Notes under the pieces: generated by a model
What the model was told of the DNA's origin: nothing
The model's database searches: none
The model's input: only the letters and a program-made list of their open reading frames with translations
Shown: positions 1 to 64,000 of the stretch, piece by piece
Numbering within the stretch: the first letter of the stretch is position 1
How the letters are laid out: each line of letters opens with the position of its first letter
Position numbers and translations under genes: made by a program
Source of the DNA: Ereboglobus sp. PH5-10
GTDB lineage: Bacteria; Verrucomicrobiota; Verrucomicrobiia; Opitutales; Opitutaceae
Assembly (NCBI RefSeq): GCF_029504735.1
Contig: NZ_JAQFIP010000003.1
Span: forward strand, 186,001-250,000
Direction: 5' to 3'
Length of the DNA stretch: 64,000 nt

Positions 1-3000
1 TCGCCAGGCTGCCGGAGCCGTAACGTCCGACGGAGAGGATGCCCGTGTTGAGCCAGTGGCCCGAACCGCCCACGGTCACGACGCCGACGCCGTTGGTGTT
101 GTTGCCGATGGCGCCGGTGGTGTTTTGCACGACGCCGCTCCCGGAGATGGTCATGGCGGCGGCGCCTTGATCGGCGACGTAAAGATCGCTCGCGCCGCCA
201 AGGTAACCGCTGACATTGAGCGTGCCGCTTGTGCCGGCGGCGCCGCCGACGAGGACGCGCGCGGTGGCGCCCGTCCAGTTGGTGATGTCGAGCGAGCCGC
301 CGCTGACGAGGGTCGTGCCGGTGTAGGTGTTGCTCGCGCTGAGGATGAGCGCGCCCTCGCCGAGCTTGGTGAGCGATTTGCCGTCCCAGCCGGCGTGCGC
401 GGTGGTGTTGCCGATGGCCACGTCAACATTGAACGTGTCGCCCGCGCCGATGGTGAACGTGCCGTGGCTGTATGCCGCGGCGCCGAACCAGGAGAGGGTC
501 ATGCCGGCGAGGTATTGTCTCGCATTGGCGGATTTGTAGATGCTGCCGAGGAGATAATTGGGCAGGCCGGAGCCGTCGAAACCGTCGAGCGTGGCGCTGG
601 CAAAGGCGCCGGAGATCGTGCCCGTGGTGGTTTCGAGGAGCACTTGGTTGTTGTTGGCGAGAACCGCGCTGGCGGAGGAACCAGCCGAGCCCGCGGCGAA
701 TCCGCGCACGCTGAGCGTGCCGCCGACCGTCGCCGACGACGCGACGACAAAGGCGTCGGCGAGGCCGCGCCCGGAGGCGTCGAGCGCGAGCGAGGAGCGG
801 GCGTTTTGCACATACGCGCCGGCGATGTTAACGGAGCCGCTGCCGGCGACCATGATGACGCCGCCGGCGCCGGCATCGCCGAGTTGGAGGTCGCCCGCGC
901 CTCGGAGATAACCGGCCGCGTCGATCGTGCCGGTGGCGGTGACGCGGTCGGAGCGGTTGAGGAAGAGCGTGGCGCCGGAGCTGATTTGCGCGTTGGCGGC
1001 GATGACGCCGCCCGCCCAGCCGTCGGTCGCGCCGGAGCCGATTTGTAGCGAGCCGTTTTTGACGACGAGATTGCCGGTGAGGGCGTTCGCGCCGGTGAGC
1101 GTGGTGGCGCCGCCGCCGAGTTGGACGAGGTCGCCCGCGCCGGTGATCGCGCCGGCGTAGGTGACGGCGTCGGATCGGTTGAATGTGAGCGTGCCGGAGT
1201 TGGCGACCGCGGCGCTGGCAATCATGCCGGAGGCGCCGCCGCCCTCCCCCGCCGCGCCGAGTTGGAGGTGCGCGGCGGTTTCGATTGTGGCGAGGCCGGT
1301 GTGGGTGTTGTTGCCGGTGAGGATGAGCGCGCCGCCGGCGGCGAGGGTGAGCGCGCCCGCGCCGTCGATCGTGCCGGAGAAGACGAGGCCGGCGGTGTTG
1401 TTGATGATGTCGAGCGAGCCGTCGCCGATGTGGATGGCGCCCGCGCCGGAGAGGTTGCGCAGGGCCTGGTCGGTGTTGTCGGTGTCGAAGGCGGCGCCGG
1501 CGGTGATGGTCACGCTCGTGCTGCTGGCGATGACGTTGTCGATGCCCGCGGTGGTGAGCGTGGCGGAGCCGGTGATGAGCGTGGCGCCGGTGTAGTCGTT
1601 GTCGGTGTGGCCGAGGACGATGGTGCGGCTGCCGGTGAACGCGAAGCCCGCCGCGCCCGCGCCGGTGAGTTGCGCGCTGAGGGTGTCGTCGATGGCGTCG
1701 GCGGGATCGATGACGATGTTTTCGATGTCGCTGAGTGACTCGATGGAGACGAGGCCGTGGTTGAGCAGGATGTCGCCGTCCTGGGTGATGGCGTTGTAGC
1801 CGTAGGTGTTTTTGCCGACGGGGCCGCCGCCGGAATCCTCGCCGTAGGTGATGGAGGAGGTGCCGGAGTGGATCGGGTCGCCGTTGCTATCGACGAGGTC
1901 GAAGGCGATGCCGTCCTCGGGGCCGCTTTCGGTGGAGTGGACGATGGTGCGCTCGCGCAGGAAGGAGCCGGACTTGACGACATCAATGTCGAAGATATTT
2001 CCCGCGAGGCCGATGCGCGGGTCCGCTGACTGGGGGACGCCGGAGAGGAGGTCGGTGTCGATGCCGATCGTCGTCGAGGCGGTGAGGTCGGTTTCGTTGA
2101 CGTAGAGTGTTTTTACGGTGAGCAGGTGGGGTTCGACGCCGGAGGCGGAGGCGGTGTCGGTTTTCACGATGAAGGTGCCGCCGTCGAGGTTGAGGCCGCC
2201 GATGGAGCGGTCGGCATTGAGGGTGGTCTCGGAGTTGTCGGCGAGCCAGAGGGTGGCGTCGGCGAGGGTGGTTTCGGCGGCGTCGTTGAAATTGAACACG
2301 GCCATTTGCGCGTCTCCGCCGACACCGATTGTTCCGGTGAAGGAAAGGGCTGAAGGACTGAAGGGCTGAAGGCTGAAGGTGACGGCGTCGGTCGGGGAGG
2401 TGTTGAGGAGGTTGACGAGGCCGCCGCCGGTGAGTGTGTTGGCGAGGGTGGCGTCGGTGGTGGCGCGCACGGCGAGGGTCGCGTCGGCGGCGATGTTCAC
2501 GGCGGCGGCGTTGAGTTGGGTGATGTCCCACAGCGCGGTCAGGAGGCCTTCGCGCACATCGACGGCGCGCATGTCGATGCCGCCGGTGTCCATGAGCCAC
2601 GAGCCCGCGCCCTGCTTGACGAGCGTGCCGGTGAAGGTCGTGAGGCCGGTGACCGCCGAGGTGTAGGCTTGTTCGCTGCCGGACGCGCCGTTGAGCACCA
2701 GTTGCGAGGCGGTGCCGGCGATGGAGAGTTTGCCGGCCAGCGTGCTGCTGTTCCAGAGATGCACCTCGTGCGCCTCGTCGTCATCGCCGAGCAAATCGAC
2801 GGCGTATTCGCCGCCGCGAATCACGCCGCCCACCATGTTCATGACAACGGTCCTGCCTTCCTCGGAGAGAACGCCGGAATCCGTTATGCCGCTAATGGTG
2901 CCGCTGTTTGTCAACGTGCCGCCGTATACCAGGCCGACGCCGACATCGGCGCCCTGGATCAGGCCGCCGGCGTTGTTCGTGATCACGGCCTCGTCCTCGG

Positions 3001-6000
3001 ATTCGATGCCGAACGCGTAGAAATCACCGGGAACACCCGGGGCGCGGATGGCGCCGCTGTTCGTCACCGTGCCCCCGGATCCCAGGAAAATACCGAACAT
3101 GCCGCCTTGGATGAGGCCGGTGGCGTCGTTTGTAATTGTCGCCTCGTCGCGGCTGCTGACGCCGGTAGCGGCCCCGCCGATGATCGTGCCGCTGTTGGTG
3201 ACCTCGCCGCCGGTTTGCAAGCGGATGCCGAGCGTGCCGCCCTGGATGAGGCCGCCGGTGGCGTTTGCGATCGCCACCCCGGTGTTGAGGGCGTGGATGC
3301 CCACCGCGCTGTCAATCGTGCCGCTGTTGAGCACCGTGCCGCCGGCTTGCAGAAGGACACCGCCCCTTTCGCTCAAGATGAGTCCGCCGGTGGTGTTGGA
3401 GACCAGCATGGACTCGTTCACGCTGGTGACCGCGTATTCGTTGCTTTCGATGGTGCCGCTGTTGGTGATTTCGCCGCCGTCCGTCAGCCGGACGCCAAAG
3501 CGGTCGCCCCAAATCAATCCGGTAGCATGGTTGGTGAGTTGAACGCGCGCGCCGCCGCCCTGGATGCCGACGGCGTCCGGGTTGTAGAAGGCCGTGCTGA
3601 GGATCGAACCGGAATTGATAATGACGCCCCCGACCGTCAATGCCAGTCCGGCGGACTCGCCGCGCAACAGGCCGGTGGCCTCGTTGGTGATGTGCGCGGC
3701 GGCATTGGCGGCATACACGCCGTAGCCCCCGCCAAAGAAGGCATTGCGCGTGCCGCTGAGCACTCCGGCGTTTGTCACGGTGCCCCCGCCCTGCATGTGA
3801 ACGCCGGCCACGGCGCCCTGAATCAGGCCGCCGGTGGTGTTTGTGATTGCCACGGTGCCAACGGCATAAATGCCATGGGACTCGGTTCCCGTGCCGATGA
3901 TCGTGCCGCTGTTCGCGACCGTGCTGCTGATGCCGAGATGCACGCCGGTGAGGCTGCCGCTGACGAGGCCTTGGTTGCCGACATTGGTGGTTCCGCCCGC
4001 GTAGATGCCGCCGTCGATGACGCCGGCGTTGGTGATGGCCGCCACGCCTCTGTCGGCGTTCACCGCGTATCTTTTGACGCCGCGAATCGTGCCGCTGTTG
4101 GCCAGCGTGCCGCCGTTGGGAATAAACACGCCGTAGTTGACACCATGAATCAAGCCGCCGACCGCATTTTCCATGAAGGTGTCGGCGATAAGGAAATAGA
4201 CGCCGTGAGCGTTGGCTCCGGTGCCGGAGATCGTGCCGGCATTGAGCACCGTGCCGCCGGCGGCGAGATACACACCGCGGTTGATGCCCCAAATCAAGCC
4301 GCCGGTCGTGTTGCTCACGAACGCGGCATTGCCGACGGTCTCGACGCCGAAATTACCGCCGATGGTGCCGCTGTTCGCGATCGTGCCGCCACCACCAAGA
4401 TGTATGCCACAGAGGACGCCATGAATCAGGCCACCGGGCGCGTTAACCACGGATGCAATGCCGGCGTGGGAATAGACGCCGTATCCAAGGATTTCGATGC
4501 CGTAGCCGGATATCGTTCCGGAATTGAGCACCGTGCCGCCGGCCAATAAATCGACGCCACTGATAACACCCCGGATCAGTCCGCCGGTCGTGTTGCTCAC
4601 AAGTGTGGCGGCGGAGTCGGAATAAATGCCGACGTTGGAGGCGCCGGAGCCGGAAATGACGCCGGCATTAAACACCGTGCCTCCACTCGCCAGCGAAATG
4701 CCCGCGGTGCCTCCTTGGATAAGGCCGATGACGGCGTTGGTGATTATTATACTACTATCGTCGCCTTCAATGCCGTGGACCTCGGTGCCGATAATTGTGC
4801 CGCTGTTCGCCACCGTGCCGCCTACGACGAGATGCACGCCAGCGAGGCTGCCGCGGACAAGGCCTTGGTTGTTGAAATCCGCCACACCTTCGAAGATGAC
4901 CGCCGTGCCGGTGACATCGATTGTGCCGGTATTGGCAAGTGTGGAACTGACCCCGATGACAGCGCCGCGCTCGCCGGTGACGAGGCCCTTGTTGTCAACG
5001 GTGGTGATGCCGCCCGCATAAATGCCGCCGTCGATGACGCCGGCGGCGGTGTTGGTGATTTCCGCCTCGCCGTTGTTGACGCGCACCGCGTAGTCGTTGA
5101 CGCCTCGAATCGTGCCGCTGTTGGCCACCATGCCGCTATTTTCCAAAAAAACACCTGCCGAGCCGCCTTGTATCAAACCGATGGCGGAATTTGTGATTAT
5201 TAAATTAATTTCGCCACCAATGCCGTGGGACTCCGTGCCAATGATCGTGCCGCTATTCGTCACCGTGCCGTAGTCGTCCGACGATCCCCACCCCTCTTTT
5301 CTTACCCAAATACCATCAGCGCCACCTTGAACCAGGCCGGCGGCATTGTTTATGATTGTCACATAAGGGCCGCCGCGAATGCCGGCGGATCCCGTGCCGA
5401 GGATTGTGCCGCTGTTCGTGAGCGTGCCGCCCTCCCTCATGAGGGCGCCATCACCGCCGCCTTGAATCAATGCGGCGGCGTGGTTTGTCGCTATCACATT
5501 ATAGCCACCGTAGAAGCCCACGCCCTCCTCACCTATGATCGTGCTGCTATTTATCATCGTGCCGGTCCACAAACTAATGCCACCAGTGCCACCTTGGACC
5601 AGGCCGGTGGCGTGGTTTGTGATTGTCGCGTCACCATCGACGGAAATACCGGTTCCCGCCATGCCGAGAATTGTGCTGCTATTGGTAACCGTGCCGCCTT
5701 CCCACAAAGAAATACCCGCGTGACCGCCCCGAATCAGGCCGGCGTTGGTGTTTGTAATCACTGTATCAATGGATCTCGTATGGATGGCGTCACTTACAAC
5801 GCCAAGGATCGTGCCGGTATTCGTAATCGTGTTTCGATCCTCAATGAAAATAGCCTCAAAGGCACCTTGAATCAATCCGGTGGCGTGGTTCGTGATTGTA
5901 GTTGTTGCGGGTGAAGACAAACTGTGACTTGTGATACAACCGATTTCGATGCAGATGATCGTGCCGCTGTTTATAATCGTGCCACTACTCCACAGGGAAA

Positions 6001-9000
6001 TACCCCCGTAATCACCTTGAATCAGTCCAGTGGCATGGTTCGTGATTGTCGCATTACTGTAGGCTTGGATGCCGTCGCTCGCACTGATGATCGTGCCACT
6101 ATTGGTCACCATTCCGTTGCCCACTCCGGCAAGGAAAATGTCTCCAAGGGAAATGCCATACCAGTCGCCTTGGATCAGGCCGGTGGCATTATTTGTAATG
6201 GTCGAATTGCCGCCAGCGTAAATACCTTGTGATTGATTTTGCGTGCTGACGATCGTGCCACTGTTGGTCACCGTGCCACCGTCCTGCAGGGAAATGCCGC
6301 GCCTGCCTCCCTGAATCAGTCCGGTTGCGCTGTTGGTAATAACCATGTCATTGCCGCCGCTGATGCCGGAGGATCCCGTGCCGATAATCCTGCCGCTGTT
6401 TGTGAGCGTGCCTCCCTCAACGTTGAGGCGCACGCCGGTGAGGCTGCCGCGGACGAGGCCTTGGTTGTCGAAGTCCGCCGCGCCTTCAAAGATGACCGCA
6501 ATGCCGGTGACGTCTATGGTGCCGGTGTTGGCGAGCGTGGAATCAGCCCCGATGACGGTGCCGCGGCCACCGCTGACGAGGCCCTGGTTGTCAACATTGG
6601 TGGTGCCGCCCGCATGGATGCCGCCGTCGATGACACCGGTGTTGGTGATGTGCGCCCCGCCGTTGTTGACGCGCACCGCGTAGTCGTTGGCGCTGCGAAT
6701 CGTGCCGCTGTTTGTGACCGTGCCGCCGTTGGAGAGATACACGCCCTGAAAACCGCCCCGGATCAGGCCGCTGGTCGCATTGTCCACGAGCGTGTCGGCG
6801 GCGAGGGAATAGACGCCGTAACCGCCGGCCCCGGTGCCGGAGATCGTGCCGGCATTGGTGAGCGTGCCGCCGCCACCGAGAGACACACCGCGGAGGCCGG
6901 CCTGAATCAGGGCGCCGGTGGTGTTGCTCACGAGTGTGGCGTTGCTGGAGGAATGGACGCCAAAACCACTGGCGCCGGTGGCGGCAATGGCGCCGCTGTT
7001 GGCCACGATGCCGCCGCCGGCAAGTTGCACACCGCGGGTGACGCCCTGAATCAAACCGCCGGCGGCGTTATCCACGGATCCGACGCCGTCGTGGGAATAG
7101 ACGCCGTAGGTGCCGGAGACCGTGCCGGAATTGAACACCGTGCCGCCGGCCCATAAGGCGATGCCGCGTTCGACACCCTGGATCAGGCCGCCAGTCGTGT
7201 TTCTAACGAGCGTGGCGTTGGAGTTGGAATAAACGCCTATGCCGTAAACTCCGACCCCGGTGATCGTGCCGGCATTGAGCACCGTGCCGCCGGCGATGAG
7301 ATGCACGCCATAGTAATTGGCCAGGACAAGGCCACCGGTCGTGTTGCTCACAAGCGTGGCGTTGGCGTTGGAGGAGACGCCGGAATCCAAAGGCCCCTTG
7401 GCGCCGGGGCCGGAGATGGTGCCGGCATTGAGCACGATGCCGCCGCCGCCAAGATACACCCCCCGATAATTGCCGCTGATCAGGCCGCCGGTGGTGTTGC
7501 TCACGAGCGTGGCGGCGCCGTTGGAATAGACACCGGCGCCGTTGGCCCCGGTGCCGGAGATGACGCCGGCGTTGAGCACCGTTCCGCTGGCGACAAATCG
7601 CACGCCGTGGATGCCCTCGATCAAGCCGCCGGTGGTGTTTGTGACGAGGGTGTTATTGGCGGCGGTGACGCCATAGGCCTCCGAGCCCGTGCCGAGAATC
7701 GTGCCGCTGTTCGCCACCACGCCGCCGTCACCCAGAAGAATGCCGGCGGTGCCGCCCCGGATCAGGCTGTCGGCGGCGTTGCTGATTGTGGTGTCATCGC
7801 CGGCGCTGATGCCGTCGAGGATTACGCCGCGATTTATCACCCCTCCGCCGTCCTTCATGGAGAGGTATTGGATCACGCCCTCGTCGTTTGTGATTGTCGT
7901 GCCCTCGCCCGCCCCGATTTCGCCGATGATCGTGCCGCTGTTCACAAGCGCGCCGTTGATCCCCAGAGAAACGCCAATGGAGCCGCCCTGGATAAGGCCG
8001 GTGGAGGCGTTGGTGATTGTTGTATTGTCGCCGCCCTTAATGCCATGCAACCCCGTGCCGATAATCATGCCGCTATTGGTGACCGTGCCGTCGGAACCCA
8101 AGGAAATGCCGTCGATGCCGCCCTGGATCAGTCCACCGGTGGTGTTTGTGATTGTCAGACCATCGTAACCGGAGACCCCATCGCTCAACTCGCCGATGAT
8201 TGAGCCGCTGTTTGTGATCACGCCTCCGTTCCTCAGGAAAATACCATTCCTGCCGCCGCGAATCAGGCCGGCGGTGCTGTTTGTGACTGTTATATTATCG
8301 CCGCCTTGAATGCCATGGAGGCTTGGCCGCGTGCCGATGATCGTGCCGCTGTTTGTCACCACACCGCCGCGCCCCAAGTAAATGCTTGTGACGCCGCCTT
8401 GAATGAGGCCGGTGGCGGCGTTTGTGATGGTTGAATCGACGCCGCTATTTATGCCGGAGGAGGACTCGCCGGTGATCGTGCCGGCATTTGTAATCGTGGC
8501 GCCGTCACCCAGGGAAATGGCGTCAAAATCGGCATGGATCAAGCCGGTGGCATTGTTTGTTATTGTTATGTCATCGCCGCCGGTGACGCCGAGTTCTTGC
8601 ACGATGTTGATGATGGTGCCGCTGTTTGTGATCGAGCCCCCGTCTCCGAGCAAAATGATCCTTTCGCCGAAGGTTTCGATCCGGCCCGTCGCGTTGTTTA
8701 TAATTGTCGCATTATCGCCGGCTGTGATGCCTTCGGTGATTTTGCCGTCATTTGTCACAGTGCCCCCGGCGCCCAGCGATATGCCTTGGATCAGGCCCGC
8801 GCCGCCCGTGATCGTCACGTCGTCGCCGCCGGTGATGCCGCCGGTGGTGCCGCTGTTCACCACCACGCTTCCGTCCCCGAGGGTCATGCCCCGGGCCAGG
8901 CCCGACGCGCTGTTTGTGATTGTTGTGTTAATGCCGGCCTCGATGCCTCCGATGATCGTGCCGCTGTTCGTGATCGTGCCGCCGTCCAACAGCGAAATGC

Positions 9001-11500
9001 CACCCGCGACGCCCTGAATCAGGCCGGAGGTGCTGTTGGTGATTGTCACGTTATTGCCGCCGGCGATGCCGTAACTGGCGGCGTCGGTGCCGGTGACTCG
9101 ACCGCTGTTGGTTATCGTGCCGCCGTCGCCCAGGGATATGCCATAAGCGTCGCCCCGGATCAGGCCGGTGGCGGCGTTTGTGATTGTGGTGTCATGGCCG
9201 GCGGCGACACCGGCGCTGGGGGGGGTGTAATCGCCGCCGATGATCGTGCCGCTGTTGAGCACCGTGCTGTTGTTTCCCACCTTGACGCCATGCCCGCCGC
9301 CTTGAATCAGGCCGGTGGCGTTGTTGGTGATTGTTGCATTCTCGCGGGCGTCTATGCCTTCGTATAGCATCTCACTGAAGATCGTGCCGCTGTTGATCAC
9401 CGTGCCGCTGCTCCACAGAGAAATGCCCAAAGTGCGACCATGGATCAGGCCGGCGATGTCATTTGTGATTGTCAGATTGCTCCAGCCGCTAATGCCCTCG
9501 GTCCCCTCGCCGTGAATTGTGCCGCTGTTCGTGATCGTGCCGCCGCCTTTCAGATAAACGCCCTGCCATTCACCTTGAATCAGGCCGGTGGAGCTGTTCG
9601 TGATTATTGCATTATCGGTGACGGTGATGCCGCTGGCGTTGTATCCGACACCCTTGATCGTGCCGCTATTGGTCACCGTGCCCCCGTCCCCCATCAAAAT
9701 GCCGCTGGAGCCGTTTCCGTCGCTCGAGATCACGCCGTAATTGGTCACCGCGCCGTCGGCCCCAAGGGAAATGCCAAAGGTGCCGCCCTGGATCAAGCCG
9801 GCGGCATTGTTGGTGATTGTCGTGTCATCGCCGGCTTCAAGGCCCAAGTCACCCGAGCCGATAATCGCGCCGCTGTTCGTGACCACGCCCCCGGCCCCCA
9901 TGAAAATGCTCCGGGCGCGCTCGCCGATGATCGTGCCGCTGTTCGTCACCACGCCCCCGCTTCCCATCAGAATGCCCGTGGTGCCGCCCCGGATCACCCC
10001 CGTGGCACTGTTTGTGATTGTCGCATCAGCGCCGGCGGCAATGCCATAGGCCAGCGAACCGGTGATAACGCCTTCATTCGTCACCGTGCCCCTGTCCCCC
10101 ATGAAAATGCCAGCCGAGCCGCCTTGGACCAGGCCCGCAGTGATTATAATTGTTGAATCACTGCCGGTTCTTACGCCATAGGCCCGCGAGCCGGTGATAA
10201 TGCCACTATTAGTCACCGTGCCGCTGTCCTCAAAATAGATGCCGGTAACGCCGCCTTGGATCAGGCCGGTGGCGTTGTTTGTGATCGCCACATCCAAATA
10301 GACGGGTGGGTAATCAAGCCGGGCATTGATGCCGAAGGATCCCGTGCCGATGATCGTGCCACTGTTTGTCACCGTGCTGCCATCCCGCATGGTGATGCCG
10401 TTGGCGAGGCCCCTGATCAGGCCGGTGTCGTTGTTTGTGATCACTGCATATTTCCAACCATTGATGCCATCATACAAACTGATGATACTGCCGCTGTTTG
10501 TCACCGTGCCGCTGTCATAAAAGCTTATGGCATGGTTGAGGCCTTGGATCAGGCCGGTGGTGGCGTTTACGATTGTCGTGCCGACATGGCTAATGCTGTC
10601 GATGCCTTTATACGTGTCGCTGAGGATCGTGCCGCTATTCTCCACCGTGCCGCTGCTTGACATGTAAATGCCTGTGGAATAGCCACGAATCAGGCCGGTC
10701 TCGTTGTTTGTGACGGAGCCATTGCTGATGTTGACGGCATGGCGAACTTTGTGCTCCGTGGGATCAGTGTTAGTAATAGTGATCGTGCCGTCGTTAACCA
10801 GCGTGGTCACATCCGAAATGCCTGTATAGAATCCTTGAATCAGGCCGGTGGTGCCGTTTGTGATGCTGCGGACTCCGGAAACGCCAGTTGCCTTTGTGCC
10901 CACGATGCTGCCGCTATTCATGAGCGTGGCGTCGTTTGGCGGATAGTTAATATAAATGCCCGTGCTGTCGCCTTTAATCAGGCCGGCGGCGCTGTTCGTG
11001 ATTGTGATAACACCGCTGCCGGTAATGCCATAATACAGCGTGCCGATGATTCTGCCGGTATTTGTCACCGTGCCCCCGCCCCGCATGTAAATGCCGGCCG
11101 AGCGGCCTTGAATCAGGCCTGTTTCGTAGTTTGTGACGGACGAGGGATTGGTGGCTGAAAAAACACCGTAGTCCGACGAGCTAATGACCGTGCCGGAGTT
11201 GTAAATGTCAGCGCCGCCCTGAAGAAAGTTCAAGGCATTGCCGGACGAATTCACACGCGCGCCGGTGTAGATGATGAGCGTCACGCCTGTCATCGATCCC
11301 GTTATGCTCCCGGAGCCAATCGTGCCGGAAAGCGCATAGCTTCCGGGTGATGAAATATTGTAGCTGTAGCCGGGGGGGATAATTGTCACAGTTTGCGAGG
11401 GCGACTGCACGGCGAGGGACGCCAGCAGGAAGGGCGCGGCGAGGGCGCGCAAACCACGGAGAGTCATCCGATATGATGCGGGATGTTTTATAGTTTTCAT
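1..11500 (-). CDS. Giant autotransporter adhesin-like protein (5' part; runs off the left edge)
   Basis: The minus frame beginning at an ATG at 11500 gave no stop wherever I translated it down to position 1 (over 3800 codons); the C-terminus is outside the window. The product begins MKTIKHP, then a hydrophobic stretch ending near LASLAVQS that looks like a signal peptide. Next come dozens of ~45-residue repeats of the type GTVTNSGTIxGTxxxGI...TNSxxGLIQGG. The last ~900 residues in view have the autotransporter-associated beta-strand (PATR) pattern, such as LTGNNTHTGLATIETAAHL and SGHWLNTGILSVGRYGSGSL. By family knowledge this should be a surface beta-helix passenger followed by an outer-membrane beta-barrel, but the barrel is not visible. 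An in-frame ATG 19 codons upstream (11557) is an alternative start. Ligand and role are unknown. Very sure of the reading frame and family type. Confidence 0.9.
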   Translation of the reverse strand, partial: MKTIKHPASYRMTLRGLRALAAPFLLASLAVQSPSQTVTIIPPGYSYNISSPGSYALSGTIGSGSITGSMTGVTLIIYTGARVNSSGNALNFLQGGADIYNSGTVISSSDYGVFSATNPSSVTNYETGLIQGRSAGIYMRGGGTVTNTGRIIGTLYYGITGSGVITITNSAAGLIKGDSTGIYINYPPNDATLMNSGSIVGTKATGVSGVRSITNGTTGLIQGFYTGISDVTTLVNDGTITITNTDPTEHKVRHAVNISNGSVTNNETGLIRGYSTGIYMSSSGTVENSGTILSDTYKGIDSISHVGTTIVNATTGLIQGLNHAISFYDSGTVTNSGSIISLYDGINGWKYAVITNNDTGLIRGLANGITMRDGSTVTNSGTIIGTGSFGINARLDYPPVYLDVAITNNATGLIQGGVTGIYFEDSGTVTNSGIITGSRAYGVRTGSDSTIIITAGLVQGGSAGIFMGDRGTVTNEGVITGSLAYGIAAGADATITNSATGVIRGGTTGILMGSGGVVTNSGTIIGERARSIFMGAGGVVTNSGAIIGSGDLGLEAGDDTTITNNAAGLIQGGTFGISLGADGAVTNYGVISSDGNGSSGILMGDGGTVTNSGTIKGVGYNASGITVTDNAIITNSSTGLIQGEWQGVYLKGGGTITNSGTIHGEGTEGISGWSNLTITNDIAGLIHGRTLGISLWSSGTVINSGTIFSEMLYEGIDARENATITNNATGLIQGGGHGVKVGNNSTVLNSGTIIGGDYTPPSAGVAAGHDTTITNAATGLIRGDAYGISLGDGGTITNSGRVTGTDAASYGIAGGNNVTITNSTSGLIQGVAGGISLLDGGTITNSGTIIGGIEAGINTTITNSASGLARGMTLGDGSVVVNSGTTGGITGGDDVTITGGAGLIQGISLGAGGTVTNDGKITEGITAGDNATIINNATGRIETFGERIILLGDGGSITNSGTIINIVQELGVTGGDDITITNNATGLIHADFDAISLGDGATITNAGTITGESSSGINSGVDSTITNAATGLIQGGVTSIYLGRGGVVTNSGTIIGTRPSLHGIQGGDNITVTNSTAGLIRGGRNGIFLRNGGVITNSGSIIGELSDGVSGYDGLTITNTTGGLIQGGIDGISLGSDGTVTNSGMIIGTGLHGIKGGDNTTITNASTGLIQGGSIGVSLGINGALVNSGTIIGEIGAGEGTTITNDEGVIQYLSMKDGGGVINRGVILDGISAGDDTTISNAADSLIRGGTAGILLGDGGVVANSGTILGTGSEAYGVTAANNTLVTNTTGGLIEGIHGVRFVASGTVLNAGVISGTGANGAGVYSNGAATLVSNTTGGLISGNYRGVYLGGGGIVLNAGTISGPGAKGPLDSGVSSNANATLVSNTTGGLVLANYYGVHLIAGGTVLNAGTITGVGVYGIGVYSNSNATLVRNTTGGLIQGVERGIALWAGGTVFNSGTVSGTYGVYSHDGVGSVDNAAGGLIQGVTRGVQLAGGGIVANSGAIAATGASGFGVHSSSNATLVSNTTGALIQAGLRGVSLGGGGTLTNAGTISGTGAGGYGVYSLAADTLVDNATSGLIRGGFQGVYLSNGGTVTNSGTIRSANDYAVRVNNGGAHITNTGVIDGGIHAGGTTNVDNQGLVSGGRGTVIGADSTLANTGTIDVTGIAVIFEGAADFDNQGLVRGSLTGVRLNVEGGTLTNSGRIIGTGSSGISGGNDMVITNSATGLIQGGRRGISLQDGGTVTNSGTIVSTQNQSQGIYAGGNSTITNNATGLIQGDWYGISLGDIFLAGVGNGMVTNSGTIISASDGIQAYSNATITNHATGLIQGDYGGISLWSSGTIINSGTIICIEIGCITSHSLSSPATTTITNHATGLIQGAFEAIFIEDRNTITNTGTILGVVSDAIHTRSIDTVITNTNAGLIRGGHAGISLWEGGTVTNSSTILGMAGTGISVDGDATITNHATGLVQGGTGGISLWTGTMINSSTIIGEEGVGFYGGYNVIATNHAAALIQGGGDGALMREGGTLTNSGTILGTGSAGIRGGPYVTIINNAAGLVQGGADGIWVRKEGWGSSDDYGTVTNSGTIIGTESHGIGGEINLIITNSAIGLIQGGSAGVFLENSGMVANSGTIRGVNDYAVRVNNGEAEITNTAAGVIDGGIYAGGITTVDNKGLVTGERGAVIGVSSTLANTGTIDVTGTAVIFEGVADFNNQGLVRGSLAGVHLVVGGTVANSGTIIGTEVHGIEGDDSSIIITNAVIGLIQGGTAGISLASGGTVFNAGVISGSGASNVGIYSDSAATLVSNTTGGLIRGVISGVDLLAGGTVLNSGTISGYGIEILGYGVYSHAGIASVVNAPGGLIHGVLCGIHLGGGGTIANSGTIGGNFGVETVGNAAFVSNTTGGLIWGINRGVYLAAGGTVLNAGTISGTGANAHGVYFLIADTFMENAVGGLIHGVNYGVFIPNGGTLANSGTIRGVKRYAVNADRGVAAITNAGVIDGGIYAGGTTNVGNQGLVSGSLTGVHLGISSTVANSGTIIGTGTESHGIYAVGTVAITNTTGGLIQGAVAGVHMQGGGTVTNAGVLSGTRNAFFGGGYGVYAANAAAHITNEATGLLRGESAGLALTVGGVIINSGSILSTAFYNPDAVGIQGGGARVQLTNHATGLIWGDRFGVRLTDGGEITNSGTIESNEYAVTSVNESMLVSNTTGGLILSERGGVLLQAGGTVLNSGTIDSAVGIHALNTGVAIANATGGLIQGGTLGIRLQTGGEVTNSGTIIGGAATGVSSRDEATITNDATGLIQGGMFGIFLGSGGTVTNSGAIRAPGVPGDFYAFGIESEDEAVITNNAGGLIQGADVGVGLVYGGTLTNSGTISGITDSGVLSEEGRTVVMNMVGGVIRGGEYAVDLLGDDDEAHEVHLWNSSTLAGKLSIAGTASQLVLNGASGSEQAYTSAVTGLTTFTGTLVKQGAGSWLMDTGGIDMRAVDVREGLLTALWDITQLNAAAVNIAADATLAVRATTDATLANTLTGGGLVNLLNTSPTDAVTFSLQPFSPSALSFTGTIGVGGDAQMAVFNFNDAAETTLADATLWLADNSETTLNADRSIGGLNLDGGTFIVKTDTASASGVEPHLLTVKTLYVNETDLTASTTIGIDTDLLSGVPQSADPRIGLAGNIFDIDVVKSGSFLRERTIVHSTESGPEDGIAFDLVDSNGDPIHSGTSSITYGEDSGGGPVGKNTYGYNAITQDGDILLNHGLVSIESLSDIENIVIDPADAIDDTLSAQLTGAGAAGFAFTGSRTIVLGHTDNDYTGATLITGSATLTTAGIDNVIASSTSVTITAGAAFDTDNTDQALRNLSGAGAIHIGDGSLDIINNTAGLVFSGTIDGAGALTLAAGGALILTGNNTHTGLATIETAAHLQLGAAGEGGGASGMIASAAVANSGTLTFNRSDAVTYAGAITGAGDLVQLGGGATTLTGANALTGNLVVKNGSLQIGSGATDGWAGGVIAANAQISSGATLFLNRSDRVTATGTIDAAGYLRGAGDLQLGDAGAGGVIMVAGSGSVNIAGAYVQNARSSLALDASGRGLADAFVVASSATVGGTLSVRGFAAGSAGSSASAVLANNNQVLLETTTGTISGAFASATLDGFDGSGLPNYLLGSIYKSANARQYLAGMTLSWFGAAAYSHGTFTIGAGDTFNVDVAIGNTTAHAGWDGKSLTKLGEGALILSASNTYTGTTLVSGGSLDITNWTGATARVLVGGAAGTSGTLNVSGYLGGASDLYVADQGAAAMTISGSGVVQNTTGAIGNNTNGVGVVTVGGSGHWLNTGILSVGRYGSGSLA
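2800..11200 (-). repeat. Tandem coding repeats of the autotransporter passenger
   Basis: About 60 imperfect tandem units of roughly 135-140 bp, all in frame in the minus strand. On the plus strand each shows the recurrent words atcgtgccgctgtt, caccgtgccgcc and aatcaggccggtgg. In protein each unit reads approximately GTVTNSGTIIGT / GI / TITNSAxGLIQGGxxGI, as expected of one or two beta-helix turns. Units diverge in sequence but keep the length. Two interspersed blocks near 4850-5100 and 6420-6680 resemble one another more closely, suggesting duplication of multi-unit segments. Copy number was estimated by eye. Confidence 0.85.
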
Positions 11501-12132
11501 GGCATTACTGTGTTTGCCGCCCAGAAACGAAAACCCGGGCAGGACGGCGCATGGCATGGATTAATTAACGAAAAAAATCATGGTGTTCCTGGATTCACTT
11601 TCATGGCTCTAGTTTCCTTCAAACTGTCATTTATTTAATTCTTAAAATGGAAAACGCCCCGCTACCAAACCGCCCGATGAAAAAACATATCAATAATATA
11701 GTAAATTATAAAAGCAGTTCGTTCGGTTAAAATGGAGTAAAATGAAACGAATATTTGCATTTATATAATCACAATGCACGACACTCGAAAAAATACCCAC
11801 GAGGGAATTATTTACGGGCAATGTTCAGAATAAAACTAATCAAAATCGACACCGTGCCGGGATATAAAAAGGCGCCCTCGGCGTAATGTTAAAAAAACCT
11901 TTAATATAATTAAACAAAATAATATTAATCAGTTTTTTTATTATAATTTCATAATTTTATAACATACCGCACACAACATGAATTTCATCACAATTTTCGC
12001 GTATGAAATTAATGAAAACACACCGCACCCCACGGATGGCCCTCATCCACGCGGGCCGTCAACGGCGGGGTGAGTCCGCCGTTCCGCGCACCCGACGGGA
12101 ACGCCTCCTTTAAAACCAGTTCGCAAACGGCA
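11501..12132. other. AT-rich intergenic region upstream of the autotransporter
   Basis: This ~630 bp gap is much richer in A and T than its GC-rich surroundings, especially at 11600-12010, with many poly-A and poly-T runs. I see no convincing gene on either strand. It should hold the autotransporter promoter and 5' leader (minus strand), but no clear -35/-10 pair stands out. At its right end is a hairpin (12061-12083) lying downstream of the M23 peptidase gene. The composition suggests a horizontally acquired or regulatory (nucleoid-protein-bound) segment; that is inference. Confidence 0.6.
12061..12083. repeat. Hairpin downstream of the M23 peptidase gene
   Basis: The arms aacggcgg and ccgccgtt are separated by 7 nt, about 50 bp downstream of the minus-strand peptidase stop. 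There is no T-run next to it, so it is more like a REP-type palindrome than a classical intrinsic terminator. Confidence 0.45.
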
Positions 12133-13179
12133 TCATTGCACGAAAAGCAATCCCAGCACCGCGCGAAGATCGCGCCCCGGCACGGGCGCGCCGCGCTGGG
12201 TAAGCACAAGCGATTTGCAGCGCCACGCCTTGAGAATCGCGTCGTCCTTCCAGGTTATCCGCGCCTCGCCCGCGATGCCCGCAATCTCCGTCTCGCCAAG
12301 CGGTGTCCACGCGAAGGGAATCCCCGTCTCGTTAAACAGAATCTCCCAGCCGCCCACGCCGCCGGACGGCACCGGCTTGGTCAGCAACGCCGGATAGCGC
12401 CGTGTAAAATCGGGCACCGCGCGCGTGACATAACGCACACGCACCGCCGGTTTCATCCGCGAGAAATACGCGCGAAAATCAGGAACCTCACCCGCCCGCC
12501 ATTTGCTGAAAAAATCCAGCGGATCAAACCCCATCAGGTTCATTCCGTTCCAGACGCCGTGTTTGTTTTTGCCGCCAAAATCCCGCGCGTCATACCACGG
12601 CTGGAAATTGTCAGTCAGCCGCACGCCAAGCTCGAAGTGCAAATGCGCGCGGCTTTTCGGAATTGCGATCACATCCGAGCTGCGCCCCATCGTCGCGATG
12701 CGCTGCCCGCGCGCGACCGTGTCGCCGGCGCGCAACCCCGGCTGCGCCGCGCTCAGGTGCGCATACAACGAATACACCGCGGGCGACACGCCCGGATGCT
12801 CGATCACAATGTAGCGCCCGTAGTTGCTGTTTCCGGGGATGAGGTTGAGGTGGCGCACCACGCCCGGCAGCACCGCGAAAACCGCGTCGAGCGGCTCGCC
12901 CCGCGTGTCGCGCAGCGTCGGCTTCAAGTCAATCCCCTCGTGAAAACGCCGCCCGCCGTTGCGCGTGCCCCCATACAAGCCCGACGCGACCACGCCCGAC
13001 GCCGTCGGCTGGATATACGCCTCGACTCCCCTGCCCCGCATGAAAGCCGTGTTCGGCGTTGGCCACGCCATGTCGAGCCTCGCCGTTTGCGCCCGCGCCG
13101 CGCCCGCGAACAACAGCGCCGCCGCCACGGCAACGGCTAATTTATAATGAATAATGTATAATTTATAATAAAGAGCCAT
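12133..13179 (-). CDS. Secreted M23-family metallopeptidase (peptidoglycan hydrolase-like)
   Basis: A 348-residue protein from the ATG at 13179; a GTG at 13224 would add 15 residues and overlap the hemW stop. The N-terminus MALYYKLYIIHY...LLFAGAARAQ is a signal peptide, so the protein acts outside the inner membrane. The M23 zinc motifs are intact: H80xxxD84 in HEGID and H179xH181 in HLHFE, with a YSLYAHL segment between. Family members are glycyl- or D,D-endopeptidases that cut peptidoglycan cross-links. The ~150 residues after the catalytic domain are not recognised. The gene follows hemW on the same strand with about 37 bp between them, so co-transcription is likely. Confidence 0.85.
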   Translation of the reverse strand: MALYYKLYIIHYKLAVAVAAALLFAGAARAQTARLDMAWPTPNTAFMRGRGVEAYIQPTASGVVASGLYGGTRNGGRRFHEGIDLKPTLRDTRGEPLDAVFAVLPGVVRHLNLIPGNSNYGRYIVIEHPGVSPAVYSLYAHLSAAQPGLRAGDTVARGQRIATMGRSSDVIAIPKSRAHLHFELGVRLTDNFQPWYDARDFGGKNKHGVWNGMNLMGFDPLDFFSKWRAGEVPDFRAYFSRMKPAVRVRYVTRAVPDFTRRYPALLTKPVPSGGVGGWEILFNETGIPFAWTPLGETEIAGIAGEARITWKDDAILKAWRCKSLVLTQRGAPVPGRDLRAVLGLLFVQ

Positions 13180-13216
13180 GGTGATAAATATCCAGGGAGT
13201 GCCCACCCGCCACCCG

Positions 13217-14461
13217 CTACTCACTGCCCGCCCCTTCCGTCAGAGCGCCCAGCATTTCGGCGGCAATCGCATCGGCTACGAGCCGGCCTTTCAATGTCAG
13301 GCGCAACCTGCCCTCGTCGTTTATTGCAAGCGCGTCGTTTGTCAACCGGTCCACAAGCGCGTCGACTGCCGTCCAGTTCAGGGCGTCCGCGCCCGCTTTC
13401 TTGCGCAACGCACCCACGTCAACACCCTCGTTCATGCGCAGTCCGAAAATCAACGCGTCCTCCGCCAGCAACGCCGGCGTCATCCTCACGCGATCCTCGG
13501 TGACGCGCGCGCCGTCTCGCATGCCCGCCAGCCATTTTTCCAGATCGCGCGCATTCGCGCCGCGCCAGCCCGCGTGCTGCGACGCCGCGCTCGGGCCAAG
13601 GCCGATCCATTCCTCCATGCGCCAGGTGTTCAAATTATGAACACACTCGAAACCGCGCGGCGCAAAGTTGGAAATCTCGTATTGGGGAAACCCCGCCGCG
13701 TCCAGCTCCGCCCAAGTGCGCTCGTAGAGACGCGCCTCGCGCTCCGCGTCCAGCTTCACCTTGCCCTGCGAAAGCTTAACCCACAACGCCGTGTCCTCCT
13801 CGAAGGTCAGGCAATACGTCGAGAGATGATCCGGCCCGAGCGCGAGCGCCTCGCCCACATCGGCAAGCCACGCCTCCTCCTCCTGCCCCGGCAGAGCGAA
13901 CATCATGTCCAGGTTCACATTCTTGAACCCCGCCGCGCGAATCCGCTCGTAGGCGCGATAAATCTGCGACGGCGAGTGACGCCGCCCCAGCGCCTCCAGC
14001 AAATCCGCGCGGAAGCTTTGCACGCCAAGCGAAACGCGCGTCACGCCAATCTCGCGCAACGCCTCCAACCGCGCCTCCGACACCGACCCCGGCGCCAGCT
14101 CAACCGACCACTCTTCCGGCGCGCCCCTCCCTTTCCAAAGTCTGCTCGCGATTCCGCCCAGCCGCAGGATATCCTTCGCGGCGAGCACCCCCGGCGTCCC
14201 TCCGCCCCAAAAAACCGTGTCCACCGCGCGCGTTTTTTTGCCAGCGCCGGTTTCCACCCCGCCGTTTTCCGTCAGGATATCCACCTCGCGCGCAACCCCG
14301 TCCAGATACCGGCGCACCTTTTCCGCCGTCGGAGCCTCCTCGTAAAACGCGCAAAAATCGCATCGTGTCGCGCAAAACGGCACGTGCACATACAACCCGA
14401 GCGCGCGATTTTCAGGGCGCGCGGGCTCGTCCGCATTCTTAAGGGAGTCAATTTCGCTCAT
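13217..14461 (-). CDS. hemW: Radical SAM heme chaperone HemW
   Basis: A 414-residue protein from the ATG at 14461; a TTG two codons earlier is possible. The N-terminal radical SAM motif C30xxxC34xxC37 sits in the HemW-type context LYVHVPFCATRCDFCAFYEE, where a Phe precedes the first Cys. The rest follows the family pattern: a GGGTPG element, then SLGVQSF and a DMMFALPGQ segment, and a C-terminal domain with a GLGPSAAS motif. HemW binds heme and a [4Fe-4S] cluster and delivers heme to targets; many homologues are mislabelled coproporphyrinogen III oxidase (HemN). The divergent neighbour is a lipoprotein gene whose start is only ~57 bp away, so the two promoters must overlap closely. Confidence 0.88.
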   Translation of the reverse strand: MSEIDSLKNADEPARPENRALGLYVHVPFCATRCDFCAFYEEAPTAEKVRRYLDGVAREVDILTENGGVETGAGKKTRAVDTVFWGGGTPGVLAAKDILRLGGIASRLWKGRGAPEEWSVELAPGSVSEARLEALREIGVTRVSLGVQSFRADLLEALGRRHSPSQIYRAYERIRAAGFKNVNLDMMFALPGQEEEAWLADVGEALALGPDHLSTYCLTFEEDTALWVKLSQGKVKLDAEREARLYERTWAELDAAGFPQYEISNFAPRGFECVHNLNTWRMEEWIGLGPSAASQHAGWRGANARDLEKWLAGMRDGARVTEDRVRMTPALLAEDALIFGLRMNEGVDVGALRKKAGADALNWTAVDALVDRLTNDALAINDEGRLRLTLKGRLVADAIAAEMLGALTEGAGSE

Positions 14462-14517
14462 TGCCAAGCGGGAATGTTTGTGTTGCGTTTGCGTCGTTTT
14501 TTAACCGGAAAACACTC

Positions 14518-15534
14518 ATGCAAAACAACCGCACCTTTCACGCGAGATCATTCTTTGTCATCATCAGCGCCCTTGCCGTCCTCGTGCTGGCCGGGTGCGG
14601 CACGCCGTCCATCACCAACCTGACGGCTCCGTCGCTTCCGCCCAACCCGTCGCAAATCTACACGATCACCGCGCGCATCAAGCCGCAGGCATCCAACGTC
14701 GTCGAGGGCAGCACCGTCGCCAAGCTCATCATCGACGGCAACGCCCACAAGATGACCATGATTCCCGACACCCCCGGCATCTACGAATACGAATTCCAGG
14801 CCCCCCCCGGCGTGACCGAACTTCGCTACTACTTCCTCATCGAGTATCAAGTTTCCAATATCGGCATCCTCCGCTCGCGCACCGATTACAGCCCGTTACA
14901 AGTCGCCACGATTGTGGGGCGCGACGCCGTCGGCCTCAGCTCCAACCGCGGCCCCGCCGGCTCGCGAATCGCAATCACCGGACGCGGCTTCACCAGCCAC
15001 GACAACGTCTATTTCAACGACAGCCTCGCGCGATCCATCTACGACTCCGCAAACTCAATCAGCTTCTACGTGCCCGACCTTCCCGCCGAACAAAACTACA
15101 CCGTCTCGATCGGCGACGTCCCCGGCAAACTTGTGATCGGCACCTTCCGAATCGACCCCGGCGCGGACTCAGGCGCACCCGCAACCGTGATTCCCAACGA
15201 TCCGCAACCGGCCGCGACAACCGCCCCCGCGCAAACCGCGCAACAAGGCGGCGCGCTCACGGTCAGCCCCTCGGAAATCAAAATTCGCGAGACCCAGACG
15301 CTCGTCCTCAAGTTCATCACGCCGCAAGTCGTGCAAGGCGCGCCCATGCTCATCGACGTGACGACCGACATCCCCGAAAGCGTGATCATGCCCGAAGTTT
15401 ACGTGCAGCCCGGCAGCAACGTCGGCAGCGTCACCATCAAAGGCGGCACCCCCGCCACCGGCCAGCTCTACGCGCAAATGCCCGGCGCCGACAAACCCCT
15501 CGTAATCCCCGTCACCATCCAGCCGCTCAACTGA
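14518..15534 (+). CDS. IPT/TIG-domain lipoprotein
   Basis: A 338-residue protein from the ATG at 14518. The N-terminus is a lipoprotein signal with lipobox LAGC, so it should be lipid-anchored. Residues ~40-120 look like a beta-sandwich with an IYEYEFQAPPGVTELRYYF segment. Residues ~125-210 fit an IPT/TIG fold (GPAGSRIAITGRGF, then SISFYVPDLP and YTVSIG). A linker rich in Ala, Thr, Gln and Pro follows, then a last beta-rich domain. Function is unknown; the domains suggest protein or carbohydrate interaction at the envelope. A strong hairpin follows the stop. Confidence 0.7.
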   Translation: MQNNRTFHARSFFVIISALAVLVLAGCGTPSITNLTAPSLPPNPSQIYTITARIKPQASNVVEGSTVAKLIIDGNAHKMTMIPDTPGIYEYEFQAPPGVTELRYYFLIEYQVSNIGILRSRTDYSPLQVATIVGRDAVGLSSNRGPAGSRIAITGRGFTSHDNVYFNDSLARSIYDSANSISFYVPDLPAEQNYTVSIGDVPGKLVIGTFRIDPGADSGAPATVIPNDPQPAATTAPAQTAQQGGALTVSPSEIKIRETQTLVLKFITPQVVQGAPMLIDVTTDIPESVIMPEVYVQPGSNVGSVTIKGGTPATGQLYAQMPGADKPLVIPVTIQPLN

Positions 15535-15566
15535 CGCGCGCCCACGAAAACGGATTCCCTTTACAC

Positions 15567-15597
15567 AAACGCCCCGGATTTTTCCGGGGCGTTTTTC
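15567..15597. terminator. Bidirectional intrinsic terminator
   Basis: Stem aaacgccccgga / tccggggcgttt with a 4-nt T loop, followed by T residues on the plus strand and preceded by A residues. It lies between the convergent lipoprotein and histidine-kinase genes and can serve both. Confidence 0.85.
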
Positions 15598-15611
15598 ATG
15601 AAAGGCCGCGC

Positions 15612-16802
15612 CTACTTCAACATCCGCACACGGCGGTCTTTTCTTGGAAATTGCAAGGTCACCACGGTTCCCGCGCCCTCGCGGCTTTCGACGCCGATCT
15701 GGCCGCCGTGCTCGCGCATGATGCGCTGCACAATCATCAACCCGAGACCGTGCCCGCCCTGCTTGGTCGTGTGATACGGCTGGAACAGCTTCGCGAGATC
15801 GGCCTGCTTGATGCCCGCGCCGGTGTCCCCAAAAAGCAAATACACATTGTCGTCGTCCGCGCGCGCCTTGACGCGCAACACACCGCCGGGCTGCATCGCC
15901 TCCATCGCGTTTTTGTTGATGTTAAAAAACACCTGCTTGAGCTGGTTGCGATCCGCCATCACCAAGGGCAGGTCGCCCGGCGCCTCGACCTCGACCGTGA
16001 TGCCGCGATCCTCCAGCTCGCGCCGCTGGAAATGCAGCACGTCGGCGAGCACTTCGCTGACCTGCGTCTCGCACAAATCCGGCGGACGCGGGTGCACCGC
16101 CTCCAGAAAATTCGTGATGATTCCGTCGAGGCGCTTCACCTCCTCCTGGCAAACGCCAATCGACTCGGCCAGCGCATCGGCATCCTTTTGGGCGGCGCCC
16201 TTGAGTTTTTTCAAACGCCGTTCGATGAGTTGCAGATGAATTGTGAGGGAGTTGAGCGGATTGCCGAGCTCGTGCGCCACGCCGGCGGCAAGCAGGCGGA
16301 TCGACGATGTGCGCTCGTCCGCGATGCGCTGCTCCGTCTTTTCGCGCTCGTTGGTGATGTCGCCCAGGATCACGGCATATTGCTGCCGCCCGCCGTTTTC
16401 GTCCGAGAAAAACGGCACCATGTAAAGCCGCAGCACGCGCGGCTCGGGATAGGTCAGCTCGATCTCGCGCGTCATCGCATGGGCCGCTTGCACGGCGTCG
16501 TCGCGCGCGTCCCCGCTCACATCGATGATCGGCGGGCGCAGCCCCGGCACAAAACGCCAGAGCACCACGTCGCCGAGCTGGTCGTCGCGCAGGCCGAGCA
16601 TTTTGCCGGCGGTCTGGTTCGCATACTCGACGCGCCCGTCGGCATCGACCAGAATCACGCCGTCCTTGAGCACGTTGAAAATATTTTCGAGCAGGCGGCG
16701 TTCCCGCGCGAGACGCTGCACGAGGCTGGCGCGGCTGGCGGGATCGAGGCTGTCGAACCTGCCCAGGACATGATCGAGCGATTTATATGTTTTGGCCGCC
16801 AT
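15612..16802 (-). CDS. PAS-domain sensor histidine kinase
   Basis: A 396-residue protein from the ATG at 16802 (MAAKTYKSLDHV); an upstream extension would lie inside rnhB in another frame and is unlikely. An N-terminal helical segment is followed by a PAS domain (~residues 40-150: ILVDADGRVEYANQTAGKMLG). The phosphoacceptor His177 is in GVAHELGNPLNSL, with N, G1 and G2 ATPase boxes near the C-terminus (NKNAMEAM, GDTGAGI, GHGLGLMIV). There is no transmembrane helix, so it should sense in the cytoplasm. No response regulator gene is adjacent. The start overlaps the end of rnhB by 20 bp, which suggests translational coupling. Confidence 0.88.
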   Translation of the reverse strand: MAAKTYKSLDHVLGRFDSLDPASRASLVQRLARERRLLENIFNVLKDGVILVDADGRVEYANQTAGKMLGLRDDQLGDVVLWRFVPGLRPPIIDVSGDARDDAVQAAHAMTREIELTYPEPRVLRLYMVPFFSDENGGRQQYAVILGDITNEREKTEQRIADERTSSIRLLAAGVAHELGNPLNSLTIHLQLIERRLKKLKGAAQKDADALAESIGVCQEEVKRLDGIITNFLEAVHPRPPDLCETQVSEVLADVLHFQRRELEDRGITVEVEAPGDLPLVMADRNQLKQVFFNINKNAMEAMQPGGVLRVKARADDDNVYLLFGDTGAGIKQADLAKLFQPYHTTKQGGHGLGLMIVQRIMREHGGQIGVESREGAGTVVTLQFPRKDRRVRMLK

Positions 16803-17562
16803 TTTCGAAAAACGATAATTGCCCCGGATCCTCGCGATGGTCGAGCAGCTTGCGCAGGAATTTTGCGCGATGCTGCGGGCTGCTTCCCTTTTCCAGCACC
16901 GCCGCGCGATGCATTTCGGTGCCGTAGCCCTTGTGCTGCTCGAAACCATAGCCCGGATGCTCGCCATCGAGCTCCGTCATCAGGCGGTCGCGCGTCACCT
17001 TTGCGATGATCGACGCCATCGCGATGCAAAGCGAGCGCGCGTCGCCGCCGACAACCCCCGTGTGCGGATACGGAAAACTTTTCAGCGGCAGCCCGTCGAC
17101 CAGGATGCGGCACGACAGTTTTTGCCCGAAAAACGGACTGCGCGTTTCCATGTCCGCAAACAATTCCGGCTCGCCGGGCTTGCTGCGGCGGAAGGCCGCC
17201 GGCGGATAAATGCCCTCGAGCGCGCGCCGCATGGCGAGCTTTGTGGCGCCGAGAATGTCCATCTGTTCGATTTCATCGACCGATGCCACGCCGTGGTGCG
17301 CGTGGATGAGCCCGCCACGCGCTAGCTTGTCGAGGTCGTTCCACGCCTCCTCGCGTCCGGCGGCGGTGAGCTGCTTCGAGTCGTTGATGCGCCCCGCGTT
17401 TCTCATGGCCCAGTTGCTCGCCAAAAACTCCCGAGTCACGAGCACGGCGGCGGCCACGACCGGCCCGGCGAGAGCGCCCCGGCCGGCCTCGTCGACCCCG
17501 ATGAGGCTTTCGTAACCGTTGATCTGTTTTAAGTCGTAGCCGCGCAGCTGGCGGCGTTTCAT
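16783..17562 (-). CDS. rnhB: Ribonuclease HII
   Basis: A 259-residue protein from the ATG at 17562 (MKRRQLRGYDL). It has the RNase HII active-site start GVDEAGRGALAGPVVAAAV with D24 and E25, the central ILVDG segment, and the family element ARSLCIAMASIIAKVTRDR; the conserved HPGYGFEQHKGYGT follows. It removes ribonucleotides misincorporated in DNA, cutting 5' of the RNA-DNA junction. Length is slightly above the family norm because of an insertion around residues 120-150 (FRRSKPGEPELFADMETRSP). It is the upstream gene of the rnhB-histidine kinase pair. Confidence 0.93.
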   Translation of the reverse strand: MKRRQLRGYDLKQINGYESLIGVDEAGRGALAGPVVAAAVLVTREFLASNWAMRNAGRINDSKQLTAAGREEAWNDLDKLARGGLIHAHHGVASVDEIEQMDILGATKLAMRRALEGIYPPAAFRRSKPGEPELFADMETRSPFFGQKLSCRILVDGLPLKSFPYPHTGVVGGDARSLCIAMASIIAKVTRDRLMTELDGEHPGYGFEQHKGYGTEMHRAAVLEKGSSPQHRAKFLRKLLDHREDPGQLSFFENGGQNI

Positions 17563-17763
17563 GCGTTCCGGTTGTAAGACTCGCCGCCCATGGTGCAAGC
17601 ACGCTGATTAGCCGTTGCCGCGCAAAAAATCACGCCACCTCCGCCCTGTTTCGCACGCGCATAACCAAGCACGAGGGAAAAATTGCGCTGCAAAATTTTT
17701 TGAATGCCTCCCGCCATGCTATTGCCCTCGCCTCTTGTATTCGACTATGTCTTTTCACCGCAC

Positions 17764-20700
17764 ATGGCATCAAACACGCACAGGATCGTTTGCTTCGACA
17801 TCGAAATATCCCGACAAAACCATAGTGTTTTGGACATCGGTGCGGTTGATGATGCAGAATGCGTTTTTCATTCGCCCTTAAAAAGGGCATTCGCAGAATT
17901 CTTAGAAGGCGCGGCTTTTGTCTGCGGGCACAATATTATTCGTCACGATCTGAAATTCGTGGGCGAGTGCATGCCAAAGTCAGCAGTGACGGTGGACACG
18001 TTGCCGCTCTCCCCGTTGCTTTTTCCGCGCAAACCCTATCATGCGCTGCTCAAGGACGACAAACTGATCTGCGACGAACTGAACAATCCGGTCAACGATG
18101 CGCGCAAAGCGAGGGAACTGCTCGATGCCGAACTCGCCGAGTGGACGAAGCTGCCGTCGGAATTGCGCGCCATTTTTTTCGAACTGCTTTCCGGGAAGCC
18201 TGATTTTTGCGGCTTCATCAAACTTGCAAATTCCACCTCCGGTGCCACGGCCCCCGCCTCCTCCGATGCCAGCACAATTGCAAAAACTATTGCCGACTTT
18301 TATCGCGAATTGATTTGCGAAAATGCTCCTCTCGCGGAAACCGTGACAAAAAATCCGGTCGAGCTCGCCTACGCGCTGGCGCTCATTCATTGCGCCGACG
18401 TCGGGTCACTCACGCCGCCGTGGGTGTTGATGCAACATCCCCGTGTCGAGCACGTGTTTCGCCGGCTGCGAGCGACACCGTGCATCGCCGGATGCCCGTA
18501 TTGCCGCGAAAAACTGGACCCACGGCACGGACTTAAAAAGTTTTTCGGTTTCGACAACTTCCGCTCCTACGCAGGCGAACCATTGCAGGAAAATGCCGCG
18601 CGGGCCGCCGTTGGGGGAAAGTCCGTGCTGGCTGTTTTTCCAACGGGCGGCGGCAAATCCGTCACCTTCCAAGTCCCGGCGTTGATGGCCGGCGAAGCCG
18701 AAAAAGCGCTTACTGTCGTCATTTCGCCGCTCCAGTCGCTTATGAAAGACCAGGTGGACAACTTGGAAGCGCGCGGCATCACGCAAGCCGTCGCCATCAG
18801 CGGACTGCTTGATCCCATCGAACACGCCAAGGCCATCGAACGCGTCGCCGACGGTTCCGCCTGCCTGCTTTACATCGCGCCCGAATCACTGCGCTCGGTG
18901 ACGATGGAAAAACTTCTCCTCCAGCGAAACATCGCCCGTTTTGTCATTGATGAGGCGCACTGTTTCTCCTCCTGGGGACAGGATTTTCGTCCCGATTATT
19001 TATATGTTGGCGATTTCATAAAAAATCTTCTCGAGCGAAAACTCTCGGGCGCGACCGGCGACCCAATCCCCGTTTCCTGCTTCACCGCCACCGCCAAGCA
19101 ACGCGTCATTGAGGATATCTGCGCGTATTTTAAGGAAAAACTCGGGCTCACCCTCGATGTTTTTATCGCGCGGTCCCAACGCGAAAACCTGCACTACGTC
19201 GTGCTCGAACGCACCGGTGATGATGAAAAGTTCAACACGGTGCGCGACCTCATCGAGCAACACAAATGCCCGACTATCGTTTACGTATCGCGAACCCGAC
19301 GCGCCACGGAAATCGCCGGGCATCTGGCGCAAAACGGCTTCGCGGCGCTCGCGTTTCACGGCAAAATGGATCGCGAGGAAAAGACCGGCAACCAGAACAA
19401 ATTTCTCTCCGGCGAAGCCCAAATCATGGTCGCCACAACCGCGTTTGGCATGGGCGTTGACAAAAAAGACGTCGAACTCGTCATCCACTACGACATCTCC
19501 GACTCCATCGAAAATTACGTTCAGGAAGCAGGCCGCGCAGGGCGCGACGAAAATATCCGCGCCGAATGTTACGTCCTCTTTAACGAGGACGACCTCAACA
19601 AACACTTCCTCCTCCTCAACCAGACAAAACTCAACCTCGGCGAAATTAACCAAGTTTGGCACGCGATAAAAAACCTTACAAAAAACCGTTCGAGCGTCCA
19701 GCAATCAGCCCTCGAAATCGCGCGCGAAGCCGGGTGGGACGACACTTCCGGCGCTGAAATGGAGACGCGCATACTCACCGCCATCAACGCACTGGAGCAA
19801 TCGGGCTACCTGAAACGAAAACAAAATTCACCCCGCATCTACGCCAGCAGCATCCGCTGCCAGTCAATGATCGAGGCGTCGCAAAAAATCGCCGCATCGG
19901 CGCGTTTCGCCAGCGAAACTCAGCGCCAAAACGCCAGCCGCATCATGGCCAATCTTTTCAGCGCGCGCAGTCGCAAAGGCTCGATGCAAGACGGCGCGGA
20001 AAGCAGGGTGGATTACATCTCGGACAACCTCGGCATCGTGCGCGAGGACGTCATTCGCGTCATCCAGATTCTGCGTGAGGAAAAGATTCTTGATGACCAG
20101 AAGGACATGTCCGCCCATTTCGCCCGCAACGAAAGCGAAACCACGGCACGCCGAATCCTGAAGGAGCATGTTGAAATCGAACACTTCCTCCGAAAACACA
20201 TCACCGAGGAAGGCTCCGTTCTCAACATTAAGGAGCTGAACGAAAATGCGGAAACCGCCGGGTGCCGCTCCTGCGACACGAAAAAAATCAACACACTGCT
20301 CAACTATTGGGACATCAAGCGCCTTGCCAAACGGGAGTGGGACGGACGCCACAATGCGCATGTCACCGCAAAGCTGCCTCCCAATGAGTTCGCCGGCGTC
20401 GTGGAAAAGCGCGGTGAAATCGCGCGCCGGATAGTCGAATATCTCCATGAAAAAATGGCGGCGGACGAGGATACGCAAAGGAGCGTGGCGCCGGACGCGC
20501 AAGTCGCCCCCCTGTCCACCTCCGTTTCCTTTTCCATCCTAGAGCTCGTCCGGATCGTTTCCGCCAATTCCGGCCTTTTTTCGATGGCGGCGAGCGCCGC
20601 CGAAATTGAGGACGCTCTCTTTTATCTTTCACGGATTGGCGCGATGAAAATTGAGGGCGGCTTCATGGTCGTCTACAATCGCCTTACCATCGAACGGAAA

Positions 20701-22698
20701 GAGCACAATCTCCGCGTCTCCTACAAAAAGGAGGACTATCAAAAACTCTCCGAGTTCTATGAAAACCGCATGCAGCAAATCCACATCATCGGCGAATACG
20801 CAAAAAGGATGCTGGAGGATTACGCTGGCGCGGTGCAGTTCGTTGACGACTACTTCCGTCTTAATTTTTCATCCTTCCTCTCCAAGTATTTCACAAATGC
20901 CCGACGCCGTGAAATGCGCCTCAACATCACGCCGAAAAAATACCGACAACTCTTCGAGTCGCTCTCGGAAACGCAGCGCCGCGTCATTGACGACAAGGAC
21001 TCCCGGGTGATCGTTGTCGCCGCCGGGCCGGGCAGCGGAAAAACAAAACTTCTCGTTCACAAACTCGCCGCACTCCTGCTGATGGAGGACGTGAAACACG
21101 AGCAATTGTTAATGCTCACATTTTCAAGGGCGGCTGCGACCGTGTTCAAAACACGACTTCTCGAACTGGTCGGCAACGCCGCAAACTTCGTCGAGATAAA
21201 AACCTTTCACTCCTACTGCTTCGACTTGCTCGGTCGCGTGGGCTCGCTGACCAAGACAGACCACATCATCAAGGAAACCGTGGCAAAAATCCGCGCCGGC
21301 AATGTCGAGCAAAGCCGCATCACAAAAACCGTGCTCGTCATCGACGAGGCGCAGGACATGTCCGCCGACGAATTCGCACTCGTGAATCTGCTCATGGAAC
21401 GCAGTGAAAAAAAGATGCGCATCATTGCCGTTGGGGACGACGACCAGAATATCTATACCTTTCGCGGCTCCGACTCGAAATACTTCGCCAGTTTGCTGAA
21501 TGCCGAGGGTGCGACTCGCTACGACCTGCTCACCAACTACCGCGCACGGCCAAACCTTGTCGCCTTTTCAAACCAATTTGCCAGCACGATCACAGGCCGC
21601 ATGAAGCGAATTCCCGTCGCCGCCAACGACACACAAAACGGCATCATCACGATCACCCGCTACACCACGCCGCACCTCGCCGCACCTCTCCTGCGGGTAA
21701 TTTTGCGCACCGGCCTCGCCGGATCGACCGCCATCCTAACCCGCGACAACACCACCGCGGAAATCATCACCGGACTGCTCAACCACCACAACCAACCCGC
21801 CCGTCTCATCCAAAGCAACGACGGCTTTTCACTGGCGGACATTGAGGAAGTTCGTTTTTTCTTCCGCCAAATCGAGCAATTCACATCCATTCCCAATGAC
21901 GAATGGAATGCAGCAAAAAGACTCCTGCAACGGATGTTTCCGACGACAAGCCGCGGACTCTCGGTATGCCGGTCGCTTATACGCGCATTTGAGGCCGCAA
22001 ACACGCGTTCGCGCTACCGCACCGATTTCGAAATTTTCGTGCGCGAATCACGCCTCGAGGATTTTTGCGAAACGGAATCCCGCGAAACCATCACAGTCTC
22101 AACCATGCACAAGGCGAAGGGGCGCGAATTCGACAACGTGTTTCTTCTCCTCACGAAACCGCCGCGCGATGACGAGGAACGTCGCCTGCTCTATGTCGCG
22201 CTCACCCGCGCCCGCTCACGCCTCGCTATTCTCACCAACACCGGCACATTTGATTCAATCCAGGCCGACGCAGTGCGCCGGGTCACGGACACCAACGCCT
22301 GGGGCGAGCCATCCGAAATCACAATATTCCTTACGCACAAGGACGTGTGGCTCGATTTCTTCGAACGCGTTCAGGATCAACTGAAAAATATCCGCTCCGG
22401 CGACACGTTGCACATAACATCGGATGTGGACGGTTGCACTAGTTCGCATCCCGGCGCAACCGGACGGGTCATTTTGAGATTTTCGAAAAAATTCTCTGAA
22501 GAACTGGCGCGTAAAAAAGCGTCTGGCTACCAGCCTGTTTTCGCACGGGTGAACTTCGTCCTTTGGTGGAAAAAAACAGACGCCACCAGCCAAACGCCCC
22601 ATGGCTGCGCCTGTAAAATCATCCTCCCCGAACTCCTTCTGCGAAAAAAACAAGAAAAACACATAAATCAGAACGCGATAATTTCGACTTTTCACTGA
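17764..22698 (+). CDS. DEDD-exonuclease / RecQ helicase / UvrD-type helicase fusion
   Basis: A 1644-residue protein from the ATG at 17764; an in-frame ATG at 17704 would add 20 residues without a recognisable domain, and neither has a clear ribosome binding site. Domains in order are: a DEDD exonuclease-like module (D12, E14 in FDIE; N57 and D62 in GHNIIRHDL; D112 in NNPVNDA); a Cys cluster near 240-247 (CIAGCPYC); a RecQ-type superfamily 2 helicase (TGGGKS 294-299, DEAH 396-399, QEAGRAGRD 587-595); a helical region with another Cys pair near 835; a superfamily 1A UvrD/Rep helicase (GPGSGKT 1088-1094, DEAQD 1194-1198, YVALTRAR 1477-1484); and a C-terminal beta-rich domain I do not recognise. 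Such proteins are usually labelled only RecQ family helicase. A role in repair, recombination or defence is inferred. The gene sits alone between rnhB and rpmB. Confidence 0.9.
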   Translation: MASNTHRIVCFDIEISRQNHSVLDIGAVDDAECVFHSPLKRAFAEFLEGAAFVCGHNIIRHDLKFVGECMPKSAVTVDTLPLSPLLFPRKPYHALLKDDKLICDELNNPVNDARKARELLDAELAEWTKLPSELRAIFFELLSGKPDFCGFIKLANSTSGATAPASSDASTIAKTIADFYRELICENAPLAETVTKNPVELAYALALIHCADVGSLTPPWVLMQHPRVEHVFRRLRATPCIAGCPYCREKLDPRHGLKKFFGFDNFRSYAGEPLQENAARAAVGGKSVLAVFPTGGGKSVTFQVPALMAGEAEKALTVVISPLQSLMKDQVDNLEARGITQAVAISGLLDPIEHAKAIERVADGSACLLYIAPESLRSVTMEKLLLQRNIARFVIDEAHCFSSWGQDFRPDYLYVGDFIKNLLERKLSGATGDPIPVSCFTATAKQRVIEDICAYFKEKLGLTLDVFIARSQRENLHYVVLERTGDDEKFNTVRDLIEQHKCPTIVYVSRTRRATEIAGHLAQNGFAALAFHGKMDREEKTGNQNKFLSGEAQIMVATTAFGMGVDKKDVELVIHYDISDSIENYVQEAGRAGRDENIRAECYVLFNEDDLNKHFLLLNQTKLNLGEINQVWHAIKNLTKNRSSVQQSALEIAREAGWDDTSGAEMETRILTAINALEQSGYLKRKQNSPRIYASSIRCQSMIEASQKIAASARFASETQRQNASRIMANLFSARSRKGSMQDGAESRVDYISDNLGIVREDVIRVIQILREEKILDDQKDMSAHFARNESETTARRILKEHVEIEHFLRKHITEEGSVLNIKELNENAETAGCRSCDTKKINTLLNYWDIKRLAKREWDGRHNAHVTAKLPPNEFAGVVEKRGEIARRIVEYLHEKMAADEDTQRSVAPDAQVAPLSTSVSFSILELVRIVSANSGLFSMAASAAEIEDALFYLSRIGAMKIEGGFMVVYNRLTIERKEHNLRVSYKKEDYQKLSEFYENRMQQIHIIGEYAKRMLEDYAGAVQFVDDYFRLNFSSFLSKYFTNARRREMRLNITPKKYRQLFESLSETQRRVIDDKDSRVIVVAAGPGSGKTKLLVHKLAALLLMEDVKHEQLLMLTFSRAAATVFKTRLLELVGNAANFVEIKTFHSYCFDLLGRVGSLTKTDHIIKETVAKIRAGNVEQSRITKTVLVIDEAQDMSADEFALVNLLMERSEKKMRIIAVGDDDQNIYTFRGSDSKYFASLLNAEGATRYDLLTNYRARPNLVAFSNQFASTITGRMKRIPVAANDTQNGIITITRYTTPHLAAPLLRVILRTGLAGSTAILTRDNTTAEIITGLLNHHNQPARLIQSNDGFSLADIEEVRFFFRQIEQFTSIPNDEWNAAKRLLQRMFPTTSRGLSVCRSLIRAFEAANTRSRYRTDFEIFVRESRLEDFCETESRETITVSTMHKAKGREFDNVFLLLTKPPRDDEERRLLYVALTRARSRLAILTNTGTFDSIQADAVRRVTDTNAWGEPSEITIFLTHKDVWLDFFERVQDQLKNIRSGDTLHITSDVDGCTSSHPGATGRVILRFSKKFSEELARKKASGYQPVFARVNFVLWWKKTDATSQTPHGCACKIILPELLLRKKQEKHINQNAIISTFH

Positions 22699-22736
22699 AG
22701 TTGTGATTCAGCCAAAACTGAATTTTTTCAAGGGAC

Positions 22737-22763
22737 TTCAACGTATTTTTTACCCCATATACT
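22737..22763 (+). promoter_or_regulatory. Possible promoter for rpmB
   Basis: A ttcaac element and a tatact element are separated by 15 bp, about 85 bp upstream of the rpmB start in a locally AT-rich stretch. The spacer is shorter than the usual 17 bp, so this is only a candidate. Confidence 0.25.
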
Positions 22764-22847
22764 CACAATCTTCCGTTTTTTTAAAAAATTTCCCTTGCCA
22801 GACTCGCGCGGGCAGCTTTGCCTCGCCGACTTCAATCTAATCGAAAC

Positions 22848-23078
22848 ATGGCAAGAATTTGTGCAATAACAGGCAAACGTCCCACCAAGGGCAGCCGCAT
22901 TAACCGCAAGGGTCAGTCCAAAAAGAGCGGAGGCATCGGCACGCACGTGACGACCATCACTCCCCGCAAATTCCGCCCGAACCTTCAGCGAATTCGAATT
23001 AAGACCGCAAACGGCGGCACCAAGCGCATTCTCGTCTCCGTGAAGGCGATTAAGGCAGGTCTCGTCGAAAAAGTTTAA
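22848..23078 (+). CDS. rpmB: 50S ribosomal protein L28
   Basis: A 76-residue protein beginning MARICAITGKRPTKGSRIN and containing RKFRPNLQRIRIK, both diagnostic of L28. It binds 23S rRNA in the large subunit. An in-frame start 30 bp upstream would add ten residues absent from the family, so the ATG at 22848 is chosen. It is monocistronic here, followed by a strong terminator. Confidence 0.95.
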   Translation: MARICAITGKRPTKGSRINRKGQSKKSGGIGTHVTTITPRKFRPNLQRIRIKTANGGTKRILVSVKAIKAGLVEKV

Positions 23079-23110
23079 TCCGCGAGCCCTCGTATCACGC
23101 ACCCATTTCC

Positions 23111-23147
23111 AAAAGCCCGCGGATCAAGCCGCGGGCTTTTTGTTTTT
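23111..23147 (+). terminator. Intrinsic terminator after rpmB
   Basis: A 12-bp stem aaaagcccgcgg / ccgcgggctttt with a 6-nt loop, followed by a T-rich tail. It lies 33 bp after the rpmB stop. Confidence 0.88.
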
Positions 23148-23197
23148 TCTCACTCCCTCTCCAGCATCACACTACAAACTCCACACTTCGCATTCCC

Positions 23198-24769
23198 ATG
23201 AGCACACCCACCCAGGTCAAAATATACGACACCACCCTCCGCGACGGCACGCAGGGCGAGGGCATCAACTTCTCAGTCACCGACAAACTCCTCATCGCGC
23301 AAAAACTCGACCAGTTCGGCGTGGACTACATCGAGGGCGGCTTCCCCGGCTCCAACCCGCGCGACATCACCTTTTTTCAGGAGGCGCAAAAACTCAAACT
23401 CAAGCACGCACGCCTCGCCGCCTTCGGCTCCACCCGCCGCGCCAATACCAAGGCCGACGCGGACCCGCAGCTCCGCATGCTTCTCGACAGCGGCATGCCC
23501 GTCATGACCATCGTCGGCAAGACGTGGACGCTCCACGTCACCGAAATCCTCAACACCACCCTTGAGGAAAACCTCGCCATGATCGGCGATTCCGTCGCCT
23601 ACCTCACCGCGCAGGGACGCGAGGTGGTCTACGATGCCGAGCACTTTTTCGACGGCTACAAAGTCAACCCCGACTACGCGCTCAGCACACTCGCCACCGC
23701 GCTCAAAAACGGCGCGTCCAACCTCACCCTCTGCGATACCAACGGCGGCACGCTCGCGCACGACTTTGAAAAAATCGTCGCGCGCGTAGTCGGCGAATTC
23801 GGCCCCGAAAAAGTCGGCATCCACACGCACAACGACTCCGGCCTCGCCGTCGCGCTCTCCCTCTCCGGAATCGCCGCCGGCGCGCGCCTCGTGCAAGGCA
23901 CCGTCAACGGCTACGGCGAACGCACCGGCAACGCCAACCTCGTCACCGTCCTCCCCAGTCTCTTCCTGAAAATGGGCTGCACCGCGCACTGCGCGCCCAA
24001 GCTCGGGGAACTGCGCGAGCTCTCGCTCTATTTCGACGAACTCGCCAATCTCCCCCCCGACACCAAGACCCCCTACGTCGGCGCCTCGGCCTTCGCGCAC
24101 AAAGGCGGTCTCCACGCCAACGCCGCGCAAAAGGTCAAATCCAGTTACGAGCACATCGACCCCTCGCTCGTCGGAAACCGCACCCGCATCCTCGTGTCCG
24201 ACATGGCCGGACGCACCAGCATCGCCACCAAGGCGCGCGAACTCGGATACGAATTCGACGAAAAATCCCCCACCATCGCCGACCTCATCAAGCAACTCAA
24301 GACGCGCGAGTTCGAAGGCTACGAATACGAGGCCGCCGACGCCTCGCTCAAGCTCCTCATCGCAAAAAACCTTGGCCACTACAAACCCGCCTTTGAACTC
24401 GAAGCCTACCGCGTTATCATCGAGCGCCGTCACGACGAGCTCGTCTCCGAGGCCACCGTCAAAATCAAGGTCAACGGACAAACCTACCTCACCGTCTCCG
24501 AGGCCAATGGCCCGGTGGCGGCGCTCGACCGCGCCCTGCGCAACGCGCTCGAACCCGTCTATCCCCAACTGAAAACTGTCACCCTGGCCGACTACAAAGT
24601 GCGCATCCTCGACAGCCAGCAGCACGCCGCCGCGCGCACCCGGGTCCTCATCGAAACAAACGACGAGCGGGGAAACATCTGGGGCACTGTCGGCGTGAGC
24701 GACAATATCATCGACGCCAGCTGGGAGGCCCTCCGCGACTCCGTCGAATACAAACTACTGCAGGGATAA
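23198..24769 (+). CDS. cimA: Citramalate synthase
   Basis: A 523-residue enzyme of the alpha-isopropylmalate/homocitrate synthase superfamily. The TIM-barrel has VKIYDTTLRDGTQGEG (residues 7-22), the metal-binding HTHND motif and NGYGERTGNANL. The C-terminal ~150 residues form the LeuA-type regulatory domain. The length and the motif order after TTLRDGTQ, with EGGFPGSNPRD, fit the citramalate synthase subgroup rather than LeuA. It condenses acetyl-CoA with pyruvate to (R)-citramalate, the first step of the threonine-independent route to isoleucine. It is convergent with thrC. Confidence 0.88.
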   Translation: MSTPTQVKIYDTTLRDGTQGEGINFSVTDKLLIAQKLDQFGVDYIEGGFPGSNPRDITFFQEAQKLKLKHARLAAFGSTRRANTKADADPQLRMLLDSGMPVMTIVGKTWTLHVTEILNTTLEENLAMIGDSVAYLTAQGREVVYDAEHFFDGYKVNPDYALSTLATALKNGASNLTLCDTNGGTLAHDFEKIVARVVGEFGPEKVGIHTHNDSGLAVALSLSGIAAGARLVQGTVNGYGERTGNANLVTVLPSLFLKMGCTAHCAPKLGELRELSLYFDELANLPPDTKTPYVGASAFAHKGGLHANAAQKVKSSYEHIDPSLVGNRTRILVSDMAGRTSIATKARELGYEFDEKSPTIADLIKQLKTREFEGYEYEAADASLKLLIAKNLGHYKPAFELEAYRVIIERRHDELVSEATVKIKVNGQTYLTVSEANGPVAALDRALRNALEPVYPQLKTVTLADYKVRILDSQQHAAARTRVLIETNDERGNIWGTVGVSDNIIDASWEALRDSVEYKLLQG

Positions 24770-24931
24770 CCCCGGAAACGCAACCCGGCCCAAACTAAAA
24801 TAAACCGGTCGGGTTTCATGGGGAGTGCAACCTATGGGTTGCACTGTCTATGATCTGATTTTGGTCTTCAACGGGTGGGGCGCGCTCGCCGAGCGCGCCG
24901 AGAACCGCGAAGAATAAAACCTCAAACGCGC
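24770..24931. repeat. Two REP-like palindromes between cimA and thrC
   Basis: The convergent gap holds a hairpin agtgcaacc / ggttgcact (24824-24845) and a GC palindrome ggcgcgctcg / cgagcgcgcc (about 24879-24900). Neither is followed by a T-run, so they are better read as dispersed palindromic repeats that may also help end transcription. Confidence 0.55.
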
Positions 24932-26299
24932 CTAAACCGCGCTTGCCGTGATGAACGCCTTGATCGCGGCGGGGTCGGCCTTGATCTTGTGCTTCACGAG
25001 CGGGCGCGTTTTTAGAATTTCGAGCGCGGGGTCGGTCGGCTCGACGCCGATGGCCTCGCGAATCGTGTCGGGGAATTTCGCCGGGCTCGCCGTCGCGAGC
25101 ACCACGCTGGCGCGGTCACGCGAGAGATCCTTGAAGGCGCATGCCGTGTGCGGATCGACGATGTATCCGAAATCCTGATACACGCGCTTGATGATGCCGG
25201 GGATTTCCGCGTCGTCGCAGCGCGAGGCGCCGAAGGTGTCGCGGTTGAAATTTTCAAACACGTAGCGGCCTGTCGTCTTGAACGCGTGCATGACTTCGCG
25301 CACTTTGGCCGTGTCGCGTCCGAGGCTGTAATAAAGGAAGCGCTCGAAGTTCGACGACACCTGGATGTCCATCGACGGCGCGAGGCTCGGGCGGACATCC
25401 GCCACGCTGTATTCGCCGGTCGTGAAGAGGCGGTGGAGAATGTCGTTCTGGTTTGTGGCGACCTTGAAGCCGCGAATCGGCACGCCCATTTTTTGGAGCA
25501 TCCAACCGGCAAGCACATTTCCAAAATTGCCGGTCGGCACGACAAACTCCGCCGAAGCGCGCGCGCCTTCCGGCAGGCGCAGCCATGCGGACAAATAATA
25601 AACGCATTGAGCGAGCACACGGGCGAGGTTGATCGAATTGACCGCCGACAAATGGTAGCGCGTGCGGAATTCCTGGTCGCCGAAAACATCCTTCAGCGCG
25701 TTTTGCGCGTCGTCGAAAGTGCCGTCGATTGCGAGCGTGAAGACGTTTTTCGCGCCGGTGCAGGCCATCTGGCGCTCCTGCAGCGGCGAGGTGCGCCCGT
25801 CGGGATAAAGGATGAAGATGGCGGTGCCGGGTTTGCCCAAAAGTCCGTGGATGGCGGCGGAGCCAGTGTCGCCGGATGTCGCCCCGAGGACGTTGATCGA
25901 CTCGCCGCGCACACGGCATTGGTGCTCGTAGAGATTGCCGAGCACTTGCAATGCAAAGTCCTTGAACGCGAGCGTGGGGCCGTGAAAAAGTTCGAGCACG
26001 AACAGATCCGGCGAGAGCTGCTTGAGCGGCGCGATTTCGGGAACGGAAAAGGTGGTGTAGGATTTCGCAATGATCGCGCGCAGTGTCTCCTCCGGAATAT
26101 CGGTCGCGAAGTGGCGCAGAAACTCGAAGCACAGCGCGGCGTAGTCGTTTTTCAGCGCGTCGAAGCGCACGAGCTGCGCGTCATCAAACGCGGGCAGCGT
26201 CTCCGGCAGGAACAAACCGCCGTCCGGCGCGAGTCCGGTGGCGACGGCGTCGGAAAATGAGAGTGCCGGAGTTTGTCCGCGTGTGGATGTATAGAGCAT
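24932..26299 (-). CDS. thrC: Threonine synthase
   Basis: A 455-residue PLP enzyme of the longer ThrC class (fold-type II). It begins MLYTSTRGQTPALSFSDAVATGLAPDGGLFLP, the usual N-terminus. The PLP lysine is K113 in FHGPTLAFKDFALQ, followed by GATSGDTGSAAIHG, the phosphate-binding region. It converts O-phospho-L-homoserine to threonine. Together with lysC on the same strand it belongs to the aspartate family pathway. The two genes are separated only by the hairpin element and its four-helix-bundle gene, whose end lies 3 bp upstream of the thrC start codon. Confidence 0.95.
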   Translation of the reverse strand: MLYTSTRGQTPALSFSDAVATGLAPDGGLFLPETLPAFDDAQLVRFDALKNDYAALCFEFLRHFATDIPEETLRAIIAKSYTTFSVPEIAPLKQLSPDLFVLELFHGPTLAFKDFALQVLGNLYEHQCRVRGESINVLGATSGDTGSAAIHGLLGKPGTAIFILYPDGRTSPLQERQMACTGAKNVFTLAIDGTFDDAQNALKDVFGDQEFRTRYHLSAVNSINLARVLAQCVYYLSAWLRLPEGARASAEFVVPTGNFGNVLAGWMLQKMGVPIRGFKVATNQNDILHRLFTTGEYSVADVRPSLAPSMDIQVSSNFERFLYYSLGRDTAKVREVMHAFKTTGRYVFENFNRDTFGASRCDDAEIPGIIKRVYQDFGYIVDPHTACAFKDLSRDRASVVLATASPAKFPDTIREAIGVEPTDPALEILKTRPLVKHKIKADPAAIKAFITASAV

Positions 26300-26302
26300 G
26301 AG

Positions 26303-26840
26303 AAGAAGAGGCCAGAAAACCAGAGGCCAGAGTGCCAGAGGTCGGAAGACGAAGTATTGAAATTAGAAAATTATGTTATGACTGTTTGTCATCGTCGCTC
26401 AATAGGAATGGTTCGGGATTGCGAATCATGCTTCCCAGCATTCGGCCCACTTCCCGAGCCAGTTCCACGTGTTCATCGAATTCAGGTTGATTGATATATC
26501 CGTGACTGCGCGCGAAGCGGAGCCAGTTTTCGGATTCCAGCAATTCGCCGTCGGCATCGGTAAGCTTGCTGATGAAATGAGCTCTGTAGCGTCGCTTGGC
26601 CCATGATTCACAGATGTTGCCACTCACCGAGCGCGCAGACCGGCGAACCTGATCGGTCAGGGCGTAACGTTCTTCGCGCGGCCAGTTTCTGGATAACTCA
26701 AATATGCGACACCCGAAATCGAACGCCTTTTGCCACACAATCAAATCGGTGTAATGGCGAATCAATCCCATGGGTTGTCAATGTTTGGGCATTCTGGCCT
26801 CTGGCTCTCTGGTCTTCTGGCTTTCCGGCCTCTTGCCTTC
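26303..26840. mobile_element. Hairpin-ended element carrying a four-helix-bundle gene
   Basis: The left arm (about 26303-26353) is made of near-tandem ccagaggc/gccagag units. The right arm (about 26791-26840) is its imperfect reverse complement (tctggcctctggctctctgg). Between the arms is a single gene on the minus strand. The element fills nearly all the space between the lysC stop (26845) and the thrC start (26299). Its interior is less GC-rich than the flanks. The same arm sequence recurs without a gene inside smc (39361-39466). No target-site duplication was identified. Mobility is inferred from the inverted arms, the cargo and the dispersed copies. Confidence 0.6.
26376..26771 (-). CDS. 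Four-helix-bundle protein (23S rRNA intervening-sequence/S23-like family)
   Basis: A 131-residue protein. The opening HYTDLIVWQKAFDFGCRIFEL matches the family pattern of an aromatic and VWQKA early in helix 1. It continues with RYALTDQVRRSARSVSGNICE, SKLTDADGELLESENWLRFA and a final helix. Relatives are encoded in intervening sequences of 23S rRNA genes, and the fold is shared with Avd of diversity-generating retroelements. Their biochemical role is poorly defined; nucleic-acid binding is suspected. Here the gene lies inside a hairpin-bounded element between lysC and thrC, and is unlikely to take part in amino-acid synthesis. Confidence 0.85.
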   Translation of the reverse strand: MGLIRHYTDLIVWQKAFDFGCRIFELSRNWPREERYALTDQVRRSARSVSGNICESWAKRRYRAHFISKLTDADGELLESENWLRFARSHGYINQPEFDEHVELAREVGRMLGSMIRNPEPFLLSDDDKQS

Positions 26841-26844
26841 CCCT

Positions 26845-28059
26845 TCACGCGTCGAGTCCGAAGACCTTGTGCGCGATGCGGGCGGCTTCGTCAACGCGCT
26901 CGCTGGAGATGACGACGGATATCTTGATCTCGGAGGTTGTGATCATGTCGATGTTCACGTTCACGTCGGCGAGCGTCTGGAAGAGCGTCGCGGCCACGCC
27001 GCTGTGCGTCTTCATGCCGACTCCGACAACGGACAACTTGGCGATGTCCTCCTGGATCGTCACGTTGCCGCCGCCGATTTCCTCAAGCACGGGGGCGAGC
27101 GTTTGCTGCGCCTTATTGGAGTCAACCTGCGGAACGGTGAAGGAGAGGTTGGCGACGCCGTTGCGGCCCACGTTCTGCACGATCATGTCAACGATGACAT
27201 TCGCGTCGGCCAGGGCGCGAAACACCTTGGCGGCGGAGCCGGGCTTGTCGGCGATGTTGCTGACGGTGACCTTGGCCTGGTCCTTGTCGACGGCGACTCC
27301 GCGCACGACGACTTTTTCCATATACGAGACTTCTTCTTTCACGATTGTTCCTGGGTTGTGGTTAAAGGATGAGCGGACTTCAAAAACGACGCCGTATTTC
27401 TTGGCGAATTCGACCGAGCGGCTTTGCATGACCTTCGAGCCCGACGAGGCGAGCTCGAGCATTTCGTCGTAGGAAATCTCGTCGATTTTTTTCGCGGTTT
27501 TCACAATGCGCGGATCGGCCGTGTAAACGCCGTCAACGTCGGTGTAGATTTCGCATTTGTCGGCCTTGAGCGGCGCGGCGAGCGCGATGGCGGTGAGGTC
27601 CGAGCCGCCGCGGCCGAGCGTGGTGAGCTGGCCCGCGGCGTTGATGCCCTGAAAGCCGGCAACGATGACGACCTTGCCCTGCTTGAGCGCGTCCTCGATT
27701 TGCTTGGGCGTGATGGTCTGTATCTTGGCGCGTGTGTGCGCGTCGTTGGTGAGGATGCCCGCCTGCGCGCCGGTGAAGCTGACCGCGGGCACGCCGAGCG
27801 CGTGCAGGGCCATCGCGGTCAGCGCGATGGTTTCCTGTTCGCCAACCGCGAGGAGCATGTCCATTTCGCGCTCGTTGGGAAGGTCGCTGATGGACTTGGC
27901 GCGCGCGATGAGCTCGTTTGTCACGCCCGAACGGGCTGAGACGACAACGACTACTTCGTTGCCATCGTCGCGGGTGAGTTTGACGCGTTCCGCGACTTTT
28001 TTGATGCGTTCGACGTCACCGACTGAGGTGCCGCCATATTTTTGGACGATGCGTGCCAT
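26845..28059 (-). CDS. lysC: Aspartate kinase
   Basis: A 404-residue protein from the ATG at 28059 (MARIVQKYGGTSVGD). An extension further upstream lacks homology. The amino-acid kinase domain carries KYGGTS at 7-12, VVVSARSGVTNELI and GRGGSDLTAIALA. Two C-terminal ACT domains follow (ITVSN-like element VTVSNIADKPGSAAKVF and a second with VVGVGMKTHSGVAA), as in feedback-regulated single-function aspartokinases. It phosphorylates aspartate as the entry to lysine, threonine and methionine synthesis. It is upstream of the hairpin element and thrC on the same strand, and divergent from the sigma-factor operon. No lysine riboswitch was recognised in the 265 bp leader. Confidence 0.93.
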   Translation of the reverse strand: MARIVQKYGGTSVGDVERIKKVAERVKLTRDDGNEVVVVVSARSGVTNELIARAKSISDLPNEREMDMLLAVGEQETIALTAMALHALGVPAVSFTGAQAGILTNDAHTRAKIQTITPKQIEDALKQGKVVIVAGFQGINAAGQLTTLGRGGSDLTAIALAAPLKADKCEIYTDVDGVYTADPRIVKTAKKIDEISYDEMLELASSGSKVMQSRSVEFAKKYGVVFEVRSSFNHNPGTIVKEEVSYMEKVVVRGVAVDKDQAKVTVSNIADKPGSAAKVFRALADANVIVDMIVQNVGRNGVANLSFTVPQVDSNKAQQTLAPVLEEIGGGNVTIQEDIAKLSVVGVGMKTHSGVAATLFQTLADVNVNIDMITTSEIKISVVISSERVDEAARIAHKVFGLDA

Positions 28060-28324
28060 GTAGGAATAGGGACGAAAGATGAGACTAAAAAACAAGTTTT
28101 GTCCTTCCGGCGAGAGGAAAAACGAGCCGCGCTGAGGCTGGCACGCGAGACGGGGTGCCGTTTGGCACGCGAGGAGGCGGGCGCAACGCTCCATTGCGCA
28201 TGCGCACTCCACTGGTTCCGCGCTCCGCAACACCCCGCCCGCGGACGCGACATCTCATGAAAATAGTAACTTGCGGCTCGCAAAAACCGTCACAGTTCAT
28301 TGTGAATGCTGTTTCGATCAACTT

Positions 28325-28921
28325 ATGCCTGCCGACCCCGACGCGCCCTTTGACATCGCCCGCTGCCTGGAGCGGGTGCGCGCGCGCGATCAGGAGGCCG
28401 CGCGCGAGCTGGTCGAGCACCTTTACCCGCTGGTCATCCGCATTGTCCGCTCGCATCTTCCCCGCCGCGTGCCGGAGGAGGATCTCGCACAGGAGGTGTT
28501 TATGAAAATGTTCACGCGCCTCGGCCAATACCAGGGAGCCATGCCGCTCTCGCACTGGGTTTCGCGCATCGCGGTGACGACATGCATCGACCACCTGCGC
28601 GCCCAAAAACGGCGCCCCGAGTTTCGCTGGGCCGACCTTTCCGAGACGGAGGCGGAGGTTCTGGACAGCGTCATCACCAACGAAAACGATGTGGCTGCGG
28701 GCGACGCATTTGCCGCGCGCGAACTCGTCCACCGGCTTCTCGACCAGCTCAAGCCCGAGGATCGCATGGTCATCCAACTGCTCGATCTCGAGCAAAAAAC
28801 ACTCGCCGAAATCAGCGCGCTCACCGGCTGGAACACCACGCTCATCAAGGTCCGCGCCTTCCGCGCGCGGCGCAAGTTGAGGAAATTTTTTCAAGAACTA
28901 AAAAAGGAGGAACGCTCATGA
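28325..28921 (+). CDS. RNA polymerase sigma factor, sigma-70/ECF family
   Basis: A 198-residue protein from the ATG at 28325; a TTG at 28271 would add 18 residues. Region 2 is at about residues 35-95 (EEDLAQEVFMKMFTRL and HWVSRIAVTTCIDHLR). Region 4 is a C-terminal helix-turn-helix (LKPEDRMVIQLLDLEQKTLAEISALTGW). The overall form is that of an extracytoplasmic-function sigma factor. Its stop overlaps the start of the next gene (ATGA), and the following small membrane protein is a likely partner or anti-sigma factor, so this is probably a stress-response switch for envelope genes. Confidence 0.88.
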   Translation: MPADPDAPFDIARCLERVRARDQEAARELVEHLYPLVIRIVRSHLPRRVPEEDLAQEVFMKMFTRLGQYQGAMPLSHWVSRIAVTTCIDHLRAQKRRPEFRWADLSETEAEVLDSVITNENDVAAGDAFAARELVHRLLDQLKPEDRMVIQLLDLEQKTLAEISALTGWNTTLIKVRAFRARRKLRKFFQELKKEERS

Positions 28922-29259
28922 ATCCCGCCACACCGAGAACAACCGCATGGAAACGACTGACGGAGGCCGCCCGGCGCTCGCAATTTGAAAAGGTGAGCGA
29001 CATCCCGGCTCCCTATGGGTTTGCCACGCGCGTCGCCGCACGGGCGCTCAGCATGCCGCCAACCTCCGCCGGGCCGTTTTTCGTGGCCAAGCTCACGCTG
29101 CGCGGACTCTGCGTCGCCGGCCTGCTTGCCATTGTCAGTGTGACCATCAACCTCGGCCCGATCCTGCGCAACATTGACAAGGCGGCAGGCGACCTCGGGG
29201 GCACGTCCATCGAGGCCGTTGAAGTCGAGAACAACACCGAAGTCCCCGCCCAGCCCTGA
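28918..29259 (+). CDS. Small single-pass membrane protein, possible anti-sigma factor
   Basis: A 113-residue protein whose ATG overlaps the sigma-factor stop by 4 bp. It is preceded by a strong Shine-Dalgarno sequence (aaaggagg, 7 nt spacing), unusual for this window. A cytoplasmic N-terminal part (residues 1-55) is followed by one hydrophobic helix (LRGLCVAGLLAIVSVTINLG) and a short acidic tail. No zinc-binding anti-sigma motif is present. Context suggests a sequestering partner of the sigma factor, but sequence alone does not prove it. Confidence 0.7.
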   Translation: MNPATPRTTAWKRLTEAARRSQFEKVSDIPAPYGFATRVAARALSMPPTSAGPFFVAKLTLRGLCVAGLLAIVSVTINLGPILRNIDKAAGDLGGTSIEAVEVENNTEVPAQP

Positions 29260-29277
29260 GCACCCGGCTATTTCGAA

Positions 29278-29769
29278 ATGAACAAAACCATCATCACCGT
29301 ATTTGCCCTGATCGGCATTTTTTTCTGCGGCGCCATCGCGGGCGGTGTCTTTGCCGTGCGTTACGTGAACGTGACCGTGCAAAGAAAAGCCGCCGCCCAG
29401 CAACTCAGCAACCAGCAATGGGTGCGCATCACCAACCGCCTCGACCCCACGCCGGAACAGCGCGAACAGATCAAGGCCATCGTCACCGTTTACATGGAGA
29501 AACAACAGGCCTCGCGCCAAATCGAACGCGACGCCTCGGCCAAGTTGCACAACGACATTCGCGCCGTCCTCACGCCCGGACAAGTGGAGGAATACGACAA
29601 AATCCGCGCCCGCCATCGCGAAAACGAACGACTCTGGCAGCGCTGGTATAAGGAACAACGCGCCAGGCACGGCGAGTCCCCGCTCGTAAGCCCCAAGCGC
29701 GTCGACCTGAAAAACAAGAAGGAAAAGGGCCGGGAAAAGAATCCCAAGCCCGCAACGCCGGAGAAATAA
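29278..29769 (+). CDS. Periplasmic LTXXQ/CpxP-like protein
   Basis: A 163-residue protein with an N-terminal membrane anchor or signal (IITVFALIGIFFCGAIAGGV). Two LTXXQ-like motifs follow (LDPTPEQREQI and VLTPGQVEEY), embedded in charged helices typical of the CpxP/Spy/zinc-resistance sensor group. A Lys-rich tail ends it. Relatives bind misfolded proteins or metals in the periplasm and signal envelope stress. As third gene of the sigma operon, 18 bp after the putative anti-sigma gene, it likely supplies the sensing part of the circuit. Confidence 0.75.
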   Translation: MNKTIITVFALIGIFFCGAIAGGVFAVRYVNVTVQRKAAAQQLSNQQWVRITNRLDPTPEQREQIKAIVTVYMEKQQASRQIERDASAKLHNDIRAVLTPGQVEEYDKIRARHRENERLWQRWYKEQRARHGESPLVSPKRVDLKNKKEKGREKNPKPATPEK

Positions 29770-29810
29770 CCGCGCGCGAAAATCGCCGGAACAGCCTCGC
29801 CCGAGTCCAC

Positions 29811-30203
29811 TCAGATCACAAGAAAGTCCTTCTTCGAGGAACCCTTGAGCTTGTAAATGACGATGTTGTTGCCGTCTGGATCGTTCACCGTGGCCTGATA
29901 AGTGCCCGAAATCTCGGCGGGCATTGTCACGAAAGTCGTGTCGTGCGCGCGCAACGAGGCGATGACGTCGTTGAAATTGTCCACCTCGAACGCCACGGTG
30001 ACTCGCGGCATGTTTGCCACGGGCAGCTGCCCCTCGCACTTGATCGTGACGCGCCCCGAGTCCAAGTCGTAGTCAATCGAACCACGCCCGTCCTTTTCAA
30101 AAATCCGGGCGGGCAGCAAATGAAGCGCATCCTCGTAAAATTTTCTCGCGCGGGCGATGTCGGACACGGGCAAAACAACGAATGCGATTTTGGTGATTTT
30201 CAT
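29811..30203 (-). CDS. VOC-superfamily (glyoxalase/bleomycin-resistance fold) protein
   Basis: A 130-residue protein with two beta-alpha-beta-beta-beta halves. It opens with ITKIAFVVLPVSDIARARKFYEDAL, typical of the VOC family, and closes with ATVNDPDGNNIVIYKL, the usual second-half metal-site region. Substrate is unknown. The gene ends convergent with the LTXXQ gene and lies just upstream of the OppA-like gene start of the reverse operon direction. Functions in the family range from lyases to dioxygenases. Confidence 0.85.
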   Translation of the reverse strand: MKITKIAFVVLPVSDIARARKFYEDALHLLPARIFEKDGRGSIDYDLDSGRVTIKCEGQLPVANMPRVTVAFEVDNFNDVIASLRAHDTTFVTMPAEISGTYQATVNDPDGNNIVIYKLKGSSKKDFLVI

Positions 30204-30239
30204 GATATCGTGAGTAGTTAGACAGAGTTTCCGGGCAAA

Positions 30240-31880
30240 TCAATCCGCCTCCAGCCAAACCGCCTTGTAAGGGTGGTGGTCGAGCAGGGTCGGATGCCAG
30301 TTCCTGACCGAAGGCCGGATCAAAAAAACGTGCGAATAATGATAGAGCGGAATCATCGGCGACTGCCCCAGCAAAATCGCCTCCGCCTTTTGCAGCAACA
30401 CCGCGCGCGCCTGCTTGTCCGCGGTGCGCGCCGCCTGGTAAAGCAGCTGGTCGAAAGCCGCGTCGCTCCAGCCCGTGTGGTTGTTTCCGCTCGACGATTC
30501 CCACACTTCGAGAAACGAAAGCGCGTCGGCATAGTCGGCCATCCACGCCGAGCGCAGCACCTGGTAATCGCGCGCCCGGCGCGCGCCGAGCACGGTCTTG
30601 TTCTCCTGATTGACGAGCGTCACGCTCAGCCCCAGCTCTCGCCGCCACATTTCCTGCACCGCCTCGGCCACGGCGCGATGGCTCTCCGATGTGTTGAAAA
30701 GGAGCTCGACCGGCGGAGCGCCCTTCCCCTCCGGATAACCCGCCTCGGCGAGCAGGGCGCGCGCCGCGTTTGCGTCGTGCCGCAACGCGCCGGGGGCCGG
30801 TTTTCCGTCCGCGCGCGCAAGGGCGTCCGGCGGCACGAATTCGTATGCGGGCGATTGCACGCCGCGGAGGATTTGCGCCGCGATGAGCTTGCGGTCAACC
30901 GCCAGCGAAAGTGCGCGCCGCACACGCGCATCATTCAAGAACGGACGCTCCGTGTTGATTCGGTAAAACTCGGTTCCCAAATACGGATCGACGCGCAACA
31001 GCCCCGGTGAATTGCGGCGATACGCGTCGATCTTCGAGGGGGAAAGCGCCTCGGTCAGGTGAAGCTGCCCCGCGCGAAACGCGCGCTCCTCGGCATCGCG
31101 ACTCTCGAACGAATAAAACACGACCCCGTTCAGCCGCACATTTTCGGCATCCCAATAGGTCGGCGATTTTTCGACCGATATCCGCTGACCGTGCCGCCAT
31201 TCCTTGAGGACGAACGCGCCGTTCCCAACAAAGCGTCCCGGTCTCGCCCAGTCGGTTTTGCGATCCGCAAGCGCGCCGTGCGCCTCGATCGAGCGCGCGT
31301 GCACCGGGAAAAATGCGGTGTGATTGAGCATCGACAAAAAATTCGCGCACGGATGCTCCAGCGTGATCTTCAGCGTGCGCTCGTTAACCGCCACCGCGCC
31401 CACTTGCGCAAAATCCTCCAGGTGCCCCTTGTGATACGCCTCCGCGTTTTGGATGATGTATAAAAAGTGCGCGTAATCCGCGGCGAGCGACGGCGAAAGC
31501 ATGCGCTTGAACGACGCCACAAAATCACCCGCCGTCACCGGGTCGCCGTTGCTCCAGCGCGCGTTGTCGCGCAGCAAAAACGTGTAGGCCAACCCGTCCC
31601 GCGAGACATTCCAGCTCTCCGCGACGCCCGGCTCCGGGGACAGGTCAACCGGATTCTCCGTCACAAGCCCCTCGAGCAGCGCCGACAAAATATTATACTC
31701 CGAAGTCCCCGTCGCCAGGTGCGGATCGAGTGTCGCGATCTCCGGTCCCGCGCCTCGATGCAAAACCTGCTCGCGATTTCCACTGTCGATGGCGCGCTCG
31801 CGCTGAAAACAGGAGCCCAGCGCAAAAACGCCGAGGGCCGCCGCCGCGCAAAAGATTCGTTGAAAGATACGATGAGCCAT
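30240..31880 (-). CDS. OppA-like peptide-binding lipoprotein (ABC transporter)
   Basis: A 546-residue protein from the ATG at 31880. It has a lipoprotein signal with lipobox ALGSC, then the solute-binding family 5 pattern: EIATLDPHLATGTSEYNILSALLEGLV, WSNGDPVTAGDFV, VRRALSLAVDRK and a C-terminal PLYHYSH segment. It should bind oligopeptides in the periplasm. Permease and ATPase genes are not adjacent, so it is an orphan binding protein or works with a transporter elsewhere. It is divergent from the M16 protease gene with a shared 120 bp promoter region. Confidence 0.9.
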   Translation of the reverse strand: MAHRIFQRIFCAAAALGVFALGSCFQRERAIDSGNREQVLHRGAGPEIATLDPHLATGTSEYNILSALLEGLVTENPVDLSPEPGVAESWNVSRDGLAYTFLLRDNARWSNGDPVTAGDFVASFKRMLSPSLAADYAHFLYIIQNAEAYHKGHLEDFAQVGAVAVNERTLKITLEHPCANFLSMLNHTAFFPVHARSIEAHGALADRKTDWARPGRFVGNGAFVLKEWRHGQRISVEKSPTYWDAENVRLNGVVFYSFESRDAEERAFRAGQLHLTEALSPSKIDAYRRNSPGLLRVDPYLGTEFYRINTERPFLNDARVRRALSLAVDRKLIAAQILRGVQSPAYEFVPPDALARADGKPAPGALRHDANAARALLAEAGYPEGKGAPPVELLFNTSESHRAVAEAVQEMWRRELGLSVTLVNQENKTVLGARRARDYQVLRSAWMADYADALSFLEVWESSSGNNHTGWSDAAFDQLLYQAARTADKQARAVLLQKAEAILLGQSPMIPLYHYSHVFLIRPSVRNWHPTLLDHHPYKAVWLEAD

Positions 31881-32000
31881 GGAAACAGTTTGTCGCGCAC
31901 CCAATACCATCAGCCGCGCCGTCGCAAGCGCGGAGCTCGCGGTGAATGTGTTTCTCTTGGCTTGCGAACAATTTTCGCCGCCCGCACCCTTGCCGCCAAG

Positions 32001-34847
32001 ATGCCTCCCCGCCGCCATCCCCTTCCCCGGGTTTTCACGCTGCTCGCCGCATTGATCGCGATCGCGCTGCCCGCCCATTTGGCAAAAGCCGCGCCCTGGG
32101 CCAATCTCGAGACCGACTTGCCCCAGGATCCCGCGCTCGTCCTCGGCGAACTGCCCAACGGTTTTCGCTACGCGCTTCTGCCAAACGCCGAGCCCGCGAA
32201 CCGCGTCTCGCTCCGGCTGCTTGTATCCGTTGGATCAATACACGAAAACGACAACGAGCGCGGCATCGCCCACTTCATCGAGCACATGGCGTTTCGCGGC
32301 ACGCGCAACAAGCCCGGAGGCGGGCTCATTGCCGAGCTGGAACGCATGGGCGTCAGCTTCGGCCCCGATCACACCGCCTTCACCTCATTCAACAACACCA
32401 TCTACCACCTCGAGCTGCCCGACGTTTCCAAGTCCACCCTGCGCGAGGGCTTGCGAGTCTTCCGCGAATACGCATCCGGCATCGAATTCGCGCCCGGCGA
32501 CATAGAGCTCGAACGCGGCGTGATTCTCAGCGAAATGGCCACGCGCGACACCGGCATGGCGCGCGCCGGCCAGCGTTACAGCGCGTTCATCTGGCCCTCC
32601 GCGCGCGAAAACAGCCGCTCCCCCATCGGTGTCGAAAAACAAATCCGCCGCTTCACCCAAAAACAATTCCGCGCATTTTATGACGCGTGGTATCGCCCCG
32701 AGCGCATGGCGCTCATCGCCGTGGGGCAGATCGACCCCGATGCCCTGCGCGCGATGATCGCGGATGAGTTTTCCCCGCTTGCCGCGCGCGCCCCCGCGCG
32801 CCCGGAACCGCCGCCGCCATCCCCGCGCCCCGCCTCCAGGAAACTGCCGGCTGTCGGCGTCTTCACCCACAACGAACTCACCGGCATGGGTGTCATGCAA
32901 ACCTGCGCGTGGGCCGAGCCGCCCGCGCCCTTCACGCGCGAGAAACTCGCCGAGCACACGCGCCGCAACCTCGCCCTGTCCATGTTCACCCGCCGCCTGA
33001 CGCTCCGCGCCCGCCAGCCCGGCGCGCCGTTCGGCGCCCCAAATGTCGAATACACGCAACTTTTCCCCGGCCTGCGCATGGTCCAGTTTGCCGTTCCCGG
33101 CGACCTCAATAAAACTGACATCGTCATCGCCGCCGCCGAGCAATCCCTCCGCGCCGCGATCGAGCACGGTTTCACCCAAGGCGAGCTCGACGAGGCAAAG
33201 GCCGACCTCGTCAACCGCTACCGCCAGGGCGCCCTTTACGCCCCTTCCCGAAAATCGGCGATGCTCGCCTCGCAACTCGCCTATTTTTTGCTCAATGGCG
33301 AGGGATTCTGCACGCCCGAAACAACTTGGCGCGAAGTCGAAAAACCCATCGCCGACGCCACACTCGCCGAATGCAACGCCGCCTTTGCCAAGCTCTGGAG
33401 CCGCGCCCCCGTGCGCACATTTATCAACGGCAACATCCGCCTCCTGCCCTCCAAGCCCGCCGCCTTTGAGAAAAAACTCGCGGCCAGCCGCGCAATCCCC
33501 GTCAAGCCGCCCGCCGGAATCAAGGCGCTCGATTTTGCCTACACCGATTTCGGCAAGCCCGGACGCATTGCGGAAACCAAAACGCTCCCCGAAATCGACG
33601 CGCACCTTGTCCGCTTCGAGAACAACATTCTTCTCAACTTCAAGCACACCGAATACGAAAAAGACTACGTCCTCATAAACCTCCGCATCGGGCACGGAAA
33701 ACGCGAGGAACCCAAAAACGTTCCCGGCATCGGACTCCTCGCATCAAAAGCCTTTCTTTTCGGCGGACTGGGCCGTCACACCGCAGCCGAGATCACCCAT
33801 CTCAACGCGCGGCATCTGCTCGACATCAATTTTACAATCGCCGACGACGCCGCGCACTTTTACGCCCAATGCCCGGTGCGGTCGCTCCCCTACGCGCTTC
33901 AAATGATGACCGCCTTCATCACCGACGCCGCCTATCGGCCCGAGTCGTTCGTTCTCGCCCGGCCCGATCTCACAACACTGTTCCAGCACACCCTTTCGTC
34001 GCCCTCCGCAAACCTGAACGCGATTTGCGAACGCGCGCTCACGCGCGACACGCGCTTCGGCTGGCCCAATTACGACGAGCCCGCCTCCCGCACCGTCAAC
34101 GAGCTTCGCGAATGGCTCGTCCCCCTTTTCACCTACGACGACATTGAGCTGAGCATCGTCGGCGATGTCGATTTGCAAGCCGCCCTCGATGCCGCCGCCG
34201 GGACGCTTGGCGCCCTTCCCGTTCGCGCCAAGCGCCTCCCGCCAAAACCCAACACCGGCGTCGCCTTCGCCCCCGCGCCCTCCGCGCCCATTGTCATCAA
34301 TGTGAACCCCGCGCTCAAACAAGGCGCGTTCCTCCTCGTCTGGCCCGTGCCCGACGCCGGCGACACGCACCAAGACCGGGCCCGTGTGCTTCTTGCCGAC
34401 GCGCTCGACAATGCCGTCCGCCTTTGCATCCGCGAACAACTCGGCGCCGCCTACGTCTCGTCCGCCGCCTATGCCACGCACGACGGTTTCGACAATTTCA
34501 ACTACCTCTTCGTCGGCGCCGAGGTTGACCGCGGCTCGCTCGACAAAGCCATCAACGCCGTGCGCAAAACAATCGCCCGAATCGCCGCCAATGGTTTCAG
34601 TGACGACGAATTCCTGCGCGCCAAAAGACCCTTCGTCGAACACTACGACCAGCAATCCCGCACCAATGCCTACTGGGGCTACACCGTCCTGCGCGACATT
34701 CAAAACCGCCCCGAACGCCTCACCCAGGCGCTGACACGCCTTGCCGACGTCTCCTCGATAACACGCGACGAAATCAACGCCATCGCCGCCAGGCACCTCC
34801 GCGACGACACCCTTTTCCTTTTCAAAACAGCCCCCGCGAAAAAATAG
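32001..34847 (+). CDS. Secreted M16-family zinc metalloprotease (insulinase/pitrilysin type)
   Basis: A 948-residue protein from the ATG at 32001; upstream in-frame sequence overlaps the OppA gene and lacks homology. A signal peptide ends near HLAKA. The inverted zinc motif HxxEH is at residues 91-95 (HFIEHMAF) in the normal context GIAHFIEHMAFRGT. The double-length architecture (two M16 halves, second catalytically inactive) matches periplasmic pitrilysin relatives. It probably degrades peptides in the periplasm, consistent with the divergent peptide-binding lipoprotein. Confidence 0.92.
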   Translation: MPPRRHPLPRVFTLLAALIAIALPAHLAKAAPWANLETDLPQDPALVLGELPNGFRYALLPNAEPANRVSLRLLVSVGSIHENDNERGIAHFIEHMAFRGTRNKPGGGLIAELERMGVSFGPDHTAFTSFNNTIYHLELPDVSKSTLREGLRVFREYASGIEFAPGDIELERGVILSEMATRDTGMARAGQRYSAFIWPSARENSRSPIGVEKQIRRFTQKQFRAFYDAWYRPERMALIAVGQIDPDALRAMIADEFSPLAARAPARPEPPPPSPRPASRKLPAVGVFTHNELTGMGVMQTCAWAEPPAPFTREKLAEHTRRNLALSMFTRRLTLRARQPGAPFGAPNVEYTQLFPGLRMVQFAVPGDLNKTDIVIAAAEQSLRAAIEHGFTQGELDEAKADLVNRYRQGALYAPSRKSAMLASQLAYFLLNGEGFCTPETTWREVEKPIADATLAECNAAFAKLWSRAPVRTFINGNIRLLPSKPAAFEKKLAASRAIPVKPPAGIKALDFAYTDFGKPGRIAETKTLPEIDAHLVRFENNILLNFKHTEYEKDYVLINLRIGHGKREEPKNVPGIGLLASKAFLFGGLGRHTAAEITHLNARHLLDINFTIADDAAHFYAQCPVRSLPYALQMMTAFITDAAYRPESFVLARPDLTTLFQHTLSSPSANLNAICERALTRDTRFGWPNYDEPASRTVNELREWLVPLFTYDDIELSIVGDVDLQAALDAAAGTLGALPVRAKRLPPKPNTGVAFAPAPSAPIVINVNPALKQGAFLLVWPVPDAGDTHQDRARVLLADALDNAVRLCIREQLGAAYVSSAAYATHDGFDNFNYLFVGAEVDRGSLDKAINAVRKTIARIAANGFSDDEFLRAKRPFVEHYDQQSRTNAYWGYTVLRDIQNRPERLTQALTRLADVSSITRDEINAIAARHLRDDTLFLFKTAPAKK

Positions 34848-34914
34848 GGCTGTTTAATTGAACTGTATTCGCGCCGTTAAAGGCCAACCCCGGCCATCGC
34901 AAATGGCATAAAAC

Positions 34915-35865
34915 CTAATCGCGTCCGTCGGTCATTATGATCGGGAGGATCAGGCCTTTCTTGTCGTAACGCACGCGCTCAATCGCAATTTGCCGGCGCG
35001 TGCTATACGGGCCATCCCCGGTCTGGCCGTCATAGCGGTGATAAACAATAAGGTCGGAACCGTCGGCGGGATTTTTGAAAAAGGAATGATGCCCGGGTCC
35101 CTTGTGCGATGCGTCGCTTTTCAAAATTGCGCCGCGATATTTCCACGGGCCAACGGGGGATTTTGACGTCGCGTAGTGCACGGAATAGGAAGCCCTCTTG
35201 TAGCTTCCGTGGCTGTAGGACAAATAATACACGCCGTCGCGAAAATGCATGAACGCGCCTTCCGTAAAATGCGCGGGCGTCTCCACGGGCACTTCGGCGG
35301 CGAAGCTGACCATGTCTTTGTTCAACTCGAACACGCGCAGCTTCGAGCCGGCGCTTCCACCGGCGTAAAAATAATATTTCCCCGACTTCGGGTCGGCAAA
35401 GACCATCGGGTCAATTGCCTCGAAGCCTCTTTTGCCCTCGTCGTCAAGGAGCGGGCGGCCGCTGTCAACAAACGGCCCGGCGGGACTCGCCGCGGTGGCG
35501 ACACCGATGCGCGAGCGCTTTGGGCCGACGGAATAATAAAAATACCACGTGCCGTCGCGCTCGATGACGCCGGGCGCCCACGCGCCGTGATGCTCGCGTC
35601 CATCCTCCCCCACCCACGGCACGTTCTTGAAATCCAGCACGGGGCCGTGGCGCTTCCACGTTTTTAAATCGTCCGATGAAAACGCGTAAAAGCGATCTCT
35701 CGATATGGTGGGATACAGCCAGACGGTTTTGCCGGCGACCACCGCGTGGGGATCGGCGCCGCGCATCAGCGGATTGGCGAACTCGCCCGCGCGGGCGTGA
35801 CCTGCGGCGGCGGCGAACCCCGCAATGCAAACGAGCAGGATTGCGTGGCGAAAAACGGTTTTCAT
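34915..35865 (-). CDS. Secreted glycoside hydrolase family 43 enzyme
   Basis: A 316-residue protein from the ATG at 35865. It has a signal peptide (ILLVCIAGFAAAAGHARAG). The five-bladed propeller signatures of GH43 are present: catalytic base in GADPHAV (D38), the pKa-modulating Asp in FEAIDPMVF and the acid in HFTEGAFM. Family members are beta-xylosidases or alpha-L-arabinofuranosidases acting on plant cell-wall polysaccharide. No carbohydrate-binding module is seen. It is 93 bp downstream of the MBL-fold gene on the same strand. Confidence 0.88.
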   Translation of the reverse strand: MKTVFRHAILLVCIAGFAAAAGHARAGEFANPLMRGADPHAVVAGKTVWLYPTISRDRFYAFSSDDLKTWKRHGPVLDFKNVPWVGEDGREHHGAWAPGVIERDGTWYFYYSVGPKRSRIGVATAASPAGPFVDSGRPLLDDEGKRGFEAIDPMVFADPKSGKYYFYAGGSAGSKLRVFELNKDMVSFAAEVPVETPAHFTEGAFMHFRDGVYYLSYSHGSYKRASYSVHYATSKSPVGPWKYRGAILKSDASHKGPGHHSFFKNPADGSDLIVYHRYDGQTGDGPYSTRRQIAIERVRYDKKGLILPIIMTDGRD

Positions 35866-35958
35866 GGTTGGCAAGAAAGTCGAAGCGTTAATGCGCGCAA
35901 GCCTGCCTTCGCGAACGGACGAGACAACAAAAACCGCCAAAATCCGCGCTGGCGCGGA

Positions 35959-37125
35959 TTAGTTTGCGGACGTTTGTTTGCCAACGCTTTCCCACCAGTG
36001 CGCGAAAGTTTGGGCGTCGTCGCGAAGGTCAACAATTTCGCCGATGACCGGCGTGAGCAGTCGAAGGTTTGGGGCTCGCCCGCCCTGTGTGACTCGCCGG
36101 TGGGGATCGTCCCAGTCGTGGTTTGAAATGCTGAACTTCGAGTTGTGCACGGGCAGCAGCCGCCTGGTTTTTAAATCGGCCGCGGCTTGCAGTGTTTCCT
36201 CCGGCATCATGTGGATGCTGGCCCAGTTTGGGTCGTATTGTCCGTTTTCGAGAATCGCGAGATCCATGGGGCCGAAGCGTTCGCCCGCCTCGGCGTAATG
36301 CGCGCCGTAGCCGCTGTCGCCCCCGATGTAGAAACGGAGCGCGGGAGTCTCCACAAAAAACGCGGCCCACATCGAGCGTTCATGCGAAAGACCGCGTCCG
36401 GAAAAATGGTGGGTGGTCAGGCAGTGCACTTTCACACCCGCCTCCGGCGAGGTTTCGTCGCCCCAGTGCATTTCAATGATCTGCTCCGGCTTGAAGCCCC
36501 AGTATTCGAGGTGCTCGCCGACGCCGAGCGCGCAGACAACTTTCCCGACCTTGGGCTTGAGTTTCAAAATGGTCTCGTAGTCGAGATGGTCCCAGTGATC
36601 GTGCGTGATGAAAAGGTAGTCGATGCCGGGCAGGTCGCCGACCGTGTAGGCATCGGAGCCCGTAAACGCCTTTGTGGTAAAGGAAACCGGCGAGGCCGCG
36701 CCGCTGAAAACCGGATCGACCAAGATGCGTTTCCCTCCCGCTTGCATAAAATATGAGGAATGCCCGAACCAGACGAGAACATCGCGTCCGGCGTCGAGAT
36801 TATGCAAGTCGCGCTTCACGGACGGAACAGGGGCGGACGGCGTGCGCTTGCTTTTGTCGCCAAAGAAGAATTTCCCGAGCGCCTCGATCGTGCTCACGTT
36901 TTCCGGAGTTCGGGGCTTGGGCTCCACATTGCGAAATTTGCCGTTCTTGAAGTGCGGCGACTTTTGAATTCGTTCAAGGCGCGCACCACTGGGAAGGCGT
37001 CCAAATTTCGGATGCTGCATGTATGCAAACACCAACAGCGCCATCGCGCCGATCAGGCTGAGTCCGATGATCAACATGCGCTTAATCCACTTTCTTGTTT
37101 TGGTTGTTTTTTTGGCGGACGCCAT
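35959..37125 (-). CDS. Membrane-anchored MBL-fold hydrolase (NAPE-PLD/UlaG-like)
   Basis: A 388-residue protein from the ATG at 37125. An N-terminal transmembrane helix (MLIIGLSLIGAMALLVFAYM) is followed by a metallo-beta-lactamase domain with T-H175-D-H177-W-D179-H180, the two-zinc motif. Further metal positions occur in the GGDSGYG and PVHNSKF segments. The sequence DVLVWFGHSSYFMQAGGKRILVDPVFS is typical of the NAPE-phospholipase D/UlaG branch. Substrate is not predictable. It follows smc on the same strand with an 83 bp gap containing GC-rich direct repeats (gagcgcgcc). Confidence 0.87.
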   Translation of the reverse strand: MASAKKTTKTRKWIKRMLIIGLSLIGAMALLVFAYMQHPKFGRLPSGARLERIQKSPHFKNGKFRNVEPKPRTPENVSTIEALGKFFFGDKSKRTPSAPVPSVKRDLHNLDAGRDVLVWFGHSSYFMQAGGKRILVDPVFSGAASPVSFTTKAFTGSDAYTVGDLPGIDYLFITHDHWDHLDYETILKLKPKVGKVVCALGVGEHLEYWGFKPEQIIEMHWGDETSPEAGVKVHCLTTHHFSGRGLSHERSMWAAFFVETPALRFYIGGDSGYGAHYAEAGERFGPMDLAILENGQYDPNWASIHMMPEETLQAAADLKTRRLLPVHNSKFSISNHDWDDPHRRVTQGGRAPNLRLLTPVIGEIVDLRDDAQTFAHWWESVGKQTSAN

Positions 37126-37208
37126 GCGGTGTTGGGTTTGAGCGGCAGGGCGAGCGCGCCGAGCGCGCCGAGGATTGGCGAGAGATGCGCGGGAAACGAA
37201 TGCGGCGA

Positions 37209-40200
37209 TTACGCGCCGTTGGATTTTTGCTGTGTGCCGCGGACGGCCTCGGCGATGGTGTCGTCGCTGCCTCGCTGGACTTCGGCGTCGCCGAGTTCCT
37301 TGTTGAAGCGCATCGAGACGGTCTTCGAAACGCCGCGCTCCTCCATCGTCACGCCGTAAATCGCGTCGGCGGCGGCCACCGTGCGCTTGTTGTGCGTGAT
37401 GATGATGAACTGGCTTTCGTTCGTGAAGTGCGAGAGCAGGTCCGTGAAGCGTCCGATGTTGGATTCGTCGAGCGGCGCGTCGAGTTCGTCCAGCAAACAG
37501 AAGGGCGAGGGCTTCACCATGTAGAGCGCGAAGAGGAGCGCGACCGCGGTGAGCGTTTTTTGCCCGCCGGAGAGGAGCGAGATGCCCTTGAGTTTCGTGC
37601 CGGGGGGCTGCGCGGTGATTTCGATGCCGCTTTCGAGCGGGTCGTCGGCTTGCACGAGGTCGAGCGCGGCTTTGCCGCCGCCGAAGAGTTTCGTGAAGGT
37701 GTAGTCGAAGTTCTTTTTGATTTGCTCGAAGGTGATCTGGAACTGCTGCATCGAGGTGTTGTTGATTTCGTCGATGGTTTTCAGGAGTTCGGTTTTCGCG
37801 TTCACGAGGTCGTCGTTTTGCGTCTTGAGGAAGTCGTAGCGTTGCTTGAGCGAGCGGTATTCCTCGATGGCGACGAGGTTCACGTCGCCCATGCTGTTGA
37901 TGCGCTGGCGCAGGCTGGCAACGTCGGAGCGGACTTGGTCCCAGTTGGTGTCGTCGAGCGCGGCGAGGTCTTCCTCGGTGGGATCGCCTTTTTGTTTTTG
38001 TTTGCGGCGACGGCTGCGTTTGGCGGGCTCGGCGGGTGCGGCGGCGGCGGCTTCGGGTTGTTCGGAGGGCGTCGCAAGCGACGCCCCTACGTCGGCAGAC
38101 TCGGATGCGGGCTGATCGGACTGATCGGGCGGAGTGGACTGATCGGATGCGGGTTGCTGATCCTCCGGCTTCTGGCTCTCTGGCGCTCCGGCCTCTGGCT
38201 TCTGGCCTTCCTCTTCGTCTTCGTCGAGGTCGAGATTTTCGATGCCCTCGGGTTCGTCGTCGGCGTGCCAGAGGAGGTTTTTCCAGTCGAGCGTGGTGAT
38301 GTCGGTTTGGAATTCGCGCTCGACTTCCTCCTTGAGAAAATCGGCCCGGGCGCGGCTTTCGGCGAGTTTCACCTCGCACTTGCTGAATTCGTCGTGCGCT
38401 TTTTCCGCCTCGACGCGAAGGCCGTCCTGCGTGCCTTCGACGCCGGTGATTTGTTGCTCGACTTCGACGAGTTGCACGCGGATTTGCTCCACTTGCTGCT
38501 GCGCGACGGTGATGGTTTCGTCGAGTGTTTCGGCGCGGGCGCGCTTGGCGGCCGTCTCGCCTTCGAGGTCCTGGATTTGCTGCGTCCAGAGTTCGATTTC
38601 CTGCTGGCGCTGGATGAGGAGGGTGCCGAGCTCGGCGCGACGGCGTTCCATGTCGGCGATGCCGCGGTCGAGGTAATCGACTTTGCTGCGTTGCTCGGAG
38701 GCGGCGAGGCGGGCGGAGTTGAGGCTTTCGCGCTTGGTGTCACGCTCGACGCGGAGTTCGGCGAGGCGCGTCTCCATTTGCGCGATGCGCTCCTTGCCTT
38801 GCGTGTGAAGGGTTTCGGCCTCGGTGAGCTGGGTTTGCGCTTTTTCCCAGCGGGCGTGGGCCTCGTTGCGCGCGGCTTCGACCGAGGCGGTCTCGGCTTC
38901 CATGCGGCGGAGTTTGTTGGAAATGTCCTCGAGGGTTTTTTGCGCGTTGCGTTGCTCGGCCTGGATGGCGGCGACTTGTTGCGAGATGGCGAGTTCCTCC
39001 TCGCGTTTTTCGGCGAGGGCGGTTTCGGCCTCGGCGATGCGGGCGTTGATGGCGTCGCAGATGGTTTTTTGCTCGTCGTGCGCCTTTTGGTCGTCGGCCA
39101 GGGCGTTGGCGGTTTCGCGCATTTCGTTTTCGCGCTGGACGATGCTGCGGGGGTTTTTCTTGTTGCTGCCGCCGGAGACGAGGCCGCGGCGGTCAACGTA
39201 TTCGCCTTTGCGCGTGGCGACGGCGAGGAAGGGGAAGGCGGGGTTTTGTTTCCAGTAGTCGAGGAAGGCGGCGAGGTCGTCGGCGATGTAGCAGGCGGAG
39301 AGGAGGCCGGCGGCGGGGTGCTGCTCGGCGGCGGTGTTGAGGATTGCGCTGACTGGCGTCAGCCCAGAAGCCAGAGAGCCAGAGGCCAGAGGGCCGGAAG
39401 ATTCCGGATTCTGATTTTCTGTCTTCTGGCTTTCTGGCCTCTGGTCTTCCGGCCTCTGCTTTTCTGTGAGTTCGCCGACGCGGAGGCAGATCGAGCCGGT
39501 TTGGGAGGTCTCGAGGTGGGTGAGGATTTTTTGCGCGGTGGCGAGGTCGGCGACGGTCACGGCCTCGGCGGCGGCGCCGAGGAGGACTTCGATGGCCCTG
39601 GTGTATTCGGGGGCGAAACTGAGGCCGTCCATAATCGCGACGGGACGGGGCGCGCCGTCGAGGATGTTGTCGAGCTGGCCTTGGAGAACGGCTTTCGCGC
39701 CTTCGCCGAAACCCTCGAAGGATTCGTGGAGGCGCTGGAGGACTTGGAGGCGTCCGGAGCGGGTGGTGAGCTGGCGGTCGATTTCGGTGAGGCGGCGCTG
39801 GGCGTCGCGAAATTCGCGGGTGCGGTCGGCGATGGCTTGCTGCGCGTCGCGGGCGTCCTGCTGGGCTCGGGCCTTGGCAACGTGGGCTTCCTCGACGCGC
39901 TGCTCGAACTCGGTGGCGATTTGCGCGGCGGCGCTTTGCTGCTGGCGGACGCCTTCGATTTCGGCGAGGAGGGCTTCGTGGCGGTGGACGGAGGTTTTTT
40001 GGTCAACCTCGTAGCTGGAGCAATCGGTGCGGAGGCGCGCGAGCGTGCTTTCGACTTGGAGGATTTGAAACTTGGATTGCGTGAGTTCCTGCTCGGTGTT
40101 GGCGAGGGAGGCGTCGGCGACGGTGACTTGCTGGATGATTTCCTGGAGCTGCGCCTCGGAGGTGCCGAGGAGGGAGAGCTGGAGTTGTTTGTCCTGCGCG

Positions 40201-41225
40201 CCTGTGTCGACCTGGGTGGCGATGTCGCGGAGCTGCATTTCGAGTTCGCCGAGGGTGGCGCGGGTGGCGTCGAGGCGCTCGATGAGGCCGGTGCGCTTGA
40301 TTTGCGCGAGGTTGGCGGCGTTGAGGATTTGTTCGCGTTCGGTGCGCAGGTCGAAGACGGCTTGCTGGGCTTCCTGCACGCGCTGGTTGAGGCGCGAGCG
40401 GTGGGCTTTTTTCTCCTCGAGGTCCTGCTGTTGTTGCGAGTAGTGGACGCGGCGGGTTTCGGAGGCGGCGCGGAGTTTGACGACTTGCTCGTCGAGCTCG
40501 GCAAGCGTGGCGGTGATTTTGCCGTGCTGGTGGCCGCTGTGCGCGAGGGCGAGGTGGCGGAGGCGGTGCGAGACTCGCTTGTAGCGAAGGGCCTTCGAGG
40601 CCTGGCGGCGCAGGGAGCCGATCTGGCGTCCGACCTCGGTGATGACGTCGGAGACGCGGGCGAGGTTGGTGTCGGTGAGGGCGAGTTTTTGGAGGGCTTC
40701 GCGGCGCTGGCTTTTGTATTTGGTGATGCCGGCGGCTTCCTCAAACACGGCGCGGCGCTCCTCGGGTTTGGAGGAGAGGATCTGGTCGATCTGGCCCTGC
40801 GCCATGATCGAGTAGGACGTGCGGCCGATGCCGGTGTCCATGAAAAGCTTGTGGATGTCCTTGAGCCGGCAGGGGGTGTTGTTGAAGAAGTATTCGCTGC
40901 CGCCGTCGCGATGGACGCGACGCATGATTTCGATTTCGTGGAACTGGCTGCCGAGTTGTTTTTCGCAGTCGGTGAGAAGCAGCGAGACTTCGCACATTTG
41001 CGAAGGTTTGCGGGTGTCGGCGCCCTCGAAAATGACGTCCTGCATTTTGCCGCCGCGGAGAGCCTTTGCGCTTTGCTCGCCGAGAACCCAGCGGATGGCG
41101 TCGGCGATGTTGGACTTGCCACAGCCGTTGGGGCCGACGACAGCGGTCACGCCGCGTTCGAAGTCGAGTGTGGATGGATCAGCAAAAGATTTAAAGCCGT
41201 GCAGTTTGAGTGCCTTGAGATACAT
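37209..41225 (-). CDS. smc: Chromosome partition/condensin protein SMC with repeat-derived insertions
   Basis: A 1338-residue protein from the ATG at 41225 (MYLKALKLHGFKSFADP). The N-terminal ATPase half has Walker A GPNGCGKSN (31-39). Long coiled coils flank a hinge near residues 520-680. The C-terminal half has the signature LLSGGQK and Walker B FCLLDELDAPLDESN. It forms the ring of bacterial condensin with ScpA/ScpB and organises the chromosome. It is longer than the usual ~1190 residues. Part of the excess is two low-complexity insertions: residues ~585-621 in the hinge region and ~1000-1053 near the C-terminal head. Both are encoded by dispersed repeat DNA. The strand opposite is also open over the full length because of codon bias. 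Confidence 0.96.
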   Translation of the reverse strand: MYLKALKLHGFKSFADPSTLDFERGVTAVVGPNGCGKSNIADAIRWVLGEQSAKALRGGKMQDVIFEGADTRKPSQMCEVSLLLTDCEKQLGSQFHEIEIMRRVHRDGGSEYFFNNTPCRLKDIHKLFMDTGIGRTSYSIMAQGQIDQILSSKPEERRAVFEEAAGITKYKSQRREALQKLALTDTNLARVSDVITEVGRQIGSLRRQASKALRYKRVSHRLRHLALAHSGHQHGKITATLAELDEQVVKLRAASETRRVHYSQQQQDLEEKKAHRSRLNQRVQEAQQAVFDLRTEREQILNAANLAQIKRTGLIERLDATRATLGELEMQLRDIATQVDTGAQDKQLQLSLLGTSEAQLQEIIQQVTVADASLANTEQELTQSKFQILQVESTLARLRTDCSSYEVDQKTSVHRHEALLAEIEGVRQQQSAAAQIATEFEQRVEEAHVAKARAQQDARDAQQAIADRTREFRDAQRRLTEIDRQLTTRSGRLQVLQRLHESFEGFGEGAKAVLQGQLDNILDGAPRPVAIMDGLSFAPEYTRAIEVLLGAAAEAVTVADLATAQKILTHLETSQTGSICLRVGELTEKQRPEDQRPESQKTENQNPESSGPLASGSLASGLTPVSAILNTAAEQHPAAGLLSACYIADDLAAFLDYWKQNPAFPFLAVATRKGEYVDRRGLVSGGSNKKNPRSIVQRENEMRETANALADDQKAHDEQKTICDAINARIAEAETALAEKREEELAISQQVAAIQAEQRNAQKTLEDISNKLRRMEAETASVEAARNEAHARWEKAQTQLTEAETLHTQGKERIAQMETRLAELRVERDTKRESLNSARLAASEQRSKVDYLDRGIADMERRRAELGTLLIQRQQEIELWTQQIQDLEGETAAKRARAETLDETITVAQQQVEQIRVQLVEVEQQITGVEGTQDGLRVEAEKAHDEFSKCEVKLAESRARADFLKEEVEREFQTDITTLDWKNLLWHADDEPEGIENLDLDEDEEEGQKPEAGAPESQKPEDQQPASDQSTPPDQSDQPASESADVGASLATPSEQPEAAAAAPAEPAKRSRRRKQKQKGDPTEEDLAALDDTNWDQVRSDVASLRQRINSMGDVNLVAIEEYRSLKQRYDFLKTQNDDLVNAKTELLKTIDEINNTSMQQFQITFEQIKKNFDYTFTKLFGGGKAALDLVQADDPLESGIEITAQPPGTKLKGISLLSGGQKTLTAVALLFALYMVKPSPFCLLDELDAPLDESNIGRFTDLLSHFTNESQFIIITHNKRTVAAADAIYGVTMEERGVSKTVSMRFNKELGDAEVQRGSDDTIAEAVRGTQQKSNGA
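38066..38210. repeat. Three repeat types forming a linker in smc
   Basis: From left to right there is a REP-like palindrome (38066-38090: gggcgtcgc aag gcgacgccc, ending in ctac), then near-tandem gactgatcgg units (about 38100-38155), then ggcttctggc/tctctggcgctcc units (about 38163-38210). All are in frame. The protein product is a flexible stretch rich in Asp, Ser, Glu, Gln and Pro just before the DWDQVRSDVASLRQRI-like start of the C-terminal head. Confidence 0.75.
39361..39466. repeat. Inverted hairpin repeat in the smc hinge
   Basis: The left arm (about 39363-39402) consists of ccagaagccagagagccag-like units. The right arm (39421-39466) is the imperfect reverse complement (ttctggctttctggcctctgg). 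About 20 nt separate them. The repeat family is the same as the arms of the element at 26303-26840. Translation in the smc frame gives a Gln/Pro/Glu/Ser-rich insertion without a stop, between LRVGELTEKQ and LTPVSAI. Confidence 0.8.
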
Positions 41226-41333
41226 GAAAATGAAGCCCGCTAATGGAGCGGACGCTTTCTTGCTCGGCAAACGGAAAATTCACACACACGCGGGAAATTG
41301 TTCACATTGCCCGCGCACCCGCCGGCTTGCGCG

Positions 41334-42041
41334 TCAATTCCGCCTGGCGGAGACGAGCCAGAGGAGGTTTATCAACGAGCTGAGGAAAGCCGCGACATAG
41401 GTGAGCGCGGCGGCGTTGAGGGTTTCACTCACGCCTTTTTTTTCCTCGGGCGCGATGATGCCGAGCCCCGCGAGCTCGGCCTTGGCGCGGCGGCTGGCGT
41501 CGAACTCAACGGGAAGCGTGACAAGGTGAAAAAGCGTCAGCACGGCGTAGCAAACAATGCCGATGTCCAGCATGATGCCGCCAAAGCCGCGAAAGAAAAA
41601 CGCGCCGACAATCACAAAGGGCAAAATGCGCGATGTGATTTGCGTGATGGGCACGAGCGCCATGCGTGTCTGGAGCATCGAATAACCGACCTTGTGCTGG
41701 ATGGCGTGGCCCGCCTCGTGCGCCGCGACTCCGAGCGCGGCGAGGCTGGTGCCCTGGTAGTTTTCCGTCGAGAGAACGAGGCGTTTGTGCGTCGGGTCGT
41801 AATGATCGGTGAGGTGCCCGGGCGTCTGGACGATTTCAACGTCGCGGATGCCGGCGCGCGCCATCACCGCCTCGGCAGCCTCGCGCCCCGTGATGCGTCC
41901 GCGCGATGGGATGCGGACGTTTTTGCCATAGGCGCTCGACACACGATACTGCGCATAACCCGCGAAAATGATCGAGAATAGCAGCAGCCCCAGGACAATC
42001 GGCGGCGAAAGAAATGCGAAGGCAAAGAGTTGTGTGGTCAT
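41334..42041 (-). CDS. YugP-type integral-membrane zinc metallopeptidase
   Basis: A 235-residue protein with an N-terminal transmembrane helix, the zinc motif HEAGH (108-112) in GVAAHEAGHAIQH, and at least two more hydrophobic segments (ILPFVIVGAFFF; IGIVCYAVLTLFHLVTLPVEFDAS). This matches the YugP/neutral zinc metallopeptidase family. The third metal ligand is probably the Glu of PVEFDASRRA. Substrate is unknown. It lies upstream of smc on the same strand with a 108 bp gap. Confidence 0.87.
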   Translation of the reverse strand: MTTQLFAFAFLSPPIVLGLLLFSIIFAGYAQYRVSSAYGKNVRIPSRGRITGREAAEAVMARAGIRDVEIVQTPGHLTDHYDPTHKRLVLSTENYQGTSLAALGVAAHEAGHAIQHKVGYSMLQTRMALVPITQITSRILPFVIVGAFFFRGFGGIMLDIGIVCYAVLTLFHLVTLPVEFDASRRAKAELAGLGIIAPEEKKGVSETLNAAALTYVAAFLSSLINLLWLVSARRN

Positions 42042-43855
<1,814 letters not shown>

Positions 43856-43891
43856 CAACACAGGCACAGAAATGTCCTAGCCATAACCATG

Positions 43892-43925
43892 AAGCCCCGG
43901 CGCCAAAAATGCCGGGGCTTTTTGG
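43892..43925 (+). terminator. Intrinsic terminator after gdhA
   Basis: Stem aagccccggc / gccggggctt with a 9-nt loop, followed by T residues, 37 bp after the gdhA stop. Confidence 0.88.
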
Positions 43926-44058
43926 CGGGCGAACCGGCCAGTCTTACGCTCCCCGAAAGACTTTCGGACACGCGTGCGACTTTTGATTGGACACGCCTCG
44001 ACCGCCTGCTTCCTAATGGGCAGACTATTTTCCTCAAACTTCCAAAAAAACAAACACC

Positions 44059-45156
44059 ATGAGCCTCAAAATCAAATCAGCCAAGGAATGCGCCTTCGAC
44101 CAAATCTCGCTCGGCGAGATCATGCTCCGCCTCGATCCCGGCGAGGGCCGCATCCGCACCACGCGCTCCTTCAAAGTCTGGGAGGGCGGCGGCGAATACA
44201 ACACCTCGCGCGGCTTGCGCAAATGCTTCGGCCTGCGCACCGCAGTCGCCACCGCGTTCGTTGACAACGAGGTCGGCCACCTGCTCGAGGACTTCGTCAT
44301 GCAGGGCGGCGTTTGCACCGACTTCATCAAGTGGAGCGAGGACGACGGCATCGGCCGCACCGTTCGCAACGGCCTCAATTTCACCGAGCGCGGCTTCGGC
44401 ATTCGCGGCGCCGTCGGCGTTCCCGACCGCGGCAACACCGCCGCCTCCAAGCTCAAGCCGGGCGACTTCGACTGGGACCACATTTTCGGCAAGCTCGGCG
44501 TGCGCTGGTTCCACACCGGCGGCATTTTCGCGGCGCTCTCCGAATCCACCGCCGCGCTCACGATCGAGGCCGTGAAGGCCGCCGCCAAACACGGCACCAT
44601 CGTTTCCTACGACCTCAACTACCGCCCCTCGCTCTGGAAGACCATCGGCGGCCTCAAGAAGGCGCAGGAGGTCAACCGCGAGATCGCCAAATACATCGAC
44701 GTGATGATCGGCAACGAGGAGGATTTCACCGCCTCGCTCGGCTTCGAGGTCAAGGGCGTTGACCACAACATCAGCAAGATCGAAGTCGACGCGTTCAAGG
44801 CGATGATCGAAACCGCCGTGAAGGAATTCCCGAACTTCAAGGCCGCCGGCACCACGCTCCGCGTCGTGAAGACCGCCACCGTCAACGACTGGAGCGCGAT
44901 CTGCTGGCACGACGGCAAGTTCTACGAAAGCCGCAAATACAACGACCTTGAAATCCTCGACCGCGTCGGCGGCGGCGACGGTTTTGCGAGCGGCCTCTCG
45001 TTCGGGTTCCTCGAGCACAACGACCCGCAAAAGGCGGTCGAATACGGCGCGGCCCACGGCGCGCTCGCCTCGACCACGCCCGGCGACACCTCGATGGCCA
45101 CACGCAAGGAAGTCGAAAAGCAAATCGCCGGCGGCGGCGCGCGCGTCGTCCGCTGA
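44059..45156 (+). CDS. PfkB-family sugar kinase, 2-keto-3-deoxygluconate kinase-like
   Basis: A 365-residue kinase of the ribokinase/PfkB superfamily. It opens with ISLGEIMLRLDPGEGRI, as in KdgK proteins, and carries VWEGGGEYNTSRGL. The ATP/catalytic motif DRVGGGDGFASGLSFG has the catalytic Asp near residue 307. The family phosphorylates 2-keto-3-deoxygluconate in uronate/pectin catabolism. The assignment of substrate rests on the N-terminal pattern and is moderately sure. No aldolase gene is adjacent. A terminator follows. Confidence 0.82.
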   Translation: MSLKIKSAKECAFDQISLGEIMLRLDPGEGRIRTTRSFKVWEGGGEYNTSRGLRKCFGLRTAVATAFVDNEVGHLLEDFVMQGGVCTDFIKWSEDDGIGRTVRNGLNFTERGFGIRGAVGVPDRGNTAASKLKPGDFDWDHIFGKLGVRWFHTGGIFAALSESTAALTIEAVKAAAKHGTIVSYDLNYRPSLWKTIGGLKKAQEVNREIAKYIDVMIGNEEDFTASLGFEVKGVDHNISKIEVDAFKAMIETAVKEFPNFKAAGTTLRVVKTATVNDWSAICWHDGKFYESRKYNDLEILDRVGGGDGFASGLSFGFLEHNDPQKAVEYGAAHGALASTTPGDTSMATRKEVEKQIAGGGARVVR

Positions 45157-45185
45157 GAACCGGCAAGGACAAACATTTGATTAAC

Positions 45186-45214
45186 GAAGCCCGGATTCAC
45201 TCCGGGCTTTTTTG
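45186..45214 (+). terminator. Intrinsic terminator after the sugar kinase gene
   Basis: Stem gaagcccgga / tccgggcttt with a 5-nt loop and a T-run, 30 bp after the stop. Confidence 0.87.
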
Positions 45215-45307
45215 GATTTGCGATTTATACAGTCCGGACGGGGCGTCGTTATTCCAGAATCACGCTTGCGCCTTTTGCGCCTGTTTGCGGCAATTCAAGT
45301 GAATCTC

Positions 45308-46165
45308 ATGCGTTTTCTTCCGCTCATCGTTTTGTCGTGCTGCCTTTTGTCGATTGGCATCGCCGCGCCCGAAAAATTTGTCCCGACGAAACACGATTCC
45401 TTTGTCGGCGACTGGCTGCCGAAGAATCCGGGGGATTATGTCGCCCAAGTCTTCGCAACGGGCGACAACGCATATCAGGCAAACATCCTTCTCGCGTTTG
45501 ACGACGAAAGCAGCGCGGAACCGGTCGCTGTTTTGCACGGCACGCGCCCCGACGAAAAGTCGCCGGTTTCCCTAAATGGTGGAGATTGGACGGGCGCGCT
45601 TCGCCCCGATTGCTGCGGCAGTCCGCAAATGGAAATCGTCAATTCCAAGACGGGGCAAAAAACACGCCTCGCCCAATACATGCGCCCGAATCCGCGGTTG
45701 CAAGTGAAGCCGCCGAAAGGCGCAAACGCGCGCATGGTGTTCACCAATCGCATGCGCGACGGCGTGAGGACACTTGATTCCGCAATCCTCGCAAGCGAAA
45801 CAATCGACGGGAAAAACGTCCGCGCGCACATTGAGTTCCGTCTGCTCAGCGCCCAAAGCGCGGCCGCCGTCACGCTTTGGAAGGACAGGTGGATTGCGCT
45901 TTCGGCCAGCTACGGGCGCGCTGGCGCGGCGCCGACATGCGGAGCGCTCGGCGACACGCCGCCAACAATACGCGCCGAGCGCGCCATTCTCGAATGGCAG
46001 GCGCTCGACATCGAAAGGCGCGACGGCCGCGCGACCATTTTTTTAAACGGCGTGAAAATCCACGACAACGTGAAGGTCGCGGACGTCGCAAGCCCCGCGC
46101 CGCTGAAAATCGAAACCCGCGGCGCGCCAATCGAACTGCGCAATGCCTGGATCGCAACCGAGTGA
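45308..46165 (+). CDS. Secreted DUF1080-like (3-keto-disaccharide hydrolase fold) protein
   Basis: A 285-residue protein from the ATG at 45308. A signal peptide (LPLIVLSCCLLSIGIA) precedes ~260 residues of beta-rich sequence. The C-terminal part, GRATIFLNGVKIHDNVKV then PLKIETRGAPIELRNAWIA, resembles the DUF1080/3-keto-disaccharide hydrolase concanavalin-like fold, common in this phylum. The active-site pattern of characterised hydrolases is not evident, so function is uncertain. Confidence 0.6.
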   Translation: MRFLPLIVLSCCLLSIGIAAPEKFVPTKHDSFVGDWLPKNPGDYVAQVFATGDNAYQANILLAFDDESSAEPVAVLHGTRPDEKSPVSLNGGDWTGALRPDCCGSPQMEIVNSKTGQKTRLAQYMRPNPRLQVKPPKGANARMVFTNRMRDGVRTLDSAILASETIDGKNVRAHIEFRLLSAQSAAAVTLWKDRWIALSASYGRAGAAPTCGALGDTPPTIRAERAILEWQALDIERRDGRATIFLNGVKIHDNVKVADVASPAPLKIETRGAPIELRNAWIATE

Positions 46166-46257
46166 GGCGTCTCCGTTGCACGATTCGGAGCGATTTACTT
46201 TTCCGAACCCGCGGCACGGTTTAAGCAAAACTAGGCGACATCCCCAAACCCGGCTGT

Positions 46258-49200
46258 TCAAAACCGCACCCTCACACCGGTTTGGATGCGCCAGCGGCTG
46301 TTGCTCCCCTGAAGAGGTTGCGCGCGGGGATGGACCAAGTTGCCGGATGAATCCGTCATGGAATAACGATACACTTCCGCCTCGGGATCGTAGTAGCCGT
46401 AGGCGATGCCGAGATTGTAGGGGGAATTGTATTGGTAAACGCGGCCCCATTTTTCGTTCAGCAGGTTGGCAAGGTTGGTGATGGTGCAATACACCTCCGC
46501 GCGCAAAGTGCGCCAAAAGGGGATTTGTTGCGTAACACTCAGGTTGAGGCGGTGCTGGAATTTGCTGCGCTCGCTGTTGCGGGAAACAATTTTCCCGGCG
46601 TAGCGGCGGAGGGCGTCATTGGTGGCGAGATAGGCGAAAAATGCGTCCTCGTCGGGTTTGCTCGCCCAGTAGAGTTTCGGATCATTGCGCCCGGCGGGAA
46701 CGTAGAAAAGATCGTTTCCGGACTGTCCGTCGCCGTTGGCGTCGTTGCGAAAGGTGAAGCTGTAGGGGCGGCCGCTGTGGCCGTCGTAAGTGAGTGTCAT
46801 GACGGTATCGAAGCCGCGAACAAGGGCGAACTTGGTCGTCACGCTTGCGATGACGCGGTCCCGTATTTCCGTGGCCGACGCGCCCGATTCATCGCTGTTG
46901 GGGTTGATGCCGATGCGGCGGGTAAAGTTGGCCGAGGCGCTGCTGTTTGTGAAGGGACTGACCTCGGTTGCGTGCCCGCGTGTGTAGGCGAGCCTCGCGC
47001 TCCAATGGTTGCGCATCGGGCGGCTGAGGCTGAATGTGAGATGCGAGCTGCGGGAGGAATCCTTGTCTTTGTCGGCATTGGTGAGCCAATACACATCATC
47101 AAACGCCCCGTGGTTGAGCTGGCTGTCGGTGATGTGCGGAATGCCGGTGACGTTTCCATCCTTGTCGGTCTTGATTTCCCATTCGCCGTAGAGCGGGCGC
47201 CCGTCGGGGCCGGCAACGGGTTCCTTCAAATTGAGATTGCGATAGACGAGGCTTTTTTCCGCGCGCGAAAAGAGCCATTCGATCGAGGCGCTCATGCGCT
47301 GCCAGGGCAGTTGAAAATCCACGGCGATGTTTCCGCGCAGCAGGCTGGGCATTCGCAGGTCCTTGTCCATCATATCCACGCGCATGCGTTTCGAGCCCGG
47401 CTCGCCTTCGGGCTGGGCATCGACATCAACAATCACGCTGCCGGGTTTTTGCGTGGTGCGAAACGCCGTCATGCCATCGTTGATGTAGGAGTTGCCCATC
47501 CAGACGCCGGGTATCTGCCCTTGAAAAATGCCGACGCCGCCGCGCACTTGCGCCTTGCGCAGTTTGCGCGGCGACCATGTGAAACTGACGCGCGGGCTAA
47601 AGGTGTAAACGCCGTCAATCGTCGAGTTATTGCGCACGCCAAAGGTCTGCTCGACCTGTTTGTTTTCACGCGGGGCTTCGTTCATCTCGGGATAATCGAA
47701 ACGCAGTCCGGTGGTGATGGTGAGCGAGCGGAAGAAGCGCCAGTTGACCTGCAAAAACGCGGTGTTGATCGCGTAGCCCCAGGCAAAACCCGGCGCGCCG
47801 CCATCGGCTGTGTATTGGTAAATGTAGGAGCTGATCTTTCCGCTTTCAAAATCGTTGATGGACGCAAAGGCGTAGTGCCCCCAGGCGTAATCGAGGTATT
47901 TGTTGTCGAAATCATTGCGGACGCGCTCGGCTCCAAACTGAAGCGTGTGCCTTCCAAGCAGCCACGTTGCCGAGATTTTGGCCTGCTGCTTTTTTGTCGT
48001 CAGAAAGTTCAAGTGGCTCGTGCTGTATGCGCCCAACCACAGCGTCTCGGCGCCGCTGCCGTCGGCGGCGTCAACACTGTTCACCCTGATTTGCGGCAGG
48101 CGGGAGTTTGGCTGACGGTCCGAGGAGTATCGCTGGTTCGCAAAACTGATCTCGGTCTGAAAATTCGGATGCCATTGCGAGGTCATTTGCGCGCTCCACG
48201 CTTTCAAGTCGCGCGAGTTGACATACCAATGGCTGCTCAGGGACGTGGACGCCGTGCTGGCATAATTCTGATAAACGGGATTGTCGCCATACGACGATGA
48301 GTAACGCGCGGACAAGCGATGCCTCGCGTTGATGCGCCAGTCGAGCTTTGCCATGTGGGAATCGCTTTTCTGACTTCGCTCGCCCGGGTCAAAAAGCACG
48401 CCGGGCTCGATGCCGTATTTCTCCCTCGCGATGTTGACAATCCTCTCAAGCGCCCCGGGAGCGGGGATGAAACTGGCCTCGCGCGACGGATCAGTGCGTT
48501 CCTTGCGCTGCCAGTTCACGAAAAAAAACAGCCGGTTTCTTATAATCGGGCCGGCAAGTGTGAAACCATACGTCTCGTCCGTAAAACGCGTGCGCTGGCC
48601 GGTGGCGGGATCCTTTGCTCGAAATTTTTCGTTGGCGTATTTGTAGTAAGCGGAACCGGAAAAGGCGTTCTCACCACTCCTCGTCACGGCGTTTATCGAC
48701 GCGCCGGTAAATCCGCTGCGCCGCACGTCATACGGCGCAAGATCGACCGAAACGGCCTGGATGGTTTCCATCGAAAACGGATTCCCGAGCGCGGGCAGGC
48801 CGTTGTCGCTCAGACCGAAACCGTCGTCGAGACGAATGCCGTCGATTTGAAGCGAGTTAAAAAGATGATGCTGCCCCGCCGCCGCGATGACACTGTTCTC
48901 CTCGTCAAGCATCGTGACGCGCGGATCAGCGGTCGCGTAGTCGTTGACGGTTTGGTCGATCGACGGGCGCTCCTCGATATCGCGTTGCGTAAGCGCGGTC
49001 GATGTGCCGGGTTGCGGATGCTCGCGGCGCGCCTCGACGACAAACTTTTCAAGGTGCACAATCTCATCCGCCGAAGCGGAAAGCGCCACGTCAAGCTGAC
49101 GGTCCTCCCCCAGCGAAAGCACGATCTCCGGGATATCCGCGACCTCATGTCCAGACGCGCCCACCCGCAGCGAAAGGCGTTCGCCCGGGCGCAATCCGGT

Positions 49201-49440
49201 GAACAAATACCGGCCGGCGTGATTGGTGCGCGTCTCAAAAACATCCCCCGTCGCCCCATGGCGCAACACCACGCGCGCGCCGCCAACCGGCGTTTTCAAA
49301 ACACCGCCAAAAACCGTGCCGCCGAGCGCCGCCGTCGTCTCCATTTGCGCACGAAGCCCGTCCGGACAACACCACGCGATGACGCAGGCACACACAATTT
49401 GTCTTAACTTTCGTGGGGAGCAGGGCGAACGCAAACACAT
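46258..49440 (-). CDS. TonB-dependent receptor with N-terminal CarboxypepD_reg-like domain
   Basis: A 1060-residue outer-membrane protein from the ATG at 49440. A signal peptide ends near DGLRAQ. A carboxypeptidase-regulatory-like Ig domain (GTVFGGVLKTPVGGARVVLR to GRYLFTGLRPGE) is followed by a plug domain (SIDQTVNDYATADPRVT; IQIDGIRLDDGFG-type region) and a large beta-barrel. The C-terminus ends WRIQTGVRVRF, with the terminal Phe needed for barrel assembly. It resembles Oar/SusC-type receptors. Ligand unknown; no SusD partner is adjacent. It is convergent with the DUF1080-like gene. Confidence 0.88.
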   Translation of the reverse strand: MCLRSPCSPRKLRQIVCACVIAWCCPDGLRAQMETTAALGGTVFGGVLKTPVGGARVVLRHGATGDVFETRTNHAGRYLFTGLRPGERLSLRVGASGHEVADIPEIVLSLGEDRQLDVALSASADEIVHLEKFVVEARREHPQPGTSTALTQRDIEERPSIDQTVNDYATADPRVTMLDEENSVIAAAGQHHLFNSLQIDGIRLDDGFGLSDNGLPALGNPFSMETIQAVSVDLAPYDVRRSGFTGASINAVTRSGENAFSGSAYYKYANEKFRAKDPATGQRTRFTDETYGFTLAGPIIRNRLFFFVNWQRKERTDPSREASFIPAPGALERIVNIAREKYGIEPGVLFDPGERSQKSDSHMAKLDWRINARHRLSARYSSSYGDNPVYQNYASTASTSLSSHWYVNSRDLKAWSAQMTSQWHPNFQTEISFANQRYSSDRQPNSRLPQIRVNSVDAADGSGAETLWLGAYSTSHLNFLTTKKQQAKISATWLLGRHTLQFGAERVRNDFDNKYLDYAWGHYAFASINDFESGKISSYIYQYTADGGAPGFAWGYAINTAFLQVNWRFFRSLTITTGLRFDYPEMNEAPRENKQVEQTFGVRNNSTIDGVYTFSPRVSFTWSPRKLRKAQVRGGVGIFQGQIPGVWMGNSYINDGMTAFRTTQKPGSVIVDVDAQPEGEPGSKRMRVDMMDKDLRMPSLLRGNIAVDFQLPWQRMSASIEWLFSRAEKSLVYRNLNLKEPVAGPDGRPLYGEWEIKTDKDGNVTGIPHITDSQLNHGAFDDVYWLTNADKDKDSSRSSHLTFSLSRPMRNHWSARLAYTRGHATEVSPFTNSSASANFTRRIGINPNSDESGASATEIRDRVIASVTTKFALVRGFDTVMTLTYDGHSGRPYSFTFRNDANGDGQSGNDLFYVPAGRNDPKLYWASKPDEDAFFAYLATNDALRRYAGKIVSRNSERSKFQHRLNLSVTQQIPFWRTLRAEVYCTITNLANLLNEKWGRVYQYNSPYNLGIAYGYYDPEAEVYRYSMTDSSGNLVHPRAQPLQGSNSRWRIQTGVRVRF

Positions 49441-49563
49441 GGGGACGCGGGGTTGGGGTTGGCGTGGAGTTCGACTCCAGTCAAACCGCGCCCCGTGATT
49501 TTTCAACCTCAAACATCGCGCGAACACCGGCCCCGCGATGGCTCCGTGTTTCGAAAACCCCGC

Positions 49564-49899
49564 CTATGCCTTCTTCACGAAACACGCTTTCAGCGCCATC
49601 GCAACGCCGTCGATGCGGCAATCAATCTCGTGGTCGCCATCAACCAGGCGGATGCCTTTCGCCTTCGCGCCCTGTTTCAAAACTCCCGACGAGCCGCGCA
49701 ATTTCAAATCCTTGATGAGCACAACCGTGTCGCCGTCCGCGAGCACGTTGCCGTTGGCATCCCTCACAACACGCGCGCCACTCTCCTCGGCGGCGGCCTC
49801 CTTGGGCCATTCGTGTCCGCAAGTGGAGCATTCCCAGTGGGCGGGATGCTCGAGAATGTCTTCAAGTGTGCAGGCGGGACAGGCGTCGGGTTTGGTCAT
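49564..49899 (-). CDS. Zinc-ribbon PhnA/YjdM-family protein
   Basis: A 111-residue protein from the ATG at 49899. A CPAC...CSTCGHEW zinc ribbon at the N-terminus precedes the PhnA domain (NVLADGDTVVLIKDLKLRGSSGVLKQGAKAKGIRL, ending CRIDGVAMALKACFVKKA). The family was linked to phosphonate metabolism, but its function is not established. Upstream on the same strand is an L,D-transpeptidase gene. Confidence 0.88.
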   Translation of the reverse strand: MTKPDACPACTLEDILEHPAHWECSTCGHEWPKEAAAEESGARVVRDANGNVLADGDTVVLIKDLKLRGSSGVLKQGAKAKGIRLVDGDHEIDCRIDGVAMALKACFVKKA

Positions 49900-50035
49900 G
49901 ATTAAAAAAAGTGTGCGCGGACGAGATGCCGCACCGCCCCGGGATTGTCCAATCGAAACAATGCCCGTTGGTGGAAAACGCGCCATTTCACACGCATTTG
50001 TTTTCCCCTTCGCGTCACGGAAAACCGTTCTCCCG

Positions 50036-51034
50036 TCATGGCAGCACGATCACCTCGGTGTCGATTTCGACGAGTTCAACGAGTGCGAGCGCATCCCAGT
50101 TTGCGAGGCGAAAACAACCGTGCGATTCCGTGCGCCCCACTTTTTCCGGTTCCGGCGTGCCGTGGATGCCGTAGCCGGATTTGTCGAGGCCGATCCAGAC
50201 GAGGCCTACTGGATTGTTCGGGCCGGGAGGGATGATGAGTTTGCGCCCGAGCTCGCGAGCCTCCTCGGATTCGGTGAAAATCTCGGGATCGAATGTGTAG
50301 TTGGGGTTGGGCGCGATGGTTTTGACACGCAGCGTGCCGACGGGGCGCTTTTCGATTTTGCGCGCGATGCTCACGGGGAAATGCGCAAGGAGCCGCCCGT
50401 CGTCAGCGCGCGCCTGAAGTGTGTGCTCGCCAAGGCTGATAATGATGCGCGCCGCCTTTTCACCGGCGCGAATCGTGGCGGCGCGCGTCTCTGGGCCGGC
50501 GTCGGGAATGGCGATGATCGTGCCGGGCTCGATTTTTTCCCAAATCATGCCGGGATTGAGCTGGCGGAGAAGCGCGGGATGCGCGCGGGATTGCTCGGCC
50601 GCCATTTCGAGCGCGGTGGCGTAGGCGAGCGAGGGCTGTTGCGATTTGCCGAGCCAGGTTGGCGGCACGGGATGGAGCGAGGCGAGGTCGGCGGCGGTGA
50701 CAATGCGAGTGGTGATCGGAGGCGCGGCGAGCGCGAGCGCGGCGCGGGTTTCCCCGTTGAGCCTGCCCGTGGCGTCGAGTGATTGCTCCTCCTGAAACGC
50801 GATCAACGCGGCGCGGGTTTGCGCGCCAAACTTGCCATCGATGGGCCCGCTGGAAATGTTGCGGCGCGCGAGCGCGACTTGCGCCTCAAGGATGTCGGCG
50901 GGCGGGCGGGGAAATTGCCCGGAATCGGCGGCGCTTGAAATTACCAGTCCCGGAAAGACTCCCAATTTCAAAATCCAAACCCCAAGGAAACCGCGCACCG
51001 CGCCGCGCTTTTTAATTTTTGGAAATTTGCTCAT
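50036..51034 (-). CDS. L,D-transpeptidase (YkuD) with peptidoglycan-binding domain
   Basis: A 332-residue protein from the ATG at 51034. An N-terminal hydrophobic segment (GFLGVWILKLGVFPGLVIS) acts as signal or anchor. A PG_binding_1 domain follows (LARRNISSGPIDGKFGAQTRAAL). The C-terminal YkuD catalytic domain has HGTPEPEKVGRTESHGCFRL, with catalytic Cys307. A LysM-like segment near PGTIIAIPD may lie between. It forms 3-3 cross-links or attaches proteins to peptidoglycan in the periplasm. Confidence 0.9.
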   Translation of the reverse strand: MSKFPKIKKRGAVRGFLGVWILKLGVFPGLVISSAADSGQFPRPPADILEAQVALARRNISSGPIDGKFGAQTRAALIAFQEEQSLDATGRLNGETRAALALAAPPITTRIVTAADLASLHPVPPTWLGKSQQPSLAYATALEMAAEQSRAHPALLRQLNPGMIWEKIEPGTIIAIPDAGPETRAATIRAGEKAARIIISLGEHTLQARADDGRLLAHFPVSIARKIEKRPVGTLRVKTIAPNPNYTFDPEIFTESEEARELGRKLIIPPGPNNPVGLVWIGLDKSGYGIHGTPEPEKVGRTESHGCFRLANWDALALVELVEIDTEVIVLP

Positions 51035-51312
51035 TTGAACTCTCAGGACTTGGAATTTACAGAGTCGTTCCACGATGCGCCCGGAGGCTGAAGGATTTTG
51101 ACCGGCCAATTGCCACGCCCAACCCGGCAATGCCTGCTCTTGCTTTGTTCATCCGCGCATAAAAATGCACGCGACCCGCGCCTTCGCGAATAAAAAAACG
51201 CAATGCGCAGAAAATGCGAATGCGCGGCGTGATTTTTGTGATTTGCCGGTGTTATTTTTTAAAAAACTCGTGGACTCGCGCGCCAAATCCCGCAACCTGA
51301 CAGGTTCCAATT

Positions 51313-52293
51313 ATGAAAACACCCATTCGTGTCGCTGTTACCGGCGCTGCCGGACAAATCGGTTATTCGCTCCTCTTCCGCATCGCCTCTGGCGCGATGT
51401 TCGGCCCGGAGCAACCCGTCATCCTCCATCTCATTGAGATCGAGCCCGCGCTTCCCGCGCTCAACGGCGTGGTGATGGAACTGCAAGACTGCGCGTTCCC
51501 TCTCCTCAAGGGCATCGTCGCAACCGCCGACCTCAACGCCGGCTTCAAGGACGTCAACTGGGCGCTGCTCGTCGGCTCCGTTCCCCGCAAGCAAGGCATG
51601 GAGCGCAAGGACCTGCTCAGCATCAACGGCAAGATTTTCACCGGCCAGGGCAAGGCGATCGCCGCCAACGCCGCCAAGGACGTGCGCATCTTCGTCGTCG
51701 GCAACCCCTGCAACACAAACTGCCTCATCGCCATGAACAACGCGAAGTCGATCCCCTCCGACCGCTGGTTCGCGATGACCATGCTCGACCAAAACCGCGC
51801 CGTCACGCAGCTCGCGATGAAGGCCGGCGTCGACACGACCGAGGTCAAGAACCTCGCCATCTGGGGCAACCACAGCTCGACGATGTATCCCGACTACTTT
51901 AACGCCAAGATCGGCGGCAAACCCGCCACCGAGGTCATCAAGCACGAGATTTGGTTCAAGGACACCTTCATCCCGACCGTGCAGCAACGCGGCGCCGCCA
52001 TCATCAAGGCCCGCGGCCTCAGCTCCGCCGCCTCGGCCGCCAACGCGGTCGTGGACACCGTGCGCAACCTCGTCAACCCGACGCCCGCCGGCACCTGCTT
52101 CAGCGTGGGCGTCTGCTCCGACGGCAGCTACGGCATCGAGAAGGGCCTCATCTACTCGTTCCCGATCGTCAGCGACGGCAAGAACTGGAAGATTGTGCAA
52201 GGCGTGGAAATCAACGAGTTCTCGCGCGAGAAAATGACCGCCACCGAGAACGAGCTCAAGGAAGAGAAGGCGATGGTCGCCGAGTTGCTCTAA
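51313..52293 (+). CDS. mdh: Malate dehydrogenase
   Basis: A 326-residue enzyme of the longer MDH type. It carries the NAD-binding motif [12 protein letters not shown] (residues 9-20) and [15 protein letters not shown] (the substrate-binding Arg loop). [14 protein letters not shown] and the catalytic His187 in [12 protein letters not shown] follow. It oxidises malate to oxaloacetate in the TCA cycle. Monocistronic, with a terminator after it. Confidence 0.96.
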
Positions 52294-52334
52294 GAGGAAC
52301 AACCGCGCAACAAGCAAAACCCTTCCGCACTTTC

Positions 52335-52367
52335 AACGGCGTCCGCAAAAACGGACGCCGTTTTTTT
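52335..52367 (+). terminator. Intrinsic terminator after mdh
   Basis: Stem aacggcgtccg / cggacgccgtt with a short A-rich loop, followed by seven T residues. Confidence 0.88.
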
Positions 52368-52480
52368 GCGCATGGTGGTTTTCAAGCGCAAAACCATGAC
52401 GCATGGAAAATTCGCTGTTTCCCGGAATAACAGAGAACCCCTTCAAAATTCCCACTCTCAGTTTTCATCAGCCGTCGCAA

Positions 52481-53245
52481 TCAGTCCGAGCCCAAACGGG
52501 CATTATACGATTCCATGATTCCACTTTCCCCGGGAAAGCTGATGAACATGGCGCCTGCCAGGGCCTGAGTGACGGCATTCTCATCGGCCTGCATGTTTGC
52601 TGTCGTTGCGGAACCGTTGTATATAATTCCTTCAATCGATTGGGCTGTCGCGGGATTCAAGGAGGTGAGAATCGAAATATCATGGCCGGCCTCAACGAGT
52701 TTTTTGCCGTCACTAATAATCATATAAACATAACGCTCCGGACGCATTTCAAGCCGAGGAACCTCCTCCACATCGTAAGACCTGAAATAACTGTTTGAAC
52801 CAAGATTTGAAAATCCGATGCTGCCCTCCATTTTGAAACGTGCATACACCCATGCATTTTCATAATCCTTATAGAGCACGCGTCTCACACCATGCCTGAG
52901 GATTACATAATAATCGGGGGCCGACGCCCCTGACGCATCATGATACAAAAGCCCAAGCGCATTGAGCTTTTGCGTAATGAGTTTCGCCTGTTTTATGAAT
53001 GAGGTTTGGCCTGCACCCTCCTGATTCTCGACGGACACAATGACGAAAGTTTTTCCCGCAAGATCGCCGGGCATCGAATGAATGCGCCCGACTTTTGTTT
53101 TTATATTATTTGGATCCACGTCCACAGCCTGTTTCCGATCGGCATTCTGCTTTTGTTTGGTTTGGCCGACAGTTCCACAGCCAGCCAAGATCATTGGTAA
53201 CAAAAGAAAGAAAAAACAGATAGGGAGGGGGTTATTCGAACGCAT
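52481..53245 (-). CDS. Lipoprotein of unknown function (DUF4136-like)
   Basis: A 254-residue protein with lipobox LAGC (residues 20-23). A 150-residue segment follows (YYVILRHGVRRVLYKDY; ERYVYMIISDGKKLVEAG). The pattern of a short-lived-looking lipoprotein with a conserved MxxSLNPATAQSIEGI-type end is reminiscent of DUF4136 proteins, but the match is by eye. Base composition is more AT-rich than the neighbours, suggesting recent acquisition. Confidence 0.6.
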   Translation of the reverse strand: MRSNNPLPICFFFLLLPMILAGCGTVGQTKQKQNADRKQAVDVDPNNIKTKVGRIHSMPGDLAGKTFVIVSVENQEGAGQTSFIKQAKLITQKLNALGLLYHDASGASAPDYYVILRHGVRRVLYKDYENAWVYARFKMEGSIGFSNLGSNSYFRSYDVEEVPRLEMRPERYVYMIISDGKKLVEAGHDISILTSLNPATAQSIEGIIYNGSATTANMQADENAVTQALAGAMFISFPGESGIMESYNARLGSD

Positions 53246-53588
53246 GGATTTTTTTCAGGGGCAAACGGGGGATTTTGAAGGGGGGCAGGGTCGATGTTTG
53301 TTGATTTTCGTTGGCGGCATGAGTTTTGACGGGGTAATTCAATGAATTATTCGTATTTATTTGCAGTCCCAGCATGCAAGCGAGCGCGTTGATTGCAACG
53401 CCACTTTCACGAGCTTCAATGATACCATTTATGAGTTCGTTTTGATCCTTAATAGGTAGGCGCGCGCCAAGAATTATGAAAGGCAAACACGGCGGCCTCG
53501 GCGAGGCCGCCCTACCCTTGGCGCCCACCAAAAGAATAAATCGCGTTCGCAAATGGGGGCACTCCCCGGATATCGAATCCCCGACCGC
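53246..53588. other. Gap with a REP-like palindrome and a possible gene remnant
   Basis: This ~340 bp gap contains a palindrome at 53491-53511 (ggcggcctcg / gcgaggccgc) followed by cctac, like the other REP copies. A minus-strand reading frame over 53232-53552 (106 codons, overlapping the lipoprotein start by 14 bp) has a helix-like segment QNELINGIIEARESG, but its N-terminal half is translated REP sequence. I regard it as non-coding or a decayed remnant. Confidence 0.5.
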
Positions 53589-54803
53589 TCACACGAGTTT
53601 TCCGCCGCAGATGACTTGGGCGACGGGATTGCCGCCCAGTTCGTAGGCGAGCAGGCGTTCGTCCTTGTGGTGCAGCAAAACCAAATCCGCGCGTTTGCCC
53701 GGCTCGATTGTGCCGCGATCCGCAAGGCCGAGCACAAGCGCAGGATTCACCGTCGCGGCCACAATCGCCTCCTCGATGTCGAGCCCGCAAAAACGCACCG
53801 CCGTCGCGATGGCAAGCGGCATCGAGCACGAGGGCGACGTGCCGGGATTGCAATTCGTGGCGATGGCAACCGCGCCCCCGTTTTCCGCCAGAAATCCTCC
53901 GCGCGCGAAACGCTGGTTGAGATGCAATCCGGTCAGCGGAGTGAGCACGGCGACAACGGGCGACTCGGCAAGCTCGCGAAGCTGCTCCTTCGGCGTTCCC
54001 TCGAGATGCGCCACGCAGCCCGCATGCAACCGCACCGCCTCCGGCACCATGCCGGTCGGCGTGAACTGGTCGGCGCTCGCGCGAATCGGCAAGTGCTTGC
54101 GCGCCTTTTCGAGCAGGCGCACGCACGTCTCAACCGTCCACGCGCCCTGGTCGCAAAACGCCTCGATCGCGATCCCCGGAAACTCGCGCAACACCTCCGG
54201 CAAAATATCGCGCACGACCATTTTCGCATAGTCGTCGAGACTGCTGCCCTCGCAACCGTGCCCGAGCAACGCCGTCGGCACGACCGTGCCCGGCCAGTCA
54301 CCCGCCGCGCGCTGGATCGCGCGAAGCATTTTTAGCTCGGCCTCGAGCGTGAGGCCGTAGCCGCTTTTGATCTCGAGCGTCGTCGTGCCGTTGCGCAAAA
54401 ATTCGTCGAGCCGCCCGCGCAGGTTTGCGGCCAGCTGGTTGCGCGTGGTCTCGCGCACGGCGCGCACCGTGGCAAGCATCCCGCCGCCCTTCTTGAGCAG
54501 ATCGGAATACGTTTCGCCGTTGAGCAGCGCCCGCCACTCATCGAGCCGCGAGCCCGCCCAGCACGCATGCGTGTGACAGTCGACAAAACCCGGCATGAGC
54601 ACGCGCCCCGCCGCGTCAATCACCTGCGCGTCAGCGGGCGCCGTGTCGATTTTTTCGGCGACCGCGGCAATTTTCCCATCGTCGCCGACCAGCACCTCGC
54701 CCTGCGGAATCACTCCCAGCGCGCGCAACTCCGCGCCGCGGCGGGCGACGGGTGATCCGGACAGGGTGAGAATGCGGGCATTGCGAATAATGAGGGCTGG
54801 CAT
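53589..54803 (-). CDS. hutI: Imidazolonepropionase
   Basis: A 404-residue amidohydrolase from the ATG at 54803 (MPALIIRNARI); upstream in-frame sequence lies in the MITE-like repeat. Metal ligands H77 and H79 are in GFVDCHTHACWAGSR. The Hut-specific TTTLEIKSGYGLTLEAELKML and ASADQFTPTGMVPEAVRLHAGCVAHLEG follow, and the site ends ATNCNPGTSPSCSMPLAIATA. It converts 4-imidazolone-5-propionate to N-formimino-glutamate in histidine degradation. hutH and hutU are not in the window. Confidence 0.93.
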   Translation of the reverse strand: MPALIIRNARILTLSGSPVARRGAELRALGVIPQGEVLVGDDGKIAAVAEKIDTAPADAQVIDAAGRVLMPGFVDCHTHACWAGSRLDEWRALLNGETYSDLLKKGGGMLATVRAVRETTRNQLAANLRGRLDEFLRNGTTTLEIKSGYGLTLEAELKMLRAIQRAAGDWPGTVVPTALLGHGCEGSSLDDYAKMVVRDILPEVLREFPGIAIEAFCDQGAWTVETCVRLLEKARKHLPIRASADQFTPTGMVPEAVRLHAGCVAHLEGTPKEQLRELAESPVVAVLTPLTGLHLNQRFARGGFLAENGGAVAIATNCNPGTSPSCSMPLAIATAVRFCGLDIEEAIVAATVNPALVLGLADRGTIEPGKRADLVLLHHKDERLLAYELGGNPVAQVICGGKLV

Positions 54804-54866
54804 GATGCACCTAGTAGAGATGCATCTCCGGATCGCTTCAAGAATTGTGTGACGGACGGGGCGGCA

Positions 54867-55092
54867 CCGGGTGTAATTGCGAATGGTAGCAAAACGCAAA
54901 GATGCAATCCTTTGGAGTGCGGTGGCAAAGCGAAGCGGCGACACCGCTTTGAGCGATTTGCGCCCGGTGAAAATCTTACGCTGTTCAAAGCGGTGTCGCC
55001 GGTCGCTTGCGCTCCCTTTGCCACCGCACTCCAAAATAACTCCGCTTCGTCGCGTATTCCATCAAACTGCTACCAATTGCAATTACACCCGG
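54867..55092. mobile_element. 226 bp MITE-like palindromic element
   Basis: Terminal inverted repeats of 25 bp match at 23 positions: left 54867-54891 (starting ccgggtgtaattgc) and right 55068-55092 (ending gcaattacacccgg). Inside is a second inverted pair, ggagtgcggtggcaaagcg near 54916 and the complementary tttgccaccgcactcc near 55016. The element has no coding capacity. It lies in the divergent promoter region of hutI and the amino-acid-binding protein gene. No clear target-site duplication is visible. Confidence 0.75.
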
Positions 55093-55182
55093 CGGCGTCC
55101 GGAGTAAATTATGCAAAGCCTCAATTGACCCCGGCGCAAAACTTGCCCATGCGTGATGGTTTTCCTCGCACAATCCACACTC

Positions 55183-56007
55183 ATGAAAACACCCGCATTG
55201 TCCATCCCTGCCAAACTCACCGCGCTGGTTTCGGCGCTTGCCCTCGCATTCGGCCTCGCCGGTTGCGGTGGCGGCGGCGACTCCCAAAACACTTTCCGCA
55301 TCGGCCTCGAGGCCAGTTATCCCCCGATGGAATTCAAGGACGCCAGCGGCAAAACCGTCGGCTTCGACATCGACATGGCGCGCGAGATCGCGAAGCGCCT
55401 CGGCAAGGATCTCAAGATTGTCGAGATCGAGTTCGACGGCATTTGGGAGGGGCTCAACACCGAGCGTTACGACGCCGCCATCTCGGCGTGCTCCATCACG
55501 CAGGCGCGCATGAAAAACTACCTCTTCACGAAGCCCTACATCGCCAACAAGCAGGTGATCGTCGCGAAGAAGGCCATCGCCGGCAAAATCACGAGCCTCG
55601 ACGCCCTCGCCGGCATGAAGGTCGGCGTGCAAAAAGGCACCACGGCCGATTCCGCCTGCCGAAAGTTTCTCGACGAAAACAAAAACAAGCAATTCACGCT
55701 CGAATCGTATCCCGGCGCCACGCAGGCGCTCGACAATCTTGAGCTCGACCGCCTGCAGGTCGTCGTCGTCGATCTCGTCGTGGGCAGCTACTATGTGAAC
55801 GACGCCAAGCGCGGCTTCGCCTACGCGCCCGCCTCGTTTGCCTACGAGCCCATCGGCGCGGCCTTCAAGAAAACCAACACCGAGCTGCACGCCAAGGTGG
55901 ACAAGATCCTCGCCGAAATGCGCGCCGACGGCACGCTCCAGGCCATTTCCAAAAAATGGTTCAACGAGGACATCGTCTCGAACGTGAAGCAGGAATATCC
56001 AGAGTGA
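55183..56007 (+). CDS. Amino-acid ABC transporter substrate-binding lipoprotein
   Basis: A 274-residue protein from the ATG at 55183. Lipobox LAGC (Cys28), then a family 3 solute-binding domain: FRIGLEASYPPMEFKDASGKTVGFDIDMA, the phrase common to polar amino-acid binding proteins, and ISACSITQARMKNYLFTKPY. It binds an amino acid (Gln/Arg/His-like class) in the periplasm. First gene of a three-gene importer operon, followed by a large hairpin before the permease gene. Confidence 0.92.
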   Translation: MKTPALSIPAKLTALVSALALAFGLAGCGGGGDSQNTFRIGLEASYPPMEFKDASGKTVGFDIDMAREIAKRLGKDLKIVEIEFDGIWEGLNTERYDAAISACSITQARMKNYLFTKPYIANKQVIVAKKAIAGKITSLDALAGMKVGVQKGTTADSACRKFLDENKNKQFTLESYPGATQALDNLELDRLQVVVVDLVVGSYYVNDAKRGFAYAPASFAYEPIGAAFKKTNTELHAKVDKILAEMRADGTLQAISKKWFNEDIVSNVKQEYPE

Positions 56008-56010
56008 GGT

Positions 56011-56122
56011 GATTTTCGATTTTCGATTCTCGATTTTCGATTGCGCGCTTCCGCGCGTGCCCGAAATCGAAAACGGAGCGGTAGCTCCCAATCGAAAATC
56101 GAGAATCGAAAATCGAAAATTT
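56011..56122. repeat. Long inverted repeat (tcgatttt family) in the importer operon
   Basis: Arms 56011-56042 and 56091-56122 are ~31 bp and nearly perfect reverse complements, made of near-tandem gattttcg/attctcg units. A ~48-nt loop contains smaller palindromes. The repeat starts 3 bp after the substrate-binding gene stop and ends 4 bp before the permease ATG. Confidence 0.85.
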
Positions 56123-56126
56123 CAAC

Positions 56127-56789
56127 ATGACTGACATTTTTAACGAAATCTGGCCGATGATGCCGCAACTGGCACGCGGCGCCGTTTACACCTTGCTCAT
56201 TGCCTTTGTGGGTTTGATCGGCGGGCTCGTGCTGGGCTTTTTCATCGCGCTGGGCAAAATCAGCAAGAACCCGGTTCTGCGCGCCGTGTGCGGTTTCTAC
56301 ACCTGGTTCATTCGCGGCACGCCGTTGCTCATGCAACTGTGCTTTATTTATTTCGTGCTGCCGAAGCTGATTTTTCACCTGCGTTATCTCGACGCGTTGC
56401 AGGCGGCGCTGATCGCGTTCAGCCTCAACTCCGCCGCGTATCTCGCCGAGATGTATCGCTCGGCGATCCAGTCGATCGACAAGGGCCAGTATGAGGCCGC
56501 GCACGCGCTCGGGCTCACTTACTGGCAGACGATGGGGCGCGTCATCATCCCGCAATCCATCCGCCGGCTCGTGCCGCAGGTGGGCAACGAAATCATCATG
56601 TTGCTCAAGGACACCTCCGTCGTGGCGTTCATCGGCCTGACCGACCTCATGAAAATCACCTCGCAGATTCAAAGCTCCGGCGGCAAGAGCCTCGTGTATC
56701 TGCCCTCGGCGCTCATCTACCTGATAATGACGACGCTCTTCACCTACATCTTTTCCAAGATCGAGGAGCGCCACGCGAAATACGAATGA
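56127..56789 (+). CDS. Amino-acid ABC transporter permease
   Basis: A 220-residue inner-membrane protein with about five hydrophobic helices. It has the family core EMYRSAIQSIDKGQYEAAHALGLTYWQTMGRVIIPQSIRRLVP, containing the EAA loop that contacts the ATPase. Opening sequence MMPQLARGAVYTLLIAFVGL fits HisM/GlnP proteins. A single permease subunit, likely a homodimer, in the three-gene importer operon. Confidence 0.92.
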   Translation: MTDIFNEIWPMMPQLARGAVYTLLIAFVGLIGGLVLGFFIALGKISKNPVLRAVCGFYTWFIRGTPLLMQLCFIYFVLPKLIFHLRYLDALQAALIAFSLNSAAYLAEMYRSAIQSIDKGQYEAAHALGLTYWQTMGRVIIPQSIRRLVPQVGNEIIMLLKDTSVVAFIGLTDLMKITSQIQSSGGKSLVYLPSALIYLIMTTLFTYIFSKIEERHAKYE

Positions 56790-56813
56790 GCCGCTTTTTT
56801 CGCTGCATTTCTG

Positions 56814-56896
56814 AACCACGGATTTCACGGATTATCACGGATAAATACAAAAGTGCCGGAGTCCGGATCCGTGCAAATCCGTGAAATCCGTGGTTA
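56814..56896. repeat. Inverted repeat (cacggatttcacggat family) in the importer operon
   Basis: Left arm 56814-56842 (aaccacggatttcacgg...) and right arm 56868-56896 (...atccgtgaaatccgtggtt) pair over ~29 bp with two or three mismatches. A 25-nt loop holds the small palindrome tccgga. It lies between the permease stop and the GTG start of the ATPase gene. Confidence 0.83.
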
Positions 56897-56927
56897 ATAA
56901 AAACTCCCAAAAATCTTTTTCACCGCC

Positions 56928-57698
56928 GTGTCCGAAAAAATAATTGAAATCAAAAACGTCCGCAAAAACTTCGGGAAACTCGAAGTGCTCAAGGGCATCA
57001 ACCTGCACGTCGACAAGGACGAGGTCGTGTGCATCATCGGGCCGAGCGGCTCCGGCAAAAGCACGCTCCTGCGCTGCCTGAATTATCTCGAGCGCATCAC
57101 CTCCGGCGAGATCACCATCCACGGCGAGCTTTTCGACAAGCGCGAGAACGACCGCGACGTCCACAAGCTCACTGCGGCCGAGGTCTCCGCGCACTGCGCC
57201 TCGCTCGGCATGGTTTTTCAGCGCTTCAACCTCTTCCCGCACATGACCGTGCTCGGAAACCTGATCGAGGCGCCCATCCGCGTGAAACACATGGACCGGG
57301 CCGCCGCGATCGCCCTCGCCGAAAACCTGCTCGTCAAGGTCGGCCTCGCCGACAAGCGCGACGAGTATCCCTCGCGCCTTTCCGGCGGCCAGCAGCAGCG
57401 CGTCGCCATCGCGCGCGCGCTCGCCATGCAGCCGCAAATCATGCTTTTCGACGAGCCCACATCGGCGCTCGATCCCGAGCTCGTCGGCGAGGTGCTCAAT
57501 GTGATGAAGGACCTCGCCACCGAGGGCATGACGATGGTCGTGGTGACGCACGAGATGAGTTTCGCACGCGACGTGGCGACGAGGGTTGTCTTCATGGACA
57601 AGGGCGAAGTCGTGGAGCAAGGCCCGCCGCAGGAAATCTTCACCGCCCCGAAAAACGAACGCACGCGCATGTTCTTGAAAAAAGTGCTGGCCTCGTAG
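56928..57698 (+). CDS. Amino-acid ABC transporter ATP-binding protein
   Basis: A 256-residue ATPase beginning with a GTG codon (reading [22 protein letters not shown]). Walker A is GPSGSGKST, the signature is [16 protein letters not shown] and Walker B is [15 protein letters not shown]. The H-loop is in VVVTHEM. This is the HisP/GlnQ branch. Third gene of the importer operon. Its stop codon lies at the start of a REP pair. Confidence 0.95.
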
Positions 57699-57792
57699 GG
57701 GCGCACCTTGCGTGCGCCCTTGTGTGCGAACGACTGTTTGCGCGGGCAGCCAAAAAGCGGGATGACGCGAGGGCGCGCGCAAGGCGCGCCCC
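57696..57792. repeat. Pair of REP-like palindromes in opposite orientation (BIME-like)
   Basis: Copy 1: gggcgcac / gtgcgccc (57699-57719), preceded by gta. Copy 2: gggcgcgc / gcgcgccc (57771-57791), followed by cca. Copy 2 is the reverse complement of copy 1 in layout (agggcg...cgccccnac). The same pattern occurs in smc at 38066-38090. They sit just after the ATPase gene and before the terminator. Confidence 0.7.
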
Positions 57793-57795
57793 CAC

Positions 57796-57832
57796 AAAAA
57801 AACGGACGCCTTTTCGGGCGTCCGTTTTTTTG
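57796..57832. terminator. Bidirectional terminator between importer operon and porin gene
   Basis: Stem aaaaacggacgcc / ggcgtccgttttt with a short T-rich loop, flanked by A and T runs. Suitable for both convergent genes. Confidence 0.88.
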
Positions 57833-57854
57833 TGATTCAACGTTTCCTCAATTC

Positions 57855-59222
57855 TTAGAACAGCGAATAGCTGAAGGTCATCTGCACGCGGACGTTTTCG
57901 CCCGAGGAGCCGCTCTTCACCTTGTTCTTGCCGTAGAGGGCCTCGATGCCGACGTCGAAGCGGGGCATCACCGTCCACACGAAATTCACCGAGGCGTATT
58001 GCACGCGGTGGTAGGCGTCGTCGGCCTGGGTGGAGATGTTCTTGATGCTGGACACGCTGTAGGAAGCCGTGGAGCGATACTTCGGCGACCAGCGATGCGT
58101 GTAGCCGGCAACAAAGCCCCAATAGGTGAGCGCCTTGAGTTCGCCCTTGCTGTTGAACGCCATGTCACCGTCGCGGAAAAAGTCATTGATGTGGCTGAAG
58201 ATGCCTTCGCCGTAGGTGCCTTCGAGCTGGATGCTGTCGTTTTCGCCAAACTTAGGGCAGAGGCTCAGGCTCAAACCCCAGCCGAGAACGTCGTCGTCAA
58301 CAGGACCGTCAACAGCGAGTTTGCGCACGATGCCGCCGAGTTGGGCGCTGCCGCATTTTTCGCTTTCCCAGCGGATGTTGGCCGAGAAGTCGGGAAGGCG
58401 GTCCCTAACGCTGCCGTCGTTGCCCGTGGCGCTGTAGAGCGAGGCGTCGGGATTGGAAAGCGCGAAGGCGGTGTTGAAGCCGTTGCCAAAAACAGGCGTG
58501 TCGTAGCGCAGCATGGAAGGGCGCGAGAAGACCTTGGCGCTGGCGCCGCTGTAGTCGAGCGTCGCGGGCCAGGAGTCGACATTCTCAAAAGGCGAGACGG
58601 TTTTGCCCATGGTGAGCTTGCCGAAGCGGCCCTTCATGCGCGCGTAGAGGTGATTGATGCGGTAGCCCAAGTCGCGGCCATTGCTGGTGTCGTAAAAGTC
58701 GTTGTTATAGAAAACGGTGATCTCGTTGTCACCGGCCACGGTGATGGCGTCGAAGGTGATGTTCGAGCCGCGTCCGGTGACGTAGGTGTGATTCGAGCTG
58801 TCGTAGCCGCCGACTTCGGAGCCTGCGGGCGCATTTTTGACCGGCACGAGCGCGACGGCAAAGCGGCTGTTGAGGCCGGGGTTGCGGCTGTCGGCGATGA
58901 CGTCGAGACGCGGGCTGAGGTTGAGGCGGACCTTGGCGTTGGTGCCGGGCACGAAAATGTAACCGTCGCCGATGTCGTGAAGGCCGATGACCACAGGCTC
59001 GGCCGGCGCGACGGCAACCGGGGTCGGGCGCGTGTTGCCGCCCTGCTGCTGCTCGAGACGCGAAATTTGCGCGTTCTGTTTGATAACCATTTCTTGCAGG
59101 CCCTTGACGGAGGCGCGCAACTGCTCGACCTCGGATGACGAGGTTTGGGCTGTCGAGGGAAGAGCAGCGGTTATTAAGAGCGCAAGACTTGCGCTGATGT
59201 TACGTAGCGAGGTTTTGTTCAT
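57855..59222 (-). CDS. DcaP-like outer-membrane porin
   Basis: A 455-residue protein. A signal peptide (SASLALLITAALPSTAQ) precedes a coiled coil (VEQLRASVKGLQEMVIKQNAQISRLEQQ, residues ~32-60) that fits trimerisation. Beta-barrel sequence follows with alternating pattern, ending RVQMTFSYSLF with terminal Phe. DcaP-type porins pass small anionic solutes; the solute here is not known. It is divergent from an amino-acid permease gene and next to an amino-acid importer, so a role in nutrient entry is plausible. Confidence 0.82.
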   Translation of the reverse strand: MNKTSLRNISASLALLITAALPSTAQTSSSEVEQLRASVKGLQEMVIKQNAQISRLEQQQGGNTRPTPVAVAPAEPVVIGLHDIGDGYIFVPGTNAKVRLNLSPRLDVIADSRNPGLNSRFAVALVPVKNAPAGSEVGGYDSSNHTYVTGRGSNITFDAITVAGDNEITVFYNNDFYDTSNGRDLGYRINHLYARMKGRFGKLTMGKTVSPFENVDSWPATLDYSGASAKVFSRPSMLRYDTPVFGNGFNTAFALSNPDASLYSATGNDGSVRDRLPDFSANIRWESEKCGSAQLGGIVRKLAVDGPVDDDVLGWGLSLSLCPKFGENDSIQLEGTYGEGIFSHINDFFRDGDMAFNSKGELKALTYWGFVAGYTHRWSPKYRSTASYSVSSIKNISTQADDAYHRVQYASVNFVWTVMPRFDVGIEALYGKNKVKSGSSGENVRVQMTFSYSLF

Positions 59223-59379
59223 GGTGTTTTCGATGGACAGAAATTTCGATGCTCTGCGATTTCATCGGCCGTGGTCGATATTATTTTCCAAACCAACGAT
59301 ATTGTTTCTTGCCTCCCCCTTGCCCCGCCCCTCATTTCTAGACGCTTCTTTCCCAGCAACTACCGCCCACTAATCTCTT

Positions 59380-60828
59380 ATGGACCAAAGCGTCACGCCC
59401 GATACCCAGCCGCCGCAAACAGGTTTGCTCAAGCGCGGACTGAAAAACCGTCACATCCAACTTATCGCCCTCGGCGGCTGCATCGGCACGGGGCTGTTTC
59501 TCGGCTCGGCGGGCGTCATCCAGCTCGCGGGCCCGGCCATGATTCTCGGCTACTTGATCGGCGGCATCATCGAATTTTTTATCATGCGCCAGCTCGGCGA
59601 GATGGTCGTCGAGGAGCCGGTGGCGGGATCGTTCGCGCACTTCGCGTATAAATACTGGAGCAAGTTTGCCGGCTTCATGTCGGGCTGGAACTACTGGGTG
59701 CTCTACGTGCTCGTGGGCATGGCCGAACTCACGGCAGTGGCGAAATACATACACTGGTGGATGCCCGACATGCCGCAATGGATTCCGGTGCTGGTGTTCT
59801 TCATACTCATCAACGCAATCAATCTCGCCAACGTGAAGATATTTGGCGAGGCGGAGTTCTGGTTCGCGATCATCAAGGTGCTCGCGGTGGTCGGCCTGAT
59901 CGTGTTCGGCGCGTATCTGCTGATCGGCGGCGGCGCGGGTCCGGAGGCAGGCGTGGCAAATCTTTGGAAGCACGGCGGATTTTTCGCGCCCGCCGAAAGC
60001 GGTTTCGCGATGTTCCAGAACTTCTCAATAGCGCTCGTGCTGATCATGTTCTCCTTCGGCGGACTTGAGCTTGTGGGCGTGAGCGCGGCCGAGACGGCCA
60101 ATCCGAAAAAAACCATCCCGAAGGCGGTCAACCAGGTGTTTTTCCGCATCCTCATTTTCTACGTGGGCGCGCTCACCGTCATGATCATGCTCCAGCCCTG
60201 GCCGGAAATGGTGAAGGCGATCAACGCGGTCAGCAACTCCGACCTCGGCGACAGATACGGCGCGAGTCCGTTCGTGCTCATCCTGAAACAAATGCACGTG
60301 CCGAGCGCGGCGGGCATTCTCAACTTCATCATCCTCACCGCAGCGCTCTCGGTTTATAACAGCGGCGTGTATTGCAACAGCCGCATGCTTTACAGCATGG
60401 CGGACAAGGGCAACGCGCCGGCGCTCTTCAAGAAAACCGACCGCCGCGGCGTGCCCGTCAACGCGCTCATCGCCTCGGCGTGCGGCACCGGCATCGGCGT
60501 GCTCATCAACTACACGATGCCCGGCAAGGCGCTCGGCCTGCTCTTCGCACTCGTGGTCGCGGCGCTTGTGCTGAACTGGGCGCTGATCAGCTTCACGCAC
60601 CTGATGTTCCGCCGCGCCAAGAATCGCGAAGGCTACACGACGAGTTTCAAATCATGGGGTTTCCCGGTCACAAACTGGATTTGCATCGGGTTCGTGGCGT
60701 TCATCCTGTTTGTCATGGCCGCGTGGGCGGGCATGGAAACCTCCGTCATCATCATGCCGATATGGATCGGTGTCCTGGCGTTGCTTTACTGGATACTGCA
60801 TCGCAAGCCCAAACAGGGCGCGCAGTAA
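59380..60828 (+). CDS. APC-family amino-acid permease
   Basis: A 482-residue inner-membrane protein with about 12 hydrophobic helices. The first-helix motif is HIQLIALGGCIGTGLFLGSAGVI, the family hallmark, and GGLELVGVSAAETANPKKTIPKAV follows in helix 6-7. It is closest in pattern to the AroP/GabP/ProY group of amino acid:proton symporters. Substrate not assigned. Confidence 0.9.
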   Translation: MDQSVTPDTQPPQTGLLKRGLKNRHIQLIALGGCIGTGLFLGSAGVIQLAGPAMILGYLIGGIIEFFIMRQLGEMVVEEPVAGSFAHFAYKYWSKFAGFMSGWNYWVLYVLVGMAELTAVAKYIHWWMPDMPQWIPVLVFFILINAINLANVKIFGEAEFWFAIIKVLAVVGLIVFGAYLLIGGGAGPEAGVANLWKHGGFFAPAESGFAMFQNFSIALVLIMFSFGGLELVGVSAAETANPKKTIPKAVNQVFFRILIFYVGALTVMIMLQPWPEMVKAINAVSNSDLGDRYGASPFVLILKQMHVPSAAGILNFIILTAALSVYNSGVYCNSRMLYSMADKGNAPALFKKTDRRGVPVNALIASACGTGIGVLINYTMPGKALGLLFALVVAALVLNWALISFTHLMFRRAKNREGYTTSFKSWGFPVTNWICIGFVAFILFVMAAWAGMETSVIIMPIWIGVLALLYWILHRKPKQGAQ

Positions 60829-60858
60829 CCGGAAAACGGACGAGTCCTTCGCCTCGAC

Positions 60859-60879
60859 GGGCGGCTGAAAAAGCCGCCC
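60859..60879. repeat. GC-rich hairpin between permease and secreted-protein genes
   Basis: gggcggct / agccgccc with a 5-nt loop, followed by tcccc. It lies in the convergent gap and has the layout of the other REP copies; it may also act as a weak terminator. Confidence 0.5.
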
Positions 60880-60901
60880 TCCCCTTCGCGCAAACGCGCT
60901 T

Positions 60902-62905
60902 TTACTGCTGCGGCTGTTGCTGCTGTTGCGGCGGCGGTTGTTGTTGCTGCTGCGGCGGTTGTTGTTGCTGCTGCGGCGGTGTGCCGACCTTGGTCCGTTT
61001 GACTTCGTAAGCGCTCGGCTGGGACACTTGCTGCGCTTCATCATCCGGGTTCGCGGACGAATCCTGCGCGGCATCCGCGGGGGGCGGCGGTGTCGGCAGT
61101 TGCAATTTCAGTTCGTTGAAACGCTCGCGCTCCGCGTCGTCCTTCGATGTTTTTAGAGCAAATTCGACCAAGGCTCGCGCAGCCGTGTTGTTTTTCATGC
61201 GCAGCAGGATTCGGGCTGACTGATAAAGCAGCGCCCGGTCATTCCTGAACAACACCAGGCCTTCAGACAGGACTACAAAATTTTCATTGGACGGCGTCGC
61301 CGAGCTCGCGATCCATGCGTCGGCAATCGTCCGGTAGGTTTGCGGCAGGGCCGGCCTCAACTTGCGCGCGGCAAAAAGCACTTCGAGAATCGGCGTGAGT
61401 TGCGTGGGCGTTATGTGCACGCCGTCGGAGGCCTCCGGGTGCGCCTTGGCGTCGTCCAGCAAAATGCGTGCGTATGCGGGATAGGCGGCGGCGCGTTTCG
61501 CCTTTCCCACGACGGCTTTCGAGAGCATGCGGCGGGCGAGCTCGGTCTGGCCCGCCGCATGGGCGGCGAGACCGTAGGAGGCGAGAAATTCCGGATCGCG
61601 CGCCCCGCGCCCGTAAGCGCCGCGCAGCGTGGGAATCGAGGGGGAGGCATTGTTGGCGAGCACGAGCGCGTCGGCCTTCATGCGCGCGCTGTCCCCTTCC
61701 GGCGCGAGCGTGAATTCGCGCGCCGGCGCGTCGATGCGCTCGCCCTTCCCCTTGACGACGAAATCCGTGTATTGGTAGGCCGTGAGGCCGATGTAGCCGC
61801 GCAGTTCGACGAGGAATCTTTTGTAGGTCACGCCAAAGCACTCCTTGAACAGCTCCTCGGTCATGGGTTCCTTCACCGAGCGCGCCACAAGGGTTTCGAG
61901 CGCGGTCTTGTAGTTTTTGTTGGGAATCCCGTAAAGGCACCTGTGCACGAAGGCGTAGCATTGCTTGGCCCAGACGTTGTTGCCGATCGGATTGCGCGCG
62001 AGCGGCGAATCACGCGTGACGCCAAAGAAATCCTTGAACCCGAGAAGCGCGCGGCGATCCAGTGCGACATTAAAATCCTCGTCCGGTATGGTCTCCATGC
62101 CGGGAATGCCGACATCCTCCTCGTCGCTGACTTCCATATCCTCGCCGTCGCCGGCAACGGGGGCGACAACCGCCATGTTGTTCTTGCCCTGGCCTCGGCG
62201 CACGGACCTGAGCTCCCCGATTCGGATGTATTTTGGATACACTTCCATTTTTTGGATAATTTGCAGGACGCCCTCCTCATACCACGCGGGCGGCGGCGTC
62301 TCCGTCTGGCTGAGCAAATAATGCACATACTCGCGATAAAGGAGGCTGTAATAATCGACATCGAATGTCGCGCCCAGGGACGAGGCGTCGATATCGTAAG
62401 TGGTGTCGTTGAGCGTCACGCTCGAGGTGCTCATATCGATCACAATAAAAGCCTGCTCGGGCCCAATAAGCGTGGTGCTCGCACGCGCGCTGTCCTTCGA
62501 GTAATCGGCCTGGTCCGACCGTGGAATGAAATCGTCGAACCCCGAGCGCCCGCACAAAACCAGCGTGGTGGGTTTGCGAACGGTGACATTGATCGGCCAC
62601 GCGGCGTCGAGCGCGACGCGAAACATCTCGAAGTCCTGGATCAGTTTCCGCGAGGCGCGCTCGCTGGCGCTGGAGTAAATCTCAAAACCCGGGATGCTGG
62701 CGGTCAGCCAGTTTTCCGGACGCGGCAGCTCGGTTGCGGCCGTGACCACAAGCGTGTCGAGCTGCACGACGGGTTCCTGATCTCGCGCGGCAGTGCCCGA
62801 AGCGGCGACAGTGCCGGAAACGACCTGCGCAAAACTCAAGGTTGCGAAAACAGGAATCAACGAAAGGACGCAGGTGACAAGGAAACGACGGGACGCGAAT
62901 TGCAT
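60902..62905 (-). CDS. Secreted degenerate MA-type metallopeptidase-like protein with poly-Gln/Pro tail
   Basis: A 667-residue protein from the ATG at 62905 with a signal peptide ending near LSFAQ. Residues ~70-220 have the peptidase MA/DUF1570-like layout: IPGFEIYSSASERASRKLI, then YYSLLYREYVHYLLSQ and PPAWYEEGVLQ. The expected HExxH is REYVH (191-195), so the first zinc ligand is Arg; the third-ligand Glu in EEG is kept. The middle has helical TPR-like repeats. The C-terminus is a run of Pro and Gln encoded by a ctgttg microsatellite. It is probably catalytically inactive, acting as a scaffold; that is inference. Confidence 0.7.
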   Translation of the reverse strand: MQFASRRFLVTCVLSLIPVFATLSFAQVVSGTVAASGTAARDQEPVVQLDTLVVTAATELPRPENWLTASIPGFEIYSSASERASRKLIQDFEMFRVALDAAWPINVTVRKPTTLVLCGRSGFDDFIPRSDQADYSKDSARASTTLIGPEQAFIVIDMSTSSVTLNDTTYDIDASSLGATFDVDYYSLLYREYVHYLLSQTETPPPAWYEEGVLQIIQKMEVYPKYIRIGELRSVRRGQGKNNMAVVAPVAGDGEDMEVSDEEDVGIPGMETIPDEDFNVALDRRALLGFKDFFGVTRDSPLARNPIGNNVWAKQCYAFVHRCLYGIPNKNYKTALETLVARSVKEPMTEELFKECFGVTYKRFLVELRGYIGLTAYQYTDFVVKGKGERIDAPAREFTLAPEGDSARMKADALVLANNASPSIPTLRGAYGRGARDPEFLASYGLAAHAAGQTELARRMLSKAVVGKAKRAAAYPAYARILLDDAKAHPEASDGVHITPTQLTPILEVLFAARKLRPALPQTYRTIADAWIASSATPSNENFVVLSEGLVLFRNDRALLYQSARILLRMKNNTAARALVEFALKTSKDDAERERFNELKLQLPTPPPPADAAQDSSANPDDEAQQVSQPSAYEVKRTKVGTPPQQQQQPPQQQQQPPPQQQQQPQQ

Positions 62906-63077
62906 AAAAAGGAGGTTGAGCGGATAAGACGGGACTTGTGGACGCAAGTTTCGCGGCAGTCACGCCGTAAATAATTTTACCCGGACAAACACCGAATCAA
63001 TGGGGAAACCGGCGCTGTCCGATCCGCAAAATCAAAAAACGAAGCCCAAATAAACGCCGGGCCTCCCGCCCGCCCCA

Positions 63078-63117
63078 TTAAAAAATTAAACCGGGGTGGC
63101 ACGAACGCCACCCCGGA
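63078..63117 (-). terminator. Intrinsic terminator of the trigger-factor-like gene
   Basis: Read on the minus strand, stem ccggggtggc / gccaccccgg (6-nt loop) is followed by a T-rich tail (tttaattttttaat). It lies about 40 bp after the minus-strand stop. Confidence 0.8.
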
Positions 63118-63157
63118 TTAACAGGACGCGGCATGCGCCGGCACCAAGGCCGCGGAC

Positions 63158-63943
63158 TTATGCGACGATCGCCGATTCCTGCGCCAGGAACGCTTCTTCT
63201 TGTTTCGTGAGGAAGTCCAGGACCGCCTCAATCAAAAGGCTTTCGCGAATCACCTCGATCTGGCCGTTTTTGTTATAAGCGGCGCGAAGCTTGGCGGGGC
63301 TCATGCCAACCGAGCCCGCCACATTTCGGAGGTGCTCCTCCAAACGCGTCTCGCTGACCGTGATGCCGTGGCGGTCCGCCACCTCGTGCGCGATGATGTG
63401 CAGGAGCGCGTTGTGCTCGGCCTCGTCCCACAACTTTGAGCCCGGCTGCACAATGTCGCGCTGCATGGAATCGAGCTCCTTGCGAATGATCGGCTCCGGC
63501 ACATTGCATTCCGTGTTGGCAACCAGCCATTCCCTCGCCTCCGTGCGCCGCGTGTGCTTGCTGTCCGTCACGGGCTCAAAGCTCCCGCAATCGGGCAGCG
63601 ACACCTCGGGGCGCAAAAGCAATTCAATCGTGCAAACGAATTTTTCCCCGGGCTCGAGCGAGGCCTGGAGAATCAAAAGCGGACCGACCGTGCGGATTCC
63701 CTTTTCAACGAGAACCGAGCGGATCAACCGCGACGCGCACCGCCGAATGGTCTCCGCCCGTATCTCGCGGCTGAAGCAATTGGCGGTGATGATCGCGGGC
63801 ACCTCGCCCTGCGAAAAACCGGGAACCGGGATGTCACGATAAAGCGCGCAGGCTTCCGCGTAGTCCGAGGCGGCCGTGCTCCACGCCGCTTCAAGCGTAA
63901 TGCGGATACAGCCCGGGGTTACTTGCATGAATGATGTATACAT
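63158..63943 (-). CDS. Trigger-factor-like protein lacking the PPIase domain
   Basis: A 261-residue protein. Residues 10-115 match the trigger factor N-terminal domain in layout (PGFSQGEVP at 41-49, then CTIELLLRPEVSLPD). Residues 125-255 match the C-terminal substrate-binding helices (PEPIIRKELDSMQRDI; HIIAHEVADRHGITVSETRLEEH; LLIEAVLDFLTKQEE). The central FKBP-type PPIase domain of the ~430-residue protein is absent. The ribosome-docking signature GFRxGKxP reads GFSQGEVP, so the Arg and Lys needed for L23 binding are replaced. It may be a ribosome-free holdase or chaperone paralogue; inferred. Confidence 0.72.
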   Translation of the reverse strand: MYTSFMQVTPGCIRITLEAAWSTAASDYAEACALYRDIPVPGFSQGEVPAIITANCFSREIRAETIRRCASRLIRSVLVEKGIRTVGPLLILQASLEPGEKFVCTIELLLRPEVSLPDCGSFEPVTDSKHTRRTEAREWLVANTECNVPEPIIRKELDSMQRDIVQPGSKLWDEAEHNALLHIIAHEVADRHGITVSETRLEEHLRNVAGSVGMSPAKLRAAYNKNGQIEVIRESLLIEAVLDFLTKQEEAFLAQESAIVA

Positions 63944-64000
63944 TTTGGGATTTTCCTATGGGTTAATATACTGCGAGGGCGGGTTGACCAAGCTGGACAG
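63944..64000. other. Right-edge intergenic sequence
   Basis: Short stretch upstream of the trigger-factor-like start. It is AT-rich at 63945-63970 and may contain that gene's promoter, but no clear -35/-10 was identified. Confidence 0.3.

Follow-up and report, generated by a model that had tools for sequence, protein, structure and literature searches.

The window, a 64,000-nt stretch of the genome of Ereboglobus sp. PH5-10, holds a small element between lysC (aspartate kinase; minus strand, 26845..28062) and thrC (threonine synthase; minus strand, 24932..26299), its operon-upstream and operon-downstream flanks, both identified by profile matches. The sole gene of the element (minus strand, 26376..26771) encodes a four-helix-bundle protein of the S23 / 23S_rRNA_IVP family and lies in sense to both lysC and thrC. 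It is enclosed by terminal inverted repeats. The 5' arm, in the sense of the gene, is made of tandem 7-8 nt units of the AGAGGCC/GCCAGAR type (minus strand, 26788..26840), and the 3' arm of the reverse complement of such units (minus strand, 26303..26348). The core of the arms (26309-26336 and 26788-26815) is 28 nt long and 86% complementary, and by eye the tandem 7-8 nt units run on to about 26303-26348 and 26788-26840. The element begins 3 nt from the start codon of thrC (26299) and ends 4 nt from the stop codon of lysC (26845), so that the arms and the spacing described in an earlier note on this DNA proved to be real. It is located outside rRNA, and Rfam gave no match over 26000-27100.

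In profile searches, the protein (131 residues) matched PF05635 (E 7e-31; 107 bits for a curated cut-off of 33.8), TIGR02436 (E 1e-29; 102.6 bits for a cut-off of 24) and bAvd PF22296 (E 1e-12), as expected from the proposal that the cargo is a single four-helix-bundle gene of the 23S rRNA IVP/Avd-like kind. An AlphaFold2 model of its 110-residue domain consisted of four helices (pLDDT 98). With this model, Foldseek found 2GSC (E 2.4e-5) and 2RLD (E 5.8e-5) as the nearest folds, followed by the phage Avd 4DWL (E 0.018, TM 0.82); the model is thus a four-helix bundle like 2GSC, and the family profile also matched 2GSC (E 3e-34). While the fold resembles that of the Avd protein of diversity-generating retroelements, the profile match was weak, reaching 43.4 of the 80 bits of the Avd equivalog cut-off, and what lies between the arms is a lone gene and not a reverse transcriptase. 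The element encodes no transposase, and no recombinase or polymerase either. There was no sign of an anti-phage defence gene, none of the PADLOC families matching the protein at E <= 0.1.

We determined whether arms of this kind accompany related genes in the same genome (G000; in what follows G and L numbers designate genomes and loci). PF05635 had nine matches in G000, and inverted arrays were found directly outside the gene in seven of them (L001-L006, L008). The units differed from one to the next: GGAGTCA, AGAGGCC, GRGTGAA, GATTTTG, GATTTTC and, in two elements, a CCAAATT type. The other two (L007, L009), which are partial PF05635 matches in long ORFs, had no inverted arrays. In the family, 51 of 61 sampled genomes had a PF05635 match; 115 loci were examined among the matches listed, and complete flanks were available for 117 distinct gene sequences. 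The arms aligned with a score of at least 18 at 97 of the 117 loci, far beyond chance (13% for mismatched pairs and 11% at random positions), and with a score of at least 25 at 49 (1.3 and 0.4%, respectively), the loci being not all independent because some are orthologues at one site. Among lags of 5-12, the best was 7 in 92 of 117 upstream and 85 of 117 downstream flanks, while control stretches 740-900 nt away gave 9 of 115 on either side.

Similar results were obtained outside the family. Relatives were listed in Nitrospirota, Bacteroidota, Clostridia, Planctomycetota, Pseudomonadota, Acidobacteriota, candidate phyla, a Nostoc plasmid and others. The sample consisted of the best 80 of at least 582 relatives in species genomes, and it leans to relatives of the family because the scan pattern was built from family members. 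In these best 80 of at least 582, the arm score was at least 18 at 72 loci (mismatched pairs, 6.9%), and 7 was the best of the lags 4-15 in 48 and 52 of the 80 flanks, lags 8 and 14 coming next. In viral contigs, the score was at least 18 at 17 of 23 loci, which represent 20 distinct proteins (mismatched pairs, 4.5%). Phage records queried with the L010 protein gave no match, yet these 23 viral contigs hold a relative. In four plasmid records, heptad-like runs could be recognised by eye next to the gene, on one side or on both. Scores below 18 were found at 20 of 117 family loci, 8 of 80 cross-phylum loci and 6 of 23 viral loci, L007 and L009 being among them. In two of the viral contigs (L230, L231) the downstream sequence is common to both, and L231 also contains a tandem second copy of the gene, joined via one shared arm.

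Beyond what the earlier note described, the arms are thus heptad arrays whose unit is specific to the element. Strong arrays were present in both arms at 77 of 220 loci, and these were used to compare one arm with the other. The unit of one arm was the reverse complement of the other, with at most one mismatch, in 59 of the 77, as compared with 175 of 5000 comparisons between elements (3.5%); in direct orientation, the units agreed in only 5 of the 77. The 229 arrays comprised 139 distinct units, which led us to reject a universal arm sequence; the expectation that other such genes would be flanked by the same arms therefore did not hold, the architecture being the same but the 7-mers mostly different. 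When aligned in phase, the units showed an A (92%) followed by a G (72%) and were poor in C (likelihood -1585 versus -1680 +/- 18 for shuffled units). A typical arm measures about 32 nt and has 4-5 units; arrays were 4 or 5 units long in 143 of 198 cases, and, read inward, contained more G than C in 179 of 198. Mismatches between the arms were less often of the G.U type (217) than of the A.C type (278), so that this test of sense-RNA structure was negative and selection on a sense-RNA stem is unsupported.

Pairs of proteins at unrelated sites had the same unit in 13 of 15 cases at 80% identity or more, in 4 of 10 at 70-80%, in 22 of 84 at 60-70%, and in 1-4% from 20 to 60%. With so few shared units at 20-60% identity, no fixed code linking protein to arm is visible below 60%. 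Two elements 5 kb apart on one contig (L192, L208) were 96% identical in DNA over gene and arms, with flanks that were unrelated except for short repeat matches; a second pair (L024, L025) was 77% identical in DNA, again with unrelated flanks. Judging from such sequence comparisons, gene and arms travel jointly and then diverge.

Further evidence came from copies devoid of a gene. We surveyed 1.08 Mb of G000, i.e. six contigs chosen because they hold a family match, and found 68 arrays at lag 7, 40 at lag 14, 20 at lag 8, and 1-9 at each of the other lags from 4 to 15; a triplet-shuffled control had none at lag 7. Pairs of arrays within 700 nt were inverted in 19 cases, among them three elements with a gene and a few pairings across neighbouring copies, and direct in 3. 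Outside gene-bearing elements, 64 of 91 arrays matched the unit of one of the genome's own elements with at most one mismatch (53 exactly), as compared with a mean of 11.6 and a maximum of 39 in 2000 draws of seven random units from other family members; the remaining 27 matched no own unit. Eleven gene-less copies of 109-133 nt carried the terminal repeat of L005 (L005/L004). One of these, in the window at 56011..56120, has ATTTTCG arms and the same terminal repeat as the L005 element on contig C1; it is located in the gap separating one stop codon from the start codon that follows, is also present in a close species (G002), and has ten sister copies in the 1.08 Mb. No target-site duplication was found by eye in the eleven copies; such duplications are not made by all types of elements. 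Terminal repeats common to gene-less and gene-bearing copies were observed both here and in the GGGACCC genomes described below, and the dispersed copies are consistent with MITE-like, non-autonomous derivatives of a mobile element.

The window also contains a gene-less CCAGAGR-type hairpin inside an smc-like gene (39364..39466), where G002 has unrelated sequence, and, in the same gene, a single array of the CTCTGGC/CTTCTGG type (38163..38206) that is found in G002 too. Hairpin and array are both translated in frame within this gene (37209-41270, minus strand) as a low-complexity linker.

Comparison with G002 showed that three gene-less copies of G000 were missing there at sites that were otherwise 95-97% identical, with imprecise boundaries, and that a fourth site was occupied by a different hairpin. 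Since the empty sites of G002 also differ by tens of nucleotides beside the insert, the ends are approximate and the change may have gone in either direction. At the L005 site, G002 has a gene (L075) whose protein is 59% identical, with other arms and near-identical wider flanks; in the two neighbouring genes, which we read as ABC-transporter genes, the closest tens of nucleotides have diverged too. This divergence could result from recombination with a divergent donor.

A second clade, the family of L198 (149 genomes, 28 gene loci read), provided a further set of units. PF05635 was found in 64 of the 149 genomes and (GGGAATC)3 in 46. The gene was present in 36 of the 46 genomes with (GGGAATC)3 versus 28 of the 103 without (Fisher p 9e-9, uncorrected for phylogeny), ten of the 46 having no PF05635 match. 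GGGACCC arms were read at three of the 28 loci (G121, G150, G205), and (GGGACCC)3, which occurred in 11 genomes, had 36, 46 and 55 copies in these three and at most 5 elsewhere. Similarly, (GGGACTC)3 was found in 28 genomes, with 187 copies in G149, 58 in G199 and 48 in G186, which correspond to the three read loci with GGGACTC arms; it was also abundant in G090 (155), G121 (117) and G069 (59), the last of which has no PF05635 match. The correspondence was looser in G081, which has 209 copies of (GGGAATC)3 and a gene with GGGATTC arms, and in G121, where 117 copies of (GGGACTC)3 accompany a gene with GGGACCC arms (one of its two genes was read). The reversed (GGGACTC)3 pattern, run as a control, turned out to be an unplanned check: all of its 62 matches were in G098, where the gene is flanked by AGGGCTC arms.

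Twenty GGGACCC stretches were fetched; by eye they were mostly hairpins with 3-4 units a side and variable, apparently unrelated spacers, and one of them (L308) was the element of G150 that contains the gene. Within the genus of G150, 20 genomes were compared at a single intergenic site. It held a GGGACCC hairpin in three, a GGGACTC-type hairpin with another spacer in five, a left-side array only in six, no array in two, and other forms in four.

We also analysed the lysC-thrC junction. thrC adjoined lysC at 23 of 31 lysC loci. In 16 of the 23 adjacent pairs the gap was only 8-156 nt, so that junctions without the insert, for which the earlier note had suggested a search, do exist; a four-helix-bundle gene filled six gaps (one of them broken, L057) and other ORFs one. 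By coordinates, the gene directly followed lysC in three more genomes. Arrays were visible in all nine lysC-linked cases, with a GGACAGA-type unit in G061, so that an arm-less ancestral state of the gene at this junction found no support. In the protein tree, the lysC-linked members of this and other genera (eight proteins, including one identical pair) clustered, with 2 label changes where shuffled labels required 7.8 and none of 500 shufflings was as low. This clustering across genera led us to reject a recent clean insertion and identifies the copy in the window as an old resident. The observation made in the earlier note is thus confirmed and its interpretation partly supported: a mobile minimal element is borne out for the kind, through the joint duplications of gene and arms, the dispersed gene-less copies and the empty sites, but not as a fresh clean insertion at this site.

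Some other gaps deserve mention. In G051, the gap downstream of lysC (L041, 2715-2899) contains a different long GC-rich palindrome that is not built of heptads; the 556-nt lysC-thrC gap of G035 (L054) holds two short ORFs that are unrelated and may form a small gene pair; and in two other genera the gap (108 nt in L050, 156 nt in L063) contains gene-less palindromes that are possible remnants. From a reading of the translated ends, genes of the second clade lie in carA-carB, accB-accC and glyA-nrdR gaps. In two betaproteobacterial loci (L170 and L202, about position 2400), the gene is found just before an apparent guaA, another possible operon-gap site. rRNA motifs were scarce in the fetched loci (8 single-motif matches in 7 of 414, two different motifs in none), and these matches were treated as chance, the two beside a gene (L170, L202) being in the apparent guaA. 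Strand context was taken from homology-checked sites only; the longest ORFs at 240 loci gave 67 ++, 74 −−, 89 mixed and 10 undetermined, and antisense ORFs were often picked.

REP/BIME sequences with their RAYT, and classical MITEs, are small, palindromic, dispersed elements with gene-bearing and gene-less forms. Compared with these, the arms described here are tandem heptads and the linked gene is no transposase. A closer parallel is provided by the intervening sequences (IVS) of 23S/16S rRNA with an S23p ORF, such as that of Coxiella burnetii, of about 430 nt, for which the available text of PMC4990558 describes an S23p ORF, a 28-bp terminal stem and, before the ORF, tandem GACAGAT heptamers of variable copy number. 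According to the same text, rRNA IVS with an S23p ORF are sporadic and held to spread horizontally. The window element has in common with them the protein family, the terminal inverted repeats and the tandem heptamers (PMC4990558, as available), but it resides in the gap of a protein-gene operon, and its own kind has dispersed gene-less copies; furthermore, in its available portions PMC4990558 presents the heptamers as direct repeats preceding the ORF rather than as the arms of a mobile class. Because the Coxiella IVS combines the same protein family with a 28-bp stem and heptamers, we read the rRNA IVS as a niche of the present class.

The GGGAATC repeats of Xanthomonas and the GGGGAYT repeats of Nostoc have been described as G-quadruplex repeats; the arrays mostly have four units, form 70-75 convergent (inverted) pairs per Xanthomonas genome and are mostly intergenic, nearer the end of the upstream gene (PMC4692102, available text). 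The gene-less hairpins of the second clade match these inverted pairs. The terms 'four helix' and 'S23' are absent from the available text of PMC4692102, in which these terms thus revealed no link to the present gene. More generally, in the accessible parts of the open-licence PMC literature (including PMC4679880, PMC4692102 and PMC5896051), we found no earlier link between S23/four-helix-bundle genes and heptad arms beyond the heptamers of one IVS in PMC4990558.

Our preferred explanation, with a probability of about 0.7, is that mobile elements formed by inverted 7-nt arrays and a lone S23/IVP four-helix-bundle gene are very widespread in bacteria, and that the insert is one of their resident copies. 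On the side of observation stand the architecture, its recurrence across phyla, the match between arms, gene-less copies with the genome's own units, sites that are empty or differently filled, and duplications of unit and gene together. Alternatively, the heptad hairpins might form a non-autonomous element of their own, mobilised by some enzyme of the host or of a transposon, and the gene would be a passenger that they often enclose. Such hairpins outnumber the genes, ten of the 46 GGGAATC-positive genomes and G069 (59 GGGACTC arrays) lack the gene, and the spacers of the GGGACCC gene-less copies are by eye mostly unlike each other and unlike the gene; yet the gene lay between arms at most loci of all groups tested, far above chance, and the dispersed unit is that of the genome's own gene. 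We regard this explanation as unlikely.

Slightly more doubtful is an element acting at the RNA level, whose transcript would be excised at the arm stem, as in the rRNA IVS, and re-inserted via reverse transcription; the partner bound by the Avd-like protein would be RNA or a reverse transcriptase. The negative sense-RNA wobble test, whose direction was the opposite of that expected, and the absence of an Rfam match in 26000-27100 argue against it, while the similarity to Avd in fold and profile, the sense operon-gap position at lysC-thrC (and, from the translated ends, at carA-carB, at accB-accC and before guaA), and the RNase III excision of IVS published in PMC4990558 (available text) are in its favour. 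Very improbable, finally, is that nothing here moves, the arms being slippage repeats kept as an mRNA-processing or insulating hairpin and the gene a vertically inherited member of the operon. This would agree with the persistence of the site at lysC-thrC and elsewhere, with the clustering of the lysC-linked genes, and with a survey, cited in the available text of PMC4679880, that reports heptads as more abundant than any other repeat class in most of its genomes, but not with the agreement of units across unlinked copies within a genome, nor with sites that are empty or filled by another element in close species, nor with the duplications.

If the mobile-element reading is retained, the protein would oligomerise like its solved relatives, and the oligomer would bind the heptad arms as a hairpin, single-stranded DNA or RNA. 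The bound arms may then mark full and gene-less copies alike for copying by host enzymes. We propose that dependence on transcription by the host is what places the element in operon gaps. Elements of this kind that settled in rRNA would be the 23S rRNA IVS, and at lysC-thrC the element would have kept its position as the units of both arms were replaced in a concerted way (CCAGAGR type here, GGACAGA type in G061). Taken jointly, and only tentatively, since we think it improbable that every part of it holds, this would amount to a new class of bacterial mobile elements that encode a single protein, and one other than a recombinase. Its four-helix-bundle protomers would assemble into a ring in which each protomer recognises one heptad of the array (4-5 units to an arm, with an A-G core in every unit), similar to the reading of spaced KAG triplets by the TRAP ring. 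With the other bases nearly free, each genome would come to have its private 7-letter word, which may be the source of the bacterial heptamer excess, the rRNA IVS being one niche.

If true, the finding would join three subjects: the S23/IVP proteins, which have solved structures, the rRNA IVS, and the predominance of 7-nt repeats in bacteria. Heptamer repeats described as 'regulatory' or as G-quadruplex repeats may then be remnants of mobile elements.
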